From: Massilia atriviolacea
GTDB taxonomy: Bacteria > Pseudomonadota > Gammaproteobacteria > Burkholderiales > Burkholderiaceae_D
Assembly: GCF_003953935.1 (NCBI RefSeq)
Contig: NZ_RXLQ01000005.1
Location: 302,625-366,624, forward strand
Direction of reading: 5' to 3'
Length of the DNA stretch: 64,000 bases
Made by a program: the position numbers and the translations under genes
Notes under the pieces: generated by a model
Databases searched by the model: none
Told to the model about the DNA's origin: nothing
What the model saw: the letters and a program-made list of their open reading frames with translations, nothing else
Part shown: piece after piece, positions 1 through 64,000 of the stretch
Layout: each line of letters starts with the position of its first letter
How positions within the stretch are numbered: position 1 is the first letter of the stretch

Positions 1-408
1 GTGGCGCGCCGCGTACTTGGCCAGCAGGAAGGGCCCGTTCAGGTTGGTGTTGATGACGCGCATCCATTGCTGCGGCGTCAGGTCGGCCATCGGCAGGGTG
101 ACGTCGGTGCCGGCGTTGTTGATCAGCACATCGAGGCGGCCGAAGCGCGCCAGGGCGGTGTCGATGGCGTGTTCGGCGCTGGCAGGATCGCCCACGTCGA
201 AACCGAGCGCATGCACGCGCACGCCGTGTTCGCGCAGGATGTTGGCGCTGACGGTGGCCATGTCGCGCTTGATGTCGGCGACGATGAGGTCGGCGCCGGA
301 GCGCGCCAGCAGCTGGCACAGCGCAGCGCCGAGGCCGCTGGCGCCGCCGGTGACGAACACGGCCTTGCCGCGCAGGCTGGGCGCTTCGTGAGCAGGTTGA
401 TCGGACAT
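1..408 (-). CDS. SDR-family NAD(P)-dependent oxidoreductase (partial)
   Basis: The gene reads leftward from an ATG at 408 and runs off the window edge, leaving 136 N-terminal residues. A Rossmann dinucleotide-binding motif (TGGASGLG) lies about 20 residues in, with the NNAG motif of short-chain dehydrogenases near residue 95; the Tyr-Lys catalytic pair would be off the window. AGGAGG sits about 10 nt before the ATG and begins almost at the stop of the upstream glycosyltransferase, so the two genes are probably co-transcribed. The neighbouring glycosyltransferases suggest a sugar or polyol substrate, but that is inference and the substrate cannot be read from the sequence. Confidence 0.85.
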   Translation of the reverse strand, partial: MSDQPAHEAPSLRGKAVFVTGGASGLGAALCQLLARSGADLIVADIKRDMATVSANILREHGVRVHALGFDVGDPASAEHAIDTALARFGRLDVLINNAGTDVTLPMADLTPQQWMRVINTNLNGPFLLAKYAARH

Positions 409-420
409 GGAGCATGCCTC

Positions 421-1755
421 CTAGAGTGTGGGTAGACGGGAAACGCTGCAGGCGGGGCGGGCGTCGGGCCGCTGCCGGCCGACCACGTCGGCGTAGATGG
501 CGGCGGCCTTGCGCGCCACGTGGCGCCAGGTGTAATGGCGGAAGGCGCGGCGCATGCCCTCGTCGCCCAGGGCGGCGGCCAGCTGCGGGTCGCGCTGCAG
601 CTGGGCCAGCCTGTCGGCCACGGCCTGCGGGTCGCGCGGCGGCACCAGGAAGCCGGTGCCGCCGTCCAGCACGGTATGCTGGATGCCGCCCACGGCCGCG
701 CCGATGACGGGCCGCGCGCAGGCCATCGCCTCGACCGGGGTGATGCCGAAGGGTTCGTACCAGGGCGTGGTGACGAAGACATTGGCGGCGCTGTACCAGT
801 AGCGCAGTTCGGCGCGTTCCTTGCGGCCTGTAAAGTGCACGTGCGCGCCGATGCCCAGGTGCGCCGCCAGCGCGCGCAGGCGCGCCAGTTCCGGCGTGTC
901 GCGGCAGGCGCTGGCGGCGGCGTCGCCCCCCACCACCAGCAGAGCGGCGTCGATGCCGTGCTGGCGCCGCAGCAGCGCCAGGCTGTGGATGACGGTGTCG
1001 ATGCCCTTGCGCGGCACGATGCGGCCCAGTTGCAGGATGAGGAACTTGCCCTGCGCCAGTCCCAGCTTGTGGCGCGCCAGGCGCATCGGCAGCGGCCACA
1101 GTTCCTGCGGGTCGAAGCCGCAGGGCGCGATGTCGATGCGCTTGCCGGGGGCGTCGTAGAGTTGCTCCATGTCCAGCCGGTCTTGCGGGCATTCGGCGAT
1201 GATGCGGTCGGCCTGGCGCATCAGGCTGTTTTCGATCTGCAGGCGCGCCGGCGGAAAGGTATCGGCCGCGCCCTGGGCGCGCAGCCGGACTTGTCCCAGC
1301 GCATGGAAGGTGATGACGAAGGGAATCCCGAGCACCTGCTTGAGGTGGCGCGCCACCATGCCCGACATGAAAAAATTGGCGTGCGTCACGTCGTACAAGG
1401 CGTCCTGGCGGCGCGCGAAGCGGGCCACGAAGCGCGCGAAGCTGTCTATATAGGGCAGCATCTTTTCTTTGGGAATATAGTGGGCCGGACCGGCCGGCAC
1501 GTGGATCACGCGGATATGGCGGCGCCAGTGCACCAGCTGCTTCTGGCCGATGGCGTCGCGGCGCGTAAAGATGTCGACCTGGTAGCCGGCCAGCGCCAGT
1601 TCGCGCGCGAGCTGGGCCACGTAGACGTTCTGGCCGCCGCTGTCGACGCTGCCGGGCGCGGCCAGCGGCGAGGCGTGCTCGCTGACGATGGCGATGCGCT
1701 TGACGGCGCCGGCGCTTGCGGGGCGCGGGTCGGGAGGTAATTCACCGAGTAACAT
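421..1755 (-). CDS. Glycosyltransferase family 4 (GT-B fold)
   Basis: This 444-residue protein has the two-domain GT-B layout. The N-terminal half has the SGGQNVYV segment (about residues 39-46) seen in sucrose-phosphate-synthase-like and MshA-like GT4 enzymes. The C-terminal half has the LGRIVPRKG nucleotide-sugar segment and the EPFGITPVEAMACARPV motif, whose two glutamates are the GT4 EX7E pair. It should transfer a sugar from an activated donor in the cytoplasm; donor and acceptor are unknown. AAGGAG lies 8 nt before the ATG, supporting this start. It is second in a leftward set of glycosyltransferase, glycosyltransferase and SDR, so export-linked or storage glycan synthesis is plausible but unproven. 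Confidence 0.88.
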   Translation of the reverse strand: MLLGELPPDPRPASAGAVKRIAIVSEHASPLAAPGSVDSGGQNVYVAQLARELALAGYQVDIFTRRDAIGQKQLVHWRRHIRVIHVPAGPAHYIPKEKMLPYIDSFARFVARFARRQDALYDVTHANFFMSGMVARHLKQVLGIPFVITFHALGQVRLRAQGAADTFPPARLQIENSLMRQADRIIAECPQDRLDMEQLYDAPGKRIDIAPCGFDPQELWPLPMRLARHKLGLAQGKFLILQLGRIVPRKGIDTVIHSLALLRRQHGIDAALLVVGGDAAASACRDTPELARLRALAAHLGIGAHVHFTGRKERAELRYWYSAANVFVTTPWYEPFGITPVEAMACARPVIGAAVGGIQHTVLDGGTGFLVPPRDPQAVADRLAQLQRDPQLAAALGDEGMRRAFRHYTWRHVARKAAAIYADVVGRQRPDARPACSVSRLPTL

Positions 1756-1809
1756 GCCAGCTCCTTGTGATCGTGTGCCTTGATTTTTGTGAGTGAACAG
1801 CCGCTTCGG

Positions 1810-2778
1810 CTAACTGCGCAGGGACGCGCCCGACAGCCCGGTCACATGGCGCAGCGCGCGGTCCCAGTCGTCGCAGAAGCGGCCGATGGCAAAGCGTTCG
1901 CGCGCGCGCTTGCGGGCCCGCGCGCCCAGGGCCCGCGCCAGCGCCGGCGTGCGTCCCAGTTCGCGCATGTGCTCGACCAGGGTGGCCAGGCGGGTATCGA
2001 TGAAGCCGGACTCGCCGTTGTCGATGACGCTCGCCATTTCGGTGGTGGCCAGGGCCACGACCGGCATGCCGACCATCATCGCTTCGATCACGGCCAGGCC
2101 GAGGCTGGTGTAGCGGATCGGATTGAACAGGTAGCGGTAGCGCGCGGCGAAGGCGGGCAGCCTGGCGTGTTCGATCTCGCCCAGGCCGCCGAGTTCCTGG
2201 GCCGCCATGCCGACCAGTTCGAGCGGCACCTCGGCCCGGACCGCTTCGAAGATGTCGGCGCCCAGGCGCCGCCCGCGCCGCGCCAGGTGGTTGACGACGA
2301 CCAGGCCGCAGTCCAGCTGCCCGCTGTAGTCGATGCCGTCGGGCAGCTTGACCCCGTGCTCGATCACGCAGGTGGGCGTGGCGCCGCTGTCCCACATGAG
2401 GGCGTTGAAATGGGTCACGTGCACCAGCAGCACACCGGCCGTGTCGACCGGGTGGCGCGTGTCGGTCGGGTGCGCGCGCGGCGGATCGTGTTCCAGATAG
2501 ATGCGCGGCAGCGCGCGCTGGCTGGCGCTGAGGAATTCGTACTGGTCTTTCTCGTACTGGGCGTCGTCCTGGAACACGATGCAGTCGAACTGGTGGTGGC
2601 GCGCTTCGGATGCCGGCATGTCGTGCACGTTGTCGCCCCAGGGCATGTTGCGGGTGCGCCCGCCGTAGCCGGGCGGGCGGCCCGGCTTGGACAGCACGTA
2701 GAACTCGTGCGGCGCCTGGCTCAGGTAGTACAGGTAGCTGCCGTGGGTGTGCCAGGTCAGCACTTTCAGGCGGCGCAT
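1810..2778 (-). CDS. Glycosyltransferase family 1-like protein
   Basis: The reading frame is open upstream to 2907, but the family-like N-terminus MRRLKVLTWHTHGSYL begins at the ATG at 2778, preceded by GAGG; the extra upstream residues look non-coding. The product is 322 residues. The C-terminal segment with LFNPIRYTSLGLAVIEAMMVG and an ATTEMASVIDNGESGF stretch resembles the donor-binding half of GT-B glycosyltransferases. It lies 54 nt upstream of the second glycosyltransferase and probably heads this leftward operon. The sugar specificity is not visible. Confidence 0.78.
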   Translation of the reverse strand: MRRLKVLTWHTHGSYLYYLSQAPHEFYVLSKPGRPPGYGGRTRNMPWGDNVHDMPASEARHHQFDCIVFQDDAQYEKDQYEFLSASQRALPRIYLEHDPPRAHPTDTRHPVDTAGVLLVHVTHFNALMWDSGATPTCVIEHGVKLPDGIDYSGQLDCGLVVVNHLARRGRRLGADIFEAVRAEVPLELVGMAAQELGGLGEIEHARLPAFAARYRYLFNPIRYTSLGLAVIEAMMVGMPVVALATTEMASVIDNGESGFIDTRLATLVEHMRELGRTPALARALGARARKRARERFAIGRFCDDWDRALRHVTGLSGASLRS

Positions 2779-2986
2779 GGCGGCCTCGCGTGCACGTGCG
2801 GATCGGGTGTTGCGGATGTCATGGTGCCTCCCTGCGAACGGTGAGCGATGAGAGTGGTTCGATTCGCAGGGGGGCGGCAGAGTTCCTGCCTTATCGCGTG
2901 GAGTCAATCCAGATCAAATCCGGATCGCCTGCGCGCATGATGGGGGAGGGGAAAGGTGGGTCGTGCGGGGGCTTGTGAAGCGCGCC

Positions 2987-3880
2987 TTAGCGGGTCGGCT
3001 CGCCCTGTGTTGCCGGGGCAATCCGCCCGCCATCGCTCTTGACGAACTGTTCCACGCTGTCCAGGGTCGGCGCCAGGAAGCGCAGCGGCGCGGCGATCGA
3101 CGCCACCAGCGTCGCATGACTCACCTTGTCGAAATACAGCTCCTGCACCGCCACTTCCTTGGCGCGCAGCCTGGCCGCCATGGCGCGCGTATTGCGCACC
3201 GGATCGACCAGCTTGTCGTTATTGGCGGCAATCAGCAACACCGGCGGGGTGCCGGCCCTGGCGTGATTGATCGGCTGCGATTCCGGTGGGGTGTTGGGGA
3301 AGTGAAACACCGGCTTGGTCACAGGATTTTCTATCGGCAAGAAATCGTAGGGCCCGGCCAGCCCGATCCAGCCGCGCAGCGCCGCCGGCTGCATGCCCTG
3401 CCTGGCCAGCCATTGCGCATCGAGCGCCATCATCGCGGCGTTGTAGGCGCCCGAACTGTGCCCCATCACGAACAGGCGCTGCGGGTCGCCGCCGTAGCGC
3501 GCGATCTCGCGCACGGTCCAGGCGATGGCGCGCGCCGAATCGTCGAGGAAGTCGGGATAGCTCACTTCCGGATGCAGGCGGAAATCGGGAATCACCGCCA
3601 CCATGCCGCGCGAGGCCAGGGCCCGTCCGACGAAGGCGTAATCGTCGCGCTCGCCCTTGGTCCAGTTGCCACCGAGGAAAAACACGACGACAGGCGCCCC
3701 TGCGCTGTCTTCCGGCGAGTACACGTCGAGCTTGTGGCGGACGTTCTCGCCGTAGGCGAGGCCGCTGCCGCTGCGCAGGCCGCTGCCGGGCGAGAGGGCG
3801 TTGAGGGTGGTCAGGGGCGAGCAGGCGGCCAGGCCGCCCAGCAAAATGGCGCCGAGCAGGGCCGCGTGCAGTTTCTTCAT
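2987..3880 (-). CDS. Lipoprotein alpha/beta-hydrolase (esterase/lipase-like)
   Basis: A 297-residue protein with a lipoprotein signal peptide: a hydrophobic segment ends in GLAAC with Cys20 as the lipidation site. It has the alpha/beta-hydrolase nucleophile elbow GHSSG at residues 140-144 (Ser142) and an oxyanion-hole-like FLGGNW segment near 68-73, the place where HGGxW occurs in the hormone-sensitive-lipase type. The family hydrolyses esters of small acyl chains; the substrate is unknown. It probably acts from the inner face of the outer membrane or in the periplasm. It stands alone between the glycosyltransferase set and the AraC regulator. Confidence 0.85.
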   Translation of the reverse strand: MKKLHAALLGAILLGGLAACSPLTTLNALSPGSGLRSGSGLAYGENVRHKLDVYSPEDSAGAPVVVFFLGGNWTKGERDDYAFVGRALASRGMVAVIPDFRLHPEVSYPDFLDDSARAIAWTVREIARYGGDPQRLFVMGHSSGAYNAAMMALDAQWLARQGMQPAALRGWIGLAGPYDFLPIENPVTKPVFHFPNTPPESQPINHARAGTPPVLLIAANNDKLVDPVRNTRAMAARLRAKEVAVQELYFDKVSHATLVASIAAPLRFLAPTLDSVEQFVKSDGGRIAPATQGEPTR

Positions 3881-3974
3881 GGTGGTCTCGGATGGGATGG
3901 TGTCGACCCATTATATCGACGCGGAAAAAACCGCCGTGTACGCTTGAGCTCGCCTCTGCGGACCGAATCCGCAA

Positions 3975-4727
3975 CTATTCCCCGCGGCAATGCGCGCGGT
4001 ACTGGACCGGGCTCATCCCTGTGTGGGCCTTGAACTGGCGGCTGAACGCGCTGTGGTCGGTGTAGCCGCAGGCATACGCGATCTGGGCGATGCTGTTCTT
4101 GCTGCCGGATTCGATCAGCGACATGGCCGCGCCCAGGCGCGACTGCAGCAGCAGCTGGCGCGGCGAGTAGTGGAACACGCGCTGGAACAGGCGCTCGACG
4201 CGCGAGAGCGACAGGCCGGCATTGCTGGCCAGTTCTTCCATGCTGACATTGGCGTGGTAGTTGGCGCGGATGTGGGCGGCGATGTCGGCGATCTTGCGGT
4301 AGACCGGATGCAGTTCGTCGGCCAGGCCCAGGTCCTGCGAGGTGCCGGCCAGGCCGACGATGACGCCGTTTTCATCGCGCAGGGGCGTCTTGTGGGTCAG
4401 GCACCAGCCGCGCGCGCGGCTCGGATACAGGTGCAGTTCCAGGTGTTTTTTCAGGGCCGTGCCGCTGTCGATCACGTGGCGGTCCTGCGCCAGGTAGGTC
4501 TGGGCCAGCAGCGGCGGATAGACTTCGAGCGCGGTGCGCCCGATCAGCTGGTCCTTGCTGCGCAGGCCGCAGCGCCGCACCAGCGCGTTGTTGACGGTCA
4601 GGTAGCGCCCCTCGCGGTCCTTCACGAAAAACACCAGGTCGGTGAGGGCGTCGAACAATGCCTCGAGCGAGGCCAGTTGCACCGCGCGGATCGGCGGGGC
4701 CGCGCAAAACAGCGCACTCATGTCCAT
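3975..4727 (-). CDS. AraC-family regulator with N-terminal PAS domain (hydroxyproline regulator candidate)
   Basis: The frame is open to 4820, but GGAG lies 10 nt before the ATG at 4727, giving a 250-residue protein. Residues 20-135 look like a PAS sensor (LVFFVKDREGRYLTVNN), and residues 150-250 are the double helix-turn-helix AraC domain (SIAQIAYACGYTDHSAFSR). It is transcribed away from the 4903-8496 operon. In pseudomonads and Burkholderia, hydroxyproline operons are commonly controlled by an adjacent AraC-type activator (LhpR), so this is the likely local regulator. The ligand bound by the PAS domain cannot be deduced. Confidence 0.85.
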   Translation of the reverse strand: MDMSALFCAAPPIRAVQLASLEALFDALTDLVFFVKDREGRYLTVNNALVRRCGLRSKDQLIGRTALEVYPPLLAQTYLAQDRHVIDSGTALKKHLELHLYPSRARGWCLTHKTPLRDENGVIVGLAGTSQDLGLADELHPVYRKIADIAAHIRANYHANVSMEELASNAGLSLSRVERLFQRVFHYSPRQLLLQSRLGAAMSLIESGSKNSIAQIAYACGYTDHSAFSRQFKAHTGMSPVQYRAHCRGE

Positions 4728-4902
4728 TCGGGGTAATCTCCAGATCGGTCGCAATGCGGTAGTATAAATCGGCGGGCCCGAAAACATTGTGCCGATTTGA
4801 GCCTTTTCACGCTCGACCATCGATCAAGACCGCGACCCTTGACAGGACTAATCTGACGGCTTCCAAAACCGACCGGCGCGCCGGAGAAAGCAAGGTACCC
4901 TT

Positions 4903-5799
4903 ATGTGGCAAGGTGTGATTCCCGCTGTATCGACCAAGTTCAATGAAGACGGTTCGCTCGACATGGGCGAAATGGAGCGCTGTTTTGCGCTGCAGATGGA
5001 GGCCGGCTGCGACGGCCTGATCGCCTGCGGCTCGCTGGGCGAAGGCCCGATGCTCACGCACGACGAGCGCATCGCCGTGCTGCGCCTGGCCAAGCAGGTC
5101 ACGGGCGGCAAACCGGCCCTGCTGACGGTGGCCGAAGCCGGCACCCGCGAAGCCTGCGCGCTGGCCGAAAAGGCCGCCAAGGCCGGCGCCGACGGCCTGA
5201 TGGTGGTGCCGAGCACGATCTATCACAGCAACCACCGCGAAACCATCGTCACCCTGCGCGCCGTCGCGGCGGCGGGCGACCTGCCGATCATGATCTACTC
5301 GAACCGGCTCGCCTACCGGGTCGACGTGACCACCGACATGCTGGAAGAACTGGCCGACGATGCGCGCTTCGTGGCGGTCAAGGAGTCGTCCGACGATATC
5401 CGCCGCACGACCGAAATCATCAACCGCCTGGGCCAGCGCTACGACCTGTTCACCGGCGTCGACAACCTGGCCTTCGAAGCGCTGGCCGTGGGTGCGGTGG
5501 GCTGGGTGGCGGGGCTGGTGCTGGCCTTCCCCAAGGAGACTGTGGCCATCTTCCGCCTGATGCAGGAAGGGCGCCAGGCCGAGGCGCTGGCGATCTACCG
5601 CTGGTTCCGTCCCCTGCTCGACCTGGACGTGTCGACCTATCTGGTGCAGAACATCAAACTGGCCGAGGCGCTGGCGATCGGTTCGACCGAGCGCGTACGC
5701 GCGCCGCGCCTGCCGCTCGAAGGCGAACAGCGCGCGCGTGCCGAGCGCATCATCCGCGCGGCGATGGAAACGCGTCCGCAACTGCCGCGCTTCGGCTGA
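4903..5799 (+). CDS. DapA-family protein, probable 1-pyrroline-4-hydroxy-2-carboxylate deaminase
   Basis: A 298-residue member of the dihydrodipicolinate synthase/N-acetylneuraminate lyase superfamily. The Schiff-base lysine is Lys160 (VAVKES), the conserved tyrosine is Tyr132 (MIYSNR), and the substrate-carboxylate loop is GSLGEG at 43-48. Lysine biosynthesis is unlikely because the next three genes encode a flavin/2Fe-2S D-amino-acid-type dehydrogenase. That combination is the hydroxyproline pathway, in which this enzyme deaminates Pyr4H2C to alpha-ketoglutarate semialdehyde (LhpC/HypD). The next gene starts 3 nt after this stop. The assignment rests on context; the fold assignment is secure. 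Confidence 0.82.
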   Translation: MWQGVIPAVSTKFNEDGSLDMGEMERCFALQMEAGCDGLIACGSLGEGPMLTHDERIAVLRLAKQVTGGKPALLTVAEAGTREACALAEKAAKAGADGLMVVPSTIYHSNHRETIVTLRAVAAAGDLPIMIYSNRLAYRVDVTTDMLEELADDARFVAVKESSDDIRRTTEIINRLGQRYDLFTGVDNLAFEALAVGAVGWVAGLVLAFPKETVAIFRLMQEGRQAEALAIYRWFRPLLDLDVSTYLVQNIKLAEALAIGSTERVRAPRLPLEGEQRARAERIIRAAMETRPQLPRFG

Positions 5800-5802
5800 C
5801 GC

Positions 5803-6939
5803 GTGGCGCGCGCATACGATGCGATCGTGGTCGGCGCCGGCATCGTCGGCGCGGCCTGCGCGCTGGCGCTGCGCGACGAGGGCATGACGGTGGCGCTGGT
5901 CGACGCCGCCACCCCGGGCGCGGGCGTCACTGCGGCCGGCATGGGCCACCTGGTGGCGCTCGACGAGAGCGCCGACGAACTGGCGCTGTGCCTGCTGTCG
6001 CTGAAGCTGTGGGACGCCTTCATGCAGGACCATCCGGGCGTGGGCGAACCCTCGCGCTGCGGCACCCTGTGGGTGGCGGAGGACGAGCATCAGCTGGCCG
6101 AAGCGCGCCAGCGCGCCGAACGCCTGTCGGCGCACGGGTGGCACGCCGAGGCCCTCGATGGCGGGCAGGTGGCGCGGCTCGAACCGGCGCTGCGGCGCGG
6201 CCTGTGCGGCGGCGTGCGCGTGCGCGGCGACAGCGTGGTGTATCCGCCGGCGGTGGCGCAGTCCTTGTGCGAGCAGTTCGGGCGCAGCGGCGGCAGCCTG
6301 CACCTGGGCCGGCGCGCGGCCGCTGTCCTGAACGGCGCGCTGATGCTCGACGATGGCGCGCGCCTGGAGGCGCCGGCGCTGGTGGTGGCGGCCGGAGTAC
6401 AGTGCGCGCAGCTGATGCCGGAGCTGCCTGTCTTTGCGCGCAAGGGCCACCTGGCGATTACCGACCGCTATCCGGGGACCTTGTCGCACCAGATCGTGAG
6501 CATGAATTACGGCCAGAGCGCCGCCGGCGAGGACGCCCTGGCGGTGGCGGCCAATGTGCAGCCGCGCCCCACCGGCCAGTGGCTGGTGGGTTCGTGCCGC
6601 CAGGATGGCCGCAGCGACAGCGCCATCGAGCCGGCGGTGCTGGGCGCGGTGCTGCGCAGCGCCATCGGCTTGCTGCCTTGCCTGGCCGGGATGCGGATCG
6701 TGCGCGCCTGGACCGGCATGCGCCCGGCTTCGCCCGACGGACGGCCGCTGATCGGCGCCCATCCCGGACGCGCGGGCGCCTGGCTGGCCTGCGGCCATGA
6801 AGGATTGGGCGTGACGACGGCGTTTGCCAGCGCGCGCCTGCTGGCGGACCAGATCGTCGGGCGCGCCAGCGAGATCGACGCGACGCCGTACGCGCCGGCG
6901 CGCTTTGCGGCGCTGGCGGAGGTGCGCGATGGCGCTTGA
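5803..6939 (+). CDS. FAD-dependent oxidoreductase (DAO family), probable cis-4-hydroxy-D-proline dehydrogenase subunit
   Basis: A 378-residue protein beginning at GTG (5803), 3 nt after the upstream stop. The FAD Rossmann motif GAGIVG is at residues 11-16, and the C-terminal WTGMRPASPDGRPLIG segment is typical of the DAO/glycine-oxidase fold. Together with the two downstream genes it matches the heteromeric FAD/Fe-S hydroxyproline dehydrogenases (LhpBEF type), which oxidise cis-4-hydroxy-D-proline to Pyr4H2C and pass electrons to the respiratory chain. It overlaps the next gene by 11 nt, which suggests translational coupling. An opine or D-amino-acid oxidase is the main alternative. Confidence 0.83.
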   Translation: MARAYDAIVVGAGIVGAACALALRDEGMTVALVDAATPGAGVTAAGMGHLVALDESADELALCLLSLKLWDAFMQDHPGVGEPSRCGTLWVAEDEHQLAEARQRAERLSAHGWHAEALDGGQVARLEPALRRGLCGGVRVRGDSVVYPPAVAQSLCEQFGRSGGSLHLGRRAAAVLNGALMLDDGARLEAPALVVAAGVQCAQLMPELPVFARKGHLAITDRYPGTLSHQIVSMNYGQSAAGEDALAVAANVQPRPTGQWLVGSCRQDGRSDSAIEPAVLGAVLRSAIGLLPCLAGMRIVRAWTGMRPASPDGRPLIGAHPGRAGAWLACGHEGLGVTTAFASARLLADQIVGRASEIDATPYAPARFAALAEVRDGA

Positions 6940-7192
6940 CGAGATTGTAGTGCAGGTCGACGGCCGTGCGCTGGCGGTGCCTGCGGGCGCGAGCGTGATC
7001 GCGGCGCTGGCGCTGGCCGGGACGCTGTGCACGCGCCGCTCGGTGCGCGGGGAGGCGCGCTTTGCCTTGTGCGGCATGGGCTACTGCCAGGAATGCCGGG
7101 TCGTCATCGACGGCCGGCCGCACCAGCTGGCGTGCCGCACGGCGTGCCGCGACGGCATGCGGATCGCCACCGGCGCGGGAGACGCGGCATGA
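6929..7192 (+). CDS. (2Fe-2S)-binding small subunit of hydroxyproline dehydrogenase-type complex
   Basis: The real start is the ATG at 6929, inside the end of the preceding gene; the longer frame beginning at 6824 is shadow sequence. The 87-residue product is ferredoxin-like, with cysteines at 48, 53, 56 and 69 in the arrangement C-GMGY-C-QE-C then a later C. This is the plant-type 2Fe-2S pattern found in the small subunits of sarcosine, opine and hydroxyproline oxidases. It should relay electrons between the two flavoprotein subunits. Its stop overlaps the start of the third subunit (ATGA). Confidence 0.85.
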   Translation: MALDEIVVQVDGRALAVPAGASVIAALALAGTLCTRRSVRGEARFALCGMGYCQECRVVIDGRPHQLACRTACRDGMRIATGAGDAA

Positions 7193-8496
7193 ACGCGCCG
7201 CTGATCGTGCTCGGCGCCGGTCCGGCGGGGCTGGCCGCTGCGGAGGCGGCGTCCGCCTCGGGCCAGGCGGTGCTGCTGGTCGACGAGAACGGGGCCCCGG
7301 GTGGACAGATCTGGCGCGGCGGTCCGCAGCGCTGGCGCGACGCCCGCGCCGCGGCCCTGTGGGATGCGCTGCGCGCGCGTCCGCATGTGAGCTTCATGGC
7401 CGGCGCGCGCGTGGTGGCGCCGGCCGGGCCGCAGGCGCTGCTGCTGGAAACGGCGGACGGCGCACTGGCCCAGCCCTGGAACAAGGTGATCGTGTGCAGC
7501 GGCGCGCGCGAACTGCTGCTGCCCTTCCCCGGCTGGACCTTGCCCGGGGTGACCGGCGCCGGCGGCTTGCAGGCCCTGGTCAAGGGCGGCATGCCGCTGG
7601 CCGGCAAGCGCGTGCTGGTGGCCGGTACCGGGCCGCTGCTGCTGGCGGTGGCGGCCACGGTGTGCGAGCATGGCGGCGAGGTGGTGGCCGTGGCCGAGCA
7701 TCGCGCCAGCGCCGACCTGGCGCGCTTCGGCGCGCGGCTGGCGCTGTCGCATCGCGGTAAGCTGCTGCAGTCCGTACAGATGGCGGCGCGCCTGCGCGGC
7801 GTGCCTTACCTGCGTGGCGCGGCGCTGCTGGCGGCCGAGGGACGCGGACGCCTGGAGCGCGTGCTGCTGCGCCACCGTGGACGCGAGCAGGCCGTCGACT
7901 GCGACTTCCTGGCCTGCGGCTTCGGCCTGGTGCCCTCGCTGGAACTGGCGGCGCTGTTCGGCTGCGTGGTGGAGCAGGGCAGGGTCGCGGTCGACGCCGC
8001 GCAGCGCAGCAGCGCGCCCGGCGTGTGGGCGGCGGGCGAATCGACAGGCATCGGCGGGGTGGACAAGGCGCTGGCGGAAGGACGCATCGCGGGACTCGAT
8101 GCGGTTGGCCTGGCGCCGCACGCGCGCGACCTGCGCTCGCGCGGCAAGGCGCAGGCCTTCGGCGCGCTGCTGGCGCAGGCGTTTGCGCCCCTGCCGTCGC
8201 TGCGCCGGCTGTGCACTGCGTCGACCATCGTGTGCCGCTGCGAGGATGTGGTGGCGGCCGACCTGGCGCCGCACGCCGGCTGGCGCAGCGCCAAGCTGCA
8301 AACACGGGCCGGCATGGGGCCGTGCCAGGGCAGGGTGTGCGGATCGGCCTGCGCCTTCCTGTACGGATGGGAGGCGCCGGGCCTGCGCCAGCCGGTGTTC
8401 CCGGCTTGCGCAGCGACCCTGGCGCTGGCCCGAACGGAAAGGGTGGACACGGTCGCCCGTGCCCACCCCGAGTCAAGGCAACAGCGGACTAGTTAG
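7189..8496 (+). CDS. FAD/NAD(P)-binding oxidoreductase with C-terminal BFD-type Fe-S domain
   Basis: The 435-residue protein starts at the ATG at 7189, sharing ATGA with the upstream stop. GAGPAG at residues 10-14 binds FAD and a second Rossmann motif (VAGTGPL, near 144-150) lies mid-protein. The C-terminus carries Cys349, Cys351, Cys379 and Cys384, the CxC...C....C ligand pattern of a Fer2_BFD [2Fe-2S] domain. This is the third subunit of the LhpBEF/HcnBC-like dehydrogenases. It ends the operon, convergent with and touching the next gene. Neither the hydroxyproline epimerase nor the alpha-ketoglutarate semialdehyde dehydrogenase of the pathway is adjacent. Confidence 0.84.
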   Translation: MNAPLIVLGAGPAGLAAAEAASASGQAVLLVDENGAPGGQIWRGGPQRWRDARAAALWDALRARPHVSFMAGARVVAPAGPQALLLETADGALAQPWNKVIVCSGARELLLPFPGWTLPGVTGAGGLQALVKGGMPLAGKRVLVAGTGPLLLAVAATVCEHGGEVVAVAEHRASADLARFGARLALSHRGKLLQSVQMAARLRGVPYLRGAALLAAEGRGRLERVLLRHRGREQAVDCDFLACGFGLVPSLELAALFGCVVEQGRVAVDAAQRSSAPGVWAAGESTGIGGVDKALAEGRIAGLDAVGLAPHARDLRSRGKAQAFGALLAQAFAPLPSLRRLCTASTIVCRCEDVVAADLAPHAGWRSAKLQTRAGMGPCQGRVCGSACAFLYGWEAPGLRQPVFPACAATLALARTERVDTVARAHPESRQQRTS

Positions 8497-8990
8497 TCGG
8501 GCGTGCCGTCGCTGCGGCGTCCCACGTTGCTTTGCTGCGACTGGCGGCTGCCTTCGTCCAGGTCGGCCGACTGGCGGTTCTGGCGGTTCGACAGGCCGGT
8601 GTCCTCATCCATGTCCTGGTCGGCCGAGAGGCGTTTGCCGCCCGGGCTTTTCGGCAAGCCGCCGGCGACATCGTTGGACTGGTGCTGCCCCGGCATGCCT
8701 TGCTGCTGGTTGCCGGTCTGCGAGCCGCTGCGGTCCGTGCTTTGCTGGCCGATGCGCGAACCTTGCTGCGAGTCGCTCAGGTTGCCCGACTGCTGCGATC
8801 CACCCAGGCCGCCCGGTTGCGGCGAGCCGGGCAGGCGGTCGGACTGCTGCGACCCGCCCAGGGTGCCCGATTGCTGCGATTGATTCAGATTGTCTTTCTC
8901 GACTGTGCCGCCACGCGACGACGATGCCGTTTTCTCGTTGGCGCCGTTGCTGGACTGATTGTTCCCCTCGCTGCGTTGGTTCGAGTTCAT
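8493..8990 (-). CDS. Low-complexity Ser/Gln/Gly-rich hydrophilic protein
   Basis: GGAAAGGA 7-9 nt before the ATG at 8990 sets the start, although the frame is open to 9230. The 165-residue product has no hydrophobic segment and is dominated by Q, S, G, N and D, with imperfect repeats of the form GGSQQSG, LPGSPQ and LSDSQQG in its middle. It is predicted to be disordered. I do not recognise a domain. Its position back-to-back with a KGG-type stress protein across a shared promoter region suggests a role in desiccation or general stress, which is inference. Its stop overlaps that of the convergent oxidoreductase. Confidence 0.7.
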   Translation of the reverse strand: MNSNQRSEGNNQSSNGANEKTASSSRGGTVEKDNLNQSQQSGTLGGSQQSDRLPGSPQPGGLGGSQQSGNLSDSQQGSRIGQQSTDRSGSQTGNQQQGMPGQHQSNDVAGGLPKSPGGKRLSADQDMDEDTGLSNRQNRQSADLDEGSRQSQQSNVGRRSDGTPD

Positions 8991-9343
8991 GATGGATTCC
9001 TTTCCGAGTAGAGACAAACATAGGGTGGCACCCGTCGCTTGCGGAGGGCCGGGGTTAGCGTCCAGTCCGTAAGCGGCGTTGCCAGGATTGGGATCATGCG
9101 CGCCGGCTCCGAGCCGCTGTATCGGAACACGGTCCGAGTCGGTGTAGGACAAATCCTGTGTAAATACGACCAATAGTGGTCCGGTGTCGGAGTACCGGTA
9201 GGAACTAGCCTGTTGTCCTACAAAGTCCATGCATGCAGTCCTATAGCCGCAAGCTTGCGCGCTGCTAAGATGGATTTGCTTGATCGCTCATCGGCGCGCA
9301 GCCGGTGGGGTCAGACAGAGGCATTCGCTAAAGGGAGATGACC
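8991..9343. promoter_or_regulatory. Divergent promoter region with long-spaced inverted repeat
   Basis: This 353-bp gap separates two genes for hydrophilic stress-type proteins read in opposite directions. GTAGGACAA at 9143-9151 is matched by its exact reverse complement TTGTCCTAC at 9213-9221, about 61 bp apart, one arm facing each gene. A related TAGGAACTAG stretch lies between them. The arrangement would fit two binding sites, one per promoter, for a common regulator or alternative sigma factor. No sigma-70 promoter could be assigned with confidence. Confidence 0.45.
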
Positions 9344-9661
9344 ATGGCTTCAAACAACCAGGGCAACAAGCAAAGCGGCAGTCCGGGCAAAGGCACCAGC
9401 AATCGCGGATTCGCATCGATGGATCCCGAGCGCCAGCGCGAAATCGCCAGCGAGGGGGGCAAGGCGGCCCACCAGAAAGGCACGGCGCACGAGTTCACCT
9501 CGGAAGAGGCCCGCCGCGCCGGCAGCATGAGCCACGGCAACCGCCAGGCGGCGCAGGGCGGGGCGCGCAGCGGCGCACTGGGCGATGCCGGCAAGGACGA
9601 GGGCGGCAACAAGCAGAGTGCGGGCAGCGGCAGCAAGGCGGGCGGCGATAAATCGCGCTGA
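9344..9661 (+). CDS. KGG-motif stress-induced hydrophilic protein
   Basis: Two in-frame ATGs lie at 9338 and 9344. AAGGGAG at 9331-9337 abuts the first and is 6 nt from the second, so 9344 is chosen. The 105-residue protein contains two KGG-type repeats: GFASMDPERQREIASEGGKA, and a degenerate copy around FTSEEARRAGSMSHGN. These repeats define the con-10/GsiB/YciG group of hydrophilins induced by starvation, heat or desiccation. The tail is Gly/Ser/Lys-rich. A probable terminator follows directly, so the gene is monocistronic. Confidence 0.85.
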   Translation: MASNNQGNKQSGSPGKGTSNRGFASMDPERQREIASEGGKAAHQKGTAHEFTSEEARRAGSMSHGNRQAAQGGARSGALGDAGKDEGGNKQSAGSGSKAGGDKSR

Positions 9662-9675
9662 TCCGGGCATGCCGG

Positions 9676-9701
9676 ACGGGGAGCGGCGCCTCCCCGTTCT
9701 T
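9676..9701 (+). terminator. Probable rho-independent terminator after the KGG gene
   Basis: Perfect 8-bp stem ACGGGGAG/CTCCCCGT (9676-9683 with 9690-9697) with a 6-nt loop, starting 15 nt after the stop codon. The following TTCTT is only a weak U-tract. Confidence 0.5.
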
Positions 9702-9777
9702 GTAAGACAATTCGTACAAGCAACCTGTCGGATGGGGTAGAATTGTTGCGCCAATTTAACAACCCCGAGGAAGTGTC

Positions 9778-10179
9778 GTGAAACAAGCAGTCATCCGCCA
9801 AGTCAAGAGCATGTACCTGTCATGCGATCCTATCGGCAATCTTTTATTGGCGAAATTTTCCTTCGAAGGCGGCAAGGATGCCTGCGTCTTCATTCCCGCG
9901 TCGGTCGTGTTCTGGCTGCTCCAGCATTTGCCGGTGAACCAGGATCCGGACCTGCTGCCACCGCCCAACCTGCCGCGCATCTACCAGGAAGACTGGGATG
10001 ACGTGGTCAATCCGCGCGTGCTGAGCGTGCAATGCAAGCAGTTCGACGACGCCATCCGCATGACGATGGAACTCGACCGCGCCCCCAAGCTGACGGTGAT
10101 CCTGGACCGCGCCAACGTGGAATTGATGCGCCAGATGATGGAAGGCTATCGCGGCGACCTGATGGACCTCGGCTTCTAA
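9778..10179 (+). CDS. Conserved hypothetical protein
   Basis: A 133-residue soluble protein starting at GTG (9778), with GAGGAAG about 6-10 nt upstream. There is no signal peptide or transmembrane segment. The sequence looks like a compact mixed alpha/beta fold: an early beta-hairpin (GNLLLAKFSFEGG), a PPPNLPRIYQEDWDD loop, and a final helix rich in Met and Arg. I recognise no characterised family. The hydrophobic pattern and codon use are those of a real gene matching its neighbours. It sits alone upstream of the carboxypeptidase. Confidence 0.72.
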   Translation: MKQAVIRQVKSMYLSCDPIGNLLLAKFSFEGGKDACVFIPASVVFWLLQHLPVNQDPDLLPPPNLPRIYQEDWDDVVNPRVLSVQCKQFDDAIRMTMELDRAPKLTVILDRANVELMRQMMEGYRGDLMDLGF

Positions 10180-10261
10180 GAGCCTCCTTGCTCCGGCCCG
10201 CCTCCCAAAGCGGGCGGCATTTCGGTATGATGCTCTTCTTTGAGAACGACAAGGAACTGCC

Positions 10262-11383
10262 ATGCCCATCAAAATCAGCCAGCATTTCGATTCCGGCGCC
10301 ATCGACGTCGTGCAAGCCGAGCAAGCCAGCCAGATCGACCTGAACCTGCGCGCCGACTCGCACGCCGACATCCACCAGTGGTTCCACTTCCGCCTGCAGG
10401 GCGCGCGCGGGCAGGCCTGCACGATCCGCTTCCTGAACGCCGGCCAGGCGACCTATGCCGCCGGCTTCCAGGGCTACCAGGTCGCTGCCAGCTACGATAC
10501 CGAAAACTGGTTCCGGGTGCCGACCACCTTCGACGGCCAGGTCATGACCGTGACCCACACGCCCGAACTCGACAGCGTGTACTACGCCTACTTCGAGCCG
10601 TACTCGTGGGAACGCCACCTGCGCCTGCTGGGCGAAGTGGCCGAAAACCCGATCGCGCGCGTGCACGATATCGGCACCACGGTCGACGGCCGCGACATGA
10701 ACATGGTGGTGATCGGCAATCCCGCCGCCGCCAAGAAAATCTGGGTCATCGCACGCCAGCATCCGGGCGAGACCATGGCGGAATGGTTTGTCGAAGGCAT
10801 GATGGACGCGCTGCTCGACAACGCCAATCCGATTTCGCGCAAGCTCCTGCAAAGCGCCGTTTTCTACATCGTTCCGAACATGAATCCGGACGGCTCGGTG
10901 CGCGGCAACCTGCGCACCAACGCCTCGGGCGCCAACCTGAACCGCGAGTGGATGACGCCCTCGCTCGAGCGCAGCCCGGAAGTGCTGTGCGTAAAGCAAA
11001 AGATCCACGAGGTCGGCTGCGATATGTTCTTCGACATCCATGGCGACGAAGCGCTGCCGTATAACTTTGTGGCCGGCAACGAAATGCTGAACGATTTCAC
11101 CCCGGAACGCGCCGAGTTGCAAAAGACCTTCATCGAGAACTACATGGCGGCCAGCCCGGACTTCCAGAACGTGCATGGCTATGCGGCCAGCAAGTACAAG
11201 GAAGACATGCTGACCCTGGCGTCCAAGTACATCGGGCATACCTTCAAATGCCTGTCCCTGACCCTGGAAATGCCGTTCAAGGACAATGCCGACCTGCCCG
11301 ATTCGTACACGGGCTGGAACGGCGCGCGCAGCAGCGAGCTGGGCAAGGCGATCCTGCAGCCGATCCTCAACGCATTGGGCTGA
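10262..11383 (+). CDS. M14-family zinc carboxypeptidase (cytosolic carboxypeptidase-like)
   Basis: A 373-residue protein with an N-terminal beta-sandwich-like domain (residues 1-125) and a C-terminal M14 peptidase domain. His167 and Glu170 in QHPGE and His260 in DIHGDE are the zinc ligands, and Glu336 in LTLEMPF is placed as the catalytic glutamate. The NPDG and RTN...GANLNREW segments also fit M14. The layout resembles the cytosolic carboxypeptidase subfamily that removes C-terminal residues from proteins. No signal peptide is present. The CYTH gene begins 2 nt after its stop, so the two are probably co-translated. Confidence 0.88.
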   Translation: MPIKISQHFDSGAIDVVQAEQASQIDLNLRADSHADIHQWFHFRLQGARGQACTIRFLNAGQATYAAGFQGYQVAASYDTENWFRVPTTFDGQVMTVTHTPELDSVYYAYFEPYSWERHLRLLGEVAENPIARVHDIGTTVDGRDMNMVVIGNPAAAKKIWVIARQHPGETMAEWFVEGMMDALLDNANPISRKLLQSAVFYIVPNMNPDGSVRGNLRTNASGANLNREWMTPSLERSPEVLCVKQKIHEVGCDMFFDIHGDEALPYNFVAGNEMLNDFTPERAELQKTFIENYMAASPDFQNVHGYAASKYKEDMLTLASKYIGHTFKCLSLTLEMPFKDNADLPDSYTGWNGARSSELGKAILQPILNALG

Positions 11384-11385
11384 CC

Positions 11386-11850
11386 GTGGGCGTCGAGATC
11401 GAGCGCAAGTTCCTGCTCGCCGGCGACGCCTGGCGCACGCTGGGCGAGCCGGTGCTGCTGCGCCAGGGCTATCTGTCGACCGATCCGGAGCGCACGGTGC
11501 GGGTGCGGATCGAGGGCGGGCAGGGCACCTTGACCATCAAGGGCCGCAGCGAGGGCGCCACGCGGGGGGAGTGGGAATATCCGCTCCCCTTGCTCGATGC
11601 GAACGAGTTGCTCGACCGCCTGTGCCAGCAGCCGCTGATCGAGAAGTACCGGCGCCGCATTACGTTCGCGGGCAATGTGTGGGAAGTCGATGAATTTCTC
11701 GGTGCGAATGCGGGCCTGATGTTTGCCGAGATCGAGTTGGCGTCGGAAGACCAGGCGTTCGACAAGCCGGACTGGATTGGCGAGGAGGTCACGCATGACA
11801 GGCGCTATTTCAATTCGAGCCTGATCCGGCTGCCGTATTCGCAGTGGTAA
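11386..11850 (+). CDS. CYTH-domain protein (triphosphate tunnel metalloenzyme)
   Basis: A 154-residue protein starting at GTG (11386), just after the carboxypeptidase stop. The CYTH signature ExExK is at residues 4-8 (EIERK), followed by further basic and acidic strands such as RVRIEGGQGTLTIKG that line the triphosphate tunnel. Bacterial members of this size are usually inorganic triphosphatases, thiamine-triphosphatases or class IV adenylate cyclases; the short length and lack of a CHAD domain favour a small tripolyphosphatase. The last 41 bp overlap the convergent DUF2177 gene. Confidence 0.87.
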   Translation: MGVEIERKFLLAGDAWRTLGEPVLLRQGYLSTDPERTVRVRIEGGQGTLTIKGRSEGATRGEWEYPLPLLDANELLDRLCQQPLIEKYRRRITFAGNVWEVDEFLGANAGLMFAEIELASEDQAFDKPDWIGEEVTHDRRYFNSSLIRLPYSQW

Positions 11851-12289
11851 CGGCGGTCTGGTCCTGATGCGGACGGTCGCCCCGGGCCGGGTCGAGCCGG
11901 TCCATGCACAGTTTGGCGGCCAGCGCGGAGAGCGTGCTGGCGATGCAGCCCCAGGCGATGTCCATCAGGGCAACGCTCAGCGGCCAGTCGCGCAAGGTGG
12001 CGAGGTTGGTCAGGTCGTAGGTGGCGTAGGCGAGCGTGCCGAACAGGCCGGCCGCCGCGAGCGTGGCGCGCAGGCTGCGGCGCGCACCGTGCGGCGCCAG
12101 GGCGAACACCATCAGCCCGACCGCGTAGAGCAGATAAAAGGCGATTGCCGGCCCGAAGCGGGGCTCGGCGGCCATCAGGTGGCCGATGCCGTCGTCGTAG
12201 AGGTCCCTGGCGATGAAACCGAGCCACAGCACGTCGAGCAGGACCATGCCGGCGATCAGGATGAGGTAGGGAAGCAGCAGTTTGCGCAT
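11810..12289 (-). CDS. DUF2177-family integral membrane protein
   Basis: The ATG at 12289 (MRKLLLPYLILIAGM) is preferred over the longer frame to 12322 because the extra residues are charged and precede the first membrane helix. About four hydrophobic segments are visible (residues 5-25, 50-68, 75-95 and 105-128), with LDVLWLGFIARDLY after the first helix and ATYDLTNLATLRDWP in the third loop, both characteristic of DUF2177. The function is unknown. Its C-terminal tail lies antisense to the end of the CYTH gene. Confidence 0.82.
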   Translation of the reverse strand: MRKLLLPYLILIAGMVLLDVLWLGFIARDLYDDGIGHLMAAEPRFGPAIAFYLLYAVGLMVFALAPHGARRSLRATLAAAGLFGTLAYATYDLTNLATLRDWPLSVALMDIAWGCIASTLSALAAKLCMDRLDPARGDRPHQDQTAVTTANTAAGSGSN

Positions 12290-12369
12290 GGTGTCTCGGT
12301 CGGATCGATGACTGCCGAGCATACGCGTTTCCGGTGTCCGGCGCCGCGCGCCAGGACGGCGCGCGGTCC

Positions 12370-12774
12370 TTATGTCGCCCAGTCCGCCGCCATCAAGCGG
12401 GCGCGGATGTCCGGCAGGCCATCTTGCTCGATGCGCGGTGACTGCGCGAGCAAGTCAGCCAGGGCGGCCGGAGTAAGATGGCTGGGAACGAGGGCGTGGG
12501 TCAGGCGACTGCCTTTGTAACAGACCAGCAGGGGAAGGCTGTCGGGAATGAAGTCGCCCAGGAACTCGGCGTGGTCTTCGAGGTCGAGCCAGAGCCACGT
12601 ATGGTTGCTTCCGACGTGTTCCGCAACCAGAGTGTCGAAGACCGGCTTAAGCGCGCGGCAGGTTTCGCACCAGCCGGTCGCCCCGATGACCAATGTCAGA
12701 TGCGCGGATGGAGCGTTCAGGCTCGTTGCGATAGCAGCTGCGTCTCTCCATGGGTCGAGTAAAATATTGTTCAT
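12370..12774 (-). CDS. Thioredoxin-like protein with WCETC active site
   Basis: A 134-residue protein with a thioredoxin-type redox motif WCETC (Cys36 and Cys39) following a beta strand, and the cis-proline region FIPDSLPLLVCYKG near residue 80. The motif differs from WCGPC of classical thioredoxins, and no signal peptide is present. The start codon overlaps the stop of the upstream TIGR02270 gene by 4 nt, so it is translationally coupled to the last gene of the T6SS island. It may reduce or monitor a disulfide in island products; that role is inference. Confidence 0.8.
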   Translation of the reverse strand: MNNILLDPWRDAAAIATSLNAPSAHLTLVIGATGWCETCRALKPVFDTLVAEHVGSNHTWLWLDLEDHAEFLGDFIPDSLPLLVCYKGSRLTHALVPSHLTPAALADLLAQSPRIEQDGLPDIRARLMAADWAT

Positions 12775-14195
12775 GCGGATACCTTTTCGGCAATGAAACT
12801 GCGAATCCTCTCCATACTGATCCGCTGTTCCCGAGCGGTAGCGCGGACCGAAAATCGCACGACCGACTGGGTTTCATTCACCACCTGAGCTGCTAGTATT
12901 CGAACAGCTTGCGGCCCGGTTTCAAGCAGAGCGACAGCTCGCTCAAAGCTGAGTTCGCTTCCGAGTAATACGCGTTTTCCCTGGCCGGCATAACGTGCTT
13001 TCGCTATCTCATAGGCAGAAACTGCAGCGTGATCTGGTTTAGGTAATCCATTTTCAGCATCATGGGTTCCCTCGGTCACGCGTGCGCCAACCTCAGCTGC
13101 AGATGAACTGCTGTCCTCCAACACCCATCCAGATGCAGCCAAGTCGATACCGGTAAGAGCTTGCCACACCCAACCTGCGTAACGATCGACCGTGGGGTTA
13201 GTCATTTGCGCCACCACAAACGCCGTATTCCCAAGGTCGCCTTGACAGAGCGCAAACGTTAGAGCCGTTCGCGGCGATAACACTGAAAGCAGCTTGCCCG
13301 ACGCTAGAGCGCCAGTGGGGCTTAGCCACGCCAGCTCTCTGGTCCATCGCTTTAGGCGTCGAGCCATTTGCATTCGGTTCCAGCCACTTGCTTCCGAGTA
13401 GGTAAGGTCAAGCGCAACAATGCATTCTCGCAATATTGGTAAAGATCTTTGCCTGTCGCCATGCTTGGACAATGCAATTGAAGCCTCGGCGCGCACGCAC
13501 AGATCAGAATCCATTATTGCTTGCTGCAATAGCGTCGACAGGCCGTCATGACTTTCCCTCAGATGCATGCCGCTAGCTTCGCCTGTCTTTCGTGCTGCTT
13601 GAGATGGGTTATTGACATGCGTTTTGCCATCGCAAAAATTCGCAGCGAGGCGGCATGCCGCCGCTCGAACATACGGCGATGCAGAAGCAAAGTAGTTTTC
13701 GAGTGGACTGTCCAGTGCTGAAATTCCACGGTTCCCAATAAGATTAGCTGCGCGTAATGCGACTACTTGTGCAACTGCTCCCATGCGCATGCCCGACCAA
13801 AGCTTGATTATCGGAAGTACGGATTCTTGTGGCGCGCGCGTAAATGCGGAGACCACGCCGCGAATCAGATCTTCAGGACGCTGGGTAATGATCCGGAGAA
13901 CCTGATCAAGTTCATCCGGGGCTTCATTCTGAATGGCGCAGTATGCTGCCGAAAACGCCTCGCCACCTTTTTTCCAACGCTCGAGCGCTTTGAAAGCAAT
14001 TGGCCAACTGGCTTTTTTTGCTAAAAAAAGTCCATCCAGATGGGCATCCAGCAGGCGATTAAAATGCGATACCCGGTTGAAGTCAAAAGTGACCGAAGCT
14101 AAGGATTTTTCGAGTTGAGTCCAATAAAATGATGAATCGGAGGCGTGCCGCACAATCAGCGGAGTGATAATTGGAAATTCAAAAGTGGAGCTCAT
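12771..14195 (-). CDS. TIGR02270-like HEAT-repeat protein of the VgrG island
   Basis: A 474-residue protein whose N-terminus (ITPLIVRHASDSSFYWTQLE, then a LDAHLDGL motif) resembles the TIGR02270 family often found beside vgrG. The middle of the protein consists of helical pairs (VRAAACRLAANF, CVRAEASIALSKHGD), typical of HEAT-like solenoids. The role of the family is unknown; association with secretion cargo or its recipient is suspected. It has no signal peptide. It follows the second beta-propeller gene by 67 nt and is coupled to the thioredoxin-like gene. Base composition is lower in GC than in the flanking core genes. Confidence 0.7.
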   Translation of the reverse strand: MSSTFEFPIITPLIVRHASDSSFYWTQLEKSLASVTFDFNRVSHFNRLLDAHLDGLFLAKKASWPIAFKALERWKKGGEAFSAAYCAIQNEAPDELDQVLRIITQRPEDLIRGVVSAFTRAPQESVLPIIKLWSGMRMGAVAQVVALRAANLIGNRGISALDSPLENYFASASPYVRAAACRLAANFCDGKTHVNNPSQAARKTGEASGMHLRESHDGLSTLLQQAIMDSDLCVRAEASIALSKHGDRQRSLPILRECIVALDLTYSEASGWNRMQMARRLKRWTRELAWLSPTGALASGKLLSVLSPRTALTFALCQGDLGNTAFVVAQMTNPTVDRYAGWVWQALTGIDLAASGWVLEDSSSSAAEVGARVTEGTHDAENGLPKPDHAAVSAYEIAKARYAGQGKRVLLGSELSFERAVALLETGPQAVRILAAQVVNETQSVVRFSVRATAREQRISMERIRSFIAEKVSA

Positions 14196-14262
14196 AAATC
14201 AAATCGGAACCATATTCATTTTACTCAAGGCGAAAAAAGCGAGGCTATTGCGGATGTCAATT

Positions 14263-15231
14263 TCATTCGTCGGGGGACGGAATCAGCGAGGTCCACGATT
14301 GCCCATCATACATTGTTGCGCCATATCTTCCGGCTAGCAGCAGAACCCCATCGCCCACCGCCAGATTCCCCGAGCACGACTTTATCTCCGGGGGCAAATC
14401 GTCTTGTAAGAATTTGCCATTGTCGATAAGCCATGTCCCGTAATCAGAAGTGCACCAGATTTTATTGTCGTACCAGACCATGTCTTTGAAAGGAATGGAG
14501 AGTTCGCCCTTGTGAATCTGGCTCCAGCTATTTTCCCTCCCGCGTAATACCGAACCATTTTGCATGCCAAGATAAACATAGCCATCGCCACCGCAGCATA
14601 TATTGTGCAACACCATATTCGTTGGAAGGTTGCAACGATGCCATCGCTTCCCGTCATAACGCCAAAGATCGCTATGACCGCCACCACAGTAGATATCGTT
14701 TGCGGCAAACCCATCAATTGCATGAAAGCCATCGTCATTGCTGCCAAACTCATTTCTTTCCGGCACAGGGAGAGAAGTTCGGTCGACGATACTTTCCCAT
14801 TGGTCTTTGCCCACTCGTCGACAGACTGCCCGCCACCCTCCGACCGCATAAACGAGACCGTCGATGGTCGCCAGCGCATGCATGGTCGTGTAGAGCGGAG
14901 AATCAGGCCTGCCATATGGTATGGGTTCTTCCCTGGCGTCTTCCCCTGCGCCGAGCACGCCAACGGCGCAATTTCGCGATACGATGATTGCTTGCCCTTT
15001 GGGCTTGCTGGACACGGCAAGTCTGACTCCGGCGAAACCGGTATATTTTGAAGCCCCGAGGTTTTTCCCGGCTGGCTTATCGATAAAGTAATTGATTAGC
15101 CTCTTGTTGCCCAAGTCGCTATCGGAAATGTGCTCCACAGCGACAAACGAAAATGCCGTTCTTGATCGAACAGCGCAATCATCAATAAGAAATCCAGCAA
15201 AAAATTTCACATATTCCTGATAGGTCATCAT
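14263..15231 (-). CDS. Beta-propeller-like hypothetical protein B (T6SS island)
   Basis: A 322-residue protein with repeated WD/kelch-like blade motifs: DLWRYDGKRWHRCNLPTN, SVLRGRENSWSQIH, and TWLIDNGKF. These match the order and spacing of blades in the protein encoded at 16701-17663, so the two are paralogues. It is cytoplasmic by appearance. Its start lies within a few bases of the broken 5' end of the IS remnant, with AAGGA 13 nt upstream. Propeller proteins next to a toxin gene could act as immunity proteins; this is inference. GC is visibly lower than in core genes. Confidence 0.72.
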   Translation of the reverse strand: MMTYQEYVKFFAGFLIDDCAVRSRTAFSFVAVEHISDSDLGNKRLINYFIDKPAGKNLGASKYTGFAGVRLAVSSKPKGQAIIVSRNCAVGVLGAGEDAREEPIPYGRPDSPLYTTMHALATIDGLVYAVGGWRAVCRRVGKDQWESIVDRTSLPVPERNEFGSNDDGFHAIDGFAANDIYCGGGHSDLWRYDGKRWHRCNLPTNMVLHNICCGGDGYVYLGMQNGSVLRGRENSWSQIHKGELSIPFKDMVWYDNKIWCTSDYGTWLIDNGKFLQDDLPPEIKSCSGNLAVGDGVLLLAGRYGATMYDGQSWTSLIPSPDE

Positions 15232-15234
15232 GCT

Positions 15235-16140
15235 TGCATTCCTTAGGGAAGTACTATCCGAAGGTCAAGGGCCCTGGTCGTCCGCCCATTTATCTTGCGC
15301 GCATGCTGCGCATGTACGTAGTACACCAATGCTTTGGACTGTCGGATGAAGGCATTGAAGACGCGATTTACGATAGCCAGGCCATTCGAGGCGAATGGAT
15401 TGACCAGGAAGATCTTCGACACCATCAATGGTCATCTCGCCGAGAAAGATTTGATGATGCGCGAGGGGACCATCGTCGATGCCACACTGAACGCGGCGCC
15501 ACCATCGACGAAGAACAAAGATGACGGGCGCGATCCGGAAATGCACCAGTCGAAGAAGGGTAACAATTGGCACTTCGGGATGAAAGCACACGCGGGCGTT
15601 GATGCCGCGTCGGGCCTCGTTCACACGCTCATCGGCACCGCCGGCAACGTCTCTGACGTCACGCAAGCCGGCGCGCTGTTGCACGATGACGAGTCCGCAG
15701 CGCTGGGCGATGCGGGCTAACAGGGCGTCGAGAAGCGTCCGGAAAATCACGGTAAATCGGTGACCTGGCATGTCGCGATGAAGCGCTCCAAACGCAAGGC
15801 GCTGCCAAAGAACAAGCTTGGTCGCATGCTAGAGAAACTGGAACATCTCAAAGCCAGTGTGCGCGCGAAAGTTGAGCATCCGTTCCATGTCATTAAGAAC
15901 CTGTTCCGTCATCGGAAGACGCGCTATCGCGGCTTGGGCAAGAACACTGCTCAGCTGTTCACGCTGTTCGGCTTCGCCAACTTGGTGCTGGCATGCCGGC
16001 GATTTACGATCACTGAATCCCGATGTGCGTCCTTATCGCCGAATGGCCCAGAGAAATCGGATCATTCGCTGAAAACCGGCTGTCGAGGTACTCAAAAATC
16101 CTACCTTCGATTGCCGGGGAAGCTGTGCCGTCGAAAGATC
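15235..16140 (+). mobile_element. Decayed IS5-family transposase (remnant)
   Basis: Translation gives an IS5-type DDE transposase in pieces. The N-terminal segment YYPKVKGPGRPPIYLARMLR...DEGIEDAIYDS is in one frame. The middle, FDTINGHLAEKD...GTIVDATLNAAPPSTKNK...DPEMHQSKKGNNWHFGMKAH, is in another. Between them, roughly 25-30 residues of the usual FxGIDL...TLLKFRHLLE region are missing at about 15375-15400. The normal DAGYQG codon is TAA at 15718-15720, after which the same frame resumes with EKRPENHGK and runs to about 16010. The first 40 or so residues of the usual protein are also absent. It is non-functional; boundaries are approximate and no terminal inverted repeats were identified. 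Confidence 0.85.
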
Positions 16141-16159
16141 CGCTCGCGCTGAAACATCC

Positions 16160-16693
16160 TCAATTGATCAGCGTTTCCCTAAAGTCCAGCGCAAGCCCGA
16201 GCCGTGTCACGATCATTCGCTCGACTCCGACCAAACCCTCGCCCCACGTAATTCCTACGACAAGCTCGTTGGAAAGGAAATAGGATTGACGCCGGTCTCC
16301 TTTCGCATTGTCGCGATCATCGAGTTCTGTTGTTCGATGATTACCTAATTTTCCACCAATCGAAGCGGGTCTTTCCTGTACGGGGTATAAACCAAACGGC
16401 AGTGCGCCTCGCCCGATGCTGTCGTCAGCCCAAGGTGGAGTAAACTCGGCACTAGTGAGTATCCAGCGGTCCGGGTCGGCGACGGTAACATGAGCTGCAT
16501 GGGGATGTTTTAACGTTAAACTGAGCCCTGCCTTTGGGATCTCGATACAGTGATCGGTCAAGGGGGGAGGCGTCGGGGTTAACTCGTCTGGTGGCAAGGC
16601 AAAGTACTCCCCTACATTCTGTAGCCAGTCAAAAATATTAAAACGGCCTACGTGCACGCAAATATCATCCGCCAGTGTATTTTTTCTTGTCAT
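16160..16693 (-). CDS. Small hypothetical protein, possible immunity protein
   Basis: A 177-residue cytoplasmic-looking protein starting 7 nt after the stop of the first beta-propeller gene. A segment IEIPKAGLSLTLKHP followed by WILTSAEFTPPW...GALPFGL and a C-terminal SNELVVGITWGEGLVGVERMIV has the layout I recall for DUF6392 pyocin-immunity-like proteins. The similarity is weak and from memory. Its location, two genes after a putative nuclease effector in the same transcription unit, fits an immunity role. The ribosome-binding site is poor, so translation may depend on coupling to the upstream gene. Confidence 0.6.
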   Translation of the reverse strand: MTRKNTLADDICVHVGRFNIFDWLQNVGEYFALPPDELTPTPPPLTDHCIEIPKAGLSLTLKHPHAAHVTVADPDRWILTSAEFTPPWADDSIGRGALPFGLYPVQERPASIGGKLGNHRTTELDDRDNAKGDRRQSYFLSNELVVGITWGEGLVGVERMIVTRLGLALDFRETLIN

Positions 16694-16700
16694 TTTTTTC

Positions 16701-17663
16701 TTAGGTGGGGGGGTTGTCAGGATGATCGATTAGCTTCCAGGTTATGCCGTCAAAGCATGCAATCTCTTTCGGGCCGAAGGACCACAACATGTTATGTACT
16801 GCGTCGACTTGATACGTCCATAACTCCGACTTGAAGCCGGTGACCACTCTCTGAATACGTGCTCCATCGAAGTAAAAAAGGCCCTGATTGGATGTGGCAA
16901 GATATACCGAGTCACCAAATTTTGCTAGCGACCAAAAAATAAAGTTATCGTCGATTGAGCTCATGTTTTGGAAGCCCGTACGCGCGCTTCCTTTCAGTAG
17001 AGTTCCGTTGTTTCCACAAATCCATACCTCGTCCTTGCTGATGACGCGTACGCAATTCAGATGTTCATCAGTTGGCAAGGGCAACTGTTTCCAGGCATGT
17101 CCATCGAAGTGGTAAAGTTTACCGCTCAAACCGCAAGTGTACACATCAGTCTCACTGCTGCCATCAATGCTGCTTAAAATACCGAAGTCGAGTCCGAACG
17201 TGGTCCGTATCTGTAGCGGGGACGAAGTCAGCAATGTCCAGACGCCATCGTCACGGCGATACACTTGATCGTTCGCGCCGCACGCAAAAATTGCATTGCC
17301 AATTTCGCGTATGGCGCAAAGGTAACCGCGCGAGCCCAACCGAAGACCGGCCTCTGGTATTTTTTCTGAAATGATCGAACCATCTCCGTTCGAAAAAATC
17401 TCAAATTCACCTTCTTTAGATAGAGCACAAAGACGACGACCAACTGTTCCGGCAGGCTTTTTCACGCAGACGGAAACAATGTTGCTTTCAATATCGTGGT
17501 GATACCATTTGTTTCCGTCGAGCCTGCCCACATAAGCAAACATGCGGCTGAAGGCATACTCCTGCGGATCGAATTTATCACCGTACGAGGCAACATAGAT
17601 GTAATCGGCTTCGACTGCGCAACCAGCAACGAAGGTAACCGAGTTTGGATAATTCCTGTTCAT
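16701..17663 (-). CDS. Beta-propeller-like hypothetical protein A (T6SS island)
   Basis: AGGAGA lies 5-10 nt before the ATG at 17663, which sets the start; the frame is open further upstream. The 320-residue protein has five or six blade-like repeats, for example QVYRRDDGVWTLL, KLYHFDGHAWKQLPLPTD, TLLKGSARTGFQNM and GLFYFDGARIQRV. No signal peptide is visible. It directly follows the effector gene (13 nt gap). That position, immediately downstream of a toxin, is where cognate immunity genes normally lie, making it one of two candidate immunity proteins for the nuclease. It is paralogous to the protein at 14263-15231. Confidence 0.72.
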   Translation of the reverse strand: MNRNYPNSVTFVAGCAVEADYIYVASYGDKFDPQEYAFSRMFAYVGRLDGNKWYHHDIESNIVSVCVKKPAGTVGRRLCALSKEGEFEIFSNGDGSIISEKIPEAGLRLGSRGYLCAIREIGNAIFACGANDQVYRRDDGVWTLLTSSPLQIRTTFGLDFGILSSIDGSSETDVYTCGLSGKLYHFDGHAWKQLPLPTDEHLNCVRVISKDEVWICGNNGTLLKGSARTGFQNMSSIDDNFIFWSLAKFGDSVYLATSNQGLFYFDGARIQRVVTGFKSELWTYQVDAVHNMLWSFGPKEIACFDGITWKLIDHPDNPPT

Positions 17664-17676
17664 TCTTTCTCCTGTA

Positions 17677-19302
17677 TTATTCAACACCTGCGCCACCTCT
17701 AGGTGTAGACGTACCCATCTTGGTTGCATCTAGGTTCTTCGCTGCCGCTACTCTTCCAGACGGTTCGGCACGCCACTTCGTATCCGCTTTCAAGCCATTC
17801 TGTTTATGGTATGTACGGAGCTGATCCTTAATGTCGTCAGGATCGCAGCCCTTTACTATTGCAGCTGCTGTTGCTCCCGCATCTTCTAATTGCCCCAGTG
17901 TCGTTGTGTATTTAGGATTACCCGCAAGGCCCAGTAATTTTTCTGCACTGTCAGTCAGTATGTGCATACGTCCATGCTCGGCCAGAATATTGTAGTGCTC
18001 TGCGTCTGACATACTCCCTTTTGTAATGTAGTTGCCAGCAGCATCATTATATTTTCCACTTCCGGTTACGCAGAGACATAGTCCGTCCGCATGAGATATC
18101 CCACCTGGGTAAAGTTGACCCTCTTTAGTCGGATGTTTAAAGCAATGGTCGGGAACAACATGGTGGGGTGTTTGCCCAGGCGGACAGTGCTCGCTAAATT
18201 TCCGCAGCCGACAATTTTCGTCACCGCGCCTTCTTCTCCTTACCCTCACGCCTCCACGCGGTGGCGCAGGCGCTAGCGCAGTGGGCGATGGTGACGCTGG
18301 CAGCGTATCCCTGGGTGCTTTCTCTAGGTTTACTTTATTTTTTCCAGTATCAACTTTGGCAACGGGTCCTGCGGGCCTAGCGTCTATTCTGGGCGGTGAT
18401 ACATCCGGCATCCGTCGTACCGGTCCGGTCGTTGTTTTACCTGGCAAAAATTTTAACAATCGGTCGATTTTTCTACCTGCAGTCCTTCGTACATAACCTT
18501 CGGCAATTATTTCAATATCGGGCAACGGGCCGCCTGTGGCGAATTCAGCGCCAATATCAAGCGCCGTAGCGAACATCTCAAGTGCGCCGGATGCGCTATT
18601 CAGGCTTCCTCCAACCCGTGCCATGCCTCCACCAACAGTCACAGCCGCTGCCCCAGGAACCGCGCCGACACCAGTTAAGACAGCAAGCCCACCCGTTCCT
18701 GCCGTCACAGCTCCTGTCACAAGCAGTTTGTCCCCAGCGTCGCCGAGTTCAGCTGCCGTTTTGTGAAGCGGTCCCGAAACATTTTCCTTGTACTCGTGGC
18801 TTGCTTCCTTTACTGCGTCCGCTGCCTTATCCCACAGGCTTTTCTCGGCCACTGTCTCTGGCTTGGAAGGCGGCGCGCTCGCCCCTTTCGCCGATTTCGG
18901 TGGCACTTCACTTGGCGCCGACGTCGTGCAATAAATGCCTGGATTGTTCCCGCCGTTCATTGTGCACGGATCGCCGTCGCGGACGACCGATCGCTTTCCG
19001 GCGCTAACGGTATTGGATGCTCTTGTCGGCTTAACTTCGCCTGCTACTGTGTTTGATTTAACCCCTTTTCCCACCCCAGGAGAGTCACCTTTTCCGCTAG
19101 GCTGAGTTGACTTATCGAGAACGTACGCAGGATCGCCGTTGAAATATACGGTTGGAACAACGCCCACACTGTTACTTAAATCCTGGAATGTGGGATATGG
19201 CAACGGTGGCAAGGAAGCTCCCACAGGAGTTTTATTTAACGAGGGCGCTGTAGATATTGCCCTAAATTTACTATTTTTGCGGGCGGCAATTGGATTAGCC
19301 AT
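17677..19302 (-). CDS. DUF4150 PAAR-like T6SS effector with C-terminal HNH-like nuclease region
   Basis: A 541-residue modular protein. Residues 1-127 form a DUF4150/PAAR-like tip domain, with YFNGDPAYVLDKST and the KRSVVRDGDPCTMNGGNNPG segment. Residues 190-225 are a Gly/Ala-rich hydrophobic stretch, and 290-350 a Pro-rich linker. From about 360 onward is a toxin-like domain with Cys364/Cys373, HHVVPDHCF (His380, His381, Asp385, His386), CLCVTG and EHGRMH, resembling HNH/endonuclease VII-type toxins. It should sit on the VgrG spike and be injected into competitors. The start overlaps the DUF2169 gene by 8 nt. The nuclease class is a motif-level guess. Confidence 0.8.
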   Translation of the reverse strand: MANPIAARKNSKFRAISTAPSLNKTPVGASLPPLPYPTFQDLSNSVGVVPTVYFNGDPAYVLDKSTQPSGKGDSPGVGKGVKSNTVAGEVKPTRASNTVSAGKRSVVRDGDPCTMNGGNNPGIYCTTSAPSEVPPKSAKGASAPPSKPETVAEKSLWDKAADAVKEASHEYKENVSGPLHKTAAELGDAGDKLLVTGAVTAGTGGLAVLTGVGAVPGAAAVTVGGGMARVGGSLNSASGALEMFATALDIGAEFATGGPLPDIEIIAEGYVRRTAGRKIDRLLKFLPGKTTTGPVRRMPDVSPPRIDARPAGPVAKVDTGKNKVNLEKAPRDTLPASPSPTALAPAPPRGGVRVRRRRRGDENCRLRKFSEHCPPGQTPHHVVPDHCFKHPTKEGQLYPGGISHADGLCLCVTGSGKYNDAAGNYITKGSMSDAEHYNILAEHGRMHILTDSAEKLLGLAGNPKYTTTLGQLEDAGATAAAIVKGCDPDDIKDQLRTYHKQNGLKADTKWRAEPSGRVAAAKNLDATKMGTSTPRGGAGVE

Positions 19303-20779
19303 GCCAGAGCCTGTTCTCCGTTTTACGCCCCATCGCAGTAGTTGATGTATCTATGTTTTGCAAATGCATTTGTACGTTTCCGATCTGCTTCCGGATGTGA
19401 TCGCGCTCATCAAAGGTATACATTCTCGTTTCAACCGCTCGTAACGGTTCGTCATCCAATTTTGCCACTACAAGTCGCCATATTATAGAAATTCGTTGAT
19501 GGTCGGGATCAACGATAAGTGTATCGATTACCATAGGCTCGCGGAACATTTCACCACCCTCCAGTCGTAAAAGAAGATGACACTCATGTCTCGGTAGGCT
19601 CAACGATAACCTCGTATTTCCCTGCTCATCGACCCGCGCCGCAGGGGTATCAATTCCGCACATGTTCGTTAGCTCGACGATTTCATCCCCCTTGAGGAAG
19701 TCAATCTGCTGATCTGGTTCCGCCGCATTCCACACGGAAAAGTCGAAGTCGTCAGGTAGCCATGCGTCACCTCGCGCGAAGTCATCGTCAATCGTCCCTG
19801 CCAGAATTCTTCGTGCCGGGTGTGCTTTCGCGCGAACACCGAAGCCGGCCACAAGTGCACTCGACGTCTTGCTATTAAGTCTGCCGTCGAGTGCACGAGC
19901 AAAGTGGGACGCCCTCAAAGTGGATCTGCTTAGCGCTATCTGAGGCGCAGGAATTGACGAGAGCCGCATCGCGTTCACGTACCATTGCGTCGCGAACCCG
20001 CGCCCGGCAGTATTAGGCTCGTAGGCGTCAATCGCAATTGCCACCGATTGGTTTTCCTCCGCCGCACGCTGAGCGGAAACTTGCTGGGGCGGAAGCCTGT
20101 TTCTCCTAGCTACCCGTGCTGCGGCCTTCTGGTCCGCATTGATGCGACATTCACCGCCAAACGCGTATGTTTTATTGATGGGAACTGAGAGTACCGGTGC
20201 TGGTAAAGTCAGGCGCCATGTAGGTATTCGCAATAAACCAAACGAAAGTACCTTGACAGCGGTGGCCACTATCCGCAGAGGCCACACATGTTTGCGGAAC
20301 GATCGCGGACCACTTATCGCAAGGTGCTTGTCTACAAGTAGTTTTCCAGGGGTGTCGCGTCGCGCCGCAATTTCCGAGTGCCAGTCGTCCAGCAAGGCTT
20401 GAGAAGGCCCGACGAATTGATTTATTCCATCAGGACGAGGTGGTAACGGAGCAGGTATGTCAGGCTCCTTTACCACCAGCCGCACCTTGAACCAACGCGT
20501 CGCTTTCCCTTGTGGGGCGTATGCGGTTGCATTGACGATGATGTCGCATCGCGGCTTGAACTGGCAATAATCCGACTCCTGCAATACGAAGCCACCATCT
20601 TCGCCAGACGCGACTTGGTCTTCTTCACAAAGGGGCAGTTGCTCATCGGCGTAAACCAGCGCGCCGTCGTTATCCCAGCTAAGGGTTTGCCGTAAGGCGA
20701 CAACGTGAAATTCCTGGTTGTGTTGATCCACTCCGGCGAACTTTTGCGCGGGAAAAGGGGTGTGATTGATGAATTCCAT
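19295..20779 (-). CDS. DUF2169-domain T6SS adaptor protein
   Basis: A 494-residue protein beginning MEFINHTPFPAQKFAGVDQ, the conserved opening of DUF2169, with the family's RQTLSWDNDGALV and LQESDYCQFKPRCDIIVNATAYAP segments following. In Agrobacterium and other systems DUF2169 proteins act as adaptors that load DUF4150/PAAR-like effectors onto a cognate VgrG. The order here, vgrG-DUF2169-DUF4150 effector, agrees exactly. The gene starts 12 nt downstream of the vgrG stop and overlaps the effector gene by 8 nt. It is cytoplasmic and has no catalytic motif. Confidence 0.88.
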   Translation of the reverse strand: MEFINHTPFPAQKFAGVDQHNQEFHVVALRQTLSWDNDGALVYADEQLPLCEEDQVASGEDGGFVLQESDYCQFKPRCDIIVNATAYAPQGKATRWFKVRLVVKEPDIPAPLPPRPDGINQFVGPSQALLDDWHSEIAARRDTPGKLLVDKHLAISGPRSFRKHVWPLRIVATAVKVLSFGLLRIPTWRLTLPAPVLSVPINKTYAFGGECRINADQKAAARVARRNRLPPQQVSAQRAAEENQSVAIAIDAYEPNTAGRGFATQWYVNAMRLSSIPAPQIALSRSTLRASHFARALDGRLNSKTSSALVAGFGVRAKAHPARRILAGTIDDDFARGDAWLPDDFDFSVWNAAEPDQQIDFLKGDEIVELTNMCGIDTPAARVDEQGNTRLSLSLPRHECHLLLRLEGGEMFREPMVIDTLIVDPDHQRISIIWRLVVAKLDDEPLRAVETRMYTFDERDHIRKQIGNVQMHLQNIDTSTTAMGRKTENRLWHG

Positions 20780-20790
20780 GCATCGTCCGG

Positions 20791-23034
20791 TTAGTTAATA
20801 TCGACATCCTTGCCGGATATCTGTACCGGTCCGCTTGATTCGAAATTGAATTTCGTTCCATTGATGATTACCGTGCCATCCGCCTTCATCTGGAGGCTTG
20901 CTTGCCCAACCGAAATTTGCAGTTCCTCGCCAGCGGTGATCGATATTTTCTTTCCCACATCTGTATTTTGATTGATGCCGACAACAGTGGCCATCACCAT
21001 CCCTACGTTGAGGCTGTATCCCAACCCAACGTTCTCCATTCGTCCCAGGCCAACGTTCTGCATGTATGCCATGCCGATAGTCTCTGTCTTCATCTTGGCG
21101 ACATTGATCGACCAGTTCTTTCCGATCGTATCCTTCTCGTGCTTAACCACCTTCTTTTTACGATTTCCGCCAATATCGATGGTTTCGTTCTTCCCCACAT
21201 CCTCCGTACGGTTATCCCCGATGCTGATCTTCTCATCGTGATCTACGCGCTCGGTGCGATTGTTATGAATTGTGATCGTCTCGTTGTTATCAACGGTTTC
21301 GGTCCGGTCGTGATGCACCGTAATCGTCTCGTCGCGATCCACCGTCTCGGTGCGGTCGCGCTTGACGTGGTTGGTTTCGTCGCGGTCGATCGTCTTGCGG
21401 CGATCGTTGCCGACCCATTTGTCCTCATCGTGCTCGACTTCGGTCAGCTGGTCCTTCTCCGCGTGCAACCACAGCTGTTCCTGGCCTTTTTTGTCCTCGA
21501 AGCGGATGGCATTCGCATTGTCGTAGCTGCCGCCAGGCGTCGAGCGCGACAGGATGCCGCTTTGCGTCTTGTTATCCGGCAGCGTCCACGGCGGCATGGT
21601 GTCGGTATTTGGTACCATGCCGGTAATGATCGGCCGGTCCGGATTACCATCCAGGAACTGAACGATCACTTCCGTGCCGATCCGCGGAATCGACGTCATA
21701 CCGAAATTCGCACCTGCCCATGGGGTTGCCACACGAATCCACGCCGAACTTTTCTCGTCGCTGGTGCCGACGCGGTCCCAGTGGAACTGCACGCGCACCC
21801 GACCGTATTTGTCTGTATGAATTTCCTCGCCCGCCGGCCCGACCACTGTTGCCGTCTGGATGCCGTGAATCTTGGTCTCGACGCTGTTCAGTGCGCGCGG
21901 TGCACGCCACGGGATAATCTTGCGGATCGCCGTCAGTGTGTTTTCGTAGCGCGACGGTTCGGTCACCTTGACGTGATAGTTATTGGTCGCGTGGTGGGTG
22001 ACTTCGACAATCAAAAACTCGCGAGCTTGCGCATCGTCGCCGCGTGGATCGGCATCGAAGTGACCGGTCAGGCGGAACCAGCGACCGGGCATCACGAAGC
22101 GGTTATTCCCCGCACCGTCAAACTGCTTGCCGCCCGCTTCGACCGATTCCATCAGGCGTTGCGCCACCTCGCGCGCGTCGCCGCTATCCTTGAAGCCGAA
22201 GGCGCCCGAATATTCGTACGACTCGATATTGAGAACGGCGCCTTGCTGCTGCACCGTCGGCAGGGATGTTTGCGCCGGTCTCCCGGTCTTAAAGTCGTAT
22301 GACGCTAGCGACACCGTTCCTTGCGTGATTTGGCGTCCTGGCGACCATTCGCCGATGCCGTCTTCTTCATTGGCGCCGCCGTGGCGCTGGAACGGCATGT
22401 CAGGACGGCCGTCAATCGGCTCGGCCGCGCTGGAGTCGTCCGACAGCATTAGTTTGTGGCCGGCTTCGGTATGCTCGAACCAATAGAAGATGCCGGCCTT
22501 CGACCAGCGCCGTTCCAGGTAGTTGCTGTCGCTCTCGTCGAACTGGCAGGCATCGGTCATCACGCCGCTGGCGCCCTGCACCCGCCAGTCCCATGCGGAC
22601 AGGCTACCGTAGTCGCCGAAAATGCTCGACGTCTGCTGGTACAAGGTCGTGTTGTGGAACAGGTAGTTATCCTTGCGCATGCTCAGGTACTTGTACCACG
22701 GTCCCAGTTTTGCCTCGTAGTACGACACGCCGCCGTCCACCGTTTTCAGCCCGAAGCTGAACACGTGTCCGGTGAAGTAGCGCATCGTGCCGTCGCCGCG
22801 CACGAGCTGGACGCACATCATCTTGCCTTGCAACTCTTTGAGCGCCACATTGGGATCGTTGGACAACAATTCGACCGTGAATTCGAACGGACGGGACAGC
22901 GCTTCATACGCGTCCAGCCGGTTCACCAGCAGTTGCGACGAGGGACCGTCGCTGTTCGGGAAGAACAAGCGCAGAATGCGATCGTGCTGGCGATCGCTGA
23001 TGAGGTCCTGCAGGCTGAATGACGATTCGCTCAT
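20791..23034 (-). CDS. vgrG: Type VI secretion spike protein VgrG
   Basis: The start at 23034 is supported by CAGGAAAA about 10 nt upstream. The 747-residue protein has the gp27/gp5-like VgrG body: LVNRLDAYEALSRPFEFTVELLS near the N-terminus and the PAGEEIHTDKYGRVRVQFHWDR OB-fold region. This is followed by a needle of tandem DRDET/DRTETV-type repeats (about residues 545-645) that become GNRTEDVGKNETIDIGGN, then a terminal TVIINGTKFNFESSGPVQIS strand. It is the trimeric tip of the T6SS tube and probably carries the DUF4150 effector. No tss/Hcp genes are nearby, so it must use a main T6SS cluster elsewhere. Confidence 0.95.
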   Translation of the reverse strand: MSESSFSLQDLISDRQHDRILRLFFPNSDGPSSQLLVNRLDAYEALSRPFEFTVELLSNDPNVALKELQGKMMCVQLVRGDGTMRYFTGHVFSFGLKTVDGGVSYYEAKLGPWYKYLSMRKDNYLFHNTTLYQQTSSIFGDYGSLSAWDWRVQGASGVMTDACQFDESDSNYLERRWSKAGIFYWFEHTEAGHKLMLSDDSSAAEPIDGRPDMPFQRHGGANEEDGIGEWSPGRQITQGTVSLASYDFKTGRPAQTSLPTVQQQGAVLNIESYEYSGAFGFKDSGDAREVAQRLMESVEAGGKQFDGAGNNRFVMPGRWFRLTGHFDADPRGDDAQAREFLIVEVTHHATNNYHVKVTEPSRYENTLTAIRKIIPWRAPRALNSVETKIHGIQTATVVGPAGEEIHTDKYGRVRVQFHWDRVGTSDEKSSAWIRVATPWAGANFGMTSIPRIGTEVIVQFLDGNPDRPIITGMVPNTDTMPPWTLPDNKTQSGILSRSTPGGSYDNANAIRFEDKKGQEQLWLHAEKDQLTEVEHDEDKWVGNDRRKTIDRDETNHVKRDRTETVDRDETITVHHDRTETVDNNETITIHNNRTERVDHDEKISIGDNRTEDVGKNETIDIGGNRKKKVVKHEKDTIGKNWSINVAKMKTETIGMAYMQNVGLGRMENVGLGYSLNVGMVMATVVGINQNTDVGKKISITAGEELQISVGQASLQMKADGTVIINGTKFNFESSGPVQISGKDVDIN

Positions 23035-23770
23035 GCGATTTTCCTGTTCAATCAATGTCAGTCAATTCGGGAGAATTGAAGCGGCTGGTTCGGTAACTCG
23101 ACTGCCGAAACGAGGGGCTGGAGCCTTGAAGCTGGGGTGGAACGAGAGCGCTAGAGAGGGAACTTCCGGTCTTTGATTGCGCTCACGCCTTCTGTACAAA
23201 TTAACAATATTTTACCACCATTTGTCATGCATGGTCGCAATTTTTGTTACTTTAGGTAGTGCGCCAACAACATGCGAAATAGACAGATCGGGGGTGACCT
23301 TGTCCGAAATAGGGGACGCCCACATGGGGAAGTGAGGATGTTGATCCTGTCAGCCAGGGTGGTGGGAACAAGAAACAGGCTCCCCATGCACGAGACGCCT
23401 TCCTGACTCAGCGGCGCGGCGCCGCACTGACCGGCTAGAAACAATGCTTTTAAAAAGCAATTGCTGTTATTTTAGCAAAATTTTGTCATTTTGACCTTAC
23501 ATGTTCGGAATTCTTGGGCAGGGCCGAAACTGCGTCGGACGTGGCTTTCACGATCATGTCGAGCTGGAACTGTTCAAGGCCTTGGGGTTCAGGTAGGCAA
23601 GCTCGTCAACGCACTTCGATCGCGTTGCCGAGTCAGATAGCCGCCGTGGCAGCGCGCGCTTGGTTGCATGGCCGGTAGCCGATGCCATCGTCGGACGGCC
23701 TTGAAGGGGGAGTTGATGCCAGCGTGGGCAGGGCGCCCACGCCGTCCTACGGATCACGCGACCTGCATGC
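23035..23770. other. Gene-poor region upstream of vgrG
   Basis: The first 200 bp presumably contain the vgrG promoter, but no convincing -35/-10 pair could be chosen. The rest, about 23250-23770, is broken coding-like sequence: short minus-strand stretches such as LEQFQLDMIVKATSDAVSAL (near 23500-23580) are interrupted by stops and resolve to no family. This looks like the eroded edge of the island. No intact gene is supported here. Confidence 0.4.
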
Positions 23771-23869
23771 CTACCACTTGAATACCCTGGCCAGGGCCAG
23801 CCACCAGGTGATGAAAGTATCGATAAATCCGCTCAGGACCGGCACCACCTGGATCATCATATCGTCCAT
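23771..23869 (-). CDS. Putative 32-residue membrane microprotein
   Basis: GGAGAAC lies about 9 nt before the ATG at 23869, and the frame ends at TAA after 32 codons. The peptide starts MDDMMIQVVPVLSG and continues as one hydrophobic, Trp-containing helix (about residues 5-30) ending in a short basic tail, RVFKW. This is the layout of small single-pass membrane proteins. It is separated from the upstream DUF2863 gene by a strong terminator at 23974-23996, so it would need its own promoter. Expression is unproven. Confidence 0.4.
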   Translation of the reverse strand: MDDMMIQVVPVLSGFIDTFITWWLALARVFKW

Positions 23870-23973
23870 GCTTGTTCTCCACAGTACGTTGGCGCGGCCC
23901 GGGCGGGCCACCAAGCGAGTGTAGTGAGTTGGTATTTCGACATCTTGTGCGCGCCCAATAACGCGGTGGGCGT

Positions 23974-23996
23974 AAAAAAACCCGGGCAAGCCCGGG
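23974..23996 (-). terminator. Rho-independent terminator after the DUF2863 gene
   Basis: On the minus strand, CCCGGGCTTGCCCGGG is followed by seven T. It lies 23 nt beyond the stop of the DUF2863 gene and should end the leftward TCA transcript. Confidence 0.85.
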
Positions 23997-24018
23997 TCGT
24001 CCGCGCAGCGCGTGCAGG

Positions 24019-25284
24019 TCAGTGGAAGTGCTCGTTGCCCGCAGGCGCGTCTTCCGGCATCTCGGCGTGCACCAGTTCACCCGTCGGATCGGCGAACAGC
24101 GGCGCGTCGCAGTCGTCGCAATACTCGGTCACAAAGCGCTCGTTGTGACGCTTCACGTGCGTGACGCCCGCTTCGTTCAGGTGACCGACGATCTCGTCGA
24201 GCGGCGCTTTCGGTTCGATGGCGCCGCTCAGCCCGGCCGCCGACAGGCCTTCGACCGGCGTGCCGTCTTCATCTTCCTGTCCGTACAGCGGCCACACGAT
24301 GCCGTAAATCACGTCGGCGGTCTGGCGCATGGTGAAGCCCACGCGGTATTCGTCGATCTGGCCCTCGGCCGATTCGTCGCCGAAGCCGGCAATGACCGCG
24401 CGCAGGTCCGACGCTTCCACGCCCAGGGTATGGGTCAGGTAGTGCACGGCGGCGCGCACCGACACCGGCCGGATCAGCTTGTCCGCCTCGCGGCAAGCCA
24501 CGTAGTACGCTTCCGGCAGCAGCAGTTCGGTGCCGCAGCCCGGCAGCAGGCGCGCGATGGTCGGACCGGCCTGGGCGCGCCACTGTTCCAGCGCGTTCGC
24601 GCGCTCGACCATGAAGGTGGACTGGAACTGCGTTTCCTGCCAGCGGAACAGCGGCGCGCCCAGCGGCGCCACGATGGCCACCATCAGGTAGCGCGTGTCG
24701 GCCAGGAAGGGCGCGGTCTCGGCCGGCTTGGCCAGCGGCTTGACGGCCGTGCCCTTGTGCGCGGCCTGGGCCAGCTTGTGCGTGGCCGCATAGGTCTCGG
24801 CATGGGTGCGCGGCAGCTGGTCGATCGAGAACAGGGTCGGCGCCATGGCCATCTGCACGCCATCGGCCAGCAGGTGCGCCGAAAAATGGGCGGACAGGGT
24901 CTGCAGCAGGTCGGCCGGAATGGTGCCGGACGCGATCGAAAAACGCGTCCATGCAAGAATCGGGGCCGCCACCAGCAAGGCCTGGTAGGACTTGTCGACG
25001 CCATCGTGCTGCTCGACCATGGTCGACGATTCGCTGACCGCTTCCACGCCCTCCATCAGGGTATCGTAGGCGTTCAGGTCTTCCTTGAACAGCACGTTGA
25101 GGGTGGTGTCGACGGTATCCTGGTGGCCGCTCTTGAGCAGGCGCTGGAGGTGGGTGTCGAGCTGGCGTTCCCAGGCCCGTTCTTCGATGCGGCTGGCCGC
25201 CTGGACGATGGCCTGGCTGATGCTGACCAGGCGCTGGCTCTCGGCCGACAACTTATGGGAGGAATCTTTGGTTGGACGACGCAT
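24019..25284 (-). CDS. DUF2863-family protein
   Basis: A 421-residue protein matching the DUF2863 family of Burkholderiales, recognisable from LAWTRFSIASGTIP, RYLMVAIVAPLGAPLFRWQE and the C-terminal VTEYCDDCDAPLFADPTGELVHAEMP. The CxxC pair near the C-terminus could bind metal, though only two cysteines are present. It has no signal peptide or membrane segment. It lies downstream of acnA beyond a strong bidirectional hairpin at 25463-25487, so it may be a separate transcription unit. Its function is unknown. Confidence 0.88.
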   Translation of the reverse strand: MRRPTKDSSHKLSAESQRLVSISQAIVQAASRIEERAWERQLDTHLQRLLKSGHQDTVDTTLNVLFKEDLNAYDTLMEGVEAVSESSTMVEQHDGVDKSYQALLVAAPILAWTRFSIASGTIPADLLQTLSAHFSAHLLADGVQMAMAPTLFSIDQLPRTHAETYAATHKLAQAAHKGTAVKPLAKPAETAPFLADTRYLMVAIVAPLGAPLFRWQETQFQSTFMVERANALEQWRAQAGPTIARLLPGCGTELLLPEAYYVACREADKLIRPVSVRAAVHYLTHTLGVEASDLRAVIAGFGDESAEGQIDEYRVGFTMRQTADVIYGIVWPLYGQEDEDGTPVEGLSAAGLSGAIEPKAPLDEIVGHLNEAGVTHVKRHNERFVTEYCDDCDAPLFADPTGELVHAEMPEDAPAGNEHFH

Positions 25285-25462
25285 GGGGATAAGAGTCTTT
25301 GTAAGTGAATGAACGGATCAATAATGTCGGAACAATGATAAACCCTTATCAGCCGTATTGTAGTCCATTCGTCCGCCCACCATGAACCCGGCGCAAGAAG
25401 AGTGAAGAAAACGTGAGAAAGAGCGGGGCTGGCGCAGGCCTGCCCGCTGTGGCGCGGACGAA

Positions 25463-25487
25463 AAAACGCCGGGCAGGCCGGCGTTTT
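25463..25487. terminator. Bidirectional terminator downstream of acnA
   Basis: Perfect 10-bp palindromic stem AAAACGCCGG/CCGGCGTTTT with a 5-nt loop, about 40 nt past the acnA stop. The stem ends in A-run and T-run, so it can work on either strand. Confidence 0.8.
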
Positions 25488-25525
25488 CTGCGAACCCTGC
25501 GCTGGCGCAGGGCATCGTCGCGCGC

Positions 25526-28234
<2,709 letters not shown>

Positions 28235-28262
28235 GACCTCTCCTTCAGTGGGGTAGTGGCAA

Positions 28263-28302
28263 GGGGTATCGATCAGCCTACTTCGCGGCTGCTCGATACC
28301 CC
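28263..28302 (-). promoter_or_regulatory. Hairpin in the acnA leader
   Basis: GGGGTATCGA (28263-28272) pairs perfectly with TCGATACCCC (28293-28302) across a 20-nt loop. It lies between the stop of the MliC-like gene and the acnA ribosome-binding site. No U-tract follows in the direction of transcription, so it is more likely an attenuating or RNA-stabilising structure than a terminator. Confidence 0.45.
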
Positions 28303-28322
28303 CTATGCTTTTTTGGATTAAT

Positions 28323-28916
28323 TTATTTTGCTGCAGGGGCGTCAAGCGCCGCCGGCGCCGCCACTGGCGGCACCGCTGGTACTGCAAGTTCGCCCGAGGC
28401 CGGGGCCGCTGCCGGCATCGGCGGGGCGATCGGCTTCTCGACGACCGGCTTCATCTGCTCGGCGTTCTTGCATTCGTTGGCCAGCTGGCGGTTCAGGCGC
28501 GAATCGAGCAGCATGCCCTTGGCCGGAATACCGATCCAGACCAGGCCGAAGGTCGGGTTTTCGAAGCGCTTGGCGCCCGTGGTCGTGCCCACGCGGGTCA
28601 GGCGGTGCAGGCGCTTCTTCCAGCGCAGCGCGATGTGGCCGTCGTCCTTGTCGTTGTGGTAGGTCGTGACCTTGTTGCCCAGCTCGCAGTCGAAGTCGGT
28701 GGTGGTGGTGTCGCTGATGTCCGGTTCCGGCTCGTTGGCCGCCACGTCGACCGCTTTCGGGTGCGCGCGCGCCTTGGATTTGGCGGCCGGCTTGGCCTTG
28801 GCCGCCTTGGCTGCCGGTTTCGGTTCGGCCGCGTTGGCCGCCGGGGCGGCGCACAGGGCGGCCGCCGCCATCGCCAGGGAGCAGGCGAGCAGGGTGTTCT
28901 TGATCAGGGTGGGCAT
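28323..28916 (-). CDS. Periplasmic protein with MliC-like (lysozyme-inhibitor) region
   Basis: A 197-residue exported protein: a signal peptide (about residues 1-29, ending ANAA) is followed by a Lys/Ala/Pro-rich linker. A compact domain runs from Cys77 (FDCELG) to Cys149 (LANEC). Its course, an FxC start, [24 protein letters not shown], then a final cysteine, resembles MliC/PliC inhibitors of c-type lysozyme. The conserved serine signature of the inhibitor is changed to TTTGAKRF, so activity is uncertain. The C-terminus is a long Pro/Ala tail. It lies between the lyase and acnA. Confidence 0.6.
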
Positions 28917-28928
28917 CGGGACTTCCGT

Positions 28929-29930
28929 TCAGGTGGCTGGTTGAGGGTCGTTGACGAGGGCGGCGGCGGCGTCCGGCAGGGCCAGGCCGGCCAGTTTCGC
29001 GCGCTGCAGCACGGTCCAATAATAGCGATAGCTGGCGCGGTCGTGCAAGCGCCCGTTCTGCGAAATCGGGCCCCAGCTGGCGTTCTTGCCTTCGGTGAGG
29101 ATGTTGGTCGCTTCGTTCACTTCCGACAGGCGCGGGGTGAAGGCCTTGAGGATCGGCTTGATCTGGTCGGGGTGGATGCTCCACATGCGCGTAAAGCCGA
29201 ATTCGGCGGCGGCGCGCTGGGCATCGTTGGCGACCACGGCGCTGTCCTTGATGTCGGTGGTGACGTTGTGCGAGGGCACCTTGCCGTGCGCGTGGCAGGC
29301 GGCCGCCATCTCCAGCTTGGCGCGCACCACCAGCGGGTGCGTGAACTGGCCCGGCGTGCGCATGGCCGCGCCGGGAATGGCGCCGTAGTGCGAGGACACA
29401 AAATCCATGATGCCGAACGACAGGCACTCGACCTGCGGCTGGGCGGCGATGGCGTCGGCTTCGCGCAGGGCGCCGTGGGTCTCGACCAGCACGTGCACCG
29501 GCATCGGCGTGACGCGTCCGGCCCTGGCGGCGTGCAGGTTGATGGCCTCGATGGCGCGCGCCACGTCGGCCGCGCCGTTGGCCTTGGGCAGCACCACGTA
29601 GGCCAGGCGCTGGGCCGCGCCGCCCACGATGACGGCCAGGTCGCCGTCGAAGAAGGGGCTGTCGACGTCGTGCACGCGCACGCCGATGCGGTTGTGGCGG
29701 TTGCCGTCGCCACCCAGCAGGCGCACGATCATCTGGGCGTGCTCGGGCTCGGCGCCGGCGGTGGCGCCGTCCTCGCAGTCGAACGTGATGTCGAACAGGG
29801 GGCCAAGCTCTTGTTGCAGGGCCATCGACTTGAGCATCAGCTTTTCGGAGCCTGCATAGTGGTCGCAGGCGGGGAGCAGCAAAGGCTGGCGTTTGCCCTG
29901 GAATAAAACCTCGGAGGGATGCATGTTCAT
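28929..29930 (-). CDS. HpcH/HpaI aldolase / CitE-like lyase
   Basis: Starting at the ATG at 29930 the protein has 333 residues. The fold is the TIM-barrel CitE-like lyase: [14 protein letters not shown] provides acidic metal ligands, [14 protein letters not shown] the Glu/His region, and [17 protein letters not shown] the glycine-rich loop. Related enzymes cleave malyl-CoA, citramalyl-CoA or citryl-CoA. It sits immediately downstream of malate dehydrogenase, as is common in Burkholderiales, so a malyl-CoA or similar C4/C5 substrate is a reasonable guess. Substrate and CoA dependence are not decidable here. Confidence 0.85.
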
Positions 29931-30028
29931 TTTCTCAGGTACAGCAGCGCTCGTGCCGCTCGGGGCGGCACGGCGCGTGCGGCGAATCGGTGGCTTTACG
30001 GAATCCACGAATCCGGCCGCGTTGAAAC

Positions 30029-31018
30029 TCAGGCCAGCAGGTGGGCAACGCCTTCACGCTCTTCGGTCAGTTCCTTGAGCGTGAGGTTGATGCGTTCCTG
30101 CGAGAACTCGTCGATCGGCAAACCTTGCACGATCGTGTATTCGCCATTCTCGGTCGTGACCGGGAAGCCGAACATGGTGCCTTCAGGGATGCCGTACGAA
30201 CCGTCCGACGGAATGCCCATCGTGGTCCACTTGCCGTTGGTGCCGAGGTACCAGTCGTGCATGTGGTCGATGGCGGCGTTGGCGGCCGAGGCAGCCGAAG
30301 ACAGGCCGCGCGCTTCGATGATCGCCGCGCCGCGCTTGCCGACGGTCGGCAGGAAGGTGTCGCGGTTCCAGGCGTCGTCGTTGATGGCGTCCTTGACCGA
30401 CGCGCCGTCGATCTGGGCGAAACGGTAGTCGGCGTACATGGTCGGCGAGTGGTTGCCCCACACGCACAGTTTTTCGATCGAGGCGACCGGTTTGCCGGTC
30501 TTGGAGGCGATCTGCGACAGGGCGCGGTTGTGGTCCAGGCGCAGCATGGCGGTGAAGTTCTTGGCCGGCAGCGACGGCGCCGATTTCATGGCGATGTAGG
30601 CGTTGGTGTTGGCTGGATTGCCGACCACCAGCACCTTGACGTTGCGCGAGGCGACGGCGTCGAGCGCCTTGCCCTGCACCGTGAAGATCTGGGCGTTGGC
30701 TTCGAGCAGGTCTTTACGCTCCATGCCAGGGCCGCGCGGACGGGCGCCGACCAGCAGGGCGAAATCGGCATCCTTGAATGCGGTCATCGGGTCGGCGTGG
30801 GCGGTCATGCCGGCCAGCAGCGGGAAGGCGCAATCGTCGATTTCCATCATGACGCCCTTGAGCGCTTTCTGGGCTTTTTCGTCGGCGATTTCCAGCAATT
30901 GCAGGATGACGGGCTGGTCTTTGCCGAGCATGTCACCGTTCGCGATGCGGAACAGCAGGGAATAGCCGATCTGGCCGGCAGCGCCGGTGACAGCAACGCG
31001 CAGTGGGGTTTTAGCCAT
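30029..31018 (-). CDS. mdh: Malate dehydrogenase (NAD-dependent)
   Basis: The start at 31018 ([18 protein letters not shown]) gives 329 residues, the usual length for the betaproteobacterial/cytosolic-type enzyme. The NAD-binding motif GAAGQIG opens the protein, the mobile loop arginines lie in [16 protein letters not shown], and the catalytic pair is in LRLDHNRAL and [10 protein letters not shown]. It oxidises malate to oxaloacetate. It is the first gene of the leftward TCA set and divergent from the GntR gene, whose palindromic operator candidates lie in the shared promoter. Confidence 0.96.
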
Positions 31019-31241
31019 GATGAATCTCCAAAGTGGGAAAGAAAACGGTCGAAGCAACGGTCGAAGCTGGGTCTACGCTTGTCCGGGAAAACCGTCATGA
31101 TACCAAAATCGGATACCGACCTCGGACACCACAACCGGAACCTCCCGCCCCCGTCGAAAAAAACCCGGGGCGATACGCGCGTATGCCGGATCGAACGCGA
31201 GTGTAGGCGTGCGTCGGCAATCTGTCAATTCGTATCATATA

Positions 31242-31266
31242 TCTTATATAAGACACCTTATATAAA
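31242..31266. promoter_or_regulatory. Candidate GntR operator pair in the mdh/gntR promoter
   Basis: TCTTATATAAGA (31242-31253) is a perfect palindrome, and CTTATATAAA (31257-31266) repeats its core 14 bp further on. Both lie in the divergent intergenic region, about 60-85 bp before the gntR start and 225-250 bp before the mdh start. AT-rich palindromes of this type are typical GntR/HutC operators. The repeat could also overlap the gntR promoter, giving autoregulation. Confidence 0.55.
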
Positions 31267-31326
31267 ACAGCTGCCAGCGGCGATTGGACTGGACTGGCAA
31301 GCCCGTTTGTGGTGAAATCCCGGTCT

Positions 31327-32124
31327 ATGAATCCCCTCCCGACCCCTCCGATCTTGCATGGTACAACGGCCAGCGGGACCGGCGCTCCCGCCAGCACCGC
31401 GGGCAGTTCGCCGACCTTCAGCCCCCTCTACCAGCAGATCAAGGCCCTGATCACCCAGGGCTTGCAGGCCGGCGAGTGGAAGCCCGGCGAAATGATCCCC
31501 AGCGAAGTCGAGCTGGCCGGCCGCTTCAAGGTCAGCCAGGGCACGGTGCGCAAGGCGATCGATGAGCTGGCCGCCGAAAACCTGGTCCTGCGGCGCCAGG
31601 GCAAGGGCACCTTTGTCGCCACCCACCACGAAGCGCGCGCCCACTTCCGCTTCTTGCGGCTGATGCCCGACGAAGGCGTGCCGCATCATCCCGACAACAA
31701 GATCATCGAAGTCAAGCGCATGCGCGCGCCGGCCGAAGTGGCGCGCCTGCTGGATCTGAAATCGGGCGACTCCGTAGTGTATATCAAGCGCGTGATGTCG
31801 TTCGACGGCACGCCCACAATTCTTGAAGAAATGTGGCTTCCCGGCCTCCTGTTCAAGGGACTGACCGCGGAACGCCTGGTCGAGTACAAGGGTCCAATGT
31901 ATGGCCTGTTCGAATCGGAGTTCGGCACCCGCATGATCCGCGCCAGCGAAAAGATCCGCGCGCTCGGGGCCGACGCCGGCGCCGCCAGCTTCCTCGGGGT
32001 GGAAGAGGGCACGCCGCTGCTGTGCGCCGAGCGGGTCTCGTTTACCTACGGCGACAAGGCGGTCGAGCTGCGCCGCGGGCTGTACCTGACCGCGCATCAC
32101 CATTACCAGAACGATTTGTCATAG
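31327..32124 (+). CDS. GntR/HutC-family transcriptional regulator (TCA-linked)
   Basis: The ATG at 31327 gives a 265-residue protein; GTG codons at 31309 and 31312 are alternatives and no strong ribosome-binding site is seen. After a Ser/Thr/Pro-rich N-terminal tail of about 30 residues comes a GntR winged helix (PSEVELAGRFKVSQGTVRKA, then QGKGTFVA) and a C-terminal UTRA ligand-binding domain (SVVYIKRVMSFDGTPTILEE). HutC-type regulators bind small organic acids or amino acids. Located between mdh and sdhCDAB, it probably senses a TCA intermediate and controls one or both flanking units. Confidence 0.88.
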   Translation: MNPLPTPPILHGTTASGTGAPASTAGSSPTFSPLYQQIKALITQGLQAGEWKPGEMIPSEVELAGRFKVSQGTVRKAIDELAAENLVLRRQGKGTFVATHHEARAHFRFLRLMPDEGVPHHPDNKIIEVKRMRAPAEVARLLDLKSGDSVVYIKRVMSFDGTPTILEEMWLPGLLFKGLTAERLVEYKGPMYGLFESEFGTRMIRASEKIRALGADAGAASFLGVEEGTPLLCAERVSFTYGDKAVELRRGLYLTAHHHYQNDLS

Positions 32125-32385
32125 TCGCCGGAATGACTTGTCGTAGTTTCAAGACGAGTGTTGCCGAACCGCGATTGACCCTCGGTTTACCGGCGTGCAC
32201 TGCGACGGTGCGGTGCACAAAATGCCCGTTCCGTTTAAAATGCATTGATCATAAGAAAGTAGCAGGCGTCGTCCCATATTGTTGCTGAACGTGCTAAACC
32301 CAAGAGGAAAATTGGTGCATTTGGGCAAAATGGGCGAAAATTGCGGGTTAATTACAATTTAGTTAGTCAAAGGGGAGGTACTGCC

Positions 32386-32808
32386 ATGTCCGAAGCCGTG
32401 AAGGAAGTTCCAAAAAAAGAACGGCCCGAGATCCGTAACATCCATGTTACCGATTTGATGAATTACAACATGACGCCCGGCGCGTACGTGTCGATCCTGC
32501 ACCGCGTCAGCGGCGCCGCGATCTTCCTGATGCTGCCGTTCCTGCTTTACCTGTTCCAGCACAGCGTGCAGTCGGAAATGTCGTTCGACTACTTCAAGGG
32601 CATCCTCGCGCATCCCCTGGCCAAGCTGGTCCTGCTGGGCCTGATCTGGGCGTATATGCACCACTTTTGCGCGGGCTTCCGTCACCTGTTCATGGATCTG
32701 CACATGGGTATCGAGAAGGGTTCCTCGCGCCAGAGCGCTGTCAGCGTGCTCGTTGTCAGCCTGATCCTGACCGCACTGGCTGGTCTTAAACTGTTTGGAG
32801 TGTTTTGA
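32386..32808 (+). CDS. sdhC: Succinate dehydrogenase cytochrome b556 subunit
   Basis: AGGGGAGG precedes the ATG at 32386, giving a 140-residue protein with three transmembrane helices (about residues 43-62, 78-97 and 117-137). SILHRVSGAAIF carries the quinone-site Ser/Arg, and HHFCAGFRHLFMDLH the haem-ligand histidine region. It anchors complex II in the inner membrane. The stop overlaps the sdhD start (TGATG). The 260-bp upstream gap presumably holds the sdh promoter; TTTAAAAT near 32236 is a possible -10. Confidence 0.94.
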   Translation: MSEAVKEVPKKERPEIRNIHVTDLMNYNMTPGAYVSILHRVSGAAIFLMLPFLLYLFQHSVQSEMSFDYFKGILAHPLAKLVLLGLIWAYMHHFCAGFRHLFMDLHMGIEKGSSRQSAVSVLVVSLILTALAGLKLFGVF

Positions 32809-33173
32809 TGGCAAAGAATAATGTCGGACGTAACCGCCTCGTCGTCGGCGCCCACTACGGCCTGAAGGACTGGATGGCCCAGCGCCTCACCGCCGTCGTG
32901 ATGGCGGTGTACACCTTCACCCTGCTGATCTCCTTCCTGACCGGCAATAACTTCAGCTACGAAGGCTGGTCCCACCTGTTCTCGCAACAGTGGTTCAAGC
33001 TGTTTTCCCTGGTGACCTTCGCCGGCCTGTACTACCACGCCTGGGTCGGCATGCGCGACATCTGGATGGACTACATCAAGCCGGTCGGCGTGCGCCTGAC
33101 CCTGCAAGCGCTCACCATCCTGTGGCTGATCGGCTGCGCAGCCTGGACCGTACAAATTCTCTGGAGCGTTTAA
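32808..33173 (+). CDS. sdhD: Succinate dehydrogenase membrane anchor subunit
   Basis: A 121-residue protein with three hydrophobic helices. [17 protein letters not shown] at the first helix and [18 protein letters not shown] at the second are the conserved SdhD segments; the latter contains the quinone-site Tyr and haem-linked His. The ATG at 32808 overlaps the sdhC stop, whereas a TTG one codon earlier is ignored. The sdhA GTG begins 2 nt after its stop. Confidence 0.93.
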
Positions 33174-33175
33174 TC

Positions 33176-34954
33176 GTGGCAGCAATCAAAAAAGCACTTC
33201 CCACCCGTCGTTTCGACGCGGTCATCGTTGGCGCCGGCGGTTCCGGCATGCGCGCTTCCCTGCAACTGGCTGAAGCCGGCCTGAACGTGGCTGTCCTGTC
33301 GAAAGTCTTCCCGACCCGCTCGCACACGGTGGCGGCCCAGGGCGGCATCGGCGCCTCGCTCGGCAATATGTCGGAAGACGACTGGTACTGGCATATGTTC
33401 GACACCGTCAAGGGTGGCGACTACCTGGGCGACCAGGATGCGATCGAATTCATGTGCCGCGAAGCACCGAAGGTCGTGTACGAACTGGAACACTTCGGCA
33501 TGCCCTTCGACCGCAATCCGGACGGCACGATTTACCAGCGTCCGTTCGGCGGCCACACCGCCAACTTCGGCGAAAAGCCGGTCCAGCGCGCCTGCGCGGC
33601 GGCCGACCGTACCGGCCACGCCCTGCTGCACACCCTGTACCAGCGCAATGTGCGCGCGCGCACCCACTTCTTCGTCGAATGGATGGCGATCGACATCATC
33701 CGTGATGCCGACGGCGATTGCGTCGGCGTCGTCGCGCTCGAAATGGAAACGGGCGAATGCATGATCCTGGAAGCGAAGACCACCATCTTCGCCACCGGCG
33801 GGGCAGGGCGCATCTTCGCCGCCTCGACCAACGCCTTCATCAACACCGGCGACGGCATGGGCATGGCGGCACGCGCCGGCCTGCCGCTGCAGGACATGGA
33901 ATTCTGGCAGTTCCACCCGACCGGCGTGTCCGGCGCGGGCGTGCTGATCACCGAAGGCGTGCGCGGCGAAGGCGGCATCCTGATCAACAGCAATGGCGAA
34001 CGCTTCATGGAGCGCTATGCGCCGACCCTGAAAGACCTGGCGCCGCGCGACTTCGTGTCGCGTTCGATGGACCAGGAAATCAAGGAAGGCCGCGGCTGCG
34101 GTCCGAACAAGGACCACGTGCTGCTCGACCTGCGCCACATCGGCGCCGACACCATCGCCAAGCGCCTGCCGTCGATTCTCGAAATCGGCCACAAGTTCGC
34201 CAACGTCGACGCCACCAAGGAACCGATCCCGGTCGTGCCGACGATTCACTACCAGATGGGCGGCATTCCGACCAACATCCACGGCCAGGTGGTCGCGCCG
34301 AAAGACGGCAACCCGGTCGCGGTGGTGGGCGGCCTGTACGCGATCGGCGAATGCGCCTGCGTCTCGGTGCACGGCGCCAACCGCCTCGGCACCAACTCGC
34401 TGCTCGACCTGATCGTGTTCGGGCGCGCGGCCGGCAACCACGTGGTCGCCTCCAACCTGAAGCAAAAGGAAAACAAGCCTTTGCCGAAGGATGCCGCCGA
34501 CTTCGCGCTGGACCGCATGAACCGCCTGGAAACCTCGACCGGCAGCGAAAAAGTGCAGGGCGTGGCCAACGATATCCGCGCCACCATGCAGAAATACTGC
34601 GGCGTGTTCCGCACCGACGAGCTGCTCAACCAGGGCTACAAGGAAATCATGGTCCTCGACGAGCGCCGCAAGCATGTCTCGTTCAAGGACAAGTCGATGG
34701 TGTTCAACACCGCGCGCGTCGAAGCGCTGGAACTGGACAACCTGATTGAAACGGCCAAGGCCACCATCACATCGGCAGTGGCACGCAAGGAATCGCGCGG
34801 CGCGCACGCGCACAGCGACTTCCCGAACCGCGACGACGAGAACTGGATGAAGCACACCTTGTTCTATTCGGAAGGAAACCGCCTCGAATACAAGCCTGTG
34901 ATCACCAAGCCGCTGACGGTCGATACCTTCAAGCCGAAACCACGTACTTTCTAA
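33176..34954 (+). CDS. sdhA: Succinate dehydrogenase flavoprotein subunit
   Basis: The start is GTG at 33176, giving 592 residues; the longer frame to 32990 overlaps sdhD and is rejected. FAD binding is shown by [12 protein letters not shown], and the covalent-FAD histidine by [14 protein letters not shown]. Substrate residues lie in [22 protein letters not shown] and in the [14 protein letters not shown] segment. It oxidises succinate to fumarate as part of complex II. Length and order match the family. Confidence 0.97.
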
Positions 34955-34963
34955 GGTCAGAAC

Positions 34964-35674
34964 ATGACACGCACCGTAAAACTGAAAATCTACCGCTACG
35001 ATCCCGACCAGGATGCCAAGCCGTACATGCAAGACGTGACAGTCGAGCTGCAGGACACCGACAAGATGCTGCTCGACGCCCTGCAGCGCATCAAGTCCGA
35101 CGTCGACGATTCGCTGGCGCTGCGCCGCTCCTGCCGCGAAGGCGTGTGCGGTTCGGACGCGATGAACATCAACGGCAAGAACGGCCTGGCCTGCACCACC
35201 AACCTGAACGAGCTGACCCAGCCGATCGTGCTGCGTCCGCTGGCCGGCCTGCCCGTGATCCGCGACCTGATCGTCGACATGACGCAATTTTTCAAGCAGT
35301 ACGATTCGATCAAGCCTTACCTGGTCAACGACTCGATCCCGCCTGAAAAAGAGCGCCTGCAGACCCCGACCGAGCGCGAAGAGCTCGACGGCCTGTACGA
35401 GTGCATCCTGTGCGCCTGCTGCTCGACCTCGTGCCCGTCGTTCTGGTGGAATCCGGACAAGTTCGTCGGTCCCGCCGGCCTGCTGCAAGCCTACCGCTTC
35501 ATCGCCGACAGCCGCGACGAAGCCACCGGCGCGCGCCTGGACAACCTGGAAGACCCGTACCGCCTGTTCCGCTGCCATTCGATCATGAACTGCGTCGACG
35601 TCTGCCCGAAAGGCTTGAACCCGAACAAGGCGATCGGCAAGATCAAGGAATTGATGGTTCGCCGCGCAGTGTAA
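34964..35674 (+). CDS. sdhB: Succinate dehydrogenase iron-sulfur subunit
   Basis: A 236-residue protein with all three cluster motifs. The 2Fe-2S ligands are in SCREGVCGSDAM plus a later LAC, the 4Fe-4S ligands in CILCACCSTSCP, and the 3Fe-4S ligands in CHSIMNCVDVCPKGLNP. It passes electrons from SdhA-bound FAD to quinone. It starts 9 nt after sdhA and closes the four-gene structural operon; a 194-bp gap without a recognisable element precedes sdhE. Confidence 0.97.
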   Translation: MTRTVKLKIYRYDPDQDAKPYMQDVTVELQDTDKMLLDALQRIKSDVDDSLALRRSCREGVCGSDAMNINGKNGLACTTNLNELTQPIVLRPLAGLPVIRDLIVDMTQFFKQYDSIKPYLVNDSIPPEKERLQTPTEREELDGLYECILCACCSTSCPSFWWNPDKFVGPAGLLQAYRFIADSRDEATGARLDNLEDPYRLFRCHSIMNCVDVCPKGLNPNKAIGKIKELMVRRAV

Positions 35675-35868
35675 GTGTAAGGCGGCACGGCGGGACAGCA
35701 GGGCGGGCGCGGCGCGGGCATGTTTTCCGGCGTCGCGCCCGCTTGCCATTCGGCAGGCTTTTGCATGCCTTCCGGTATGGTGACTGCGTGTTAGCAATAC
35801 AGTAAAAGTACCGTACTGCCGAAATCCGGCAGGCGGAGTATAGTGTTGACCCAACGACGGACTCTAGA

Positions 35869-36135
35869 GTGAATACGCACCAATCCGACCCGGCCAACCG
35901 CTCGCGACTGCGCTGGCGCAGCCGCCGGGGTTTGCTCGAAAACGACCTGATCCTTACGCGCTTCCTCGATGCGCATGAAGACGGGTTGACCGATGACGAA
36001 GTCGACGCGCTGTCGCGGTTGCTCGATCTGGCGGACAATCCGCTGATGGACCTGATCCTGGCGCGCAAAGAGCCCGAAGGTGAAGTCGACTTGCCGCATG
36101 TACGCGCCTTGCTGGTGCGCCTGAGGCAAGCCTGA
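35869..36135 (+). CDS. sdhE: Succinate dehydrogenase assembly factor (FAD assembly), SdhE/Sdh5 family
   Basis: An 88-residue protein beginning at GTG (35869). It has the family signature RRGLLENDLIL (the RGxxE motif used to contact SdhA) and the helical LSRLLDLADNPLMDLIL bundle. It promotes covalent flavinylation of SdhA. Its position between sdhB and gltA is the usual one in Betaproteobacteria. The ribosome-binding site is weak, but no better start exists in the frame. Confidence 0.9.
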   Translation: MNTHQSDPANRSRLRWRSRRGLLENDLILTRFLDAHEDGLTDDEVDALSRLLDLADNPLMDLILARKEPEGEVDLPHVRALLVRLRQA

Positions 36136-36231
36136 ACGTGGGGCCAGGCCGAAGGGGGCCTTGCCGCGTTCGGGGTTTCCCGAAGATTAATTTTTTGTTT
36201 TGTAGACCTCACCTCCCAAGAAGGAAGTGCC

Positions 36232-37533
36232 ATGAATATCTCTGATACCAAAGCCACCCTGTCGTTTTCCGATGGCAGTACTCCCATCGACATGCCGATC
36301 TACAAGGGCACTGTCGGCCCGGACGTCATCGACATCCGCAAGCTGTACGCCCAGACCGGCAAATTCACGTACGACCCGGGCTTCATGTCGACCGCCGCCT
36401 GCAACTCGACCATCACCTACATCGATGGCGACAAGGGCGAACTGCTGTACCGCGGTTACCCGATCGAGCAACTGGCCGTCAATTGCGACTTCCTGGAAAC
36501 CTGCTACCTGCTGCTGAACGGCGAACTGCCGACCAAAGAAGAAAACCAGAAATTCAGCGACACCGTCACCAAGCACACGATGGTGCACGAGCAGATGCAA
36601 TTCTTCTTCCGCGGCTTCCGCCGTGACGCGCACCCGATGTCGGTGCTGGTCGGCACGGTCGGCGCGCTGGCCTCGTTCTACCACGACTCGCTCGACATCA
36701 ACGATCCGCATCACCGCGAAGTCTCGGCCATCCGCCTGATCGCCAAGATGCCGACCCTGGTCGCGATGTCGTACAAATACTCGATCGGCCAGCCCTTCGT
36801 GTACCCACGCAACGACCTGTCGTACAGCGCCAACTTCATGCGCATGATGTTCGGCAATCCGTGCGAAGAATACAAGGTCAACGAAGTGCTGGTGCGCGCA
36901 CTCGACCGCATCCTGATCCTGCACGCCGACCATGAGCAGAACGCGTCGACCTCGACCGTTCGCCTGGCCGGTTCCTCGGGCGCCAACCCGTTCGCCTGTA
37001 TCGCCGCCGGCATCGCCTGCCTGTGGGGGCCCGCGCACGGCGGTGCGAACGAAGCCGCCCTGAACATGCTGAAAGAAATCGGCACGGTCGAGAACATTCC
37101 TGCTTTCATCGAAAAAGTGAAAGACAAGAATTCCGGCGTCAAGCTGATGGGCTTCGGTCACCGCGTGTACAAGAACTTCGACCCGCGCGCCAAGCTGATG
37201 CGCGAAACCTGCCACGAAGTGCTGCAGGAACTCGGCCTGCAGGACGACCCGCTGTTCAAGCTGGCGATGGCCCTGGAAAAGATCGCGCTGGAAGACGAAT
37301 ACTTCGTATCGCGCAAGCTGTACCCGAACGTCGACTTCTACTCGGGCATCGTGCAATCGGCGCTGGGCATTCCAGTGTCGCTGTTCACCGGTATTTTCGC
37401 GATGGCGCGCACCATCGGCTGGATCGCCCAGTGGAACGAAATGATTTCCGATCCAGAACAGAAGATCGGCCGTCCACGCCAGCTGTTCGTCGGCTCGCAG
37501 ACGCGCGACGTACCGGCAATGGACAAGCGCTGA
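36232..37533 (+). CDS. gltA: Citrate synthase (type II, hexameric)
   Basis: A 433-residue citrate synthase of the Gram-negative NADH-sensitive type. The N-terminal domain ([20 protein letters not shown]) is followed by [22 protein letters not shown]. The catalytic His/His/Asp region is in [26 protein letters not shown] and [14 protein letters not shown]. It condenses oxaloacetate with acetyl-CoA. AAGAAGGAAG lies upstream, and a strong terminator follows at 37557, ending the gntR-sdh-gltA side of the cluster. Confidence 0.97.
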
Positions 37534-37556
37534 TCGCAGCGCTTTGCCAATAAAAG

Positions 37557-37581
37557 AGCGAGCCCTGGGCTCGCTTTTTTT
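37557..37581 (+). terminator. Rho-independent terminator after gltA
   Basis: Stem AGCGAGCCC/GGGCTCGCT (37557-37565 with 37567-37575) followed by a run of seven T, 24 nt beyond the gltA stop. Confidence 0.88.
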
Positions 37582-37957
37582 ACGCCTGGACGATCCGGTC
37601 CGCCTTGCGGATATTCTTTTTAAATTCGCGCAGAGGGGGAGCGCGGGAGATAACCCGAAGCATGCCAATATCTCCGGCTGCTCATGATATATGCCGCTTA
37701 TGTGCATGCCTTATTCTCGCCGCATATATTGCGGGCGCCAGATTACGCCGCTACTTAATAGAATAAGTGCGCAAACAGCGTGAGATGGAATTGGCCTCGA
37801 TGGCGAATAGGCTGTATGAGCCGCTCGCCCTGAAATGATGCTGCGCGTGTCGGGCCGCCTGTTCGGACACGGGGCCGTCACCTTGGCCGGCCGGCCTGAC
37901 ACAGCGTGAACCTCGGACAAGCGCGCCAGGCGCGCTTGTCGATCGCCGCGCGCGGGC
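37582..37957. other. Intergenic region with hairpin at 37916-37940
   Basis: No gene is supported across this gap. At 37916-37940, GACAAGCGCGCC and GGCGCGCTTGTC form a perfect stem just past the stop of the leftward secreted-protein gene. It lacks a U-tract but could terminate that transcript. The remainder is moderately AT-rich and featureless. Confidence 0.4.
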
Positions 37958-39358
37958 TTATTGCCCCGGCGGCAGCTCGACCAGGCTGGCCTTGACGCTG
38001 GCCACGCCACCAGGCGGTTTCTGGGCTTCGTAGAAGGCGGTTGCCTTGTCCGGCCAGACAATGATTTCGCTCTCGCCATTGCCGAGGAATTTCGTCGCCT
38101 TCTGGACCGTCGAGCCGACCTGGATCGACATGTTCATCTTGACGCCACCGGTGGCTTCGACCGAAAACTTGTAACGCTGGCCTGCCTTGGGCGCCGCCCA
38201 CGTGGTGCGTCCCAGTCCCCGATTCGAGTAGTTCCGCTGAATCATGGTGTAGGACGTCGTCGGCGCAGTCCAGCGCAGCGACTGGGTAAAGGTGTCGAAC
38301 ACGCCGGACGGGCCGACGCCCTGGATGCGCAGCCAGTCGCCGCGCAGGGAAAGGATGTTGACGTTGGTTTCCGGTACCCGTGCCACGCCGTTGCCAGCGA
38401 TATGGCCGCTGTGCGAGACAACCCGGCGCAGCGCTTGATGGATGAGCCTGAGCTGCGGCCGCGGCATGGCGCTCCATGGCGCGCCGATTTCGACGTAGAT
38501 CGCGAACGGGGTGTTGTCGTTACGGTCGACGACGTAAGCGCCGTATTTCATGAGCGTGCGGGCAACCTTCAAGAGCTTCGGATCGGTGATCTTGCTCAGG
38601 TCAAAGTTTGGCGGCAGCATCATCAGCGCGCCTTCCGGAATCTGGCCGGTGTTCGGCCTGGTCGCGATGGTGGAGTCGGCCGCCGTTGCCGGGTACACAT
38701 AATGGTTCGGCGCCGCGCTCAAGCCGCTGAAGTCGAGCGACATGGACAGGGCATGCTCGTAGAGGGGCTTGCCGTCATCGACCTCGCCTTTGCGGATCAG
38801 TCCCCCGGCTGGCGCCGGACCGGCCGCGCGTCCACCCTGGTAATGGTGGGACGGCGTGCCCCAGCCGGTACCGGTCAGCGGCGTCCAGGAAACACGGGTG
38901 GCGATCCACTTGCCTTCGCTGTTCTTGACCAGGTTGGAGAACGAGTACAGCCGGTTGAGCTTGGCGTCGACAATGTCGGCATGGCCGTCACCGCCGGAGG
39001 CGGGAACGGTGGACGCCGGCCAGTGGGGAATCGTATAGGTCGCCAGCTCCACCTCGGCATCGGTATCCATCACGCCGGCCCGGTTCGGATGAGGATAGAT
39101 CAGCATCGGGGCGTCGCTTTCCTTGGCCTCGAATACCCCTGACGAATAGATGCCGGCATCGATCACCGGATCCCAGTTGGTGCTGGTAGGCGGTATTTGA
39201 TAGGTTCCCAGGACCGGATTGACCGGATAGGAATTCCACAGCGAATCGGCCGCGAATGGTTTTTGATACGTGCCGAAAGCCGGCGTGGAACCGGTTTGTG
39301 CCTGCGCCAGTGTCGCCACCGTCAGCGCCAGCGTTCCAACTGCGATGCATCGTTTCAT
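37958..39358 (-). CDS. Secreted protein of unknown function
   Basis: A 466-residue protein with a classical signal peptide (about residues 1-20, ending AQA). The mature part opens with FAADSLWNSYPVNPVLGTY and contains HHYQGGRAAGPAPAGGLIRKGEV, HALSMSLDFSGL, YVYPATAAD and TLMKYGAYVVDRNDNTPFAIYVE. I recall this run of motifs from exported proteins of unknown function in actinobacteria and other soil bacteria. The C-terminal 100 residues look like a separate beta-rich, possibly carbohydrate-binding, domain. No enzyme motif is recognised. It is monocistronic. Confidence 0.75.
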   Translation of the reverse strand: MKRCIAVGTLALTVATLAQAQTGSTPAFGTYQKPFAADSLWNSYPVNPVLGTYQIPPTSTNWDPVIDAGIYSSGVFEAKESDAPMLIYPHPNRAGVMDTDAEVELATYTIPHWPASTVPASGGDGHADIVDAKLNRLYSFSNLVKNSEGKWIATRVSWTPLTGTGWGTPSHHYQGGRAAGPAPAGGLIRKGEVDDGKPLYEHALSMSLDFSGLSAAPNHYVYPATAADSTIATRPNTGQIPEGALMMLPPNFDLSKITDPKLLKVARTLMKYGAYVVDRNDNTPFAIYVEIGAPWSAMPRPQLRLIHQALRRVVSHSGHIAGNGVARVPETNVNILSLRGDWLRIQGVGPSGVFDTFTQSLRWTAPTTSYTMIQRNYSNRGLGRTTWAAPKAGQRYKFSVEATGGVKMNMSIQVGSTVQKATKFLGNGESEIIVWPDKATAFYEAQKPPGGVASVKASLVELPPGQ

Positions 39359-39826
39359 TTACAAGTCCTCGATATGAGTAATAACCGGCAAGAAGACGCG
39401 CCTTGACGCAGCGGCGCGCGATCGTGAAAGTCGGGGAAAGTCGTCGATTGCGGCTAATAGGGGGCGATTAGCCAGTGCCGACATTAGCACAGGATCTGGC
39501 ATGATTGGGCGGTTCTTGCAATCGTTTGCAAAATAAAGTGCCGGGATTGTTTTTTATCCTCGAGCCGGGTAAATAGATGACCGCCGCCGATTCAAAATGA
39601 TTGGCGCTTTCCGCTTATTACATTAGAAAATCTCATTCACTTAGAAAATGCTAACGGTCGATGCATATTATTAATAGTATTTAATGTTAAGGCATTGGAT
39701 CTTGCTATGCCTGGAAGCGGCGCCGCCCAAGCCGGGTCCCGTGTTGCCGCTGCCGCTGCCGGTGCAGGGCGGGGCGGGGCGTGTACAATCCCGACTCCTC
39801 CTGTCCACCGCGTTCAAGGAAGTCCA
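39359..39826. other. AT-rich intergenic region
   Basis: This 468-bp gap separates two divergent genes for exported proteins. It is clearly more AT-rich than its surroundings. TTAGAAAAT occurs twice in direct orientation near 39625 and 39643, about 18 bp apart, which may be a binding site. No gene, tRNA or terminator was recognised. A frame entering from 39695 is only an upstream extension of the next gene. Confidence 0.4.
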
Positions 39827-40324
39827 ATGAAAAAGACACTGCTGGCTTGCATCCTGTTCATATTCAGCCTGGGCGCGTTGGCACAGCCGTCCGACCCCGC
39901 TTCCCCCGACGTCAGACTGATCAATGCGTTTGTCGACGAATGGCACGACGACGCCGCCCACGCGCGTCCGGCCTATTTCGACAAGATGGCGAAAAACGGT
40001 GTCTACATCGGCACCGACAAGACCGAGTTGTGGAACCGCGATGCGTTCAAGGAGTGGGCCAAGCCGTATTTCGCGAAGGGCGCCGCCTGGTCGTTCAAGG
40101 CCATCAGGCGCAATGTGTATATGTCCGCCGACAAGAAATTTATCTGGTTCGATGAACTGCTCGATACCCGGATGGGCGTGTGCCAGGCCAGCGGGGTGAT
40201 GCGCAGGACGGCAAAGGGATTCGAGATCGCGCATTATCAGCTGTCGATCGCCGTACCGAATCCGGTGGCCGACAAGGTCACCAGAACGATCAAGGAGTTT
40301 GAAGCCGCTCCGGCTGCAAAATAG
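39827..40324 (+). CDS. Exported SnoaL/NTF2-like protein
   Basis: AAGGAAG 6-12 nt before the ATG at 39827 sets the start; the frame open to 39695 lacks a plausible site. The 165-residue protein has a signal peptide ([19 protein letters not shown]) and an NTF2-like body. An early helix is followed by [35 protein letters not shown], then strands ending in the [19 protein letters not shown] segment. This matches the SnoaL-like calculating-box proteins with unknown ligand. The GluQRS gene begins 23 nt downstream, so the two may be co-transcribed. Confidence 0.82.
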
Positions 40325-40347
40325 ACGGACCGAAGGGACACCTGCCC

Positions 40348-41352
40348 GTGCATCATCGCAGCAATTACACCGGCCGCTTCGCGCCGTCGCCGACCGGCCC
40401 GCTGCACCAGGGATCGCTGGTGGCGGCCATGGCGAGTTTCCTGGACGCCAGGGCGCACCAGGGGAGCTGGCTGGTGCGCATTGAGGATGTCGACGAAGGC
40501 CGCAGCGTGCCTGGCGCGGCGGACAACATCCTGGCGCTGCTGCGCACCCTCGGCATGGATTGGGATGGCGAGGTGGTCTGGCAGAGCCGCCGCAAGGCGC
40601 TGTACCAGGCTGCCGCCGACAAGCTCGGCGCGCACCTCTACCCCTGCGGCTGCAACCGCCGCGAAATAGCCGATTCCCGCCTCGGCACCGCACCCGACGG
40701 GTCCGCCATCTACCCCGGCACCTGCCGCCACGGCCTGGGGCCCGGCAAGACCATGCGCAGCCTGCGCGTGCGCGTGCCCGATCCTGCGCACCCGGCCGAG
40801 GAGCCGGGCGACGCCGGGAATGCCGGTAACGCGGGCAAGGCCGACAACGCCGACAACGCCGGCCAGACCGACGATGCTGGCAACACCGACCTGATCGCCT
40901 TCACCGACCGTTTCGCCGGCCATGTGGCGCAACATCTGGCGACCGAGTCGGGCGACTTCGTGCTCAAGCGCGCCGATGGCTTCTGGGCCTACCAGCTTGC
41001 GGTGGTGGTCGATGACGCGCAGCAGGGCGTGAGCGACGTCGTGCGCGGCGCCGACCTGATCGATTCGACCCCGCGCCAGATCTACCTGCAGCAATTGCTG
41101 GGCGTACCGACGCCGCGCTACCTGCATGTGCCGGTCGTGCGCAATGCGGATGGCGAAAAGCTGTCCAAGCAGACCGGTGCGCTGGCGGTCGCTCCCGGCG
41201 ACGAACGCCAGGCCCTGGAAGCACTGCATGCCGCCGCCGCCTTCCTGCAATTGCCGGTAGCACAGGCGCGCGCAAGCTCGGTCGGCGCTTTCTGGCAAGC
41301 CGCCATCCCCGCCTGGGCCGACAGGATCGGGCTGTCTTCCGCCGGCGCCTGA
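40348..41352 (+). CDS. gluQ: Glutamyl-Q tRNA(Asp) synthetase
   Basis: A 334-residue GluRS paralogue lacking the anticodon-binding domain, starting at [17 protein letters not shown] (11-24) is the HIGH-type motif and EKLSKQ the KMSKS-type motif. Zinc ligands Cys100, Cys102, Tyr122 and Cys126 are in place ([14 protein letters not shown]). It attaches glutamate to queuosine-34 of tRNA-Asp. Residues 151-180 are an unusual Asp/Asn/Ala/Gly repeat insertion not expected in the family, lying before [10 protein letters not shown]. The protein is therefore longer than the usual 290-300 residues. Confidence 0.93.
40798..40890 (+). repeat. In-frame low-complexity expansion inside gluQ
   Basis: About 90 bp of imperfect 9-15-bp units based on GACGCCGGGAAT / GACAACGCC encode an Asp-Ala-Gly-Asn repeat. 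It keeps the reading frame and sits between the zinc-binding insertion and the catalytic-domain continuation. It appears to be a recent slippage expansion in a surface loop. Confidence 0.65.
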
Positions 41353-41359
41353 CACCGGA

Positions 41360-41485
41360 TCAGGCCCGCCGCGCCGTCCTCAGCCGGCTTGCGCGCGCGA
41401 CCACCCCCAGCACGCCCAATCCCAGGGCCATCAGCGCCCAGGTCACGGCTCGGGGGAGCTGAAGGACGCACGCAGCGGACGCCAT
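41360..41485 (-). pseudogene. PEP-CTERM sorting-signal remnant
   Basis: On the minus strand a frame reads VTWALMALGLGVLGVVAR followed by a basic tail and stop at 41360, which is the membrane helix and Arg-rich end of a PEP-CTERM signal. The Pro-Glu-Pro itself is present immediately upstream but in another frame (SSPEP, then TGA at 41443-41445), so a single lost base separates the two halves. No recognisable exported domain precedes it. It looks like the decayed 3' end of a gene; a 41-residue microprotein from the ATG at 41485 is an alternative. Confidence 0.55.
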
Positions 41486-41575
41486 CGACGCGCTACCAGG
41501 GTTGGACCGGTGGGCGCGGAGGATGATTTCCGCCATGCGCGATATTTTTTTGTATCGATCCTTGCGGCAAGGACC

Positions 41576-42034
41576 TTACTTTTTCTGGATGGTGATCTGG
41601 CCGTCCGCTTCAAGAAAAGCGCAGCGCATGTCCTTGATGTCGCAATCGGCACAGCGCAGCGCCTGGTCGACTTCCTCGCGTGAAATGCGGCAGCGCTTCA
41701 TCACCTTCTCGTACAGTTCGCCGTCGCGGCCCAAGAGCACTGCGCTGCCGTCGAGGATGTCCGACATTTTTTTGCTGTGCGATGACAGGAAGGCCATCGT
41801 CATGTTCAGCCCCACCAGCACGGCCGCGACGATGAAACCGCCAACCAGCGATTGATCGCCGCCGGTCAGCGAGTTCGACACCGCTTCGCTGAGCAGCATC
41901 ACCACCAGCAGGTCGAAGGGGGTGAACTGGCCCACCGTACGCCGGCCCGACACGCGCACCATGACCAGCAGGATCAGGTACACGGCCGCGCCGCGCACGA
42001 CGAATTCCCACCATGGCAGGTTCATCTCGAACAT
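41576..42034 (-). CDS. DUF421 (YetF-like) membrane protein
   Basis: A 152-residue protein with three N-terminal membrane helices (about residues 9-28, 42-60 and 64-84), followed by a cytosolic domain beginning SDILDGSAVLLGRDGELYEKVM. The family signature RVSGRRTVGQFTPFDLLVVMLLSEAVSN is partly visible across the first and second helices. DUF421/YetF proteins are of unclear function and are associated with spore or envelope physiology in Bacillus. The gene is monocistronic. GGAAAGGAAG lies just before the ATG at 42034. Confidence 0.88.
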   Translation of the reverse strand: MFEMNLPWWEFVVRGAAVYLILLVMVRVSGRRTVGQFTPFDLLVVMLLSEAVSNSLTGGDQSLVGGFIVAAVLVGLNMTMAFLSSHSKKMSDILDGSAVLLGRDGELYEKVMKRCRISREEVDQALRCADCDIKDMRCAFLEADGQITIQKK

Positions 42035-42207
42035 GGGTCTTCCTTTCCCGGATTTTTATCACATTGTAAAGAAACGCGGAAAAACATGGCTCGTGCACGC
42101 GTGCGCACCGTGCCCAAATGCTGTCAATAAAGTTGTACATACAAGCTGCTTTATATGTTACTTTGCGGCTGCAGGAAAATTATGAAAATAACTATAAAGG
42201 AGACGGA

Positions 42208-42753
42208 ATGAAGTTGTTGCCATTACTGTTGGGCGTTGTTTTGTTGGCCGATGCGCGCGCCGACGCATCCTTGCTGGGAGATACGGTCGATGCCGGCATG
42301 TACCGCACCATCGATACCGGGCGCGGGGTCGGCCGCATCACCGGATTCGGCCTGGACAGTCCATTCGTGGTCGAGAGCGGCAGTGCGGACCGGAAAGGCT
42401 ACAGTGTCGCCTACACCCTCGATGTCGATGCCGACCGCTTCGCCATCGATTACCGCAATTCCTTTGCCTGGGGCGCCGGCATCGTCTTCCGCCTGACCGA
42501 CCTCGATTTCAGCAACGGCGCCTTGCTGCAATCGCTGACGGTCGACACCAATATGGTGGGTTATGGCCTGACGGTCGGCGCCGACTACGTGGAAATCAAC
42601 TGGAGCGGCGTGAGCGGCACGCGCGATGCCTACTTTAACGGCCAGTTCGTCACCAGCGCCGTTCCGGAGCCGGGTTCGACGGCGATGCTCGCGCTGGGGC
42701 TGGCGGTGGTCGGTGCCGGCGCCGCACGCGCGCGCAGGGCGCGGCGCGGCTGA
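42208..42753 (+). CDS. PEP-CTERM-anchored exported protein
   Basis: AAAGGAGA precedes the ATG at 42208. The 181-residue protein has a signal peptide (about residues 1-18), a beta-rich body with YTLDVDADRFAIDY and GIVFRLTDLDFSNG, and a C-terminal PEP-CTERM signal: VPEPGSTAMLALGLAVVG followed by an Arg-rich tail. Such proteins are cleaved and anchored by an exosortase, often with exopolysaccharide production; no exosortase is in this window. The function of the body is unknown. Confidence 0.85.
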   Translation: MKLLPLLLGVVLLADARADASLLGDTVDAGMYRTIDTGRGVGRITGFGLDSPFVVESGSADRKGYSVAYTLDVDADRFAIDYRNSFAWGAGIVFRLTDLDFSNGALLQSLTVDTNMVGYGLTVGADYVEINWSGVSGTRDAYFNGQFVTSAVPEPGSTAMLALGLAVVGAGAARARRARRG

Positions 42754-42813
42754 GGCGGCACCATCGGCGGCGCTGCGCTGGCGCCGTCGAGCGCGTTGGC
42801 GGATAATCCCCGC

Positions 42814-43776
42814 ATGTTCAAACTCACCTTTCTAGGCACGTCCTCGGGCGTGCCCACCAAAAACCGCAACGTCACCGCGCTGGCGCTGCAAACCTCCCTG
42901 AACCGCGACTGGTGGCTGGTCGACTGCGGCGAGGCGACCCAGCACCGCCTGCAACACATCGCGCTGACCGTGCACGACCTGGCCGGCATCTGCATCACCC
43001 ACATTCACGGCGACCACAGCTACGGCTTGCCGGGCCTGCTGGCCAGCGCCGCCATGACCGGCCGCAAGCGCCCGCTGATCCTGATCGCGCCGCTGGCCGT
43101 CAAGGCCTGGCTGGACGCGACCATCCTGCATACGGAACTGTTCCTGCCGTTCCCGCTGATCCATGTGGATGTCGCAAGCGAGCAGCTGGTGCACCAGGAG
43201 AGCGGCCTGAGCATCGAGCGCCACCACCTGTCGCACCGCGCCCCGAGCGTCGGTTTTCGCTTCGCCGTCGAAACCAGCAAATGGAAGCTCGACAGTGCCG
43301 CCCTGCGCGCGCGCGGCGTGCCGTCCGGTCCGCTGTGGGGCAAATTGCAGGCGGGCCAGGATGTGGTGCTCGACGATGGCAGCGTGCTGGCGGCCGCCGA
43401 TTTCCGCGTGGCCGATGTGCAGCGCGCGGTGGCGGTGATCGGCGGCGACAACGATAACCCGGCGCTGCTGGCCGAGGCCTGCGCCGGCGCCCAGGTGCTG
43501 GTGCATGAATCGACCTATACCGAGGCGATCCTGCAAAAGGTCGGGCCGGGACCGACCCACAGTTCGGTACAGCGGGTAGCGCAGTTCGCAGCAGAAATCG
43601 GTTTGCCGAACCTGATCCTGACCCACTTCAGCGCGCGCTACGACAATCCGCAAGGCATGGCCGAGCTCGAAGCCGAGGCGCGCCTGCATTACGCGGGCAC
43701 TCTGTTCCTGGCGGAGGATTTTGCCAGTTACGAGCTCGATGCGGGCGGGGTGCTGCGCAAGCTGTCGGCACAATGA
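42814..43776 (+). CDS. rnz: Ribonuclease Z / metallo-beta-lactamase-fold nuclease
   Basis: The ATG at 42814 (MFKLTFLGTSSGVPTKNRN) is chosen over an upstream TTG. The 320-residue protein has the GTSSGVPT loop, the zinc motif THIHGDHSYGLPG, a downstream HHLSHRAPSVGFRF, the VHESTY segment and LTHFSARY, all typical of RNase Z. It processes tRNA 3' ends or acts as a general phosphodiesterase of the same fold. It shows no N-terminal duplication, so it is the short RNase Z form. Confidence 0.9.
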   Translation: MFKLTFLGTSSGVPTKNRNVTALALQTSLNRDWWLVDCGEATQHRLQHIALTVHDLAGICITHIHGDHSYGLPGLLASAAMTGRKRPLILIAPLAVKAWLDATILHTELFLPFPLIHVDVASEQLVHQESGLSIERHHLSHRAPSVGFRFAVETSKWKLDSAALRARGVPSGPLWGKLQAGQDVVLDDGSVLAAADFRVADVQRAVAVIGGDNDNPALLAEACAGAQVLVHESTYTEAILQKVGPGPTHSSVQRVAQFAAEIGLPNLILTHFSARYDNPQGMAELEAEARLHYAGTLFLAEDFASYELDAGGVLRKLSAQ

Positions 43777-43844
43777 GCAATGAGCGGATTTCCGGCCGGC
43801 GCGCCATGCGACTGCCTGCATGCAGGAAGAGTGACAATTGATGT

Positions 43845-44288
43845 GTGTCAGATTCGAAAGTTACCGCTCACTTCTGGTGCGACGACTTCATGCAAGCCGT
43901 TGACTTCCCGATCCCGGGTCGCCCCGTTTCTTTGCAAACGAAGAATCGTCAGCATCTTCAAGCGTGGAAGAGATTTGTTCGGGATCAAGCAACGATGGTC
44001 TGGACGCCGGGCCGTCCGCCAGTGTCGTCGCGCGCGCTGCGCTGTTCGATCGTGTATCTTTGCGGCAGCGCTCCTGCCGATGTCGACAACATCGTGAAAC
44101 CAATTCAGGATGCGCTTGCAGGAGTCGTGTTTAAGGACGATTTGCAGGTGTCCGACATCGGTCGCCATCGACGCTTCCATGGCGAAGCGCTCGACGTCAC
44201 TTTCCTGCCCTGGCTGCTCTGCGGATCGCCCGTGGAGCGAATGCGACGAGCAGCGCCGTCAAAGCGCGCGCGCTGTCCGCCGCGCTGA
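43845..44288 (+). CDS. RusA-family endodeoxyribonuclease (Holliday junction resolvase-like)
   Basis: A 147-residue protein from GTG at 43845. The segment ADVDNIVKPIQDALAGVVFKDDLQVSD carries the Asp residues and Lys (D..N..K...D..) of the RusA active site, and GRPVSLQTKN is the usual N-terminal strand. RusA enzymes resolve recombination junctions and are often phage-borne; no other phage genes are nearby. The last 35 residues are basic and unlike the family, whereas another frame over 44230-44333 encodes a clean helical tail, hinting at a frameshift. Confidence 0.75.
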   Translation: MSDSKVTAHFWCDDFMQAVDFPIPGRPVSLQTKNRQHLQAWKRFVRDQATMVWTPGRPPVSSRALRCSIVYLCGSAPADVDNIVKPIQDALAGVVFKDDLQVSDIGRHRRFHGEALDVTFLPWLLCGSPVERMRRAAPSKRARCPPR

Positions 44289-44355
44289 AAAACCTGGTGG
44301 CCGGGGAATGGTCGGAGGCGAGGCCTGCATAAGCGAGCCGATATCGCGACCGACC

Positions 44356-44721
44356 TTATTCGCCGGACCCGCCATCGCGATATTCGCCGATGACCTCGAT
44401 CAGCCCGACGATATGGTCGTTCAGTTCTTCCAGTTCCTCCGCCGGAACCCACCACTCCGTGTGGATGTCGCCGCCGACTTTCTGCACCTGGAAGCGCGCC
44501 ATGAAGGAGGCCAGCACGTGAAACCGCGTCACGTAACCGACTCCGCTGGCGCCGATGTTCCACTCGATGGCAATCTGCTTCGCATACGCTTCGTTCGTCA
44601 CCGGATAGAAAATCGGTTGCTCCGGCAGCCGCGGCGGCCAGCGCCTGAAACCGCTCTGGCGCACCAGCGCCAGTTCCTCCGGGCCGGCAGGGCGGTAGAG
44701 CACGATGGTGTTATCTGTCAT
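44356..44721 (-). CDS. Small protein of the 'ADP-ribosylation/crystallin J1'-annotated family
   Basis: A 121-residue protein with IVLYRPAGPEELALVRQSGF, WPPRLPEQPIFYPVTNEAYA and ARFQVQKVGGDIHTEWWVPAEELEELN. I recall this set of motifs from a small widespread family labelled ADP-ribosylation/crystallin J1. The label is probably misleading because the ADP-ribosylglycohydrolase metal motifs are absent. It is cytoplasmic and its function unknown. It lies 38 nt downstream of the 2OG oxygenase, so the two may share a transcript. Confidence 0.72.
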   Translation of the reverse strand: MTDNTIVLYRPAGPEELALVRQSGFRRWPPRLPEQPIFYPVTNEAYAKQIAIEWNIGASGVGYVTRFHVLASFMARFQVQKVGGDIHTEWWVPAEELEELNDHIVGLIEVIGEYRDGGSGE

Positions 44722-44759
44722 GTTTCGCTTTCAAATCGTTTTTATATCCGCAGCCATCG

Positions 44760-45320
44760 TCATGGCGCGCGGCGGTACATCACATCGGTGCGCAGCACAT
44801 ATTTGAGGCCGTCGACCACTTCCGTGCCCTGATGCAGCAGCGTGTGCGGGAACACCAGCGCCGCGCCTTCCTGCGGCTTGATGAATTCGGTCCTGAATTC
44901 CGTATCGCCGCCCTCGACGTCGCCGTTCAGGTAAATCATGAAGGTCAGGCGGCTCTCTTCGTCGGGCGAGCGGGCGAACACGCCATCCCTGTGCCATTTG
45001 AAGTATTCGCGCGGACCATACCGGTAAAAGCGGAAGCGTTCGTTCAAGCCGCTCAGCTCCCAGCCGTCGATCCTGGCGGGAAGCAGGGCGCGCGCGCGTT
45101 GGAACAGGGAATCGGCCAGCGCGGCATCGTCGAGAATGACGCGGTCGTTATTGCGGATCTCTTCCGCGCGCCGCGCGCCGTCGCGGAAATTGACTTCCGA
45201 CGGTACGTAGCCCGCTTCTTCGCCCAGCGCGATGTAATGCTGGCACATGGCTGGGCTGAGGAAGTGTTCGATGAGGAAGGCTCCCGAGTTTCTCTCGACG
45301 ACGCGCATGGTGGTGTGCAT
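44760..45320 (-). CDS. Prolyl-4-hydroxylase-type Fe(II)/2-oxoglutarate dioxygenase
   Basis: A 186-residue protein with the facial triad His110 and Asp112 (KWHRDG) and His163 (LLHQGTEV); Lys173 in GLKYVLRTD is placed to bind 2-oxoglutarate. The double-stranded beta-helix segment YLNGDVEGGDTEF is typical of the P4Hc subgroup. Small bacterial P4H proteins hydroxylate prolines or unknown peptides. AAGGAAAA precedes the ATG at 45320. Upstream are two ACTTAGTG repeats that may be operators. Its substrate is unknown. Confidence 0.88.
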   Translation of the reverse strand: MHTTMRVVERNSGAFLIEHFLSPAMCQHYIALGEEAGYVPSEVNFRDGARRAEEIRNNDRVILDDAALADSLFQRARALLPARIDGWELSGLNERFRFYRYGPREYFKWHRDGVFARSPDEESRLTFMIYLNGDVEGGDTEFRTEFIKPQEGAALVFPHTLLHQGTEVVDGLKYVLRTDVMYRRAP

Positions 45321-45357
45321 ATGAGTTCATTTTCCTTGAATGAACCCATCATAAATC

Positions 45358-45387
45358 ACTTAGTGATTAATCTCAACTAACTTAGTG
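45358..45387 (-). promoter_or_regulatory. Direct-repeat operator candidate upstream of the 2OG oxygenase
   Basis: ACTTAGTG occurs at 45358-45365 and 45380-45387, 22 bp apart, about two helical turns. The first copy lies inside the palindrome TCACTTAGTGA (45356-45366). Both are 36-67 bp before the start codon, where a repressor or activator would bind. Confidence 0.45.
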
Positions 45388-45435
45388 TGAATTTTTCACC
45401 AAGAGCGCGGGCGAGTCTGCCGGTGCGGGAAGGAG

Positions 45436-45819
45436 TTACTTTTTTTCCTCATCCAGGATCGCCTGGATCTCTGCCCGTTCGCGCGCGCTGACATGCCCGC
45501 GCAGGGCGGCCAGCACCAGTTCCTTGCCCGAGCCCGAAAACGCCTTGTGGATCAGCTCCTTGATCAGGCTGGTCTGCAGCGAATCCTGCGGCTGCGCCGG
45601 CGCGTACACATGCGCGCGGGCGCGCTCGTCGCGGGTCAGCAAGCCCTTGGTGTGCATTAATTGCAGCAGGCGCAGCACGGTCGCGTACGCCATGTCGGGA
45701 CGGCTGGCCACGGCCGCCTGGTGCACCTGCCTGGCGCTGGCCGGTCCGAGTTGCCACAACAGGCGCAGCATCTCCAGTTCCGCTGCGGTGGGCTTGGGGA
45801 TGGCGGTCGGCTCTGGCAT
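45436..45819 (-). CDS. BlaI/MecI/CopY-family transcriptional repressor
   Basis: A 127-residue winged-helix protein with LEMLRLLWQLGPASARQV and MAYATVLRLLQLMHTKGLLTRDERARAHVYAP, the BlaI-type DNA-binding domain. The C-terminal dimerisation/proteolysis region is followed by SARERAEIQAILDEEKK. In the classical systems a membrane M56 sensor protease (BlaR) cleaves it; no such gene is adjacent, so it is an orphan. A CTAGA/TCTAG palindrome 26 nt upstream of its start is a likely autoregulatory operator. The target genes are unknown. Confidence 0.87.
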   Translation of the reverse strand: MPEPTAIPKPTAAELEMLRLLWQLGPASARQVHQAAVASRPDMAYATVLRLLQLMHTKGLLTRDERARAHVYAPAQPQDSLQTSLIKELIHKAFSGSGKELVLAALRGHVSARERAEIQAILDEEKK

Positions 45820-45844
45820 GGGGAAGGCGCTGGTGGGAATGCAC

Positions 45845-45862
45845 CTAGAATAAATTATCTAG
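45845..45862. promoter_or_regulatory. Palindromic operator candidate upstream of the BlaI-type gene
   Basis: CTAGA (45845-45849) and TCTAG (45858-45862) form an inverted repeat around an AT-rich 8-bp centre. It begins 26 nt before the BlaI-type start, where an autoregulatory site would lie. The core differs from the classical TACA-N-TGTA BlaI box. Confidence 0.45.
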
Positions 45863-45877
45863 ATGCGAAAGTCCAGT

Positions 45878-46558
45878 TCAGATCTCCGACCACATGCGCA
45901 GCAGGTTGTGATAGTGCCCGGTCAGGCTGACCGTTTCCTCGGTGTCGCCGAGTTTGGCGCGCAGGCGCACGATGGTCTGGTCGAGTTCGAGCAGCATGGC
46001 GCGCCGGCCGTCGTCGCGCACCATGCTCTGGACCCAGAAGAATGAGCAGACGCGGCTGCCGCGCGTGACCGGCTCGACCTTGTGCACGCTCGACGAGGGA
46101 TACACGATCATGTCGCCGGCCGGCAGTTTGACTTCGTGCACGCCGTAGGTATCGTTGACGATCAGTTCGCCGCCATCGTAGTCCTCGGGCTCGCACAGGA
46201 ACAGGGTGCAGGAGACATCGGTGCGCAGCGGCAGGGCGCTGCCAAGCACGTTGCGCACCGCGCCGTCCACGTGCGCGCCGTAGTGCCCGCCGCCGGTGTA
46301 GCGGTTGAACAGCGGCGGCACGGTGCGCAGGGGCAGGGCGGCGGCGAAGTAGAGGGGATTGGCGGCCAGCGCGGCCAGGATGACGCGGCCGAGTTCGGCG
46401 GCGAGGGGGCCGTCGGTGGGCAGTTGCTGGTTGTGCTTGACCTGGGCGCCCTGGGCGCCGACCGTGGCGCGGCCATCGGTCCAGTCGGCGTCGTCCAGCG
46501 CGCGCCGCATGGCGGCGACCTGGTCGGGGGTGAGCACTTGGGGAATGTGGAGCATCAT
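45878..46558 (-). CDS. PKHD-type Fe(II)/2OG hydroxylase (PiuC/YbiX family)
   Basis: A 226-residue protein with the PKHD motif: His96 and Asp98 (GAHVDGAV), His159 ([10 protein letters not shown]) and Arg169 ([12 protein letters not shown]). Family members lie beside TonB siderophore receptors and are iron-regulated; here the receptor is directly upstream (46727-49018). The most likely role is modifying an iron-uptake component or substrate. It is separated from the receptor by a palindromic element and a five-copy octamer repeat, so their co-expression is uncertain. Confidence 0.92.
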
Positions 46559-46618
46559 GAAATGGGTGATGGATGAGGAGGCGAGCTATCGAGTACTGTT
46601 ATGCGTTGGCCTCAACAC

Positions 46619-46646
46619 CGTCATTCCCGCGATGGCGGGAATGACG
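46619..46646. repeat. REP-like palindromic element
   Basis: CGTCATTCCCGC (46619-46630) and GCGGGAATGACG (46635-46646) form a perfect 12-bp inverted repeat with a GATG loop. This sequence type is common as an intergenic repeat in Betaproteobacteria. A related copy lies at 61944-61985. Confidence 0.75.
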
Positions 46647-46685
46647 GATTGAAGGATTGAAGGATTGAAGGATTAAAGGATTAAA
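46646..46685. repeat. Tandem octamer repeat (five copies)
   Basis: Five consecutive 8-bp units, three GGATTGAA then two GGATTAAA, run directly from the end of the palindrome. They lie between the receptor stop and the PKHD hydroxylase start. An octamer array can change length by slippage and might alter transcription or RNA stability between the two genes. Confidence 0.8.
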
Positions 46686-46726
46686 GGAGACAGCTTGTTA
46701 TCGCAAAGCCGACGGAACGACGGGCA

Positions 46727-49018
46727 TCAAAAGCGGAAGTTCGCGGTCAGGCTGGCCGAGCGCGGCGCGCCCGGGGTGTAGCGGTAACCGCTCTTGTTGA
46801 TCTGGGCAATGTACTCCTTGTCCGCCAGATTGTACAAGTTCAGCTGCAGGTCGACGTTCTTGCTCACGCTGTACGATGCCATCGCATCGACCACCCAGTA
46901 CGCGTCGGCGAAGGCCGGGGTGCCGACCGCGCCGTCGGTGCCGCGCAGCAGCTTGCCGACGTAACGCGCGCCGGCGCCGATTTTCAGGCCCATCGGCAGG
47001 GTGTACGAGGTCCACGAGGTGAAGGCATCCTTCGGCGTGTAATTCAGGTTGTTGATCCCGCTGGCGGTGACGACCTTGCCGTTGCTCACTTCCGTATCCA
47101 TGCGGGCATAGCCGGCGCTGACCAGCCAGTTGCGGGCCACTTCGCCGGTCACGCCCAGCTCGATCCCCTTCACCTGCTTGCGTCCGGTCTGGTAATACAG
47201 CAGGTCCACCGGATCTTGCTCCAGCTCATTCTTGACGGTGGTCTTGTACAGCGCTGCCGTGAGCGACAGCTTTTGCTTGAGGAAATCCCACTTGGTGCCG
47301 ATTTCGGTGGTGGTCGATTGCTGCGGATCGTATTTCGGGTTCGAAGCGCTGTTGGCGGACGTCGACAGCGTGAAGTTGGTCCCCGGCGGCTGCTTCGACG
47401 TGGCGATCAGGGCGTACACGCTGCTGTCGGCGGTCGGCTTGTACAGCGCCGAGATCTTGCCGTTGCCGACCGTGTCGCTCAGTTTCAGGGTGGTCGGCAC
47501 CAGGGTACCCACCGGCAAGGTCGGGTTGGCGGCCGCGGTCGACAGGCTGGTGGCGTGGTAGTTGACGCTGAAGTGGTCCATGCGCCCGCCGACGTTGAAA
47601 ATCCACTTGTCGCCCAGCTTGATGGTATCGAACAGGTACACGCTCTGGGTATCGACCTTGGCATTGGTGCCGACGCCGTTGCGCACCAGGTTCAGGCCGG
47701 TAATCGCGGAGTACGGATTGGGGGCGTACAGCGAGTCGACCGCCATCGTGCCGGCGCCGGTGTAGCTGTAGTTGGTCTGCTCTTCGCTGGTCAGCTCCAG
47801 GCCGCCCACGAAGGTGTGCTTCATGCCGCCCAGGTCCAGGTTCACGGTCGCCACGCTCTGGTTGGTCAGGATGGTGTTGGTCTGGTCCTTGACGGTGCGG
47901 TTGCCGCGCGTGATGGTCCAGGTCGACAGATCGTTGACGTTCGGCGTTTTCAGGTTGGCGCTGGTGCCCATGAAGGCGGTCAGCAGGTAATCCTGCGCCG
48001 TCTTGCCGTAGCGCGTGGTGTTCTGCAGCTTGACGGCCGGCGAGAAATCATGCTCGACCTTGGCGGTGAACATGTCGGCCTTGACATTGTCGTAATCGCT
48101 GGCCGAACCGTAGAAATTCTCCGGGTTCACGCGCGGCGCGGTGGTGAGGAAGGCGCGCGCGTCCGGGCTCTTGTAGCCGGGCAGGCCGATGGTCGGCACG
48201 CCGCCGGTCGGAATATTGTCCTGGTCCACGTGCAGATAGTTCAGGTAGACGCGGGTAGGGCTGTTCAGGCCGAAGGCGAGCGAGGGCGCCAGCGCCCAGC
48301 GCTTGTTCTTGACCACGTCGCGGCCCGGGGTGCCGCTGTCCTGCGCCAGCGCGTTCAGGCGCAGGGCGATGCCCTTTTCGGCGCTCAGGATGGTCGCGTA
48401 ATCGACCGTGGCGCGCTTTTGCTTGCCGCTGCCGGCCACCACCGAGCCGGTGGTGCCGGACTCCATCAGCGCCTGCTTGGTCACCATGTTGACCGAGCCG
48501 GTCGGCGACGAGCGCCCGGTGTCGGTGCCGGCCGGGCCCTTGAGCACGTCGAGCTGCTCGACGTTGAACACGTCGCGCGAGATCGAGCCGATGTCGCGCA
48601 CGCCGTCGACAAAAATGCTGGTCGACGAATCGAAGCCGCGCATGTAGATGGTGTCGCCGGTGGTGGTGTTGCCGTTTTCGCCGAGGAAGAAGGTGCCCAC
48701 GCCCGGGGTGTTGCGCAGCGCTTCGGTCAGGGTCACCGCGCCTTGCTGGGCGATCAGTTCCTTCTTGATCACGGTCACCGTTTGCGCGGTGTTGAGCAGG
48801 GTTTCGGTGTACTTGGGCGAGGCGGCGCGGTCGGCCTTGAAGTCGTTGGTGCTTTCCTCGGCGGTTTTGCTGACGACCTGGACTTCGGGCAGGGTCTTCG
48901 CCTGAGGAGCGTCGGCGGCGGCATGCGCCGCGACCGGGACCAGCAGCGCGGCCAGTGCGGCGCTCATGTGTTGATTGAAACGGGATTGCGCGTGCTTGCG
49001 GCTTTTGATCGGGGCCAT
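46727..49018 (-). CDS. TonB-dependent siderophore receptor (catecholate type, Fiu-like)
   Basis: The ATG at 49018 (MAPIKSRKHAQSRFN) gives 763 residues with a signal peptide ending AAHAA. A TonB-box-like EVQVVSKT is followed by a plug domain (TLTEALRNTPGVGTFFLGENG, YMRGFDSSTSIFVDGVRDIG, NVEQLDVLKGPAGTDTGR) and a 22-strand beta barrel ending SASLTANFRF, with the terminal Phe for outer-membrane insertion. The sequence is closest in feel to the catecholate receptors Fiu/CirA. A Fur-like box lies 82-101 bp upstream. It sits next to the PKHD hydroxylase, the usual Fiu neighbour. Confidence 0.93.
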   Translation of the reverse strand: MAPIKSRKHAQSRFNQHMSAALAALLVPVAAHAAADAPQAKTLPEVQVVSKTAEESTNDFKADRAASPKYTETLLNTAQTVTVIKKELIAQQGAVTLTEALRNTPGVGTFFLGENGNTTTGDTIYMRGFDSSTSIFVDGVRDIGSISRDVFNVEQLDVLKGPAGTDTGRSSPTGSVNMVTKQALMESGTTGSVVAGSGKQKRATVDYATILSAEKGIALRLNALAQDSGTPGRDVVKNKRWALAPSLAFGLNSPTRVYLNYLHVDQDNIPTGGVPTIGLPGYKSPDARAFLTTAPRVNPENFYGSASDYDNVKADMFTAKVEHDFSPAVKLQNTTRYGKTAQDYLLTAFMGTSANLKTPNVNDLSTWTITRGNRTVKDQTNTILTNQSVATVNLDLGGMKHTFVGGLELTSEEQTNYSYTGAGTMAVDSLYAPNPYSAITGLNLVRNGVGTNAKVDTQSVYLFDTIKLGDKWIFNVGGRMDHFSVNYHATSLSTAAANPTLPVGTLVPTTLKLSDTVGNGKISALYKPTADSSVYALIATSKQPPGTNFTLSTSANSASNPKYDPQQSTTTEIGTKWDFLKQKLSLTAALYKTTVKNELEQDPVDLLYYQTGRKQVKGIELGVTGEVARNWLVSAGYARMDTEVSNGKVVTASGINNLNYTPKDAFTSWTSYTLPMGLKIGAGARYVGKLLRGTDGAVGTPAFADAYWVVDAMASYSVSKNVDLQLNLYNLADKEYIAQINKSGYRYTPGAPRSASLTANFRF

Positions 49019-49100
49019 CTGCTTCTCTTCTTCGACGTGGTTAGGTTGGACATAAATTGCCAACAATCTAGTCATTGTAGGAGAAATGTAAAAGCATGTA

Positions 49101-49119
49101 AATGAGAATCGTTATCAAC
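49101..49119 (-). promoter_or_regulatory. Fur-box-like site upstream of the siderophore receptor
   Basis: AATGAGAATCGTTATCAAC resembles the 19-bp Fur consensus GATAATGATAATCATTATC in its ATGAGAAT...ATTATC-like halves, with several mismatches. It is 83-101 bp before the receptor start. Iron repression is the expected effect. Confidence 0.65.
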
Positions 49120-49192
49120 ACGATTCGTATTCGTATTTGGTGAAATCGGCAAGCTTATGCAATTGGCATAGTTTCGGACGTAAAAAGTGTCA

Positions 49193-50536
49193 TCAGTACA
49201 CATCACGCCGATAGCGTCCGCTCTCGTCGAGCATGGCGACGGTGTCGCTGCCGAGCACCGTTTCCAGCGTCGCGTGCACGGCCCCGGCCATGCCTTGCAG
49301 GCTGCCGCAGACATAGATCGCGGCGCCGTCCGCCACCCACGCGCGCAGCCGGGCGGCTTGCGCGGCGAGCGCATGCTGCACATAGCGTTCGCTGCCGCCG
49401 TCGCGCGAAAACACCAGGCTGACGGCCTCCAGCATGCCGGCCTGGCGCCAGGCGGCGATATCGGCCGCGCAAAAATCGTCATGCGCGGCCTGGCGCTCGC
49501 CGAACACCAGCCAGTTGCGCGCCCGGCCTGCGTCGGCGCGGCTTTGCAGGTGCGCGCGCAGGCCGCCGATGCCGGTGCCGTTGCCGATCAAGATCAGCGG
49601 CCGCGCGGCATTCTCGCCGATCCGGAAGCGGCTGTGCTGGCGCACGCGCAGCAGCAGCGGCGCATCCTCCTGCGCCTCGCGGCACAGCCAGCCCGAGGCC
49701 ATGCCCAGGGTGCCGTCCTCGCGCGCGTGCAGGCGCACCAGCAGCGACAGGCGCCCTTCAGCCATGGTCGAGGCGATCGAATACTCGCGCGGATAGTCCG
49801 GGTCGCCCGGCGCGCTCACCTGCACCAGGTCGCCCGCTTCCCATGCGGGCAGGGGGCCGGCGGCCGGCAGCAGGTCGATGCGGTACACCGGCGCGCCGGC
49901 GCTGCCGGGATTGAGCAGGCGGCGCGCTGCGATGCGCCAGTCGCCGTAGCCTGGGGCGCTCCAGTCGGGGGCGTCGCTGGTGCCGGCCAGGTGGCTCAGG
50001 TGATGCTGCCACGCCTCGATGGCGGCGCTGCGGCCGCGGTCCACTTCGACCCGCTCGAACAGCGCCTGCGCGCCGCACTGCCGCAAGGCGGCGTCCAGGC
50101 GGCGCCCGAAGCCGCAGTAATTGGCGTAGCTGCTGTCGCCCAGCGCCAGCACGGCGTAGTGCAGCTGGCCGAGCGCCATGCCCGGCTGGGCGAGCAGGCG
50201 CGCCAGGCGCGCCGCGCTGTCGGGCGCATCGCCCTCGCCGTAGGTGCTGGCGATGAACAGGATGCGCGCCGCGCCGCGCAAGGTGGCCTGGTCCAGGTGC
50301 TCGACGCTGATTGCGCGCGCCGCCAGGCCGCCGGTGCGCAGCGTCGCCACCGTGTGTTCGGCCAGCGCTTCGCCGGTGCCGGTCTGGCTGGCATAGGCCA
50401 CCAGCCAGTCGGCCTTGCCGCCGCCGCTGTCCTTGTGCACGGCGCGGCGCGCGCGCAGCAGGGCCAGGCACATGCCCGCGTAGGCCGCCACGGCGGCGGC
50501 GGCGCCGCCCCAGCGGACCGGATCGACAGTGATCAT
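49193..50536 (-). CDS. Membrane-anchored flavodoxin/FAD/NADP reductase (sulfite-reductase-flavoprotein-like)
   Basis: The ATG at 50536 overlaps the apbE stop (ATGA), giving 447 residues. A single N-terminal membrane helix (about 10-28) is followed by a flavodoxin domain (VAYASQTGTGEALAEHT, STYGEGDAPD, LALGDSSYANYCGFG). After this comes an FAD-binding part (DPDYPREYSIAST) and an NADP-binding part (LILIGNGTGIGGLRAHL, YVCGSLQGMAGAVH). It would take electrons from NADPH through FAD and FMN. As last gene of the Fur-controlled operon, it probably feeds the PepSY/DUF2271 partners. Confidence 0.88.
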   Translation of the reverse strand: MITVDPVRWGGAAAAVAAYAGMCLALLRARRAVHKDSGGGKADWLVAYASQTGTGEALAEHTVATLRTGGLAARAISVEHLDQATLRGAARILFIASTYGEGDAPDSAARLARLLAQPGMALGQLHYAVLALGDSSYANYCGFGRRLDAALRQCGAQALFERVEVDRGRSAAIEAWQHHLSHLAGTSDAPDWSAPGYGDWRIAARRLLNPGSAGAPVYRIDLLPAAGPLPAWEAGDLVQVSAPGDPDYPREYSIASTMAEGRLSLLVRLHAREDGTLGMASGWLCREAQEDAPLLLRVRQHSRFRIGENAARPLILIGNGTGIGGLRAHLQSRADAGRARNWLVFGERQAAHDDFCAADIAAWRQAGMLEAVSLVFSRDGGSERYVQHALAAQAARLRAWVADGAAIYVCGSLQGMAGAVHATLETVLGSDTVAMLDESGRYRRDVY

Positions 50537-51543
50537 TGGAGTAATTCCTCGTAGGCGGTGGAGACGACTTCGCGCAGCGCGCCTTGATGGCGCAGCAGGA
50601 AGCGCGCCGCCACGTTCTGGCGTTCGGCCAGCGCCAGTCCTTGTTCGGGCCCGAGCACCGACAGCGCGGTCGAGAGGGCATCGGCGGCCATGCATTCGGC
50701 ATGCAGCACCGTGACCGAGGCCACGTCGTTGCGGATCGGCGCGCCCGTGCGCGGGTCGAGCGTGTGCGAGGCGCGCCGGCCCCCATGCTCGAAGTAGCGC
50801 CGGTAGTCGCCCGAGGTGGCGATGGCCAGCCCGTGCAGCGCCACCGTGGTCGGCGCCGCGCCGTCGCCCGCGCCCGGCACGCCTTCCAGCGCGACCCACC
50901 ACGGCTGGCCGTCGGCCTTGGTGCCGGCGCCGCGCAATTCGCCGCCGATCTCCACCAGGTAGTGGTGCAGGCCCTGCGCTTCCAGGCAGCGCGCCAGCAG
51001 GTCGACCGCATAGCCCTTGGCCACCGAGGACAGGTCGATCTGCACGCCGCCCGGCTGCAGCGCGCGCCGGCTGGCGCGGTCCAGTTGCAGGCGCTGGCGG
51101 TCGGCGCGCGCCACGATGGCTTGCGTGGCCGCCGGCAGCGGCGCATAAAAATTGGCTTCGTTATAGCGCTGGCGCGCGCCGAAACCCCAGGCGTTGACCA
51201 GGGCGCCGGCGCAGGGATCGTAGGCGCCGCCGCTGGCCTCGGCCACCTCCAGCGCGTAGCTGAGCACCGTGAAGAAGGCGTCAGGCAGGCGGTGCCAGTT
51301 GCCCGCCGGGGCGCTGTTGAAGCGGCTCAGGTTGGAGTCGCGATCCCAGTGGCTCATTTGCGCCACCACCAGGTCCAGCTGGCGCTGCAGGGATTCCAGC
51401 ACGGCCGGCCCGGCGCCCGGCGGCGCCATCACGCGCGCCGACCAGCTGGTGCCCATGCTGCTGCCGCCCAGGTCGAGCAGGGTGCTGGCGCGCGGCGGCA
51501 GGGCCGGCGCGATCGCGAGGGGGACGAGAACGCGGCGCCGCAT
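50533..51543 (-). CDS. apbE: FAD:protein FMN transferase
   Basis: A 336-residue ApbE. The N-terminus is basic then hydrophobic (MRRRVLVPLAIAPALPP), consistent with export to the periplasm. Family segments are GSSMGTSWSARV, DAFFTVLSYALEVAEASGGAYDP, QIDLSSVAKGYAVD, SGDYRRYF and SHTLDPRTGAPI, and the catalytic Asp/Thr metal region follows. It covalently attaches FMN to Ser/Thr in (D)xx(S/T)GA(T/S) motifs. The operon encodes such a target, the DUF2271 protein with DGVSGAT. The start is directly next to the DUF4198 stop. Confidence 0.94.
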   Translation of the reverse strand: MRRRVLVPLAIAPALPPRASTLLDLGGSSMGTSWSARVMAPPGAGPAVLESLQRQLDLVVAQMSHWDRDSNLSRFNSAPAGNWHRLPDAFFTVLSYALEVAEASGGAYDPCAGALVNAWGFGARQRYNEANFYAPLPAATQAIVARADRQRLQLDRASRRALQPGGVQIDLSSVAKGYAVDLLARCLEAQGLHHYLVEIGGELRGAGTKADGQPWWVALEGVPGAGDGAAPTTVALHGLAIATSGDYRRYFEHGGRRASHTLDPRTGAPIRNDVASVTVLHAECMAADALSTALSVLGPEQGLALAERQNVAARFLLRHQGALREVVSTAYEELLQ

Positions 51544-52362
51544 TTACTCTGGCAGCACTTCGAGCGTGGCGGCGTAGCTGTAGCGGCGCGTCACGGCCGG
51601 TGCGTCGGCCGGGGCCGCGCCTTTGGCCTGGGCCGCCGGGAAGCCGGCGTTGAGCCAGTACATGCCGGGGGCCGGCAGGGTCACCGCCACCTCGCCCTTG
51701 GCGTCGGTTTCCAGGCGCACTTCGCCGAGCACGCCGCGATAGCGCACGCCGCCCGGAATCAGGCTGAAGGCGAACTTCGGCAGCGGCTTGCCGTCGAGCT
51801 GGAAGCGCCATCTGGCCGTTTCGCCGGCGCGCAGGTCGGTCGGATTGGTCAGCGGGATCATCTCCAGGCCCACGCCGCTCGGCTTGAAGGCGCCGTCGCT
51901 GGTCTTGTTGGCGCTCACGAACGTCTCCAGGCGCTGGTGGGCGTAGGTGGTTTTCAGCTCCTGCGCGTCGCTCGGCACTTCCTTGGCAAAGGCGTCCTCG
52001 CTGCCGCGGAAACGCTTGGCTTCTCCGGCCTTGTCCTTGTAGCTGGCCATCACGTTGCGGCTGACGAGACTGATCTTGTAGGTGCCGCTCTTGGCCATCT
52101 TCAGGTCGAAGGTGGCGCGCTGCCTGCCGGTGTAGCCGGCCGGCGCCGGCGTGACCACGCCATCCGGATCGGTGACGGTGGCCGCGTCGAGCCTGAGGGC
52201 GACGTGTTCGATGTCGAACAGGCCTTCCGAAATGGCGCCGTCGATGGTCACCCACGGTTCCTTCGCTTCGACCATGGTCGCTTGCGGGTACAGCCAGCCG
52301 CGGTGCGCGGAGGCGCTCAGCGACAGGGCGGCCAGGCCGAGGGCAAGCAGGGTCTTTTTCAT
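51544..52362 (-). CDS. DUF4198-family periplasmic protein
   Basis: The ATG at 52362 gives 272 residues with a signal peptide (MKKTLLALGLAALSLSASA) followed by HRGWLYPQAT; an ATG at 52377 and a TTG at 52386 are alternatives, and no clear ribosome-binding site distinguishes them. The mature protein is beta-rich, with GYTGRQRATFDLKMAKSGTYKIS and LAPGxYWLNAGF-like segments typical of DUF4198. The family often lies near TonB receptors and metal uptake genes. It may bind metal or a metal complex in the periplasm; this is inference. Confidence 0.8.
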   Translation of the reverse strand: MKKTLLALGLAALSLSASAHRGWLYPQATMVEAKEPWVTIDGAISEGLFDIEHVALRLDAATVTDPDGVVTPAPAGYTGRQRATFDLKMAKSGTYKISLVSRNVMASYKDKAGEAKRFRGSEDAFAKEVPSDAQELKTTYAHQRLETFVSANKTSDGAFKPSGVGLEMIPLTNPTDLRAGETARWRFQLDGKPLPKFAFSLIPGGVRYRGVLGEVRLETDAKGEVAVTLPAPGMYWLNAGFPAAQAKGAAPADAPAVTRRYSYAATLEVLPE

Positions 52363-52386
52363 CGTGAAGTTGGTCATGGTCGTCAA

Positions 52387-52902
52387 TTAAGGGGTGATCT
52401 GGAGGGAAACCGCGCCGAGTTCTTCCTTGCCGCGCGCGCTGAAGGTTTGCTTGCCCTTGAGCGGCAGGCTGAAGGGAACGCGCACCAGTTCACGCCCGCC
52501 CGATTCGCGCGCCGCTTCGATCACCAGCTTGTAGTCGCCGGCCGGCAGCTTGTCGATGCCGGTGCGCGCCGGTCCGAAGCTGATGCTCTGCTCGCCCGCC
52601 GAGCGCGTCGCGCCGCTCACGCCGTCCAGCGGCAGTTCCACGTCGCGGCCCGCCTTGCGCCACCAGGTGCGCAGGTCCTTGACCCACTTGGTGCCGGCGT
52701 TGTCCTTCTTCTTGACGTCGTACAGCACCGACAGGTTGGCCGCCACGCTCTGGTCGGCGCGCTCGAGCCACATGGCCACGTACGGACGGTGGTATTCGGC
52801 CACGTTCAGTTGCGGGATTTCGAACTTGACGGCGAGGTCGGCGCCGACGGCCCAGCCGCTCAGCATGGGGAGGGTAAGGGCAAGCGTGTGTTGTAGTTTC
52901 AT
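52387..52902 (-). CDS. DUF2271 periplasmic flavinylated protein
   Basis: The ATG at 52902 gives 171 residues. The signal peptide spans about residues 1-20 (ending AVGA). DUF2271 features include EYHRPYVAMWLERAD and VLYDVKKKDNAGTKWVKDLRTWWRK. Residues 93-99, DGVSGATR, match the ApbE flavinylation consensus Dxx(S/T)GA(T/S), with Thr99 as the predicted FMN attachment site. It is therefore a likely covalent flavoprotein electron carrier in the periplasm. It follows the PepSY gene by 11 nt and precedes DUF4198. Confidence 0.86.
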   Translation of the reverse strand: MKLQHTLALTLPMLSGWAVGADLAVKFEIPQLNVAEYHRPYVAMWLERADQSVAANLSVLYDVKKKDNAGTKWVKDLRTWWRKAGRDVELPLDGVSGATRSAGEQSISFGPARTGIDKLPAGDYKLVIEAARESGGRELVRVPFSLPLKGKQTFSARGKEELGAVSLQITP

Positions 52903-52913
52903 CGTGGGGTCAG

Positions 52914-53552
52914 TCAGTGGGTAAACAAGAGGGCGAGCAGCAGCGGCATGAGGATGCCGGCGCCGATCACCGGCCAGGTGGACGGGCGGTTGGCGGCGTG
53001 CAGTTTCATGATCAGGAAACCGGTCAGCGAAAACACCACGCAGGCCACCGCAAAAATATCGATGAACCAGCCCCACACCGGGCCCGCGTTGCGGCCCTTG
53101 TGCAGGTCGTTGAGCCAGGACACCATGCCGCGGTCGGTCTTTTCGTATTCGGCGGCGCCGTCGACGGCAATCCTCAGCCAGGCGTCGCCGCCCGGACGCG
53201 GCAGCGCCACATAGGCGTCTTCCTCGCTCCATTCGGCGTCGACGGCGCCGAGGTCGAGGCCGAACTCGCGGTCGGCCCAGCTGGCCACGCGCGGCGGCAG
53301 CGGCGCGCGCGCGTCGGCGTGCTCGCTGGCCGCCTGCTCCAGGTCGCGCAACAGGGGCGCGGGCAGGGTGGCCTTGCGCTTGCTGACCGCCGGCCTGGCC
53401 TCGATCTGGCTGGCGTGGTTGAGCGTGATGCCGGTGATGCTGAACAGGAGCATGCCCATCAGGCACAAGGCCGAACTGATCCAGTGCCAGCGGTGCAGGT
53501 TCTTGAGCCAGGCGGCGCGGCTGGCGCTGGGGAGCGTGGCAGGGGAGGACAT
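52914..53552 (-). CDS. PepSY-associated transmembrane protein
   Basis: ACGGAAG before the ATG at 53552 sets the start. The 212-residue protein has a membrane helix near residues 24-46 (LHRWHWISSALCLMGMLLFSITG, the PepSY-TM opening), then a periplasmic PepSY-like loop (about 50-155). Two more helices follow, near 160-182 and 192-210. PepSY-TM proteins in flavinylation operons pass electrons across the inner membrane. It is first in the five-gene operon and directly follows a perfect Fur-like palindrome. Confidence 0.87.
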   Translation of the reverse strand: MSSPATLPSASRAAWLKNLHRWHWISSALCLMGMLLFSITGITLNHASQIEARPAVSKRKATLPAPLLRDLEQAASEHADARAPLPPRVASWADREFGLDLGAVDAEWSEEDAYVALPRPGGDAWLRIAVDGAAEYEKTDRGMVSWLNDLHKGRNAGPVWGWFIDIFAVACVVFSLTGFLIMKLHAANRPSTWPVIGAGILMPLLLALLFTH

Positions 53553-53579
53553 CGGTACTTCCGTCAAGGAGCTAAACGC

Positions 53580-53600
53580 AAATGATAACTATTATCATTT
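53580..53600 (-). promoter_or_regulatory. Fur-box-like palindrome upstream of the flavinylation operon
   Basis: AAATGATAA-CTA-TTATCATTT (53580-53600) is a perfect 9-3-9 inverted repeat closely matching the Fur consensus. It is 28-48 bp before the PepSY start, positioned to block the promoter when iron is plentiful. Confidence 0.85.
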
Positions 53601-53977
53601 GCTCGGTCAATGGCGCCATCGGACATTTACAATACGCAACAATCGCTTGCCTCCAAGCACAGTGGACCCGGTTTGTCCCTGCGCTGGCGCAAGAAAACGC
53701 GCTGCTAACTAGCGATAAAATTGTGATGTGTCAATTTATTGGCGCCAAAGTCGTGGTTTTGGCATCGCCCAATCAAAAAAGATGATCGGCAACTTTTTTC
53801 GCGAGGTGGAATGTTAGGCTACAATACGCGTGCTATTCTTCCGACCTCGTAAGAATGCTGCGAGCTTTACAAGTCCTTCCCCACAACTTGATGTGCAATC
53901 CGCTAACCGGTCAGGCCGTGTCGCGGAAGGTTAGATTAACCCGCCAAACTCGCGAAGCGCGAAGAAAGGTGAGCAAG
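53601..53977. other. Gap and odhA leader region
   Basis: No gene is supported between the iron operon and odhA. TACAAT at about 53820-53825 is a possible -10 element, which would leave a 5' leader of about 150 nt. A start near 53855 is open in frame but is leader sequence. No riboswitch-like structure was recognised. Confidence 0.4.
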
Positions 53978-56833
53978 ATGATGCAAGAACAAACCGCGAA
54001 CTCCTATTTGTTCGGTGGTAATGCGCCGTACGTTGAAGAGCTGTACGAGGCCTACCTCGACAACCCAGGCTCGGTGCCGGATAACTGGCGCGCCTATTTC
54101 GACTCCATGCAGAACGTCCCTGCGGTCGACGGCTCCAACAAACCCGACGTTGCCCATGCATCCGTCATCGCCTCGTTCGCCGAGCGCGCCAAGGCAGGCC
54201 CGATCCGTGTCGTGACCGCGTCCGCCGACGCCGAAATGGGGCGCAAGCGCGTCGCCGTCACCCAGCTGATCGCCGCCTACCGCTATCTCGGCTCCCAGTG
54301 GGCCAACCTGGACCCGCTGCAGCGCCAGGAACGTCCGATGATCCCGGAACTCGATCCGGCCTTCTACGGCTTCACCGATGCCGACATGGACATCGTGTTC
54401 AACATCAGCAATACCTACTTCGGCCCCGAGACCGCGTCCCTGCGCGACCTGCTGAACCTGCTGCGCGATACCTACTGCCGTTCGATCGGCGCCGAATTCA
54501 TGTACATCGGCGATCCGGCGGAAAAGCGCTGGCTGCAGGAGAAACTCGAAGCGATCCGCTCGACCCCGAACTTCACGGCCGAGAAAAAAGCCCACATCCT
54601 CGAACGCCTGACGGCCGCCGAAGGCCTGGAGCGCTACCTGCACACCAAATACGTCGGCGCCAAGCGCTTCTCGCTGGAAGGCTCCGAATCGTTCATCGCC
54701 TCGATCGACGAAACCATCCAGCGCGCCGGTGAAAAGGGCGTGCAGGAAATCGTCATCGGCATGGCCCACCGCGGCCGCCTGAACGTGCTGGTCAACACCC
54801 TGGGCAAATCGCCGCAGGAACTGTTCGAAGAATTCGAAGGCAAGCACGGCGACGACCTGCCGTCGGGCGACGTCAAGTACCACCAGGGCTTCTCGAGCGA
54901 TATCTCGACCGCCGGCGGTCCGGTGCACCTGTCGCTGGCCTTCAACCCCTCGCACCTGGAGATCGTCAACCCGGTCGTCGAGGGTTCGGTCAAGGCGCGC
55001 ATGGAGCGCCGCGGCGACAAGGACGGCGCGCAAGTGCTGCCGATCCTGGTCCACGGCGACGCCGCGTTCGCCGGCCAGGGCGTGGTCATGGAAACGCTGA
55101 ACCTTGCCCAGACCCGCGGCTACGGCACGGGCGGCACGGTGCACATCGTGATCAACAACCAGATCGGCTTCACCACGTCGGATCCGCGCGATGCGCGTTC
55201 GACCCTGTACTGCTCGGACGTGGTCAAGATGATCGAAGCGCCGGTACTGCACGTGAACGGCGACGACCCTGAAGCGGTCGTGCTGGCCACCCAGATCGCG
55301 CTCGACTACCGCGTCCAGTTCAAGAAAGACGTCGTCGTCGACATCATCTGCTACCGCAAGCTCGGCCACAACGAGCAGGATACCCCGGCGCTGACCCAGC
55401 CGCTGATGTACAAGAAGATCGGCCAGCATCCTGGCACCCGCAAGCTGTACGCGGACAAGCTGATCGCCCAGGGCACCCTGGCGGCCGACGGCGGCGACAA
55501 GATGGTCTCGGCCTACCGCGACGCCATGGACGCCGGCAAGCACACGATCGATCCGGTCATCTCGAACTTCAAGAACAAGTACGCGGTCGACTGGCTGCCG
55601 TTCCTGAACCGCAAATGGACCGACAGCGCCGACACCGCCGTGCCGATGACGGAACTCAAGCGCCTGGCGACCCGCATCACCACCCTGCCTGAAAACTTCA
55701 AGGTCCACTCGCTGGTCGAAAAAGTGCTGGCCGACCGCGCCTCCATGGGCCGTGGCGAATTGAACCTGGACTGGGGCATGGGCGAGCACCTCGCTTACGC
55801 GTCGCTGGTCTCGTCCGGCTACGCCATCCGCCTGTCGGGCCAGGATGCCGGCCGCGGCACCTTCACCCACCGCCACGCCGTGCTGCACGACCAGAACCGC
55901 GAACGCTGGGATGCAGGCACCTACGTCCCGCTGTGCAATGTGTCGGAAGGCCAGGCGCCGTTCGTCGTGATCGACTCGGTGCTGTCGGAAGAAGCGGTGC
56001 TGGCCTTCGAATACGGCTACTCGACCGCCGAGCCGAACACCCTGACCATCTGGGAAGCCCAGTTCGGCGACTTCGCCAACGGCGCCCAGGTCGTGATCGA
56101 CCAGTTCATCGCGTCCGGCGAAGTCAAATGGGGCCGCGCTTCGGGCCTGGTGATGATGCTGCCGCACGGTTACGAAGGCCAGGGGCCGGAGCACTCGTCG
56201 GCGCGTCCGGAACGCTTCCTGCAGCTGTGCGCGGACAACAATATGCAGGTCGTGCAGCCGACCACCGGCTCGCAGATCTTCCACCTGCTGCGCCGCCAGA
56301 TGGTGCGCCAGTTCAGGAAGCCATTGGTCATCCTGACGCCGAAGTCGCTGCTGCGTAACAAGGACGCCAGCTCGCCGCTGGCCGAACTGGCCAAGGGCAT
56401 GTTCCACACCGTGATCGGCGAAGTCGACGAGAAAATCGACGCCAAGAAGGTCAAGCGCGTGATCGCCTGCTCGGGCAAGGTCTACTACGACCTGGTCAAC
56501 AGCCGCAAGACGCGCGGCCAGAGCGATGTTGCCATCATCCGTATCGAACAGCTGTATCCGTTCCCGCACAAGTCGTTCGCGGCCGAACTGAAAAAGTTCC
56601 CGAACGCGACCGAAGTGGTGTGGACCCAGGATGAGCCGCAGAATCAGGGGCCATGGTTCCAGATCCAGCACAACATCTTCGAGAGCATGGAATCGGGCCA
56701 GCGCCTGGCGTATGCGGGCCGTCCGGCTTCGGCATCGCCTGCCGTCGGTTACGGCGACAAGCACAATGCGCAGCAGAAGGAATTGCTGGAAACCGCATTC
56801 TCGAAGCTCAAGGGTTTCATCCTGACCAAATAA
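53978..56833 (+). CDS. odhA: 2-Oxoglutarate dehydrogenase E1 component
   Basis: The start is the ATG at 53978 (first of two adjacent), preceded by AAAGG; the frame runs upstream to 53855 without a convincing site. The 951-residue enzyme has the E1o opening NSYLFGGNAPYVEELYEAY, the IGMAHRGRLNVLVN loop, a thiamine-diphosphate segment (HGDAAFAGQG, then VHIVINNQIGFTT), and the C-terminal LLPHGYEGQGPEHSSARPER. It decarboxylates 2-oxoglutarate for the OdhABL complex. A stable hairpin separates it from odhB. Confidence 0.97.
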   Translation: MMQEQTANSYLFGGNAPYVEELYEAYLDNPGSVPDNWRAYFDSMQNVPAVDGSNKPDVAHASVIASFAERAKAGPIRVVTASADAEMGRKRVAVTQLIAAYRYLGSQWANLDPLQRQERPMIPELDPAFYGFTDADMDIVFNISNTYFGPETASLRDLLNLLRDTYCRSIGAEFMYIGDPAEKRWLQEKLEAIRSTPNFTAEKKAHILERLTAAEGLERYLHTKYVGAKRFSLEGSESFIASIDETIQRAGEKGVQEIVIGMAHRGRLNVLVNTLGKSPQELFEEFEGKHGDDLPSGDVKYHQGFSSDISTAGGPVHLSLAFNPSHLEIVNPVVEGSVKARMERRGDKDGAQVLPILVHGDAAFAGQGVVMETLNLAQTRGYGTGGTVHIVINNQIGFTTSDPRDARSTLYCSDVVKMIEAPVLHVNGDDPEAVVLATQIALDYRVQFKKDVVVDIICYRKLGHNEQDTPALTQPLMYKKIGQHPGTRKLYADKLIAQGTLAADGGDKMVSAYRDAMDAGKHTIDPVISNFKNKYAVDWLPFLNRKWTDSADTAVPMTELKRLATRITTLPENFKVHSLVEKVLADRASMGRGELNLDWGMGEHLAYASLVSSGYAIRLSGQDAGRGTFTHRHAVLHDQNRERWDAGTYVPLCNVSEGQAPFVVIDSVLSEEAVLAFEYGYSTAEPNTLTIWEAQFGDFANGAQVVIDQFIASGEVKWGRASGLVMMLPHGYEGQGPEHSSARPERFLQLCADNNMQVVQPTTGSQIFHLLRRQMVRQFRKPLVILTPKSLLRNKDASSPLAELAKGMFHTVIGEVDEKIDAKKVKRVIACSGKVYYDLVNSRKTRGQSDVAIIRIEQLYPFPHKSFAAELKKFPNATEVVWTQDEPQNQGPWFQIQHNIFESMESGQRLAYAGRPASASPAVGYGDKHNAQQKELLETAFSKLKGFILTK

Positions 56834-56840
56834 TGACGGA

Positions 56841-56873
56841 GCGCCCCGCCGCATCGATCACCCGGCGGGGCGC
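56841..56873 (+). promoter_or_regulatory. Stable hairpin between odhA and odhB
   Basis: GCGCCCCGCCG (56841-56851) pairs with CGGCGGGGCGC (56863-56873) across an 11-nt loop, just after the odhA stop. It has no U-tract, so it may act in RNA processing, partial termination or protection of the odhA 3' end. Confidence 0.5.
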
Positions 56874-56901
56874 TTGCTAAAAACAATACACGGAGTTTTA
56901 C

Positions 56902-58188
56902 ATGGCACAAATCGAAGTCAAAGTCCCAGTCCTGTCGGAATCGGTCGCGGAAGCGACCCTGCTGTCGTGGCACAAGAAAGTCGGCGAGCCCGTCACGCGC
57001 GACGAAAACATGATCGACATCGAGACCGATAAAGTCGTCCTCGAACTGCCAGCGCCATCGGCCGGCATCATCACCCAGATCCTCAAGGCCGACGGCAGCA
57101 CCGTCGTGGCCGGCGAAGTCATCGCCATCATCGATACCGAAGCGTCGGCGCAAGTGAGCCCGCTGCAGATTTCGAGCGCCCCCGTGCAGGCCGCGCCGGC
57201 CGCCGCCGATCCGGTCGCCGCCGCCATCAACGCGATCGCCTCGAAAGCCAATGTCGCCATGCCTGCCGCCGCCAAGCTGCTGGCCGATAACAATCTGACC
57301 ACGTCCGACGTGGCCGGCAGCGGCCGCGACGGCCGCGTGACCAAGGGCGACGTCCTGGGCGCGCTGGGTTCCGCAACCCAGCCCGGCGGCGTCAAGCCAG
57401 CCGCTCCCGCTCCGCTGGCAGCGCCAGCCGCGCCAGCCAAGGCGCCGCTGCAGCAGGTGGCCGCACCGGCCGTCGCCAGCCTGGGCGAGCGTCCGGAAGA
57501 GCGCGTGCCGATGAGCCGCCTGCGCGCCCGTATCGCCGAGCGCCTGGTGCAGTCGCAGTCGACCAACGCCATCCTGACCACGTTCAACGAAGTGAACATG
57601 CAGCCGGTGATCGACCTGCGCAACAAGTACAAGGACAAGTTCGAGAAAGAGCACGGCGTCAAGCTGGGCTTCATGTCCTTCTTCGTCAAGGCCGCCGTCG
57701 CCGCGCTGAAGAAGTACCCGATCATCAACGCCTCGGTCGACGGTAACGACATCGTCTACCACGGCTACTTCGACATCGGCATCGCGGTCGGTTCGCCGCG
57801 CGGCCTGGTGGTGCCGATCCTGCGCAACGCCGACCAGATGTCGATCGCCGAGATCGAGAAGAAGATCGGCGAATTCGGCCAGAAAGCCAAGGAAGGCAAG
57901 CTGACCCTGGAAGACCTGACCGGCGGTACCTTCTCGATCTCGAACGGCGGCACCTTCGGCTCGATGCTGTCGACCCCGATCATCAACCCGCCGCAGTCGG
58001 CCATCCTGGGCGTGCACGCGACCAAGGACCGCGCCGTCGTCGAAAACGGCCAGGTCGTGGTGCGTCCGATGAACTACCTGGCGATGTCGTACGACCACCG
58101 CATCATCGACGGCCGCGAAGCCGTCCTGGGCCTGGTCACGATGAAGGAAACGCTGGAAGATCCGGCGCGTCTGCTGCTGGACCTGTAA
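56902..58188 (+). CDS. odhB: Dihydrolipoyllysine-residue succinyltransferase (E2o)
   Basis: A 428-residue E2. The N-terminal lipoyl domain carries the lipoylated Lys44 in [12 protein letters not shown]. An Ala/Pro-rich linker and the peripheral-subunit-binding domain ([31 protein letters not shown]) follow, then the catalytic core ending in [13 protein letters not shown], with the active-site His/Asp. It transfers succinyl groups to CoA as the core of the 2-oxoglutarate dehydrogenase complex. Confidence 0.97.
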
Positions 58189-58255
58189 GCACAAGGTGCA
58201 CGCTGGCGCGCTGGCCGCAGCGCGTGCGTCGCCATTGTTTTGGATAGGTGGATAA

Positions 58256-58591
58256 TTGAATATCTCCGACGAAATCAAGCGTTTGCACGAACTGCACCAG
58301 GCCGGCGCGCTGTCCGACGCCGAATTTTCACAGGCCAAGGCGCGCCTGCTGGCCGAGCAAGAGAAGGCCAGCCTCGGCCCCGGTCCCGGCAACGGCGACC
58401 TCGCCAGCGAGTTTTCCCGGCTGCGCCGCACGCGCGGCGACCGCTGGATCTCCGGCGTGTGCGGCGGCCTGGCCCGGGTCTCGGGCATGGATTCATGGGT
58501 ATGGCGCCTGGTGTTTACGGTGTTTACCCTGTACTTCCTGCTCGGCCTGCTGATCTACCTGCTGATGTGGGTATTCGTACCAGAAGAATAA
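58256..58591 (+). CDS. SHOCT/PspC-domain small membrane protein
   Basis: A 111-residue protein starting at TTG (58256) with AGGTGG upstream. Residues 1-35 form a SHOCT-like helical pair (EIKRLHELHQAGALSDAEFSQAKARLL). A linker leads to a PspC domain with SGVCGGLARVSGMDSWVWRLVFTVFTLYF and a second helix segment ending VFVPEE. PspC proteins sense envelope stress. It is embedded between odhB and lpdA, only 16 nt before lpdA, so it is transcribed with the dehydrogenase complex. Confidence 0.85.
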   Translation: MNISDEIKRLHELHQAGALSDAEFSQAKARLLAEQEKASLGPGPGNGDLASEFSRLRRTRGDRWISGVCGGLARVSGMDSWVWRLVFTVFTLYFLLGLLIYLLMWVFVPEE

Positions 58592-58607
58592 AACAAGGGA
58601 ATCAATA

Positions 58608-60041
58608 ATGAGTGACGCAAAACAATTCGACGTGGTTGTCATCGGCGCCGGTCCCGGCGGCTACATCGCCGCCATCCGTGCCGCGCAACTGGGTTTCAAG
58701 GTTGCCTGTATCGATGAATGGGCGAACGCCAAGGGCGGTCCGGCACCGGGCGGCACCTGCACCAACGTCGGCTGCATTCCTTCCAAGGCGCTGCTGCAGT
58801 CCTCCGAACACTTCGAGCACGCCGGCCACGCCTTCGCCGAACACGGCATCGACGTCGCCGGCCTGGCGCTGAACCTGCCGCAAATGTTGAAGCGCAAGGA
58901 CACCGTCGTCAAACAGAACAACGACGGCATCCTGTTCCTGTTCAAGAAAAACAAGATCGCCTTCTTCCACGGCCGTGGCGCCTTCTCGGGCGCGGCCGAA
59001 GGCGGCTACCAGATCAGCGTCACCGGCCCCGCCGCCGAGACGCTCAGCGCCAAGCATGTCGTCATCGCCACCGGTTCCAACGCGCGTGAACTGCCGGGCG
59101 CGCCGTTCGACGAAAAACTGATCCTGTCGAACACCGGCGCACTGGCCATCGACGCCGTGCCGGAAAACCTGGGCGTGATCGGCGCCGGCGTGATCGGCCT
59201 CGAAATGGGCAGCGTGTGGCGCCGCCTGGGCGCCAAGGTCACGGTGCTGGAAGGCTTGCCGACCTTCCTCGGCGCGGTCGACGAGCAGATCGCCAAGGAA
59301 GCGCACAAGCTGTTTACCAAGCAGGGCCTGGCGATCAACCTGGGCGTGAAGATCAACAAGGTCAGCGCCGCCGGCGACAAGGTCACGGTGGAGTACGCCA
59401 ACGCCGCCGGCGAAGCGCAGAGCGCCGTGTTCGACAAGCTGATCATCTCGATCGGCCGCGTGCCGAACACGATCGGCCTGGGCGCCGACAGCGTCGGCCT
59501 CAAGCTCGACGAGCGCGGCTTCATTGCGGTGGACGACGACTGCAAGACCAACCTGCCGAACGTGTGGGCGGTGGGCGACGTGGTGCGCGGCCCGATGCTG
59601 GCGCACAAGGCCGAAGAAGAAGGCGTTGCCGTGGCCGAGCGTATCGCCGGCCAGCATGGCCACACCAACTTCAACACGATTCCGTGGGTGATCTACACCT
59701 CGCCGGAAATCGCCTGGGTCGGCCAGACCGAGCAGCAGCTGAAAGCGGCCGGCGTGGCCTACAAGGCCGGCACCTTCCCGTTCATGGCCAACGGCCGCGC
59801 GCGCGCGCTGGGCGACACCTCGGGCATGGTCAAGTTCCTGGCCGATGCGGGCACCGATGAAATCCTCGGCGTGCACATCGTCGGCCCGATGGCGTCCGAA
59901 CTGATTTCGGAAGCGGTCGTCGCGATGGAATTCCGCGCCTCCGCGGAAGACATCGCGCGCATCTGCCACGCCCACCCATCGCTGTCCGAAGCGACCAAGG
60001 AAGCCGCGCTCGCCGTCGACAAGCGTACGCTGAACTTCTAA
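58608..60041 (+). CDS. lpdA: Dihydrolipoyl dehydrogenase (E3)
   Basis: A 477-residue flavoprotein disulfide oxidoreductase. FAD binding is in VVIGAGPGGYIAAIRAAQLG; the redox disulfide is Cys51-Cys56 (GGTCTNVGCIPSK). An NAD-binding GAGVIGLEMGSVW, the FAD motif TNLPNVWAVGDVV and the C-terminal CHAHPSLSE with the catalytic His complete it. It reoxidises lipoamide of OdhB. A hairpin followed by TTT after the stop probably ends the operon. Confidence 0.97.
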   Translation: MSDAKQFDVVVIGAGPGGYIAAIRAAQLGFKVACIDEWANAKGGPAPGGTCTNVGCIPSKALLQSSEHFEHAGHAFAEHGIDVAGLALNLPQMLKRKDTVVKQNNDGILFLFKKNKIAFFHGRGAFSGAAEGGYQISVTGPAAETLSAKHVVIATGSNARELPGAPFDEKLILSNTGALAIDAVPENLGVIGAGVIGLEMGSVWRRLGAKVTVLEGLPTFLGAVDEQIAKEAHKLFTKQGLAINLGVKINKVSAAGDKVTVEYANAAGEAQSAVFDKLIISIGRVPNTIGLGADSVGLKLDERGFIAVDDDCKTNLPNVWAVGDVVRGPMLAHKAEEEGVAVAERIAGQHGHTNFNTIPWVIYTSPEIAWVGQTEQQLKAAGVAYKAGTFPFMANGRARALGDTSGMVKFLADAGTDEILGVHIVGPMASELISEAVVAMEFRASAEDIARICHAHPSLSEATKEAALAVDKRTLNF

Positions 60042-60052
60042 ATCCGTACCCC

Positions 60053-60092
60053 GCCGGGCGCGCCGATGCATGCCATTGGCCCGCCCGGCTTT
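60053..60092 (+). terminator. Probable terminator after lpdA
   Basis: GCCGGGCG (60053-60060) pairs with CGCCCGGC (60082-60089) across a 21-nt loop, followed by TTT. It lies 12 nt beyond the lpdA stop and overlaps the 5' region of zapE. Confidence 0.5.
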
Positions 60093-60109
60093 CCGCATTG
60101 CCTCCCCAG

Positions 60110-61207
60110 ATGAATGTCCAAGAGTTCTACCAGCACGCCTTATCCCAACGCGGCTTTACCTCGGACGCGGCGCAGCAGCGCGCGGTCGACCGCCTGCAGC
60201 GCGCCTTTGAAGAATGGGTCGATTTCCGGGCGCAGCGCTCGTCCACGTTCAAGCGCCTGATCAACCGCCCGGACGTGCCGCGCGGGGTCTACCTGTGGGG
60301 TGGAGTCGGGCGCGGCAAGTCGTTTTTGATGGACAGTTTTTACTCGGTGGTGCCGGTGGTGCGCAAGACGCGCCTGCACTTCCACGAATTCATGCGCGGC
60401 GTGCACCGCGAGCTCGATGAGCTCAAGGGCGTGGCCGATCCGCTCGACGAGGTCGCGCGCCGCATCGCCAAGAAATACCGCCTGATCTGCTTCGACGAAT
60501 TCCACGTGTCGGATATTGCCGACGCCATGATCCTGTACAACCTGCTGACGGCGCTGTTCAACAACGGCGTGTCTTTCATCATGACGTCGAACTACGACCC
60601 CGACCTGCTGTACCCGGACGGCCTGCACCGCGACCGCATGCTGCCCACCATCGCCCTGCTCAAGGACAGGCTCGACGTGATGAACGTCGACGCCGGCATC
60701 GATTACCGCAAGCGCGCGCTGGAGCAGGTCGAGAGCTATTACACGCCGCTGGGCGCCGCCTCCGACGAGGCGCTGCGCACGGCCTACGCGCGCATCGCCG
60801 AGACGGCCGACGAAGACCCGCGCATCCGCATCGAAGAGCGCGAAATCCGCGCCTTGCGCCACGCCGGCGGCATCATCTGGTTCGATTTTGCGACCCTGTG
60901 CGGCGGGCCGCGCTCGCAGAACGACTACCTCGAAATCGCCAGCCGCTTCCACACCGTGGTACTGTCGGGGATTCCGGCCATGTCGGCCGCGCAGTCGTCC
61001 GAGGCGCGCCGGTTTACCTGGCTGATCGACGTCTTCTACGACCACAAGGTTAAACTGCTGATGTCGGCCGCCGTGCCGCCGGAACAGCTGTACACGCAAG
61101 GGACGCTGTCGAACGAGTTTCACCGCACCGTCTCGCGTATTATCGAAATGCAGTCGCGCGACTACATGGATGCGGAGCGCCGCGGCGCGGCCGACGCCCT
61201 TTCCTGA
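60110..61207 (+). CDS. zapE: Cell division protein ZapE (AFG1-like ATPase)
   Basis: The ATG at 60110 is chosen over an upstream TTG at 60098, giving 365 residues. The Walker A motif is GGVGRGKS (64-71), the Walker B LICFDEFHVSDIADAM, and the sensor region SFIMTSNYDPDLLYPDGL. ZapE is an FtsZ-interacting AAA-type ATPase of the AFG1 family, acting in the cytoplasm during division. It commonly lies downstream of odhAB-lpdA in Burkholderiales. Confidence 0.95.
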   Translation: MNVQEFYQHALSQRGFTSDAAQQRAVDRLQRAFEEWVDFRAQRSSTFKRLINRPDVPRGVYLWGGVGRGKSFLMDSFYSVVPVVRKTRLHFHEFMRGVHRELDELKGVADPLDEVARRIAKKYRLICFDEFHVSDIADAMILYNLLTALFNNGVSFIMTSNYDPDLLYPDGLHRDRMLPTIALLKDRLDVMNVDAGIDYRKRALEQVESYYTPLGAASDEALRTAYARIAETADEDPRIRIEEREIRALRHAGGIIWFDFATLCGGPRSQNDYLEIASRFHTVVLSGIPAMSAAQSSEARRFTWLIDVFYDHKVKLLMSAAVPPEQLYTQGTLSNEFHRTVSRIIEMQSRDYMDAERRGAADALS

Positions 61208-61239
61208 CCTTCGCCCGACCAGCCCACAGGACACCGAAC

Positions 61240-61941
61240 ATGAACAACCGCTTTGCTTTTCTCCCGATCCGGCTTGCCGCGCTGGCGCTGGCCGCCGGCC
61301 TGGCCGCCTGCACGCCCGGCCTGCAGCCGACCAGCATGGCGCCGCCGGTGCCGGCCACCGAATCGCTGGAACAGGCCGCGCTCAAGCTCGAACAGGTGCG
61401 CACCCAGCGCGCCGCCGCCGAAGCGCGCTACGCCAACAGCGAAGCGACCTGCTACGAGAAATTCTTCGTCAACGACTGCCTAGACGAAGCGAGCGAGTAC
61501 CGGCGCGTGACCCTGGCCTACCTGAACGCGGTGGAAGACGAGGCCAAGCACTTCCAGCGCAAGGCCTCGGCCGACGCGCGCGACGCGGCGGTGGCCGAAT
61601 CGATCCGGGTGGCGGAAGCGGAAGAAGCGCGCCTGGCGGCCAATCCGACCCCGGCGCCGGTGGAAGCGCCGCCGAAAGTGAAGGGGCCGTCGAAGAAGCC
61701 GACCCTGGAAGCGCGCCAGGCGGCGCAGGCGGCCAAGCTGGCGCGGATCGCCGCCGAAGAGCGGGCCGCCGTGCCGCAACGGGCGGCCAACGCGCAAGCC
61801 TTCGAGCAGAAACGCATCGATTCCGAGAAGCGCCAGCGCAAGGTGGAAGAGAAGAAGGCGGCCAGCGCCAGGAAGGCCGAGAAGGCGGCCAGGGATGCGG
61901 AGGCGGCGGCGCAGCCGAAGGAAGTCAAGATGACCAAATGA
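61240..61941 (+). CDS. Coiled-coil lipoprotein of unknown function
   Basis: A 233-residue protein with a lipoprotein signal peptide (LAAGLAAC, Cys24). A helix-forming mature part contains a CYEKFFVNDCLDEA segment, whose two cysteines might form a disulfide. The middle is Pro-rich and the C-terminal third is a long Lys/Ala/Glu/Arg coiled coil. I recognise no family. It starts 32 nt after zapE and may be co-transcribed. A palindromic repeat begins 2 nt past its stop. Confidence 0.75.
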   Translation: MNNRFAFLPIRLAALALAAGLAACTPGLQPTSMAPPVPATESLEQAALKLEQVRTQRAAAEARYANSEATCYEKFFVNDCLDEASEYRRVTLAYLNAVEDEAKHFQRKASADARDAAVAESIRVAEAEEARLAANPTPAPVEAPPKVKGPSKKPTLEARQAAQAAKLARIAAEERAAVPQRAANAQAFEQKRIDSEKRQRKVEEKKAASARKAEKAARDAEAAAQPKEVKMTK

Positions 61942-61943
61942 CG

Positions 61944-61985
61944 CGTCGTTCCCGCCAAGGGGGGCCGCCGAGGCCGGGAACGACG
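61944..61985. repeat. Palindromic element related to the 46619 copy
   Basis: CGTCGTTCCCG (61944-61954) pairs perfectly with CGGGAACGACG (61975-61985) across a 20-nt GC-rich loop. It resembles the CGTCATTCCCGC arm at 46619. It may act as a shared terminator for the two convergent genes on either side. Confidence 0.65.
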
Positions 61986-61987
61986 GA

Positions 61988-62794
61988 TTATACCGCGCGG
62001 CGCATCCGTTCCACCGTGTAGTTCGGCACTTCCTTGGGCGGCTTGACCAGCTTGACGATGGCCATGGTGCAGTTGCCGCCCTTGCCCTGGGCGCGTTCCA
62101 CCGCCTTGTTGATCAGCAGCTCCGAGGCCTGGCGCGGGGTGTTCTTGCTGGTCACCGCACCGAGTTCGCTATCGGTGAAGAAGTGCCACAGCCCGTCCGA
62201 GGCCAGCAGGAAGGTGTCGCCCGCCGCCAGGTTCTCGTGGTGGCCGACGGCCACGAACGGTTCCTTGCGGCTGTTGCCGAGCACATTGAACAGCAGCTTC
62301 GAGTGGCGGTGGTTCCTGGCCGCTTCCAGCGGCAGCTTGTCGGTGCCGACCAGGTGCTCGATATACGGCACGTCGCTGGTGCGCACCACGCACTCGGCGC
62401 GCACGAAGCGGTACAGGCGCGAATCGCCCACGTGCGCCCACACGGCCGTGCCCTTGGGGGTGATGATCAGCCCCACGAAGGTCGAATGCGGCTCGCTCTT
62501 GCTGGTCAGGGCATTGAGCTTGAGCACGGTGTGGGTTTCCAGCACGATGTCGCGCAGCAGCCCTTGCAGGCGCTCGATGCTGGGGGCGTCGCCCGGCTTG
62601 AACAGGTCGAATTGCTGCTTGGCCGTCAGCAGGGCCTGGTCGGCTGCGGCAGAGCCGCCGGAAACGCCGTCGGCCAGCACCGCCATCATGTAGCCGGGCG
62701 AACGGGCGCCGGTGAACAGGGCGGTGCGGTTGGTCTGCTCCGCTCGGTTACCGATGTGCTGCGCGGTACCGGCTTCTATCTTGTATACGTTCAT
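61988..62794 (-). CDS. PP2C-family Ser/Thr protein phosphatase
   Basis: The ATG at 62794 (MNVYKIEAGTAQHIGNRAEQ) gives 268 residues; an ATG at 62827 with GAGAG upstream is possible. Metal-binding motifs typical of PPM phosphatases are visible: RAEQTNRTALF, AVLADGVSGGSAAA, AHVGDSRLYRF, and LLASDGLWHFF near the C-terminus. It dephosphorylates Ser/Thr phosphoproteins, often paired with a Ser/Thr kinase; none is adjacent. It is convergent with the coiled-coil lipoprotein gene. Confidence 0.9.
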   Translation of the reverse strand: MNVYKIEAGTAQHIGNRAEQTNRTALFTGARSPGYMMAVLADGVSGGSAAADQALLTAKQQFDLFKPGDAPSIERLQGLLRDIVLETHTVLKLNALTSKSEPHSTFVGLIITPKGTAVWAHVGDSRLYRFVRAECVVRTSDVPYIEHLVGTDKLPLEAARNHRHSKLLFNVLGNSRKEPFVAVGHHENLAAGDTFLLASDGLWHFFTDSELGAVTSKNTPRQASELLINKAVERAQGKGGNCTMAIVKLVKPPKEVPNYTVERMRRAV

Positions 62795-63016
62795 ATGCTT
62801 GGGGTAAAGTCCTGGCTGCGTTACCATACGGCTCTCGTGGCTGCCGTATTCTATATTGTTGGCTGCAACCGCGCCGTAGATTAAACTATGCACCGAGTAT
62901 GCTGCTGCTTGCAAGCAGCGACTATTTTCTGTGCGACAAAAATTGTTTCAGATTGTATGCGTTTTTCGGCTGCAGTTGATGAAATTTTTGAAATGAACTT
63001 GTCTGGAATGCCACAC

Positions 63017-63217
63017 ATGAACGATGCCCACGAAATCCAGCGCCGCCTGATCGAACTCGATGTGGAACATCGCGACCTGGATGCTGTCATAGACATGTTG
63101 ACCCTGGACGGGCACCACGACCAGTTGCAGCTGCGCCGCCTCAAAAAGCGCAAATTGCAACTGAAAGACCATATTACCCTGTTGAAAATGCAATTGGTGC
63201 CCGATGTTCCGGCCTGA
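63017..63217 (+). CDS. DUF465 (YdcH-like) small protein
   Basis: A 66-residue protein from the ATG at 63017; ATGs at 63008 and 62993 are in frame and equally possible, as GGA lies between them. It consists of two amphipathic helices (EIQRRLIELDVEHRDLDAVI and RRLKKRKLQLKDHITLLKM), the YdcH pattern. The function of the family is unknown. It precedes the helicase gene by 28 nt and may share its transcript. Confidence 0.78.
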   Translation: MNDAHEIQRRLIELDVEHRDLDAVIDMLTLDGHHDQLQLRRLKKRKLQLKDHITLLKMQLVPDVPA

Positions 63218-63245
63218 TCCTTCTTCGCTTCACTGAAATGCCACT

Positions 63246-64000
63246 TTGACCGACCCTACACTGGCGCCCGTCGCGCCGCTTCACGCCGACGGCGAACCCG
63301 CCGCGCCGGCCCTGCCGGAAGGCAAACACGATGCCGAAGTCGACCGCCTGTTCAGCGCGGGCGGCCCGCTTGCGCCTTCCGTCGGCAGCTTCAGCCCGCG
63401 CCGCTCGCAGACCGAGATGGCCAAGTCGATCGCCCAGGCCATCGCCGACCAGAGCACCCTGATCGCCGAGGCCGGCACCGGCACCGGCAAGACCTTCGCC
63501 TACCTGGTCCCGGCGCTGCTGTGGGGCGGCAAGACCATCATTTCGACCGGCACCAAGAACTTGCAGGACCAGTTGTTCCTGCGCGACATACCGACCGTGC
63601 GCGCCGCGCTCAAGGCCCCGGTATCGGTGGCCCTGCTCAAGGGCCGTTCGAACTACGTCTGCCACTACCACCTGGAACGCACCCTGCAGAACGGGCGCAT
63701 GACCTCGCGCGACGATGTCGGCAACCTGCGCGAAATCTCGCGCTTCATCAAGATGACCAGCTCGGGCGACAAGGCCGAACTGGCCAAGGTGCCCGAAAAT
63801 GCGCAGATCTGGAACCTGGTCACCTCGACCCGCGACACCTGCATGGGCGCCGAGTGCCAGTACTACCAGGATTGCTTCGTGATGAAGGCGCGCCGCGAAG
63901 CCCAGCAGGCCGACGTGGTGGTGGTCAACCACCACCTGTTCTTCGCCGACGTGGCGCTGAAGGACACCGGCGTGGCCGAGCTGCTGCCCTCGGCCAATAC
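63246..64000 (+). CDS. DinG/YoaA-family ATP-dependent DNA helicase (partial)
   Basis: The protein starts at TTG (63246), since an in-frame stop lies at 63234, and runs off the window after 251 codons. Walker A is AEAGTGTGKTFAYLVPALL, preceded by the Q-motif-like FSPRRSQTEMAKSIAQAI. Iron-sulfur cluster cysteines are in NYVCHY and DTCMGAECQYYQDCF, and VVVNHHLFFAD is the XPD-like motif II region. It unwinds DNA in repair or replication restart. The C-terminal helicase domain is missing from the window. Confidence 0.9.
   Translation, partial: MTDPTLAPVAPLHADGEPAAPALPEGKHDAEVDRLFSAGGPLAPSVGSFSPRRSQTEMAKSIAQAIADQSTLIAEAGTGTGKTFAYLVPALLWGGKTIISTGTKNLQDQLFLRDIPTVRAALKAPVSVALLKGRSNYVCHYHLERTLQNGRMTSRDDVGNLREISRFIKMTSSGDKAELAKVPENAQIWNLVTSTRDTCMGAECQYYQDCFVMKARREAQQADVVVVNHHLFFADVALKDTGVAELLPSAN

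Follow-up and report, generated by a model that had tools for sequence, protein, structure and literature searches.

A PepSY-like flavinylation operon behind a Fur-like palindrome in Massilia atriviolacea, with a probable role in periplasmic ferric reduction

Gene content and arrangement of the locus

The window, by which we mean the entire stretch of 64,000 nucleotides that was analyzed (contig NZ_RXLQ01000005.1, positions 302,625 to 366,624 of the forward strand), belongs to the genome of Massilia atriviolacea (7,355,158 bases in 80 contigs). It carries five genes on the minus strand, which lie near-gapless behind one predicted promoter in the order PepSY, DUF2271, DUF4198, ApbE and membrane-anchored reductase (Table 1). 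The DUF4198 and ApbE genes abut, and the ApbE and reductase genes overlap by 4 bases. This gene set (PepSY-TM, DUF2271, DUF4198, ApbE and a flavodoxin/NADP reductase) had been read from the DNA before, and Pfam searches bear it out for each gene. As judged from the sequence, translation of the PepSY gene more likely starts at the ATG at 53552, preceded by GGAAG, than at the TTG at 53567.

Table 1. Features of the operon and its neighborhood (window positions)
Feature	Position	Strand	Evidence and remarks
Fur-like 9-3-9 palindrome AAATGATAA-CTA-TTATCATTT	53580-53600	.	exact match
Predicted sigma-70 promoter	53582-53610	-	-35 TTGACC 53605-53610, spacer 17, -10 TATCAT 53582-53587
PepSY-like membrane protein	52914-53552	-	ATG start, alternative TTG 53567; PF16357 253 bits
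DUF2271, predicted periplasmic flavinylation substrate	52387-52902	-	171 aa; PF10029 161 bits
DGVSGAT motif of DUF2271	52606-52626	-	residues 93-99; predicted acceptor Thr99 codon 52606-52608
DUF4198, secreted	51544-52377	-	PF10670 161 bits; predicted mature N-terminal His25 codon 52303-52305
ApbE, FAD:protein FMN transferase	50533-51543	-	PF02424 269 bits
Anchored flavodoxin/NADP reductase, sulfite-reductase-like	49193-50536	-	Flavodoxin_1 91 bits, NAD_binding_1 30 bits
Fur-like site ahead of Fiu	49100-49120		14/18 bases
Fiu-type catecholate receptor	46727-49075 (start perhaps 49018)	-	NF007349 1005 bits, cut-off 686
PiuC/YbiX-type Fe(II) dioxygenase, adjoining Fiu	45878-46558	-	NF003975 349 bits, cut-off 180

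Conservation was followed in 61 close loci and across the Pseudomonadota. The 44 phylum loci are matches of more than 100 bits, one per genome and with the own genome excluded; in the phylum sample, 65 of 299 genomes gave a match, 54 of them over the cut-off. Control stretches of like length were taken elsewhere in the same genomes, in 40 of the 44 (all except G238, G353, G427 and G377). Conservation counts for the close set omit one locus with its genes in pieces (L097), another (L068) is without a DUF4198 match, and alignments A3 and A4 cover part of their rows only. The PepSY-DUF2271 pair is present in all 61 close loci, and the five-gene order is identical in 16 of the 44 Pseudomonadota loci. 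The nearest named relatives of the DUF2271 protein are from Massilia, at 97-98% identity.

Fur-like box and predicted promoter

The palindrome ahead of the operon, which the original prediction had described as perfect, is indeed exact. With up to three mismatches allowed, it has one match in the window and none in 100 dinucleotide-preserving shuffles. A scan of the whole genome returned one exact copy and seven sites with at most three mismatches, against none for the reversed control pattern. The six additional sites carry two or three mismatches, and four of them adjoin likely iron genes, the neighboring ORFs having been read by eye: two FecI-like sigma factors, one TonB-receptor-like protein and a bfd-like ferredoxin, the last with a feoA-like ORF opposite and a FeoB match about 1.7 kb away. 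The 19-base Fur consensus, in what we take to be its classical form, had no match within the window at up to three mismatches; the box fits the 9-3-9 form.

Ahead of the operon in the 61 close loci, all 18 defined bases are kept in 38 and at least 15 in 59. The best of 1220 single-base shuffles reached 14 bases, so that 59 of the 61 loci exceed every shuffle. Across the Pseudomonadota, 9 of 44 loci score at least 14, against a maximum of 13 for dinucleotide-preserving shuffles, and the exact form fades with distance. As a sequence feature, the putative Fur box is secure for this lineage; because its exact form fades across the phylum, the wider link to Fur rests on the literature.

The predicted sigma-70 promoter matches 10 of 12 consensus bases, and its -10 sits inside the palindrome. 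Four promoter-like sites occur in the region, compared with a shuffle mean of 0.5. Control by Fur, as had been proposed, is supported by the overlap of the box with the predicted -10, by its retention in close relatives and by the Fur repression described for the corresponding Caulobacter operon (PMC3751524).

Predicted electron path and flavinylation site

Besides PF16357, the PepSY-like protein matches PF03929 (PepSY_TM; 45.7 bits, cut-off 28.8), both above cut-off. Its structural model (mean pLDDT 94.5) shows three long helices around the PepSY domain. Counting from the TTG start, His28, His51 and His156 are histidine in 38, 41 and 45 of 45 aligned rows, respectively, while His217 is kept in 35 and His25 and His190 in 28 each. 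Judged by their place in the helices, the conserved histidines would sit close to either face of the membrane, an arrangement that two hemes would require. Conserved histidines toward both helix ends support the proposed role of PepSY as a transmembrane electron carrier. Comparison of the model with the PDB gave no convincing match, and FoxB was absent among the matches listed.

The DGVSGAT motif of DUF2271 occupies exactly the residues to which it had been assigned. In the close set, the strict [ST]GA[ST] pattern is found in 60 of 61 rows, window included, the exception being TSAT in L093. It occurs in 18 of 42 distant loci, where Gly is often replaced by Ser and Ala often by Pro; the acceptor residue itself does not vary beyond Thr (42 rows) and Ser (1 row) in the 43 rows of the distant set, window included. 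The strict motif does not clearly track a nearby ApbE gene: it is present in 11 of the 27 loci that have one and in 7 of the 15 that lack it. DUF2271 lies near PepSY in 42 of the 44 phylum loci. Elsewhere in the M. atriviolacea genome there are two further ApbE genes and one gene for an FMN_bind protein; DUF2271 is single. The occurrence of DUF2271 in ApbE-free genomes was also considered and dropped, an ApbE gene being found elsewhere in 17 of 17 genomes whose locus lacks one. Action of ApbE on DUF2271, part of the scheme from the outset, finds support in a homologous protein: the DUF2271 of Amantichitinum ursilacus is reported to be flavinylated by its own ApbE, and exchange of the predicted Thr for Ala abolishes the modification (PMC8238504).

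The electron input had been taken for a flavodoxin/FAD/NADP reductase. Its flavodoxin and NADP parts are recovered, but a Pfam FAD-binding domain is not separately found at E <= 0.001. The protein contains REYS, GTGIGG, SRDGG and a C-terminal RDVY, which we take to function in FAD and NADPH binding. One hydrophobic segment, starting at about residue 9, is followed by RARRAVHK, and by the positive-inside rule the flavin domains would be cytoplasmic. Residues 246-447 match the CysJ structure 6efv (E 5e-42), and the likeness to CysJ comprises a flavodoxin half and a FAD/NADP half. Unlike CysJ, however, the reductase is membrane-anchored, and it scores far under the CysJ cut-off (TIGR01931, 225.8 against 668.15 bits). 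It is presumably some 100 residues shorter than CysJ between the two halves, the connecting stretch of CysJ being missing. By sequence, then, this protein is not a CysJ. The use of a sulfite-reductase-like electron input had been called unusual. This view does not hold, as such a reductase gene is found near PepSY in 27 of the 44 Pseudomonadota loci (in L177 with the flavodoxin half only) and one is annotated in Caulobacter.

Iron link, metal binding and comparison with known systems

The TonB receptor that had been named as a neighbor is present and of the Fiu type, although it lies outside the segment to which the prediction had been confined. Fiu is set off from the operon by 117 bases, with promoter-like sites of its own, and is probably a separate transcription unit. 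A Fiu orthologue is in reach in 14 of the 61 close loci and any Fiu-like receptor in 28, with the proviso that contig ends truncate some of the loci: 11 of the 61 are shorter than 16 kb and a receptor may lie past their ends. Across the phylum, Fiu-like TonB receptors occur within 7 kb of PepSY in 24 of 44 loci compared with 4 of 40 control stretches (Fisher p = 1.8e-5), receptors having been counted via similarity to Fiu only, so that more divergent TonB receptors may have escaped the count in both the loci and the control stretches.

In our interpretation, to which we assign a probability of roughly 0.7, the locus is one of the PepSY-like flavinylation operons that Meheust et al. (2021) described, is repressed by Fur, has the gene content and order of Caulobacter CC3059-3063 and functions in periplasmic ferric reduction. 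Under iron scarcity Fur would dissociate from its site at the -10, allowing transcription, in line with the repression shown in Caulobacter. In the periplasm, ApbE would put FMN on Thr99 of DUF2271, a step shown for the homologue. Electrons from NADPH would enter the flavins of the anchored reductase at the cytoplasmic face and cross the membrane by way of hemes ligated by PepSY histidines. They would then arrive at the FMN carried by DUF2271, where periplasmic Fe(III), free or as a ferric chelate, may be reduced. The Fe(II) formed would probably enter the cell via FeoB, which is present in the genome. Against this reading count the occurrence of the strict motif in no more than 18 of 42 distant loci, its failure to track a nearby ApbE gene and the fading of the exact box outside close relatives.

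The DUF4198 protein gives a fold match to metal-bound DUF4198 structures, which were released in 2025; in solved relatives the bound metal is Zn, Cu, Co or Ni. Its His25 is immediately preceded by A-x-A, the cleavage site being a prediction. An N-terminal His is kept in 42 of 42 distant-set rows, window included, and in 58 of 60 close-set rows as read by eye. Positions were also compared for a second histidine that might pair with the N-terminal one: of the 42 distant-set rows, 29 have His at position 58, 39 have it at position 178, where the window protein has Asn, and 1, the window itself, has it at position 147. The window protein shares the DUF4198 fold and the predicted mature N-terminal His with IsDUF4198 from Ideonella sakaiensis (9gcb). 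Sequence comparison did not extend to 9gcb, in which His18 is the second ligand; the window protein has no histidine between residues 25 and 58. Unlike Zcp (9mhi to 9mho, known from PDB titles), the window protein has no histidine in the segment aligned to His142. A literature search on PDB code 9MHI found no paper, and one on Zcp and DUF4198 gave mostly unrelated papers. Most likely, DUF4198 binds metal in the periplasm in an accessory role. A more specific and decidedly tentative suggestion is that it acts as a periplasmic Fe(II) acceptor, the N-terminal His helping to bind Fe(II) as the FMN on DUF2271 produces it and the protein passing it to an inner-membrane permease such as FeoB. If so, the gene set would not only reduce iron but also relay it onward. 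Given the 2025 metal-bound structures and the N-terminal His in 42 of 42 distant-set rows, the role of DUF4198 is a readily testable question.

Fiu and PiuC lie directly next to the operon on the same strand, and a Fur-like site (14 of 18 bases) precedes Fiu, an arrangement that would suit a ferrisiderophore reductase dedicated to Fiu-delivered catecholate and forming one uptake unit with PiuC. We consider such dedication unlikely: whereas the PepSY-DUF2271 pair is found in 61 of 61 close loci, a Fiu orthologue is found in 14, and both the 117-base gap and the promoter-like sites of Fiu itself argue against a single unit. Because the pairing with Fiu is local, a general periplasmic ferric reductase is favored over a catecholate-dedicated one. 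The initial suggestion that the substrate is what the neighboring receptor delivers is likewise weak at the level of the Fiu orthologue, but Fiu-like receptors are enriched near such operons.

That the reductase serves not iron but another metal (nickel, copper or zinc), or some general redox function in the periplasm, is quite improbable. This would agree with the metals bound by solved DUF4198 relatives and with the ties to copper described for other PepSY_TM proteins (PMC13038864, PMC12914433), yet against it stand the Fur box, the Fur repression and EDTA phenotype reported for Caulobacter and the enrichment of Fiu-like receptors. We give equally little credence to direct, FoxB-like reduction of iron by PepSY, with flavinylated DUF2271 as a side branch or redox sensor. 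PepSY and the reductase do occur alone in 2 of the 44 loci and, to our knowledge, FoxB needs no flavinylated partner. FoxB has been described as a two-heme siderophore reductase (PMC13001220). Against this stand the presence of DUF2271 in 42 of 44 loci and its nearly invariant acceptor Thr.

The preferred reading, periplasmic ferric reduction through flavinylated DUF2271, is already anticipated in print. The original prediction was largely right, but most of its scheme had been published, its claim of an unusual donor fails and its link between receptor and substrate is weak. It had overlooked both this literature and the solved metal-binding relatives of DUF4198. The operon is a new copy of an already described system: its anatomy is real, the system itself is not new. 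Its value is that of a clean, compact example, from an environmental genus that can be cultured, of a system for iron reduction that is widespread and has a proposed electron path.

Of the 3220 PepSY-like clusters counted by Meheust et al. (2021), 2833 contain DUF2271, 1500 contain DUF4198 and 231 contain a TonB gene; a NAD-binding domain is present in 1077 PepSY-like genes, and iron reduction is proposed for such systems (PMC8238504). Common to these systems and the window are a PepSY-like protein with three helices, ApbE, DUF2271 with [ST]GA[ST], and DUF4198. Instead of a NAD-binding domain on PepSY, the window operon has its reductase as a separate gene. FoxB of Pseudomonas aeruginosa and HiuB of Caulobacter are described as PepSY-family proteins with His-ligated hemes and as proposed ferrisiderophore reducers (PMC13001220). 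The window protein has the PepSY_TM domain (PF03929) expected of a FoxB-type reductase; unlike FoxB and HiuB, it is of the short PF16357 type, has a predicted flavinylated partner and comes with its own electron donor gene.

The closest parallel is Caulobacter CC3059-3063 (CCNA_03155-03159), listed as a transporter, DUF2271, DUF4198, ApbE and a sulfite reductase flavoprotein (PMC3751524). These genes, 12 to 51 fold up, appear there among the iron-responsive and Fur-regulated genes; their promoter responded to iron and fur in a lacZ fusion, was bound by Fur in gel shift and is repressed by Fur. The first of them has been named a PepSY-family gene, and insertions in the operon are described as less fit with EDTA (PMC11870441). 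In our searches, all four Pfam families looked for gave matches in the Caulobacter control genome. By annotation, the two operons agree in gene content and gene order, and each has a Fur site over the promoter; in the window, Fiu and PiuC follow on the same strand.

Gene content and DUF2271 motif in distant loci

Among the 44 Pseudomonadota PepSY loci, eight (L181 and L183-L189) contain PepSY, DUF2271 and DUF4198, with neither ApbE nor the anchored flavodoxin/NADP reductase within ~7 kb. The genomes carrying these eight loci encode ApbE away from the PepSY locus, and the aligned His58 of DUF4198 is replaced by Lys in five of them. In two further loci, L179 and L180, the reductase gene immediately follows PepSY, and DUF2271 and DUF4198 were not found near PepSY; such an arrangement may represent the electron path reduced to its minimum.

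At the flavinylation site predicted from sequence, many distant DUF2271 proteins (L148, L149, L152-L154 and others) read TGPT, SGPT or SSAT. Despite this drift, the acceptor Thr is kept.

Additional genes in the window and its genome

A BlaI-type repressor gene adjoins PiuC in the window. In G000, the window's own genome, a second, weaker DUF4198 match (L117) lies ~0.5 kb from a PepSY_TM match (L103) on the same strand.

Coordinates of the additional features
Feature	Position	Strand	Remark
Penicillinase_R (BlaI-type) repressor gene	45436-45819	-	window coordinates
DUF4198 match, L117	G000:C1:295568-296104	same as L103	49 bits
PepSY_TM match, L103	G000:C1:294002-295102	same as L117	

Fragmented genes in Massilia sp. 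H-1

In the close relative Massilia sp. H-1 (L097), the genes of the operon appear in several pieces, as do sucA and a Fiu-like gene; this fragmentation may stem from sequencing errors rather than from decay.
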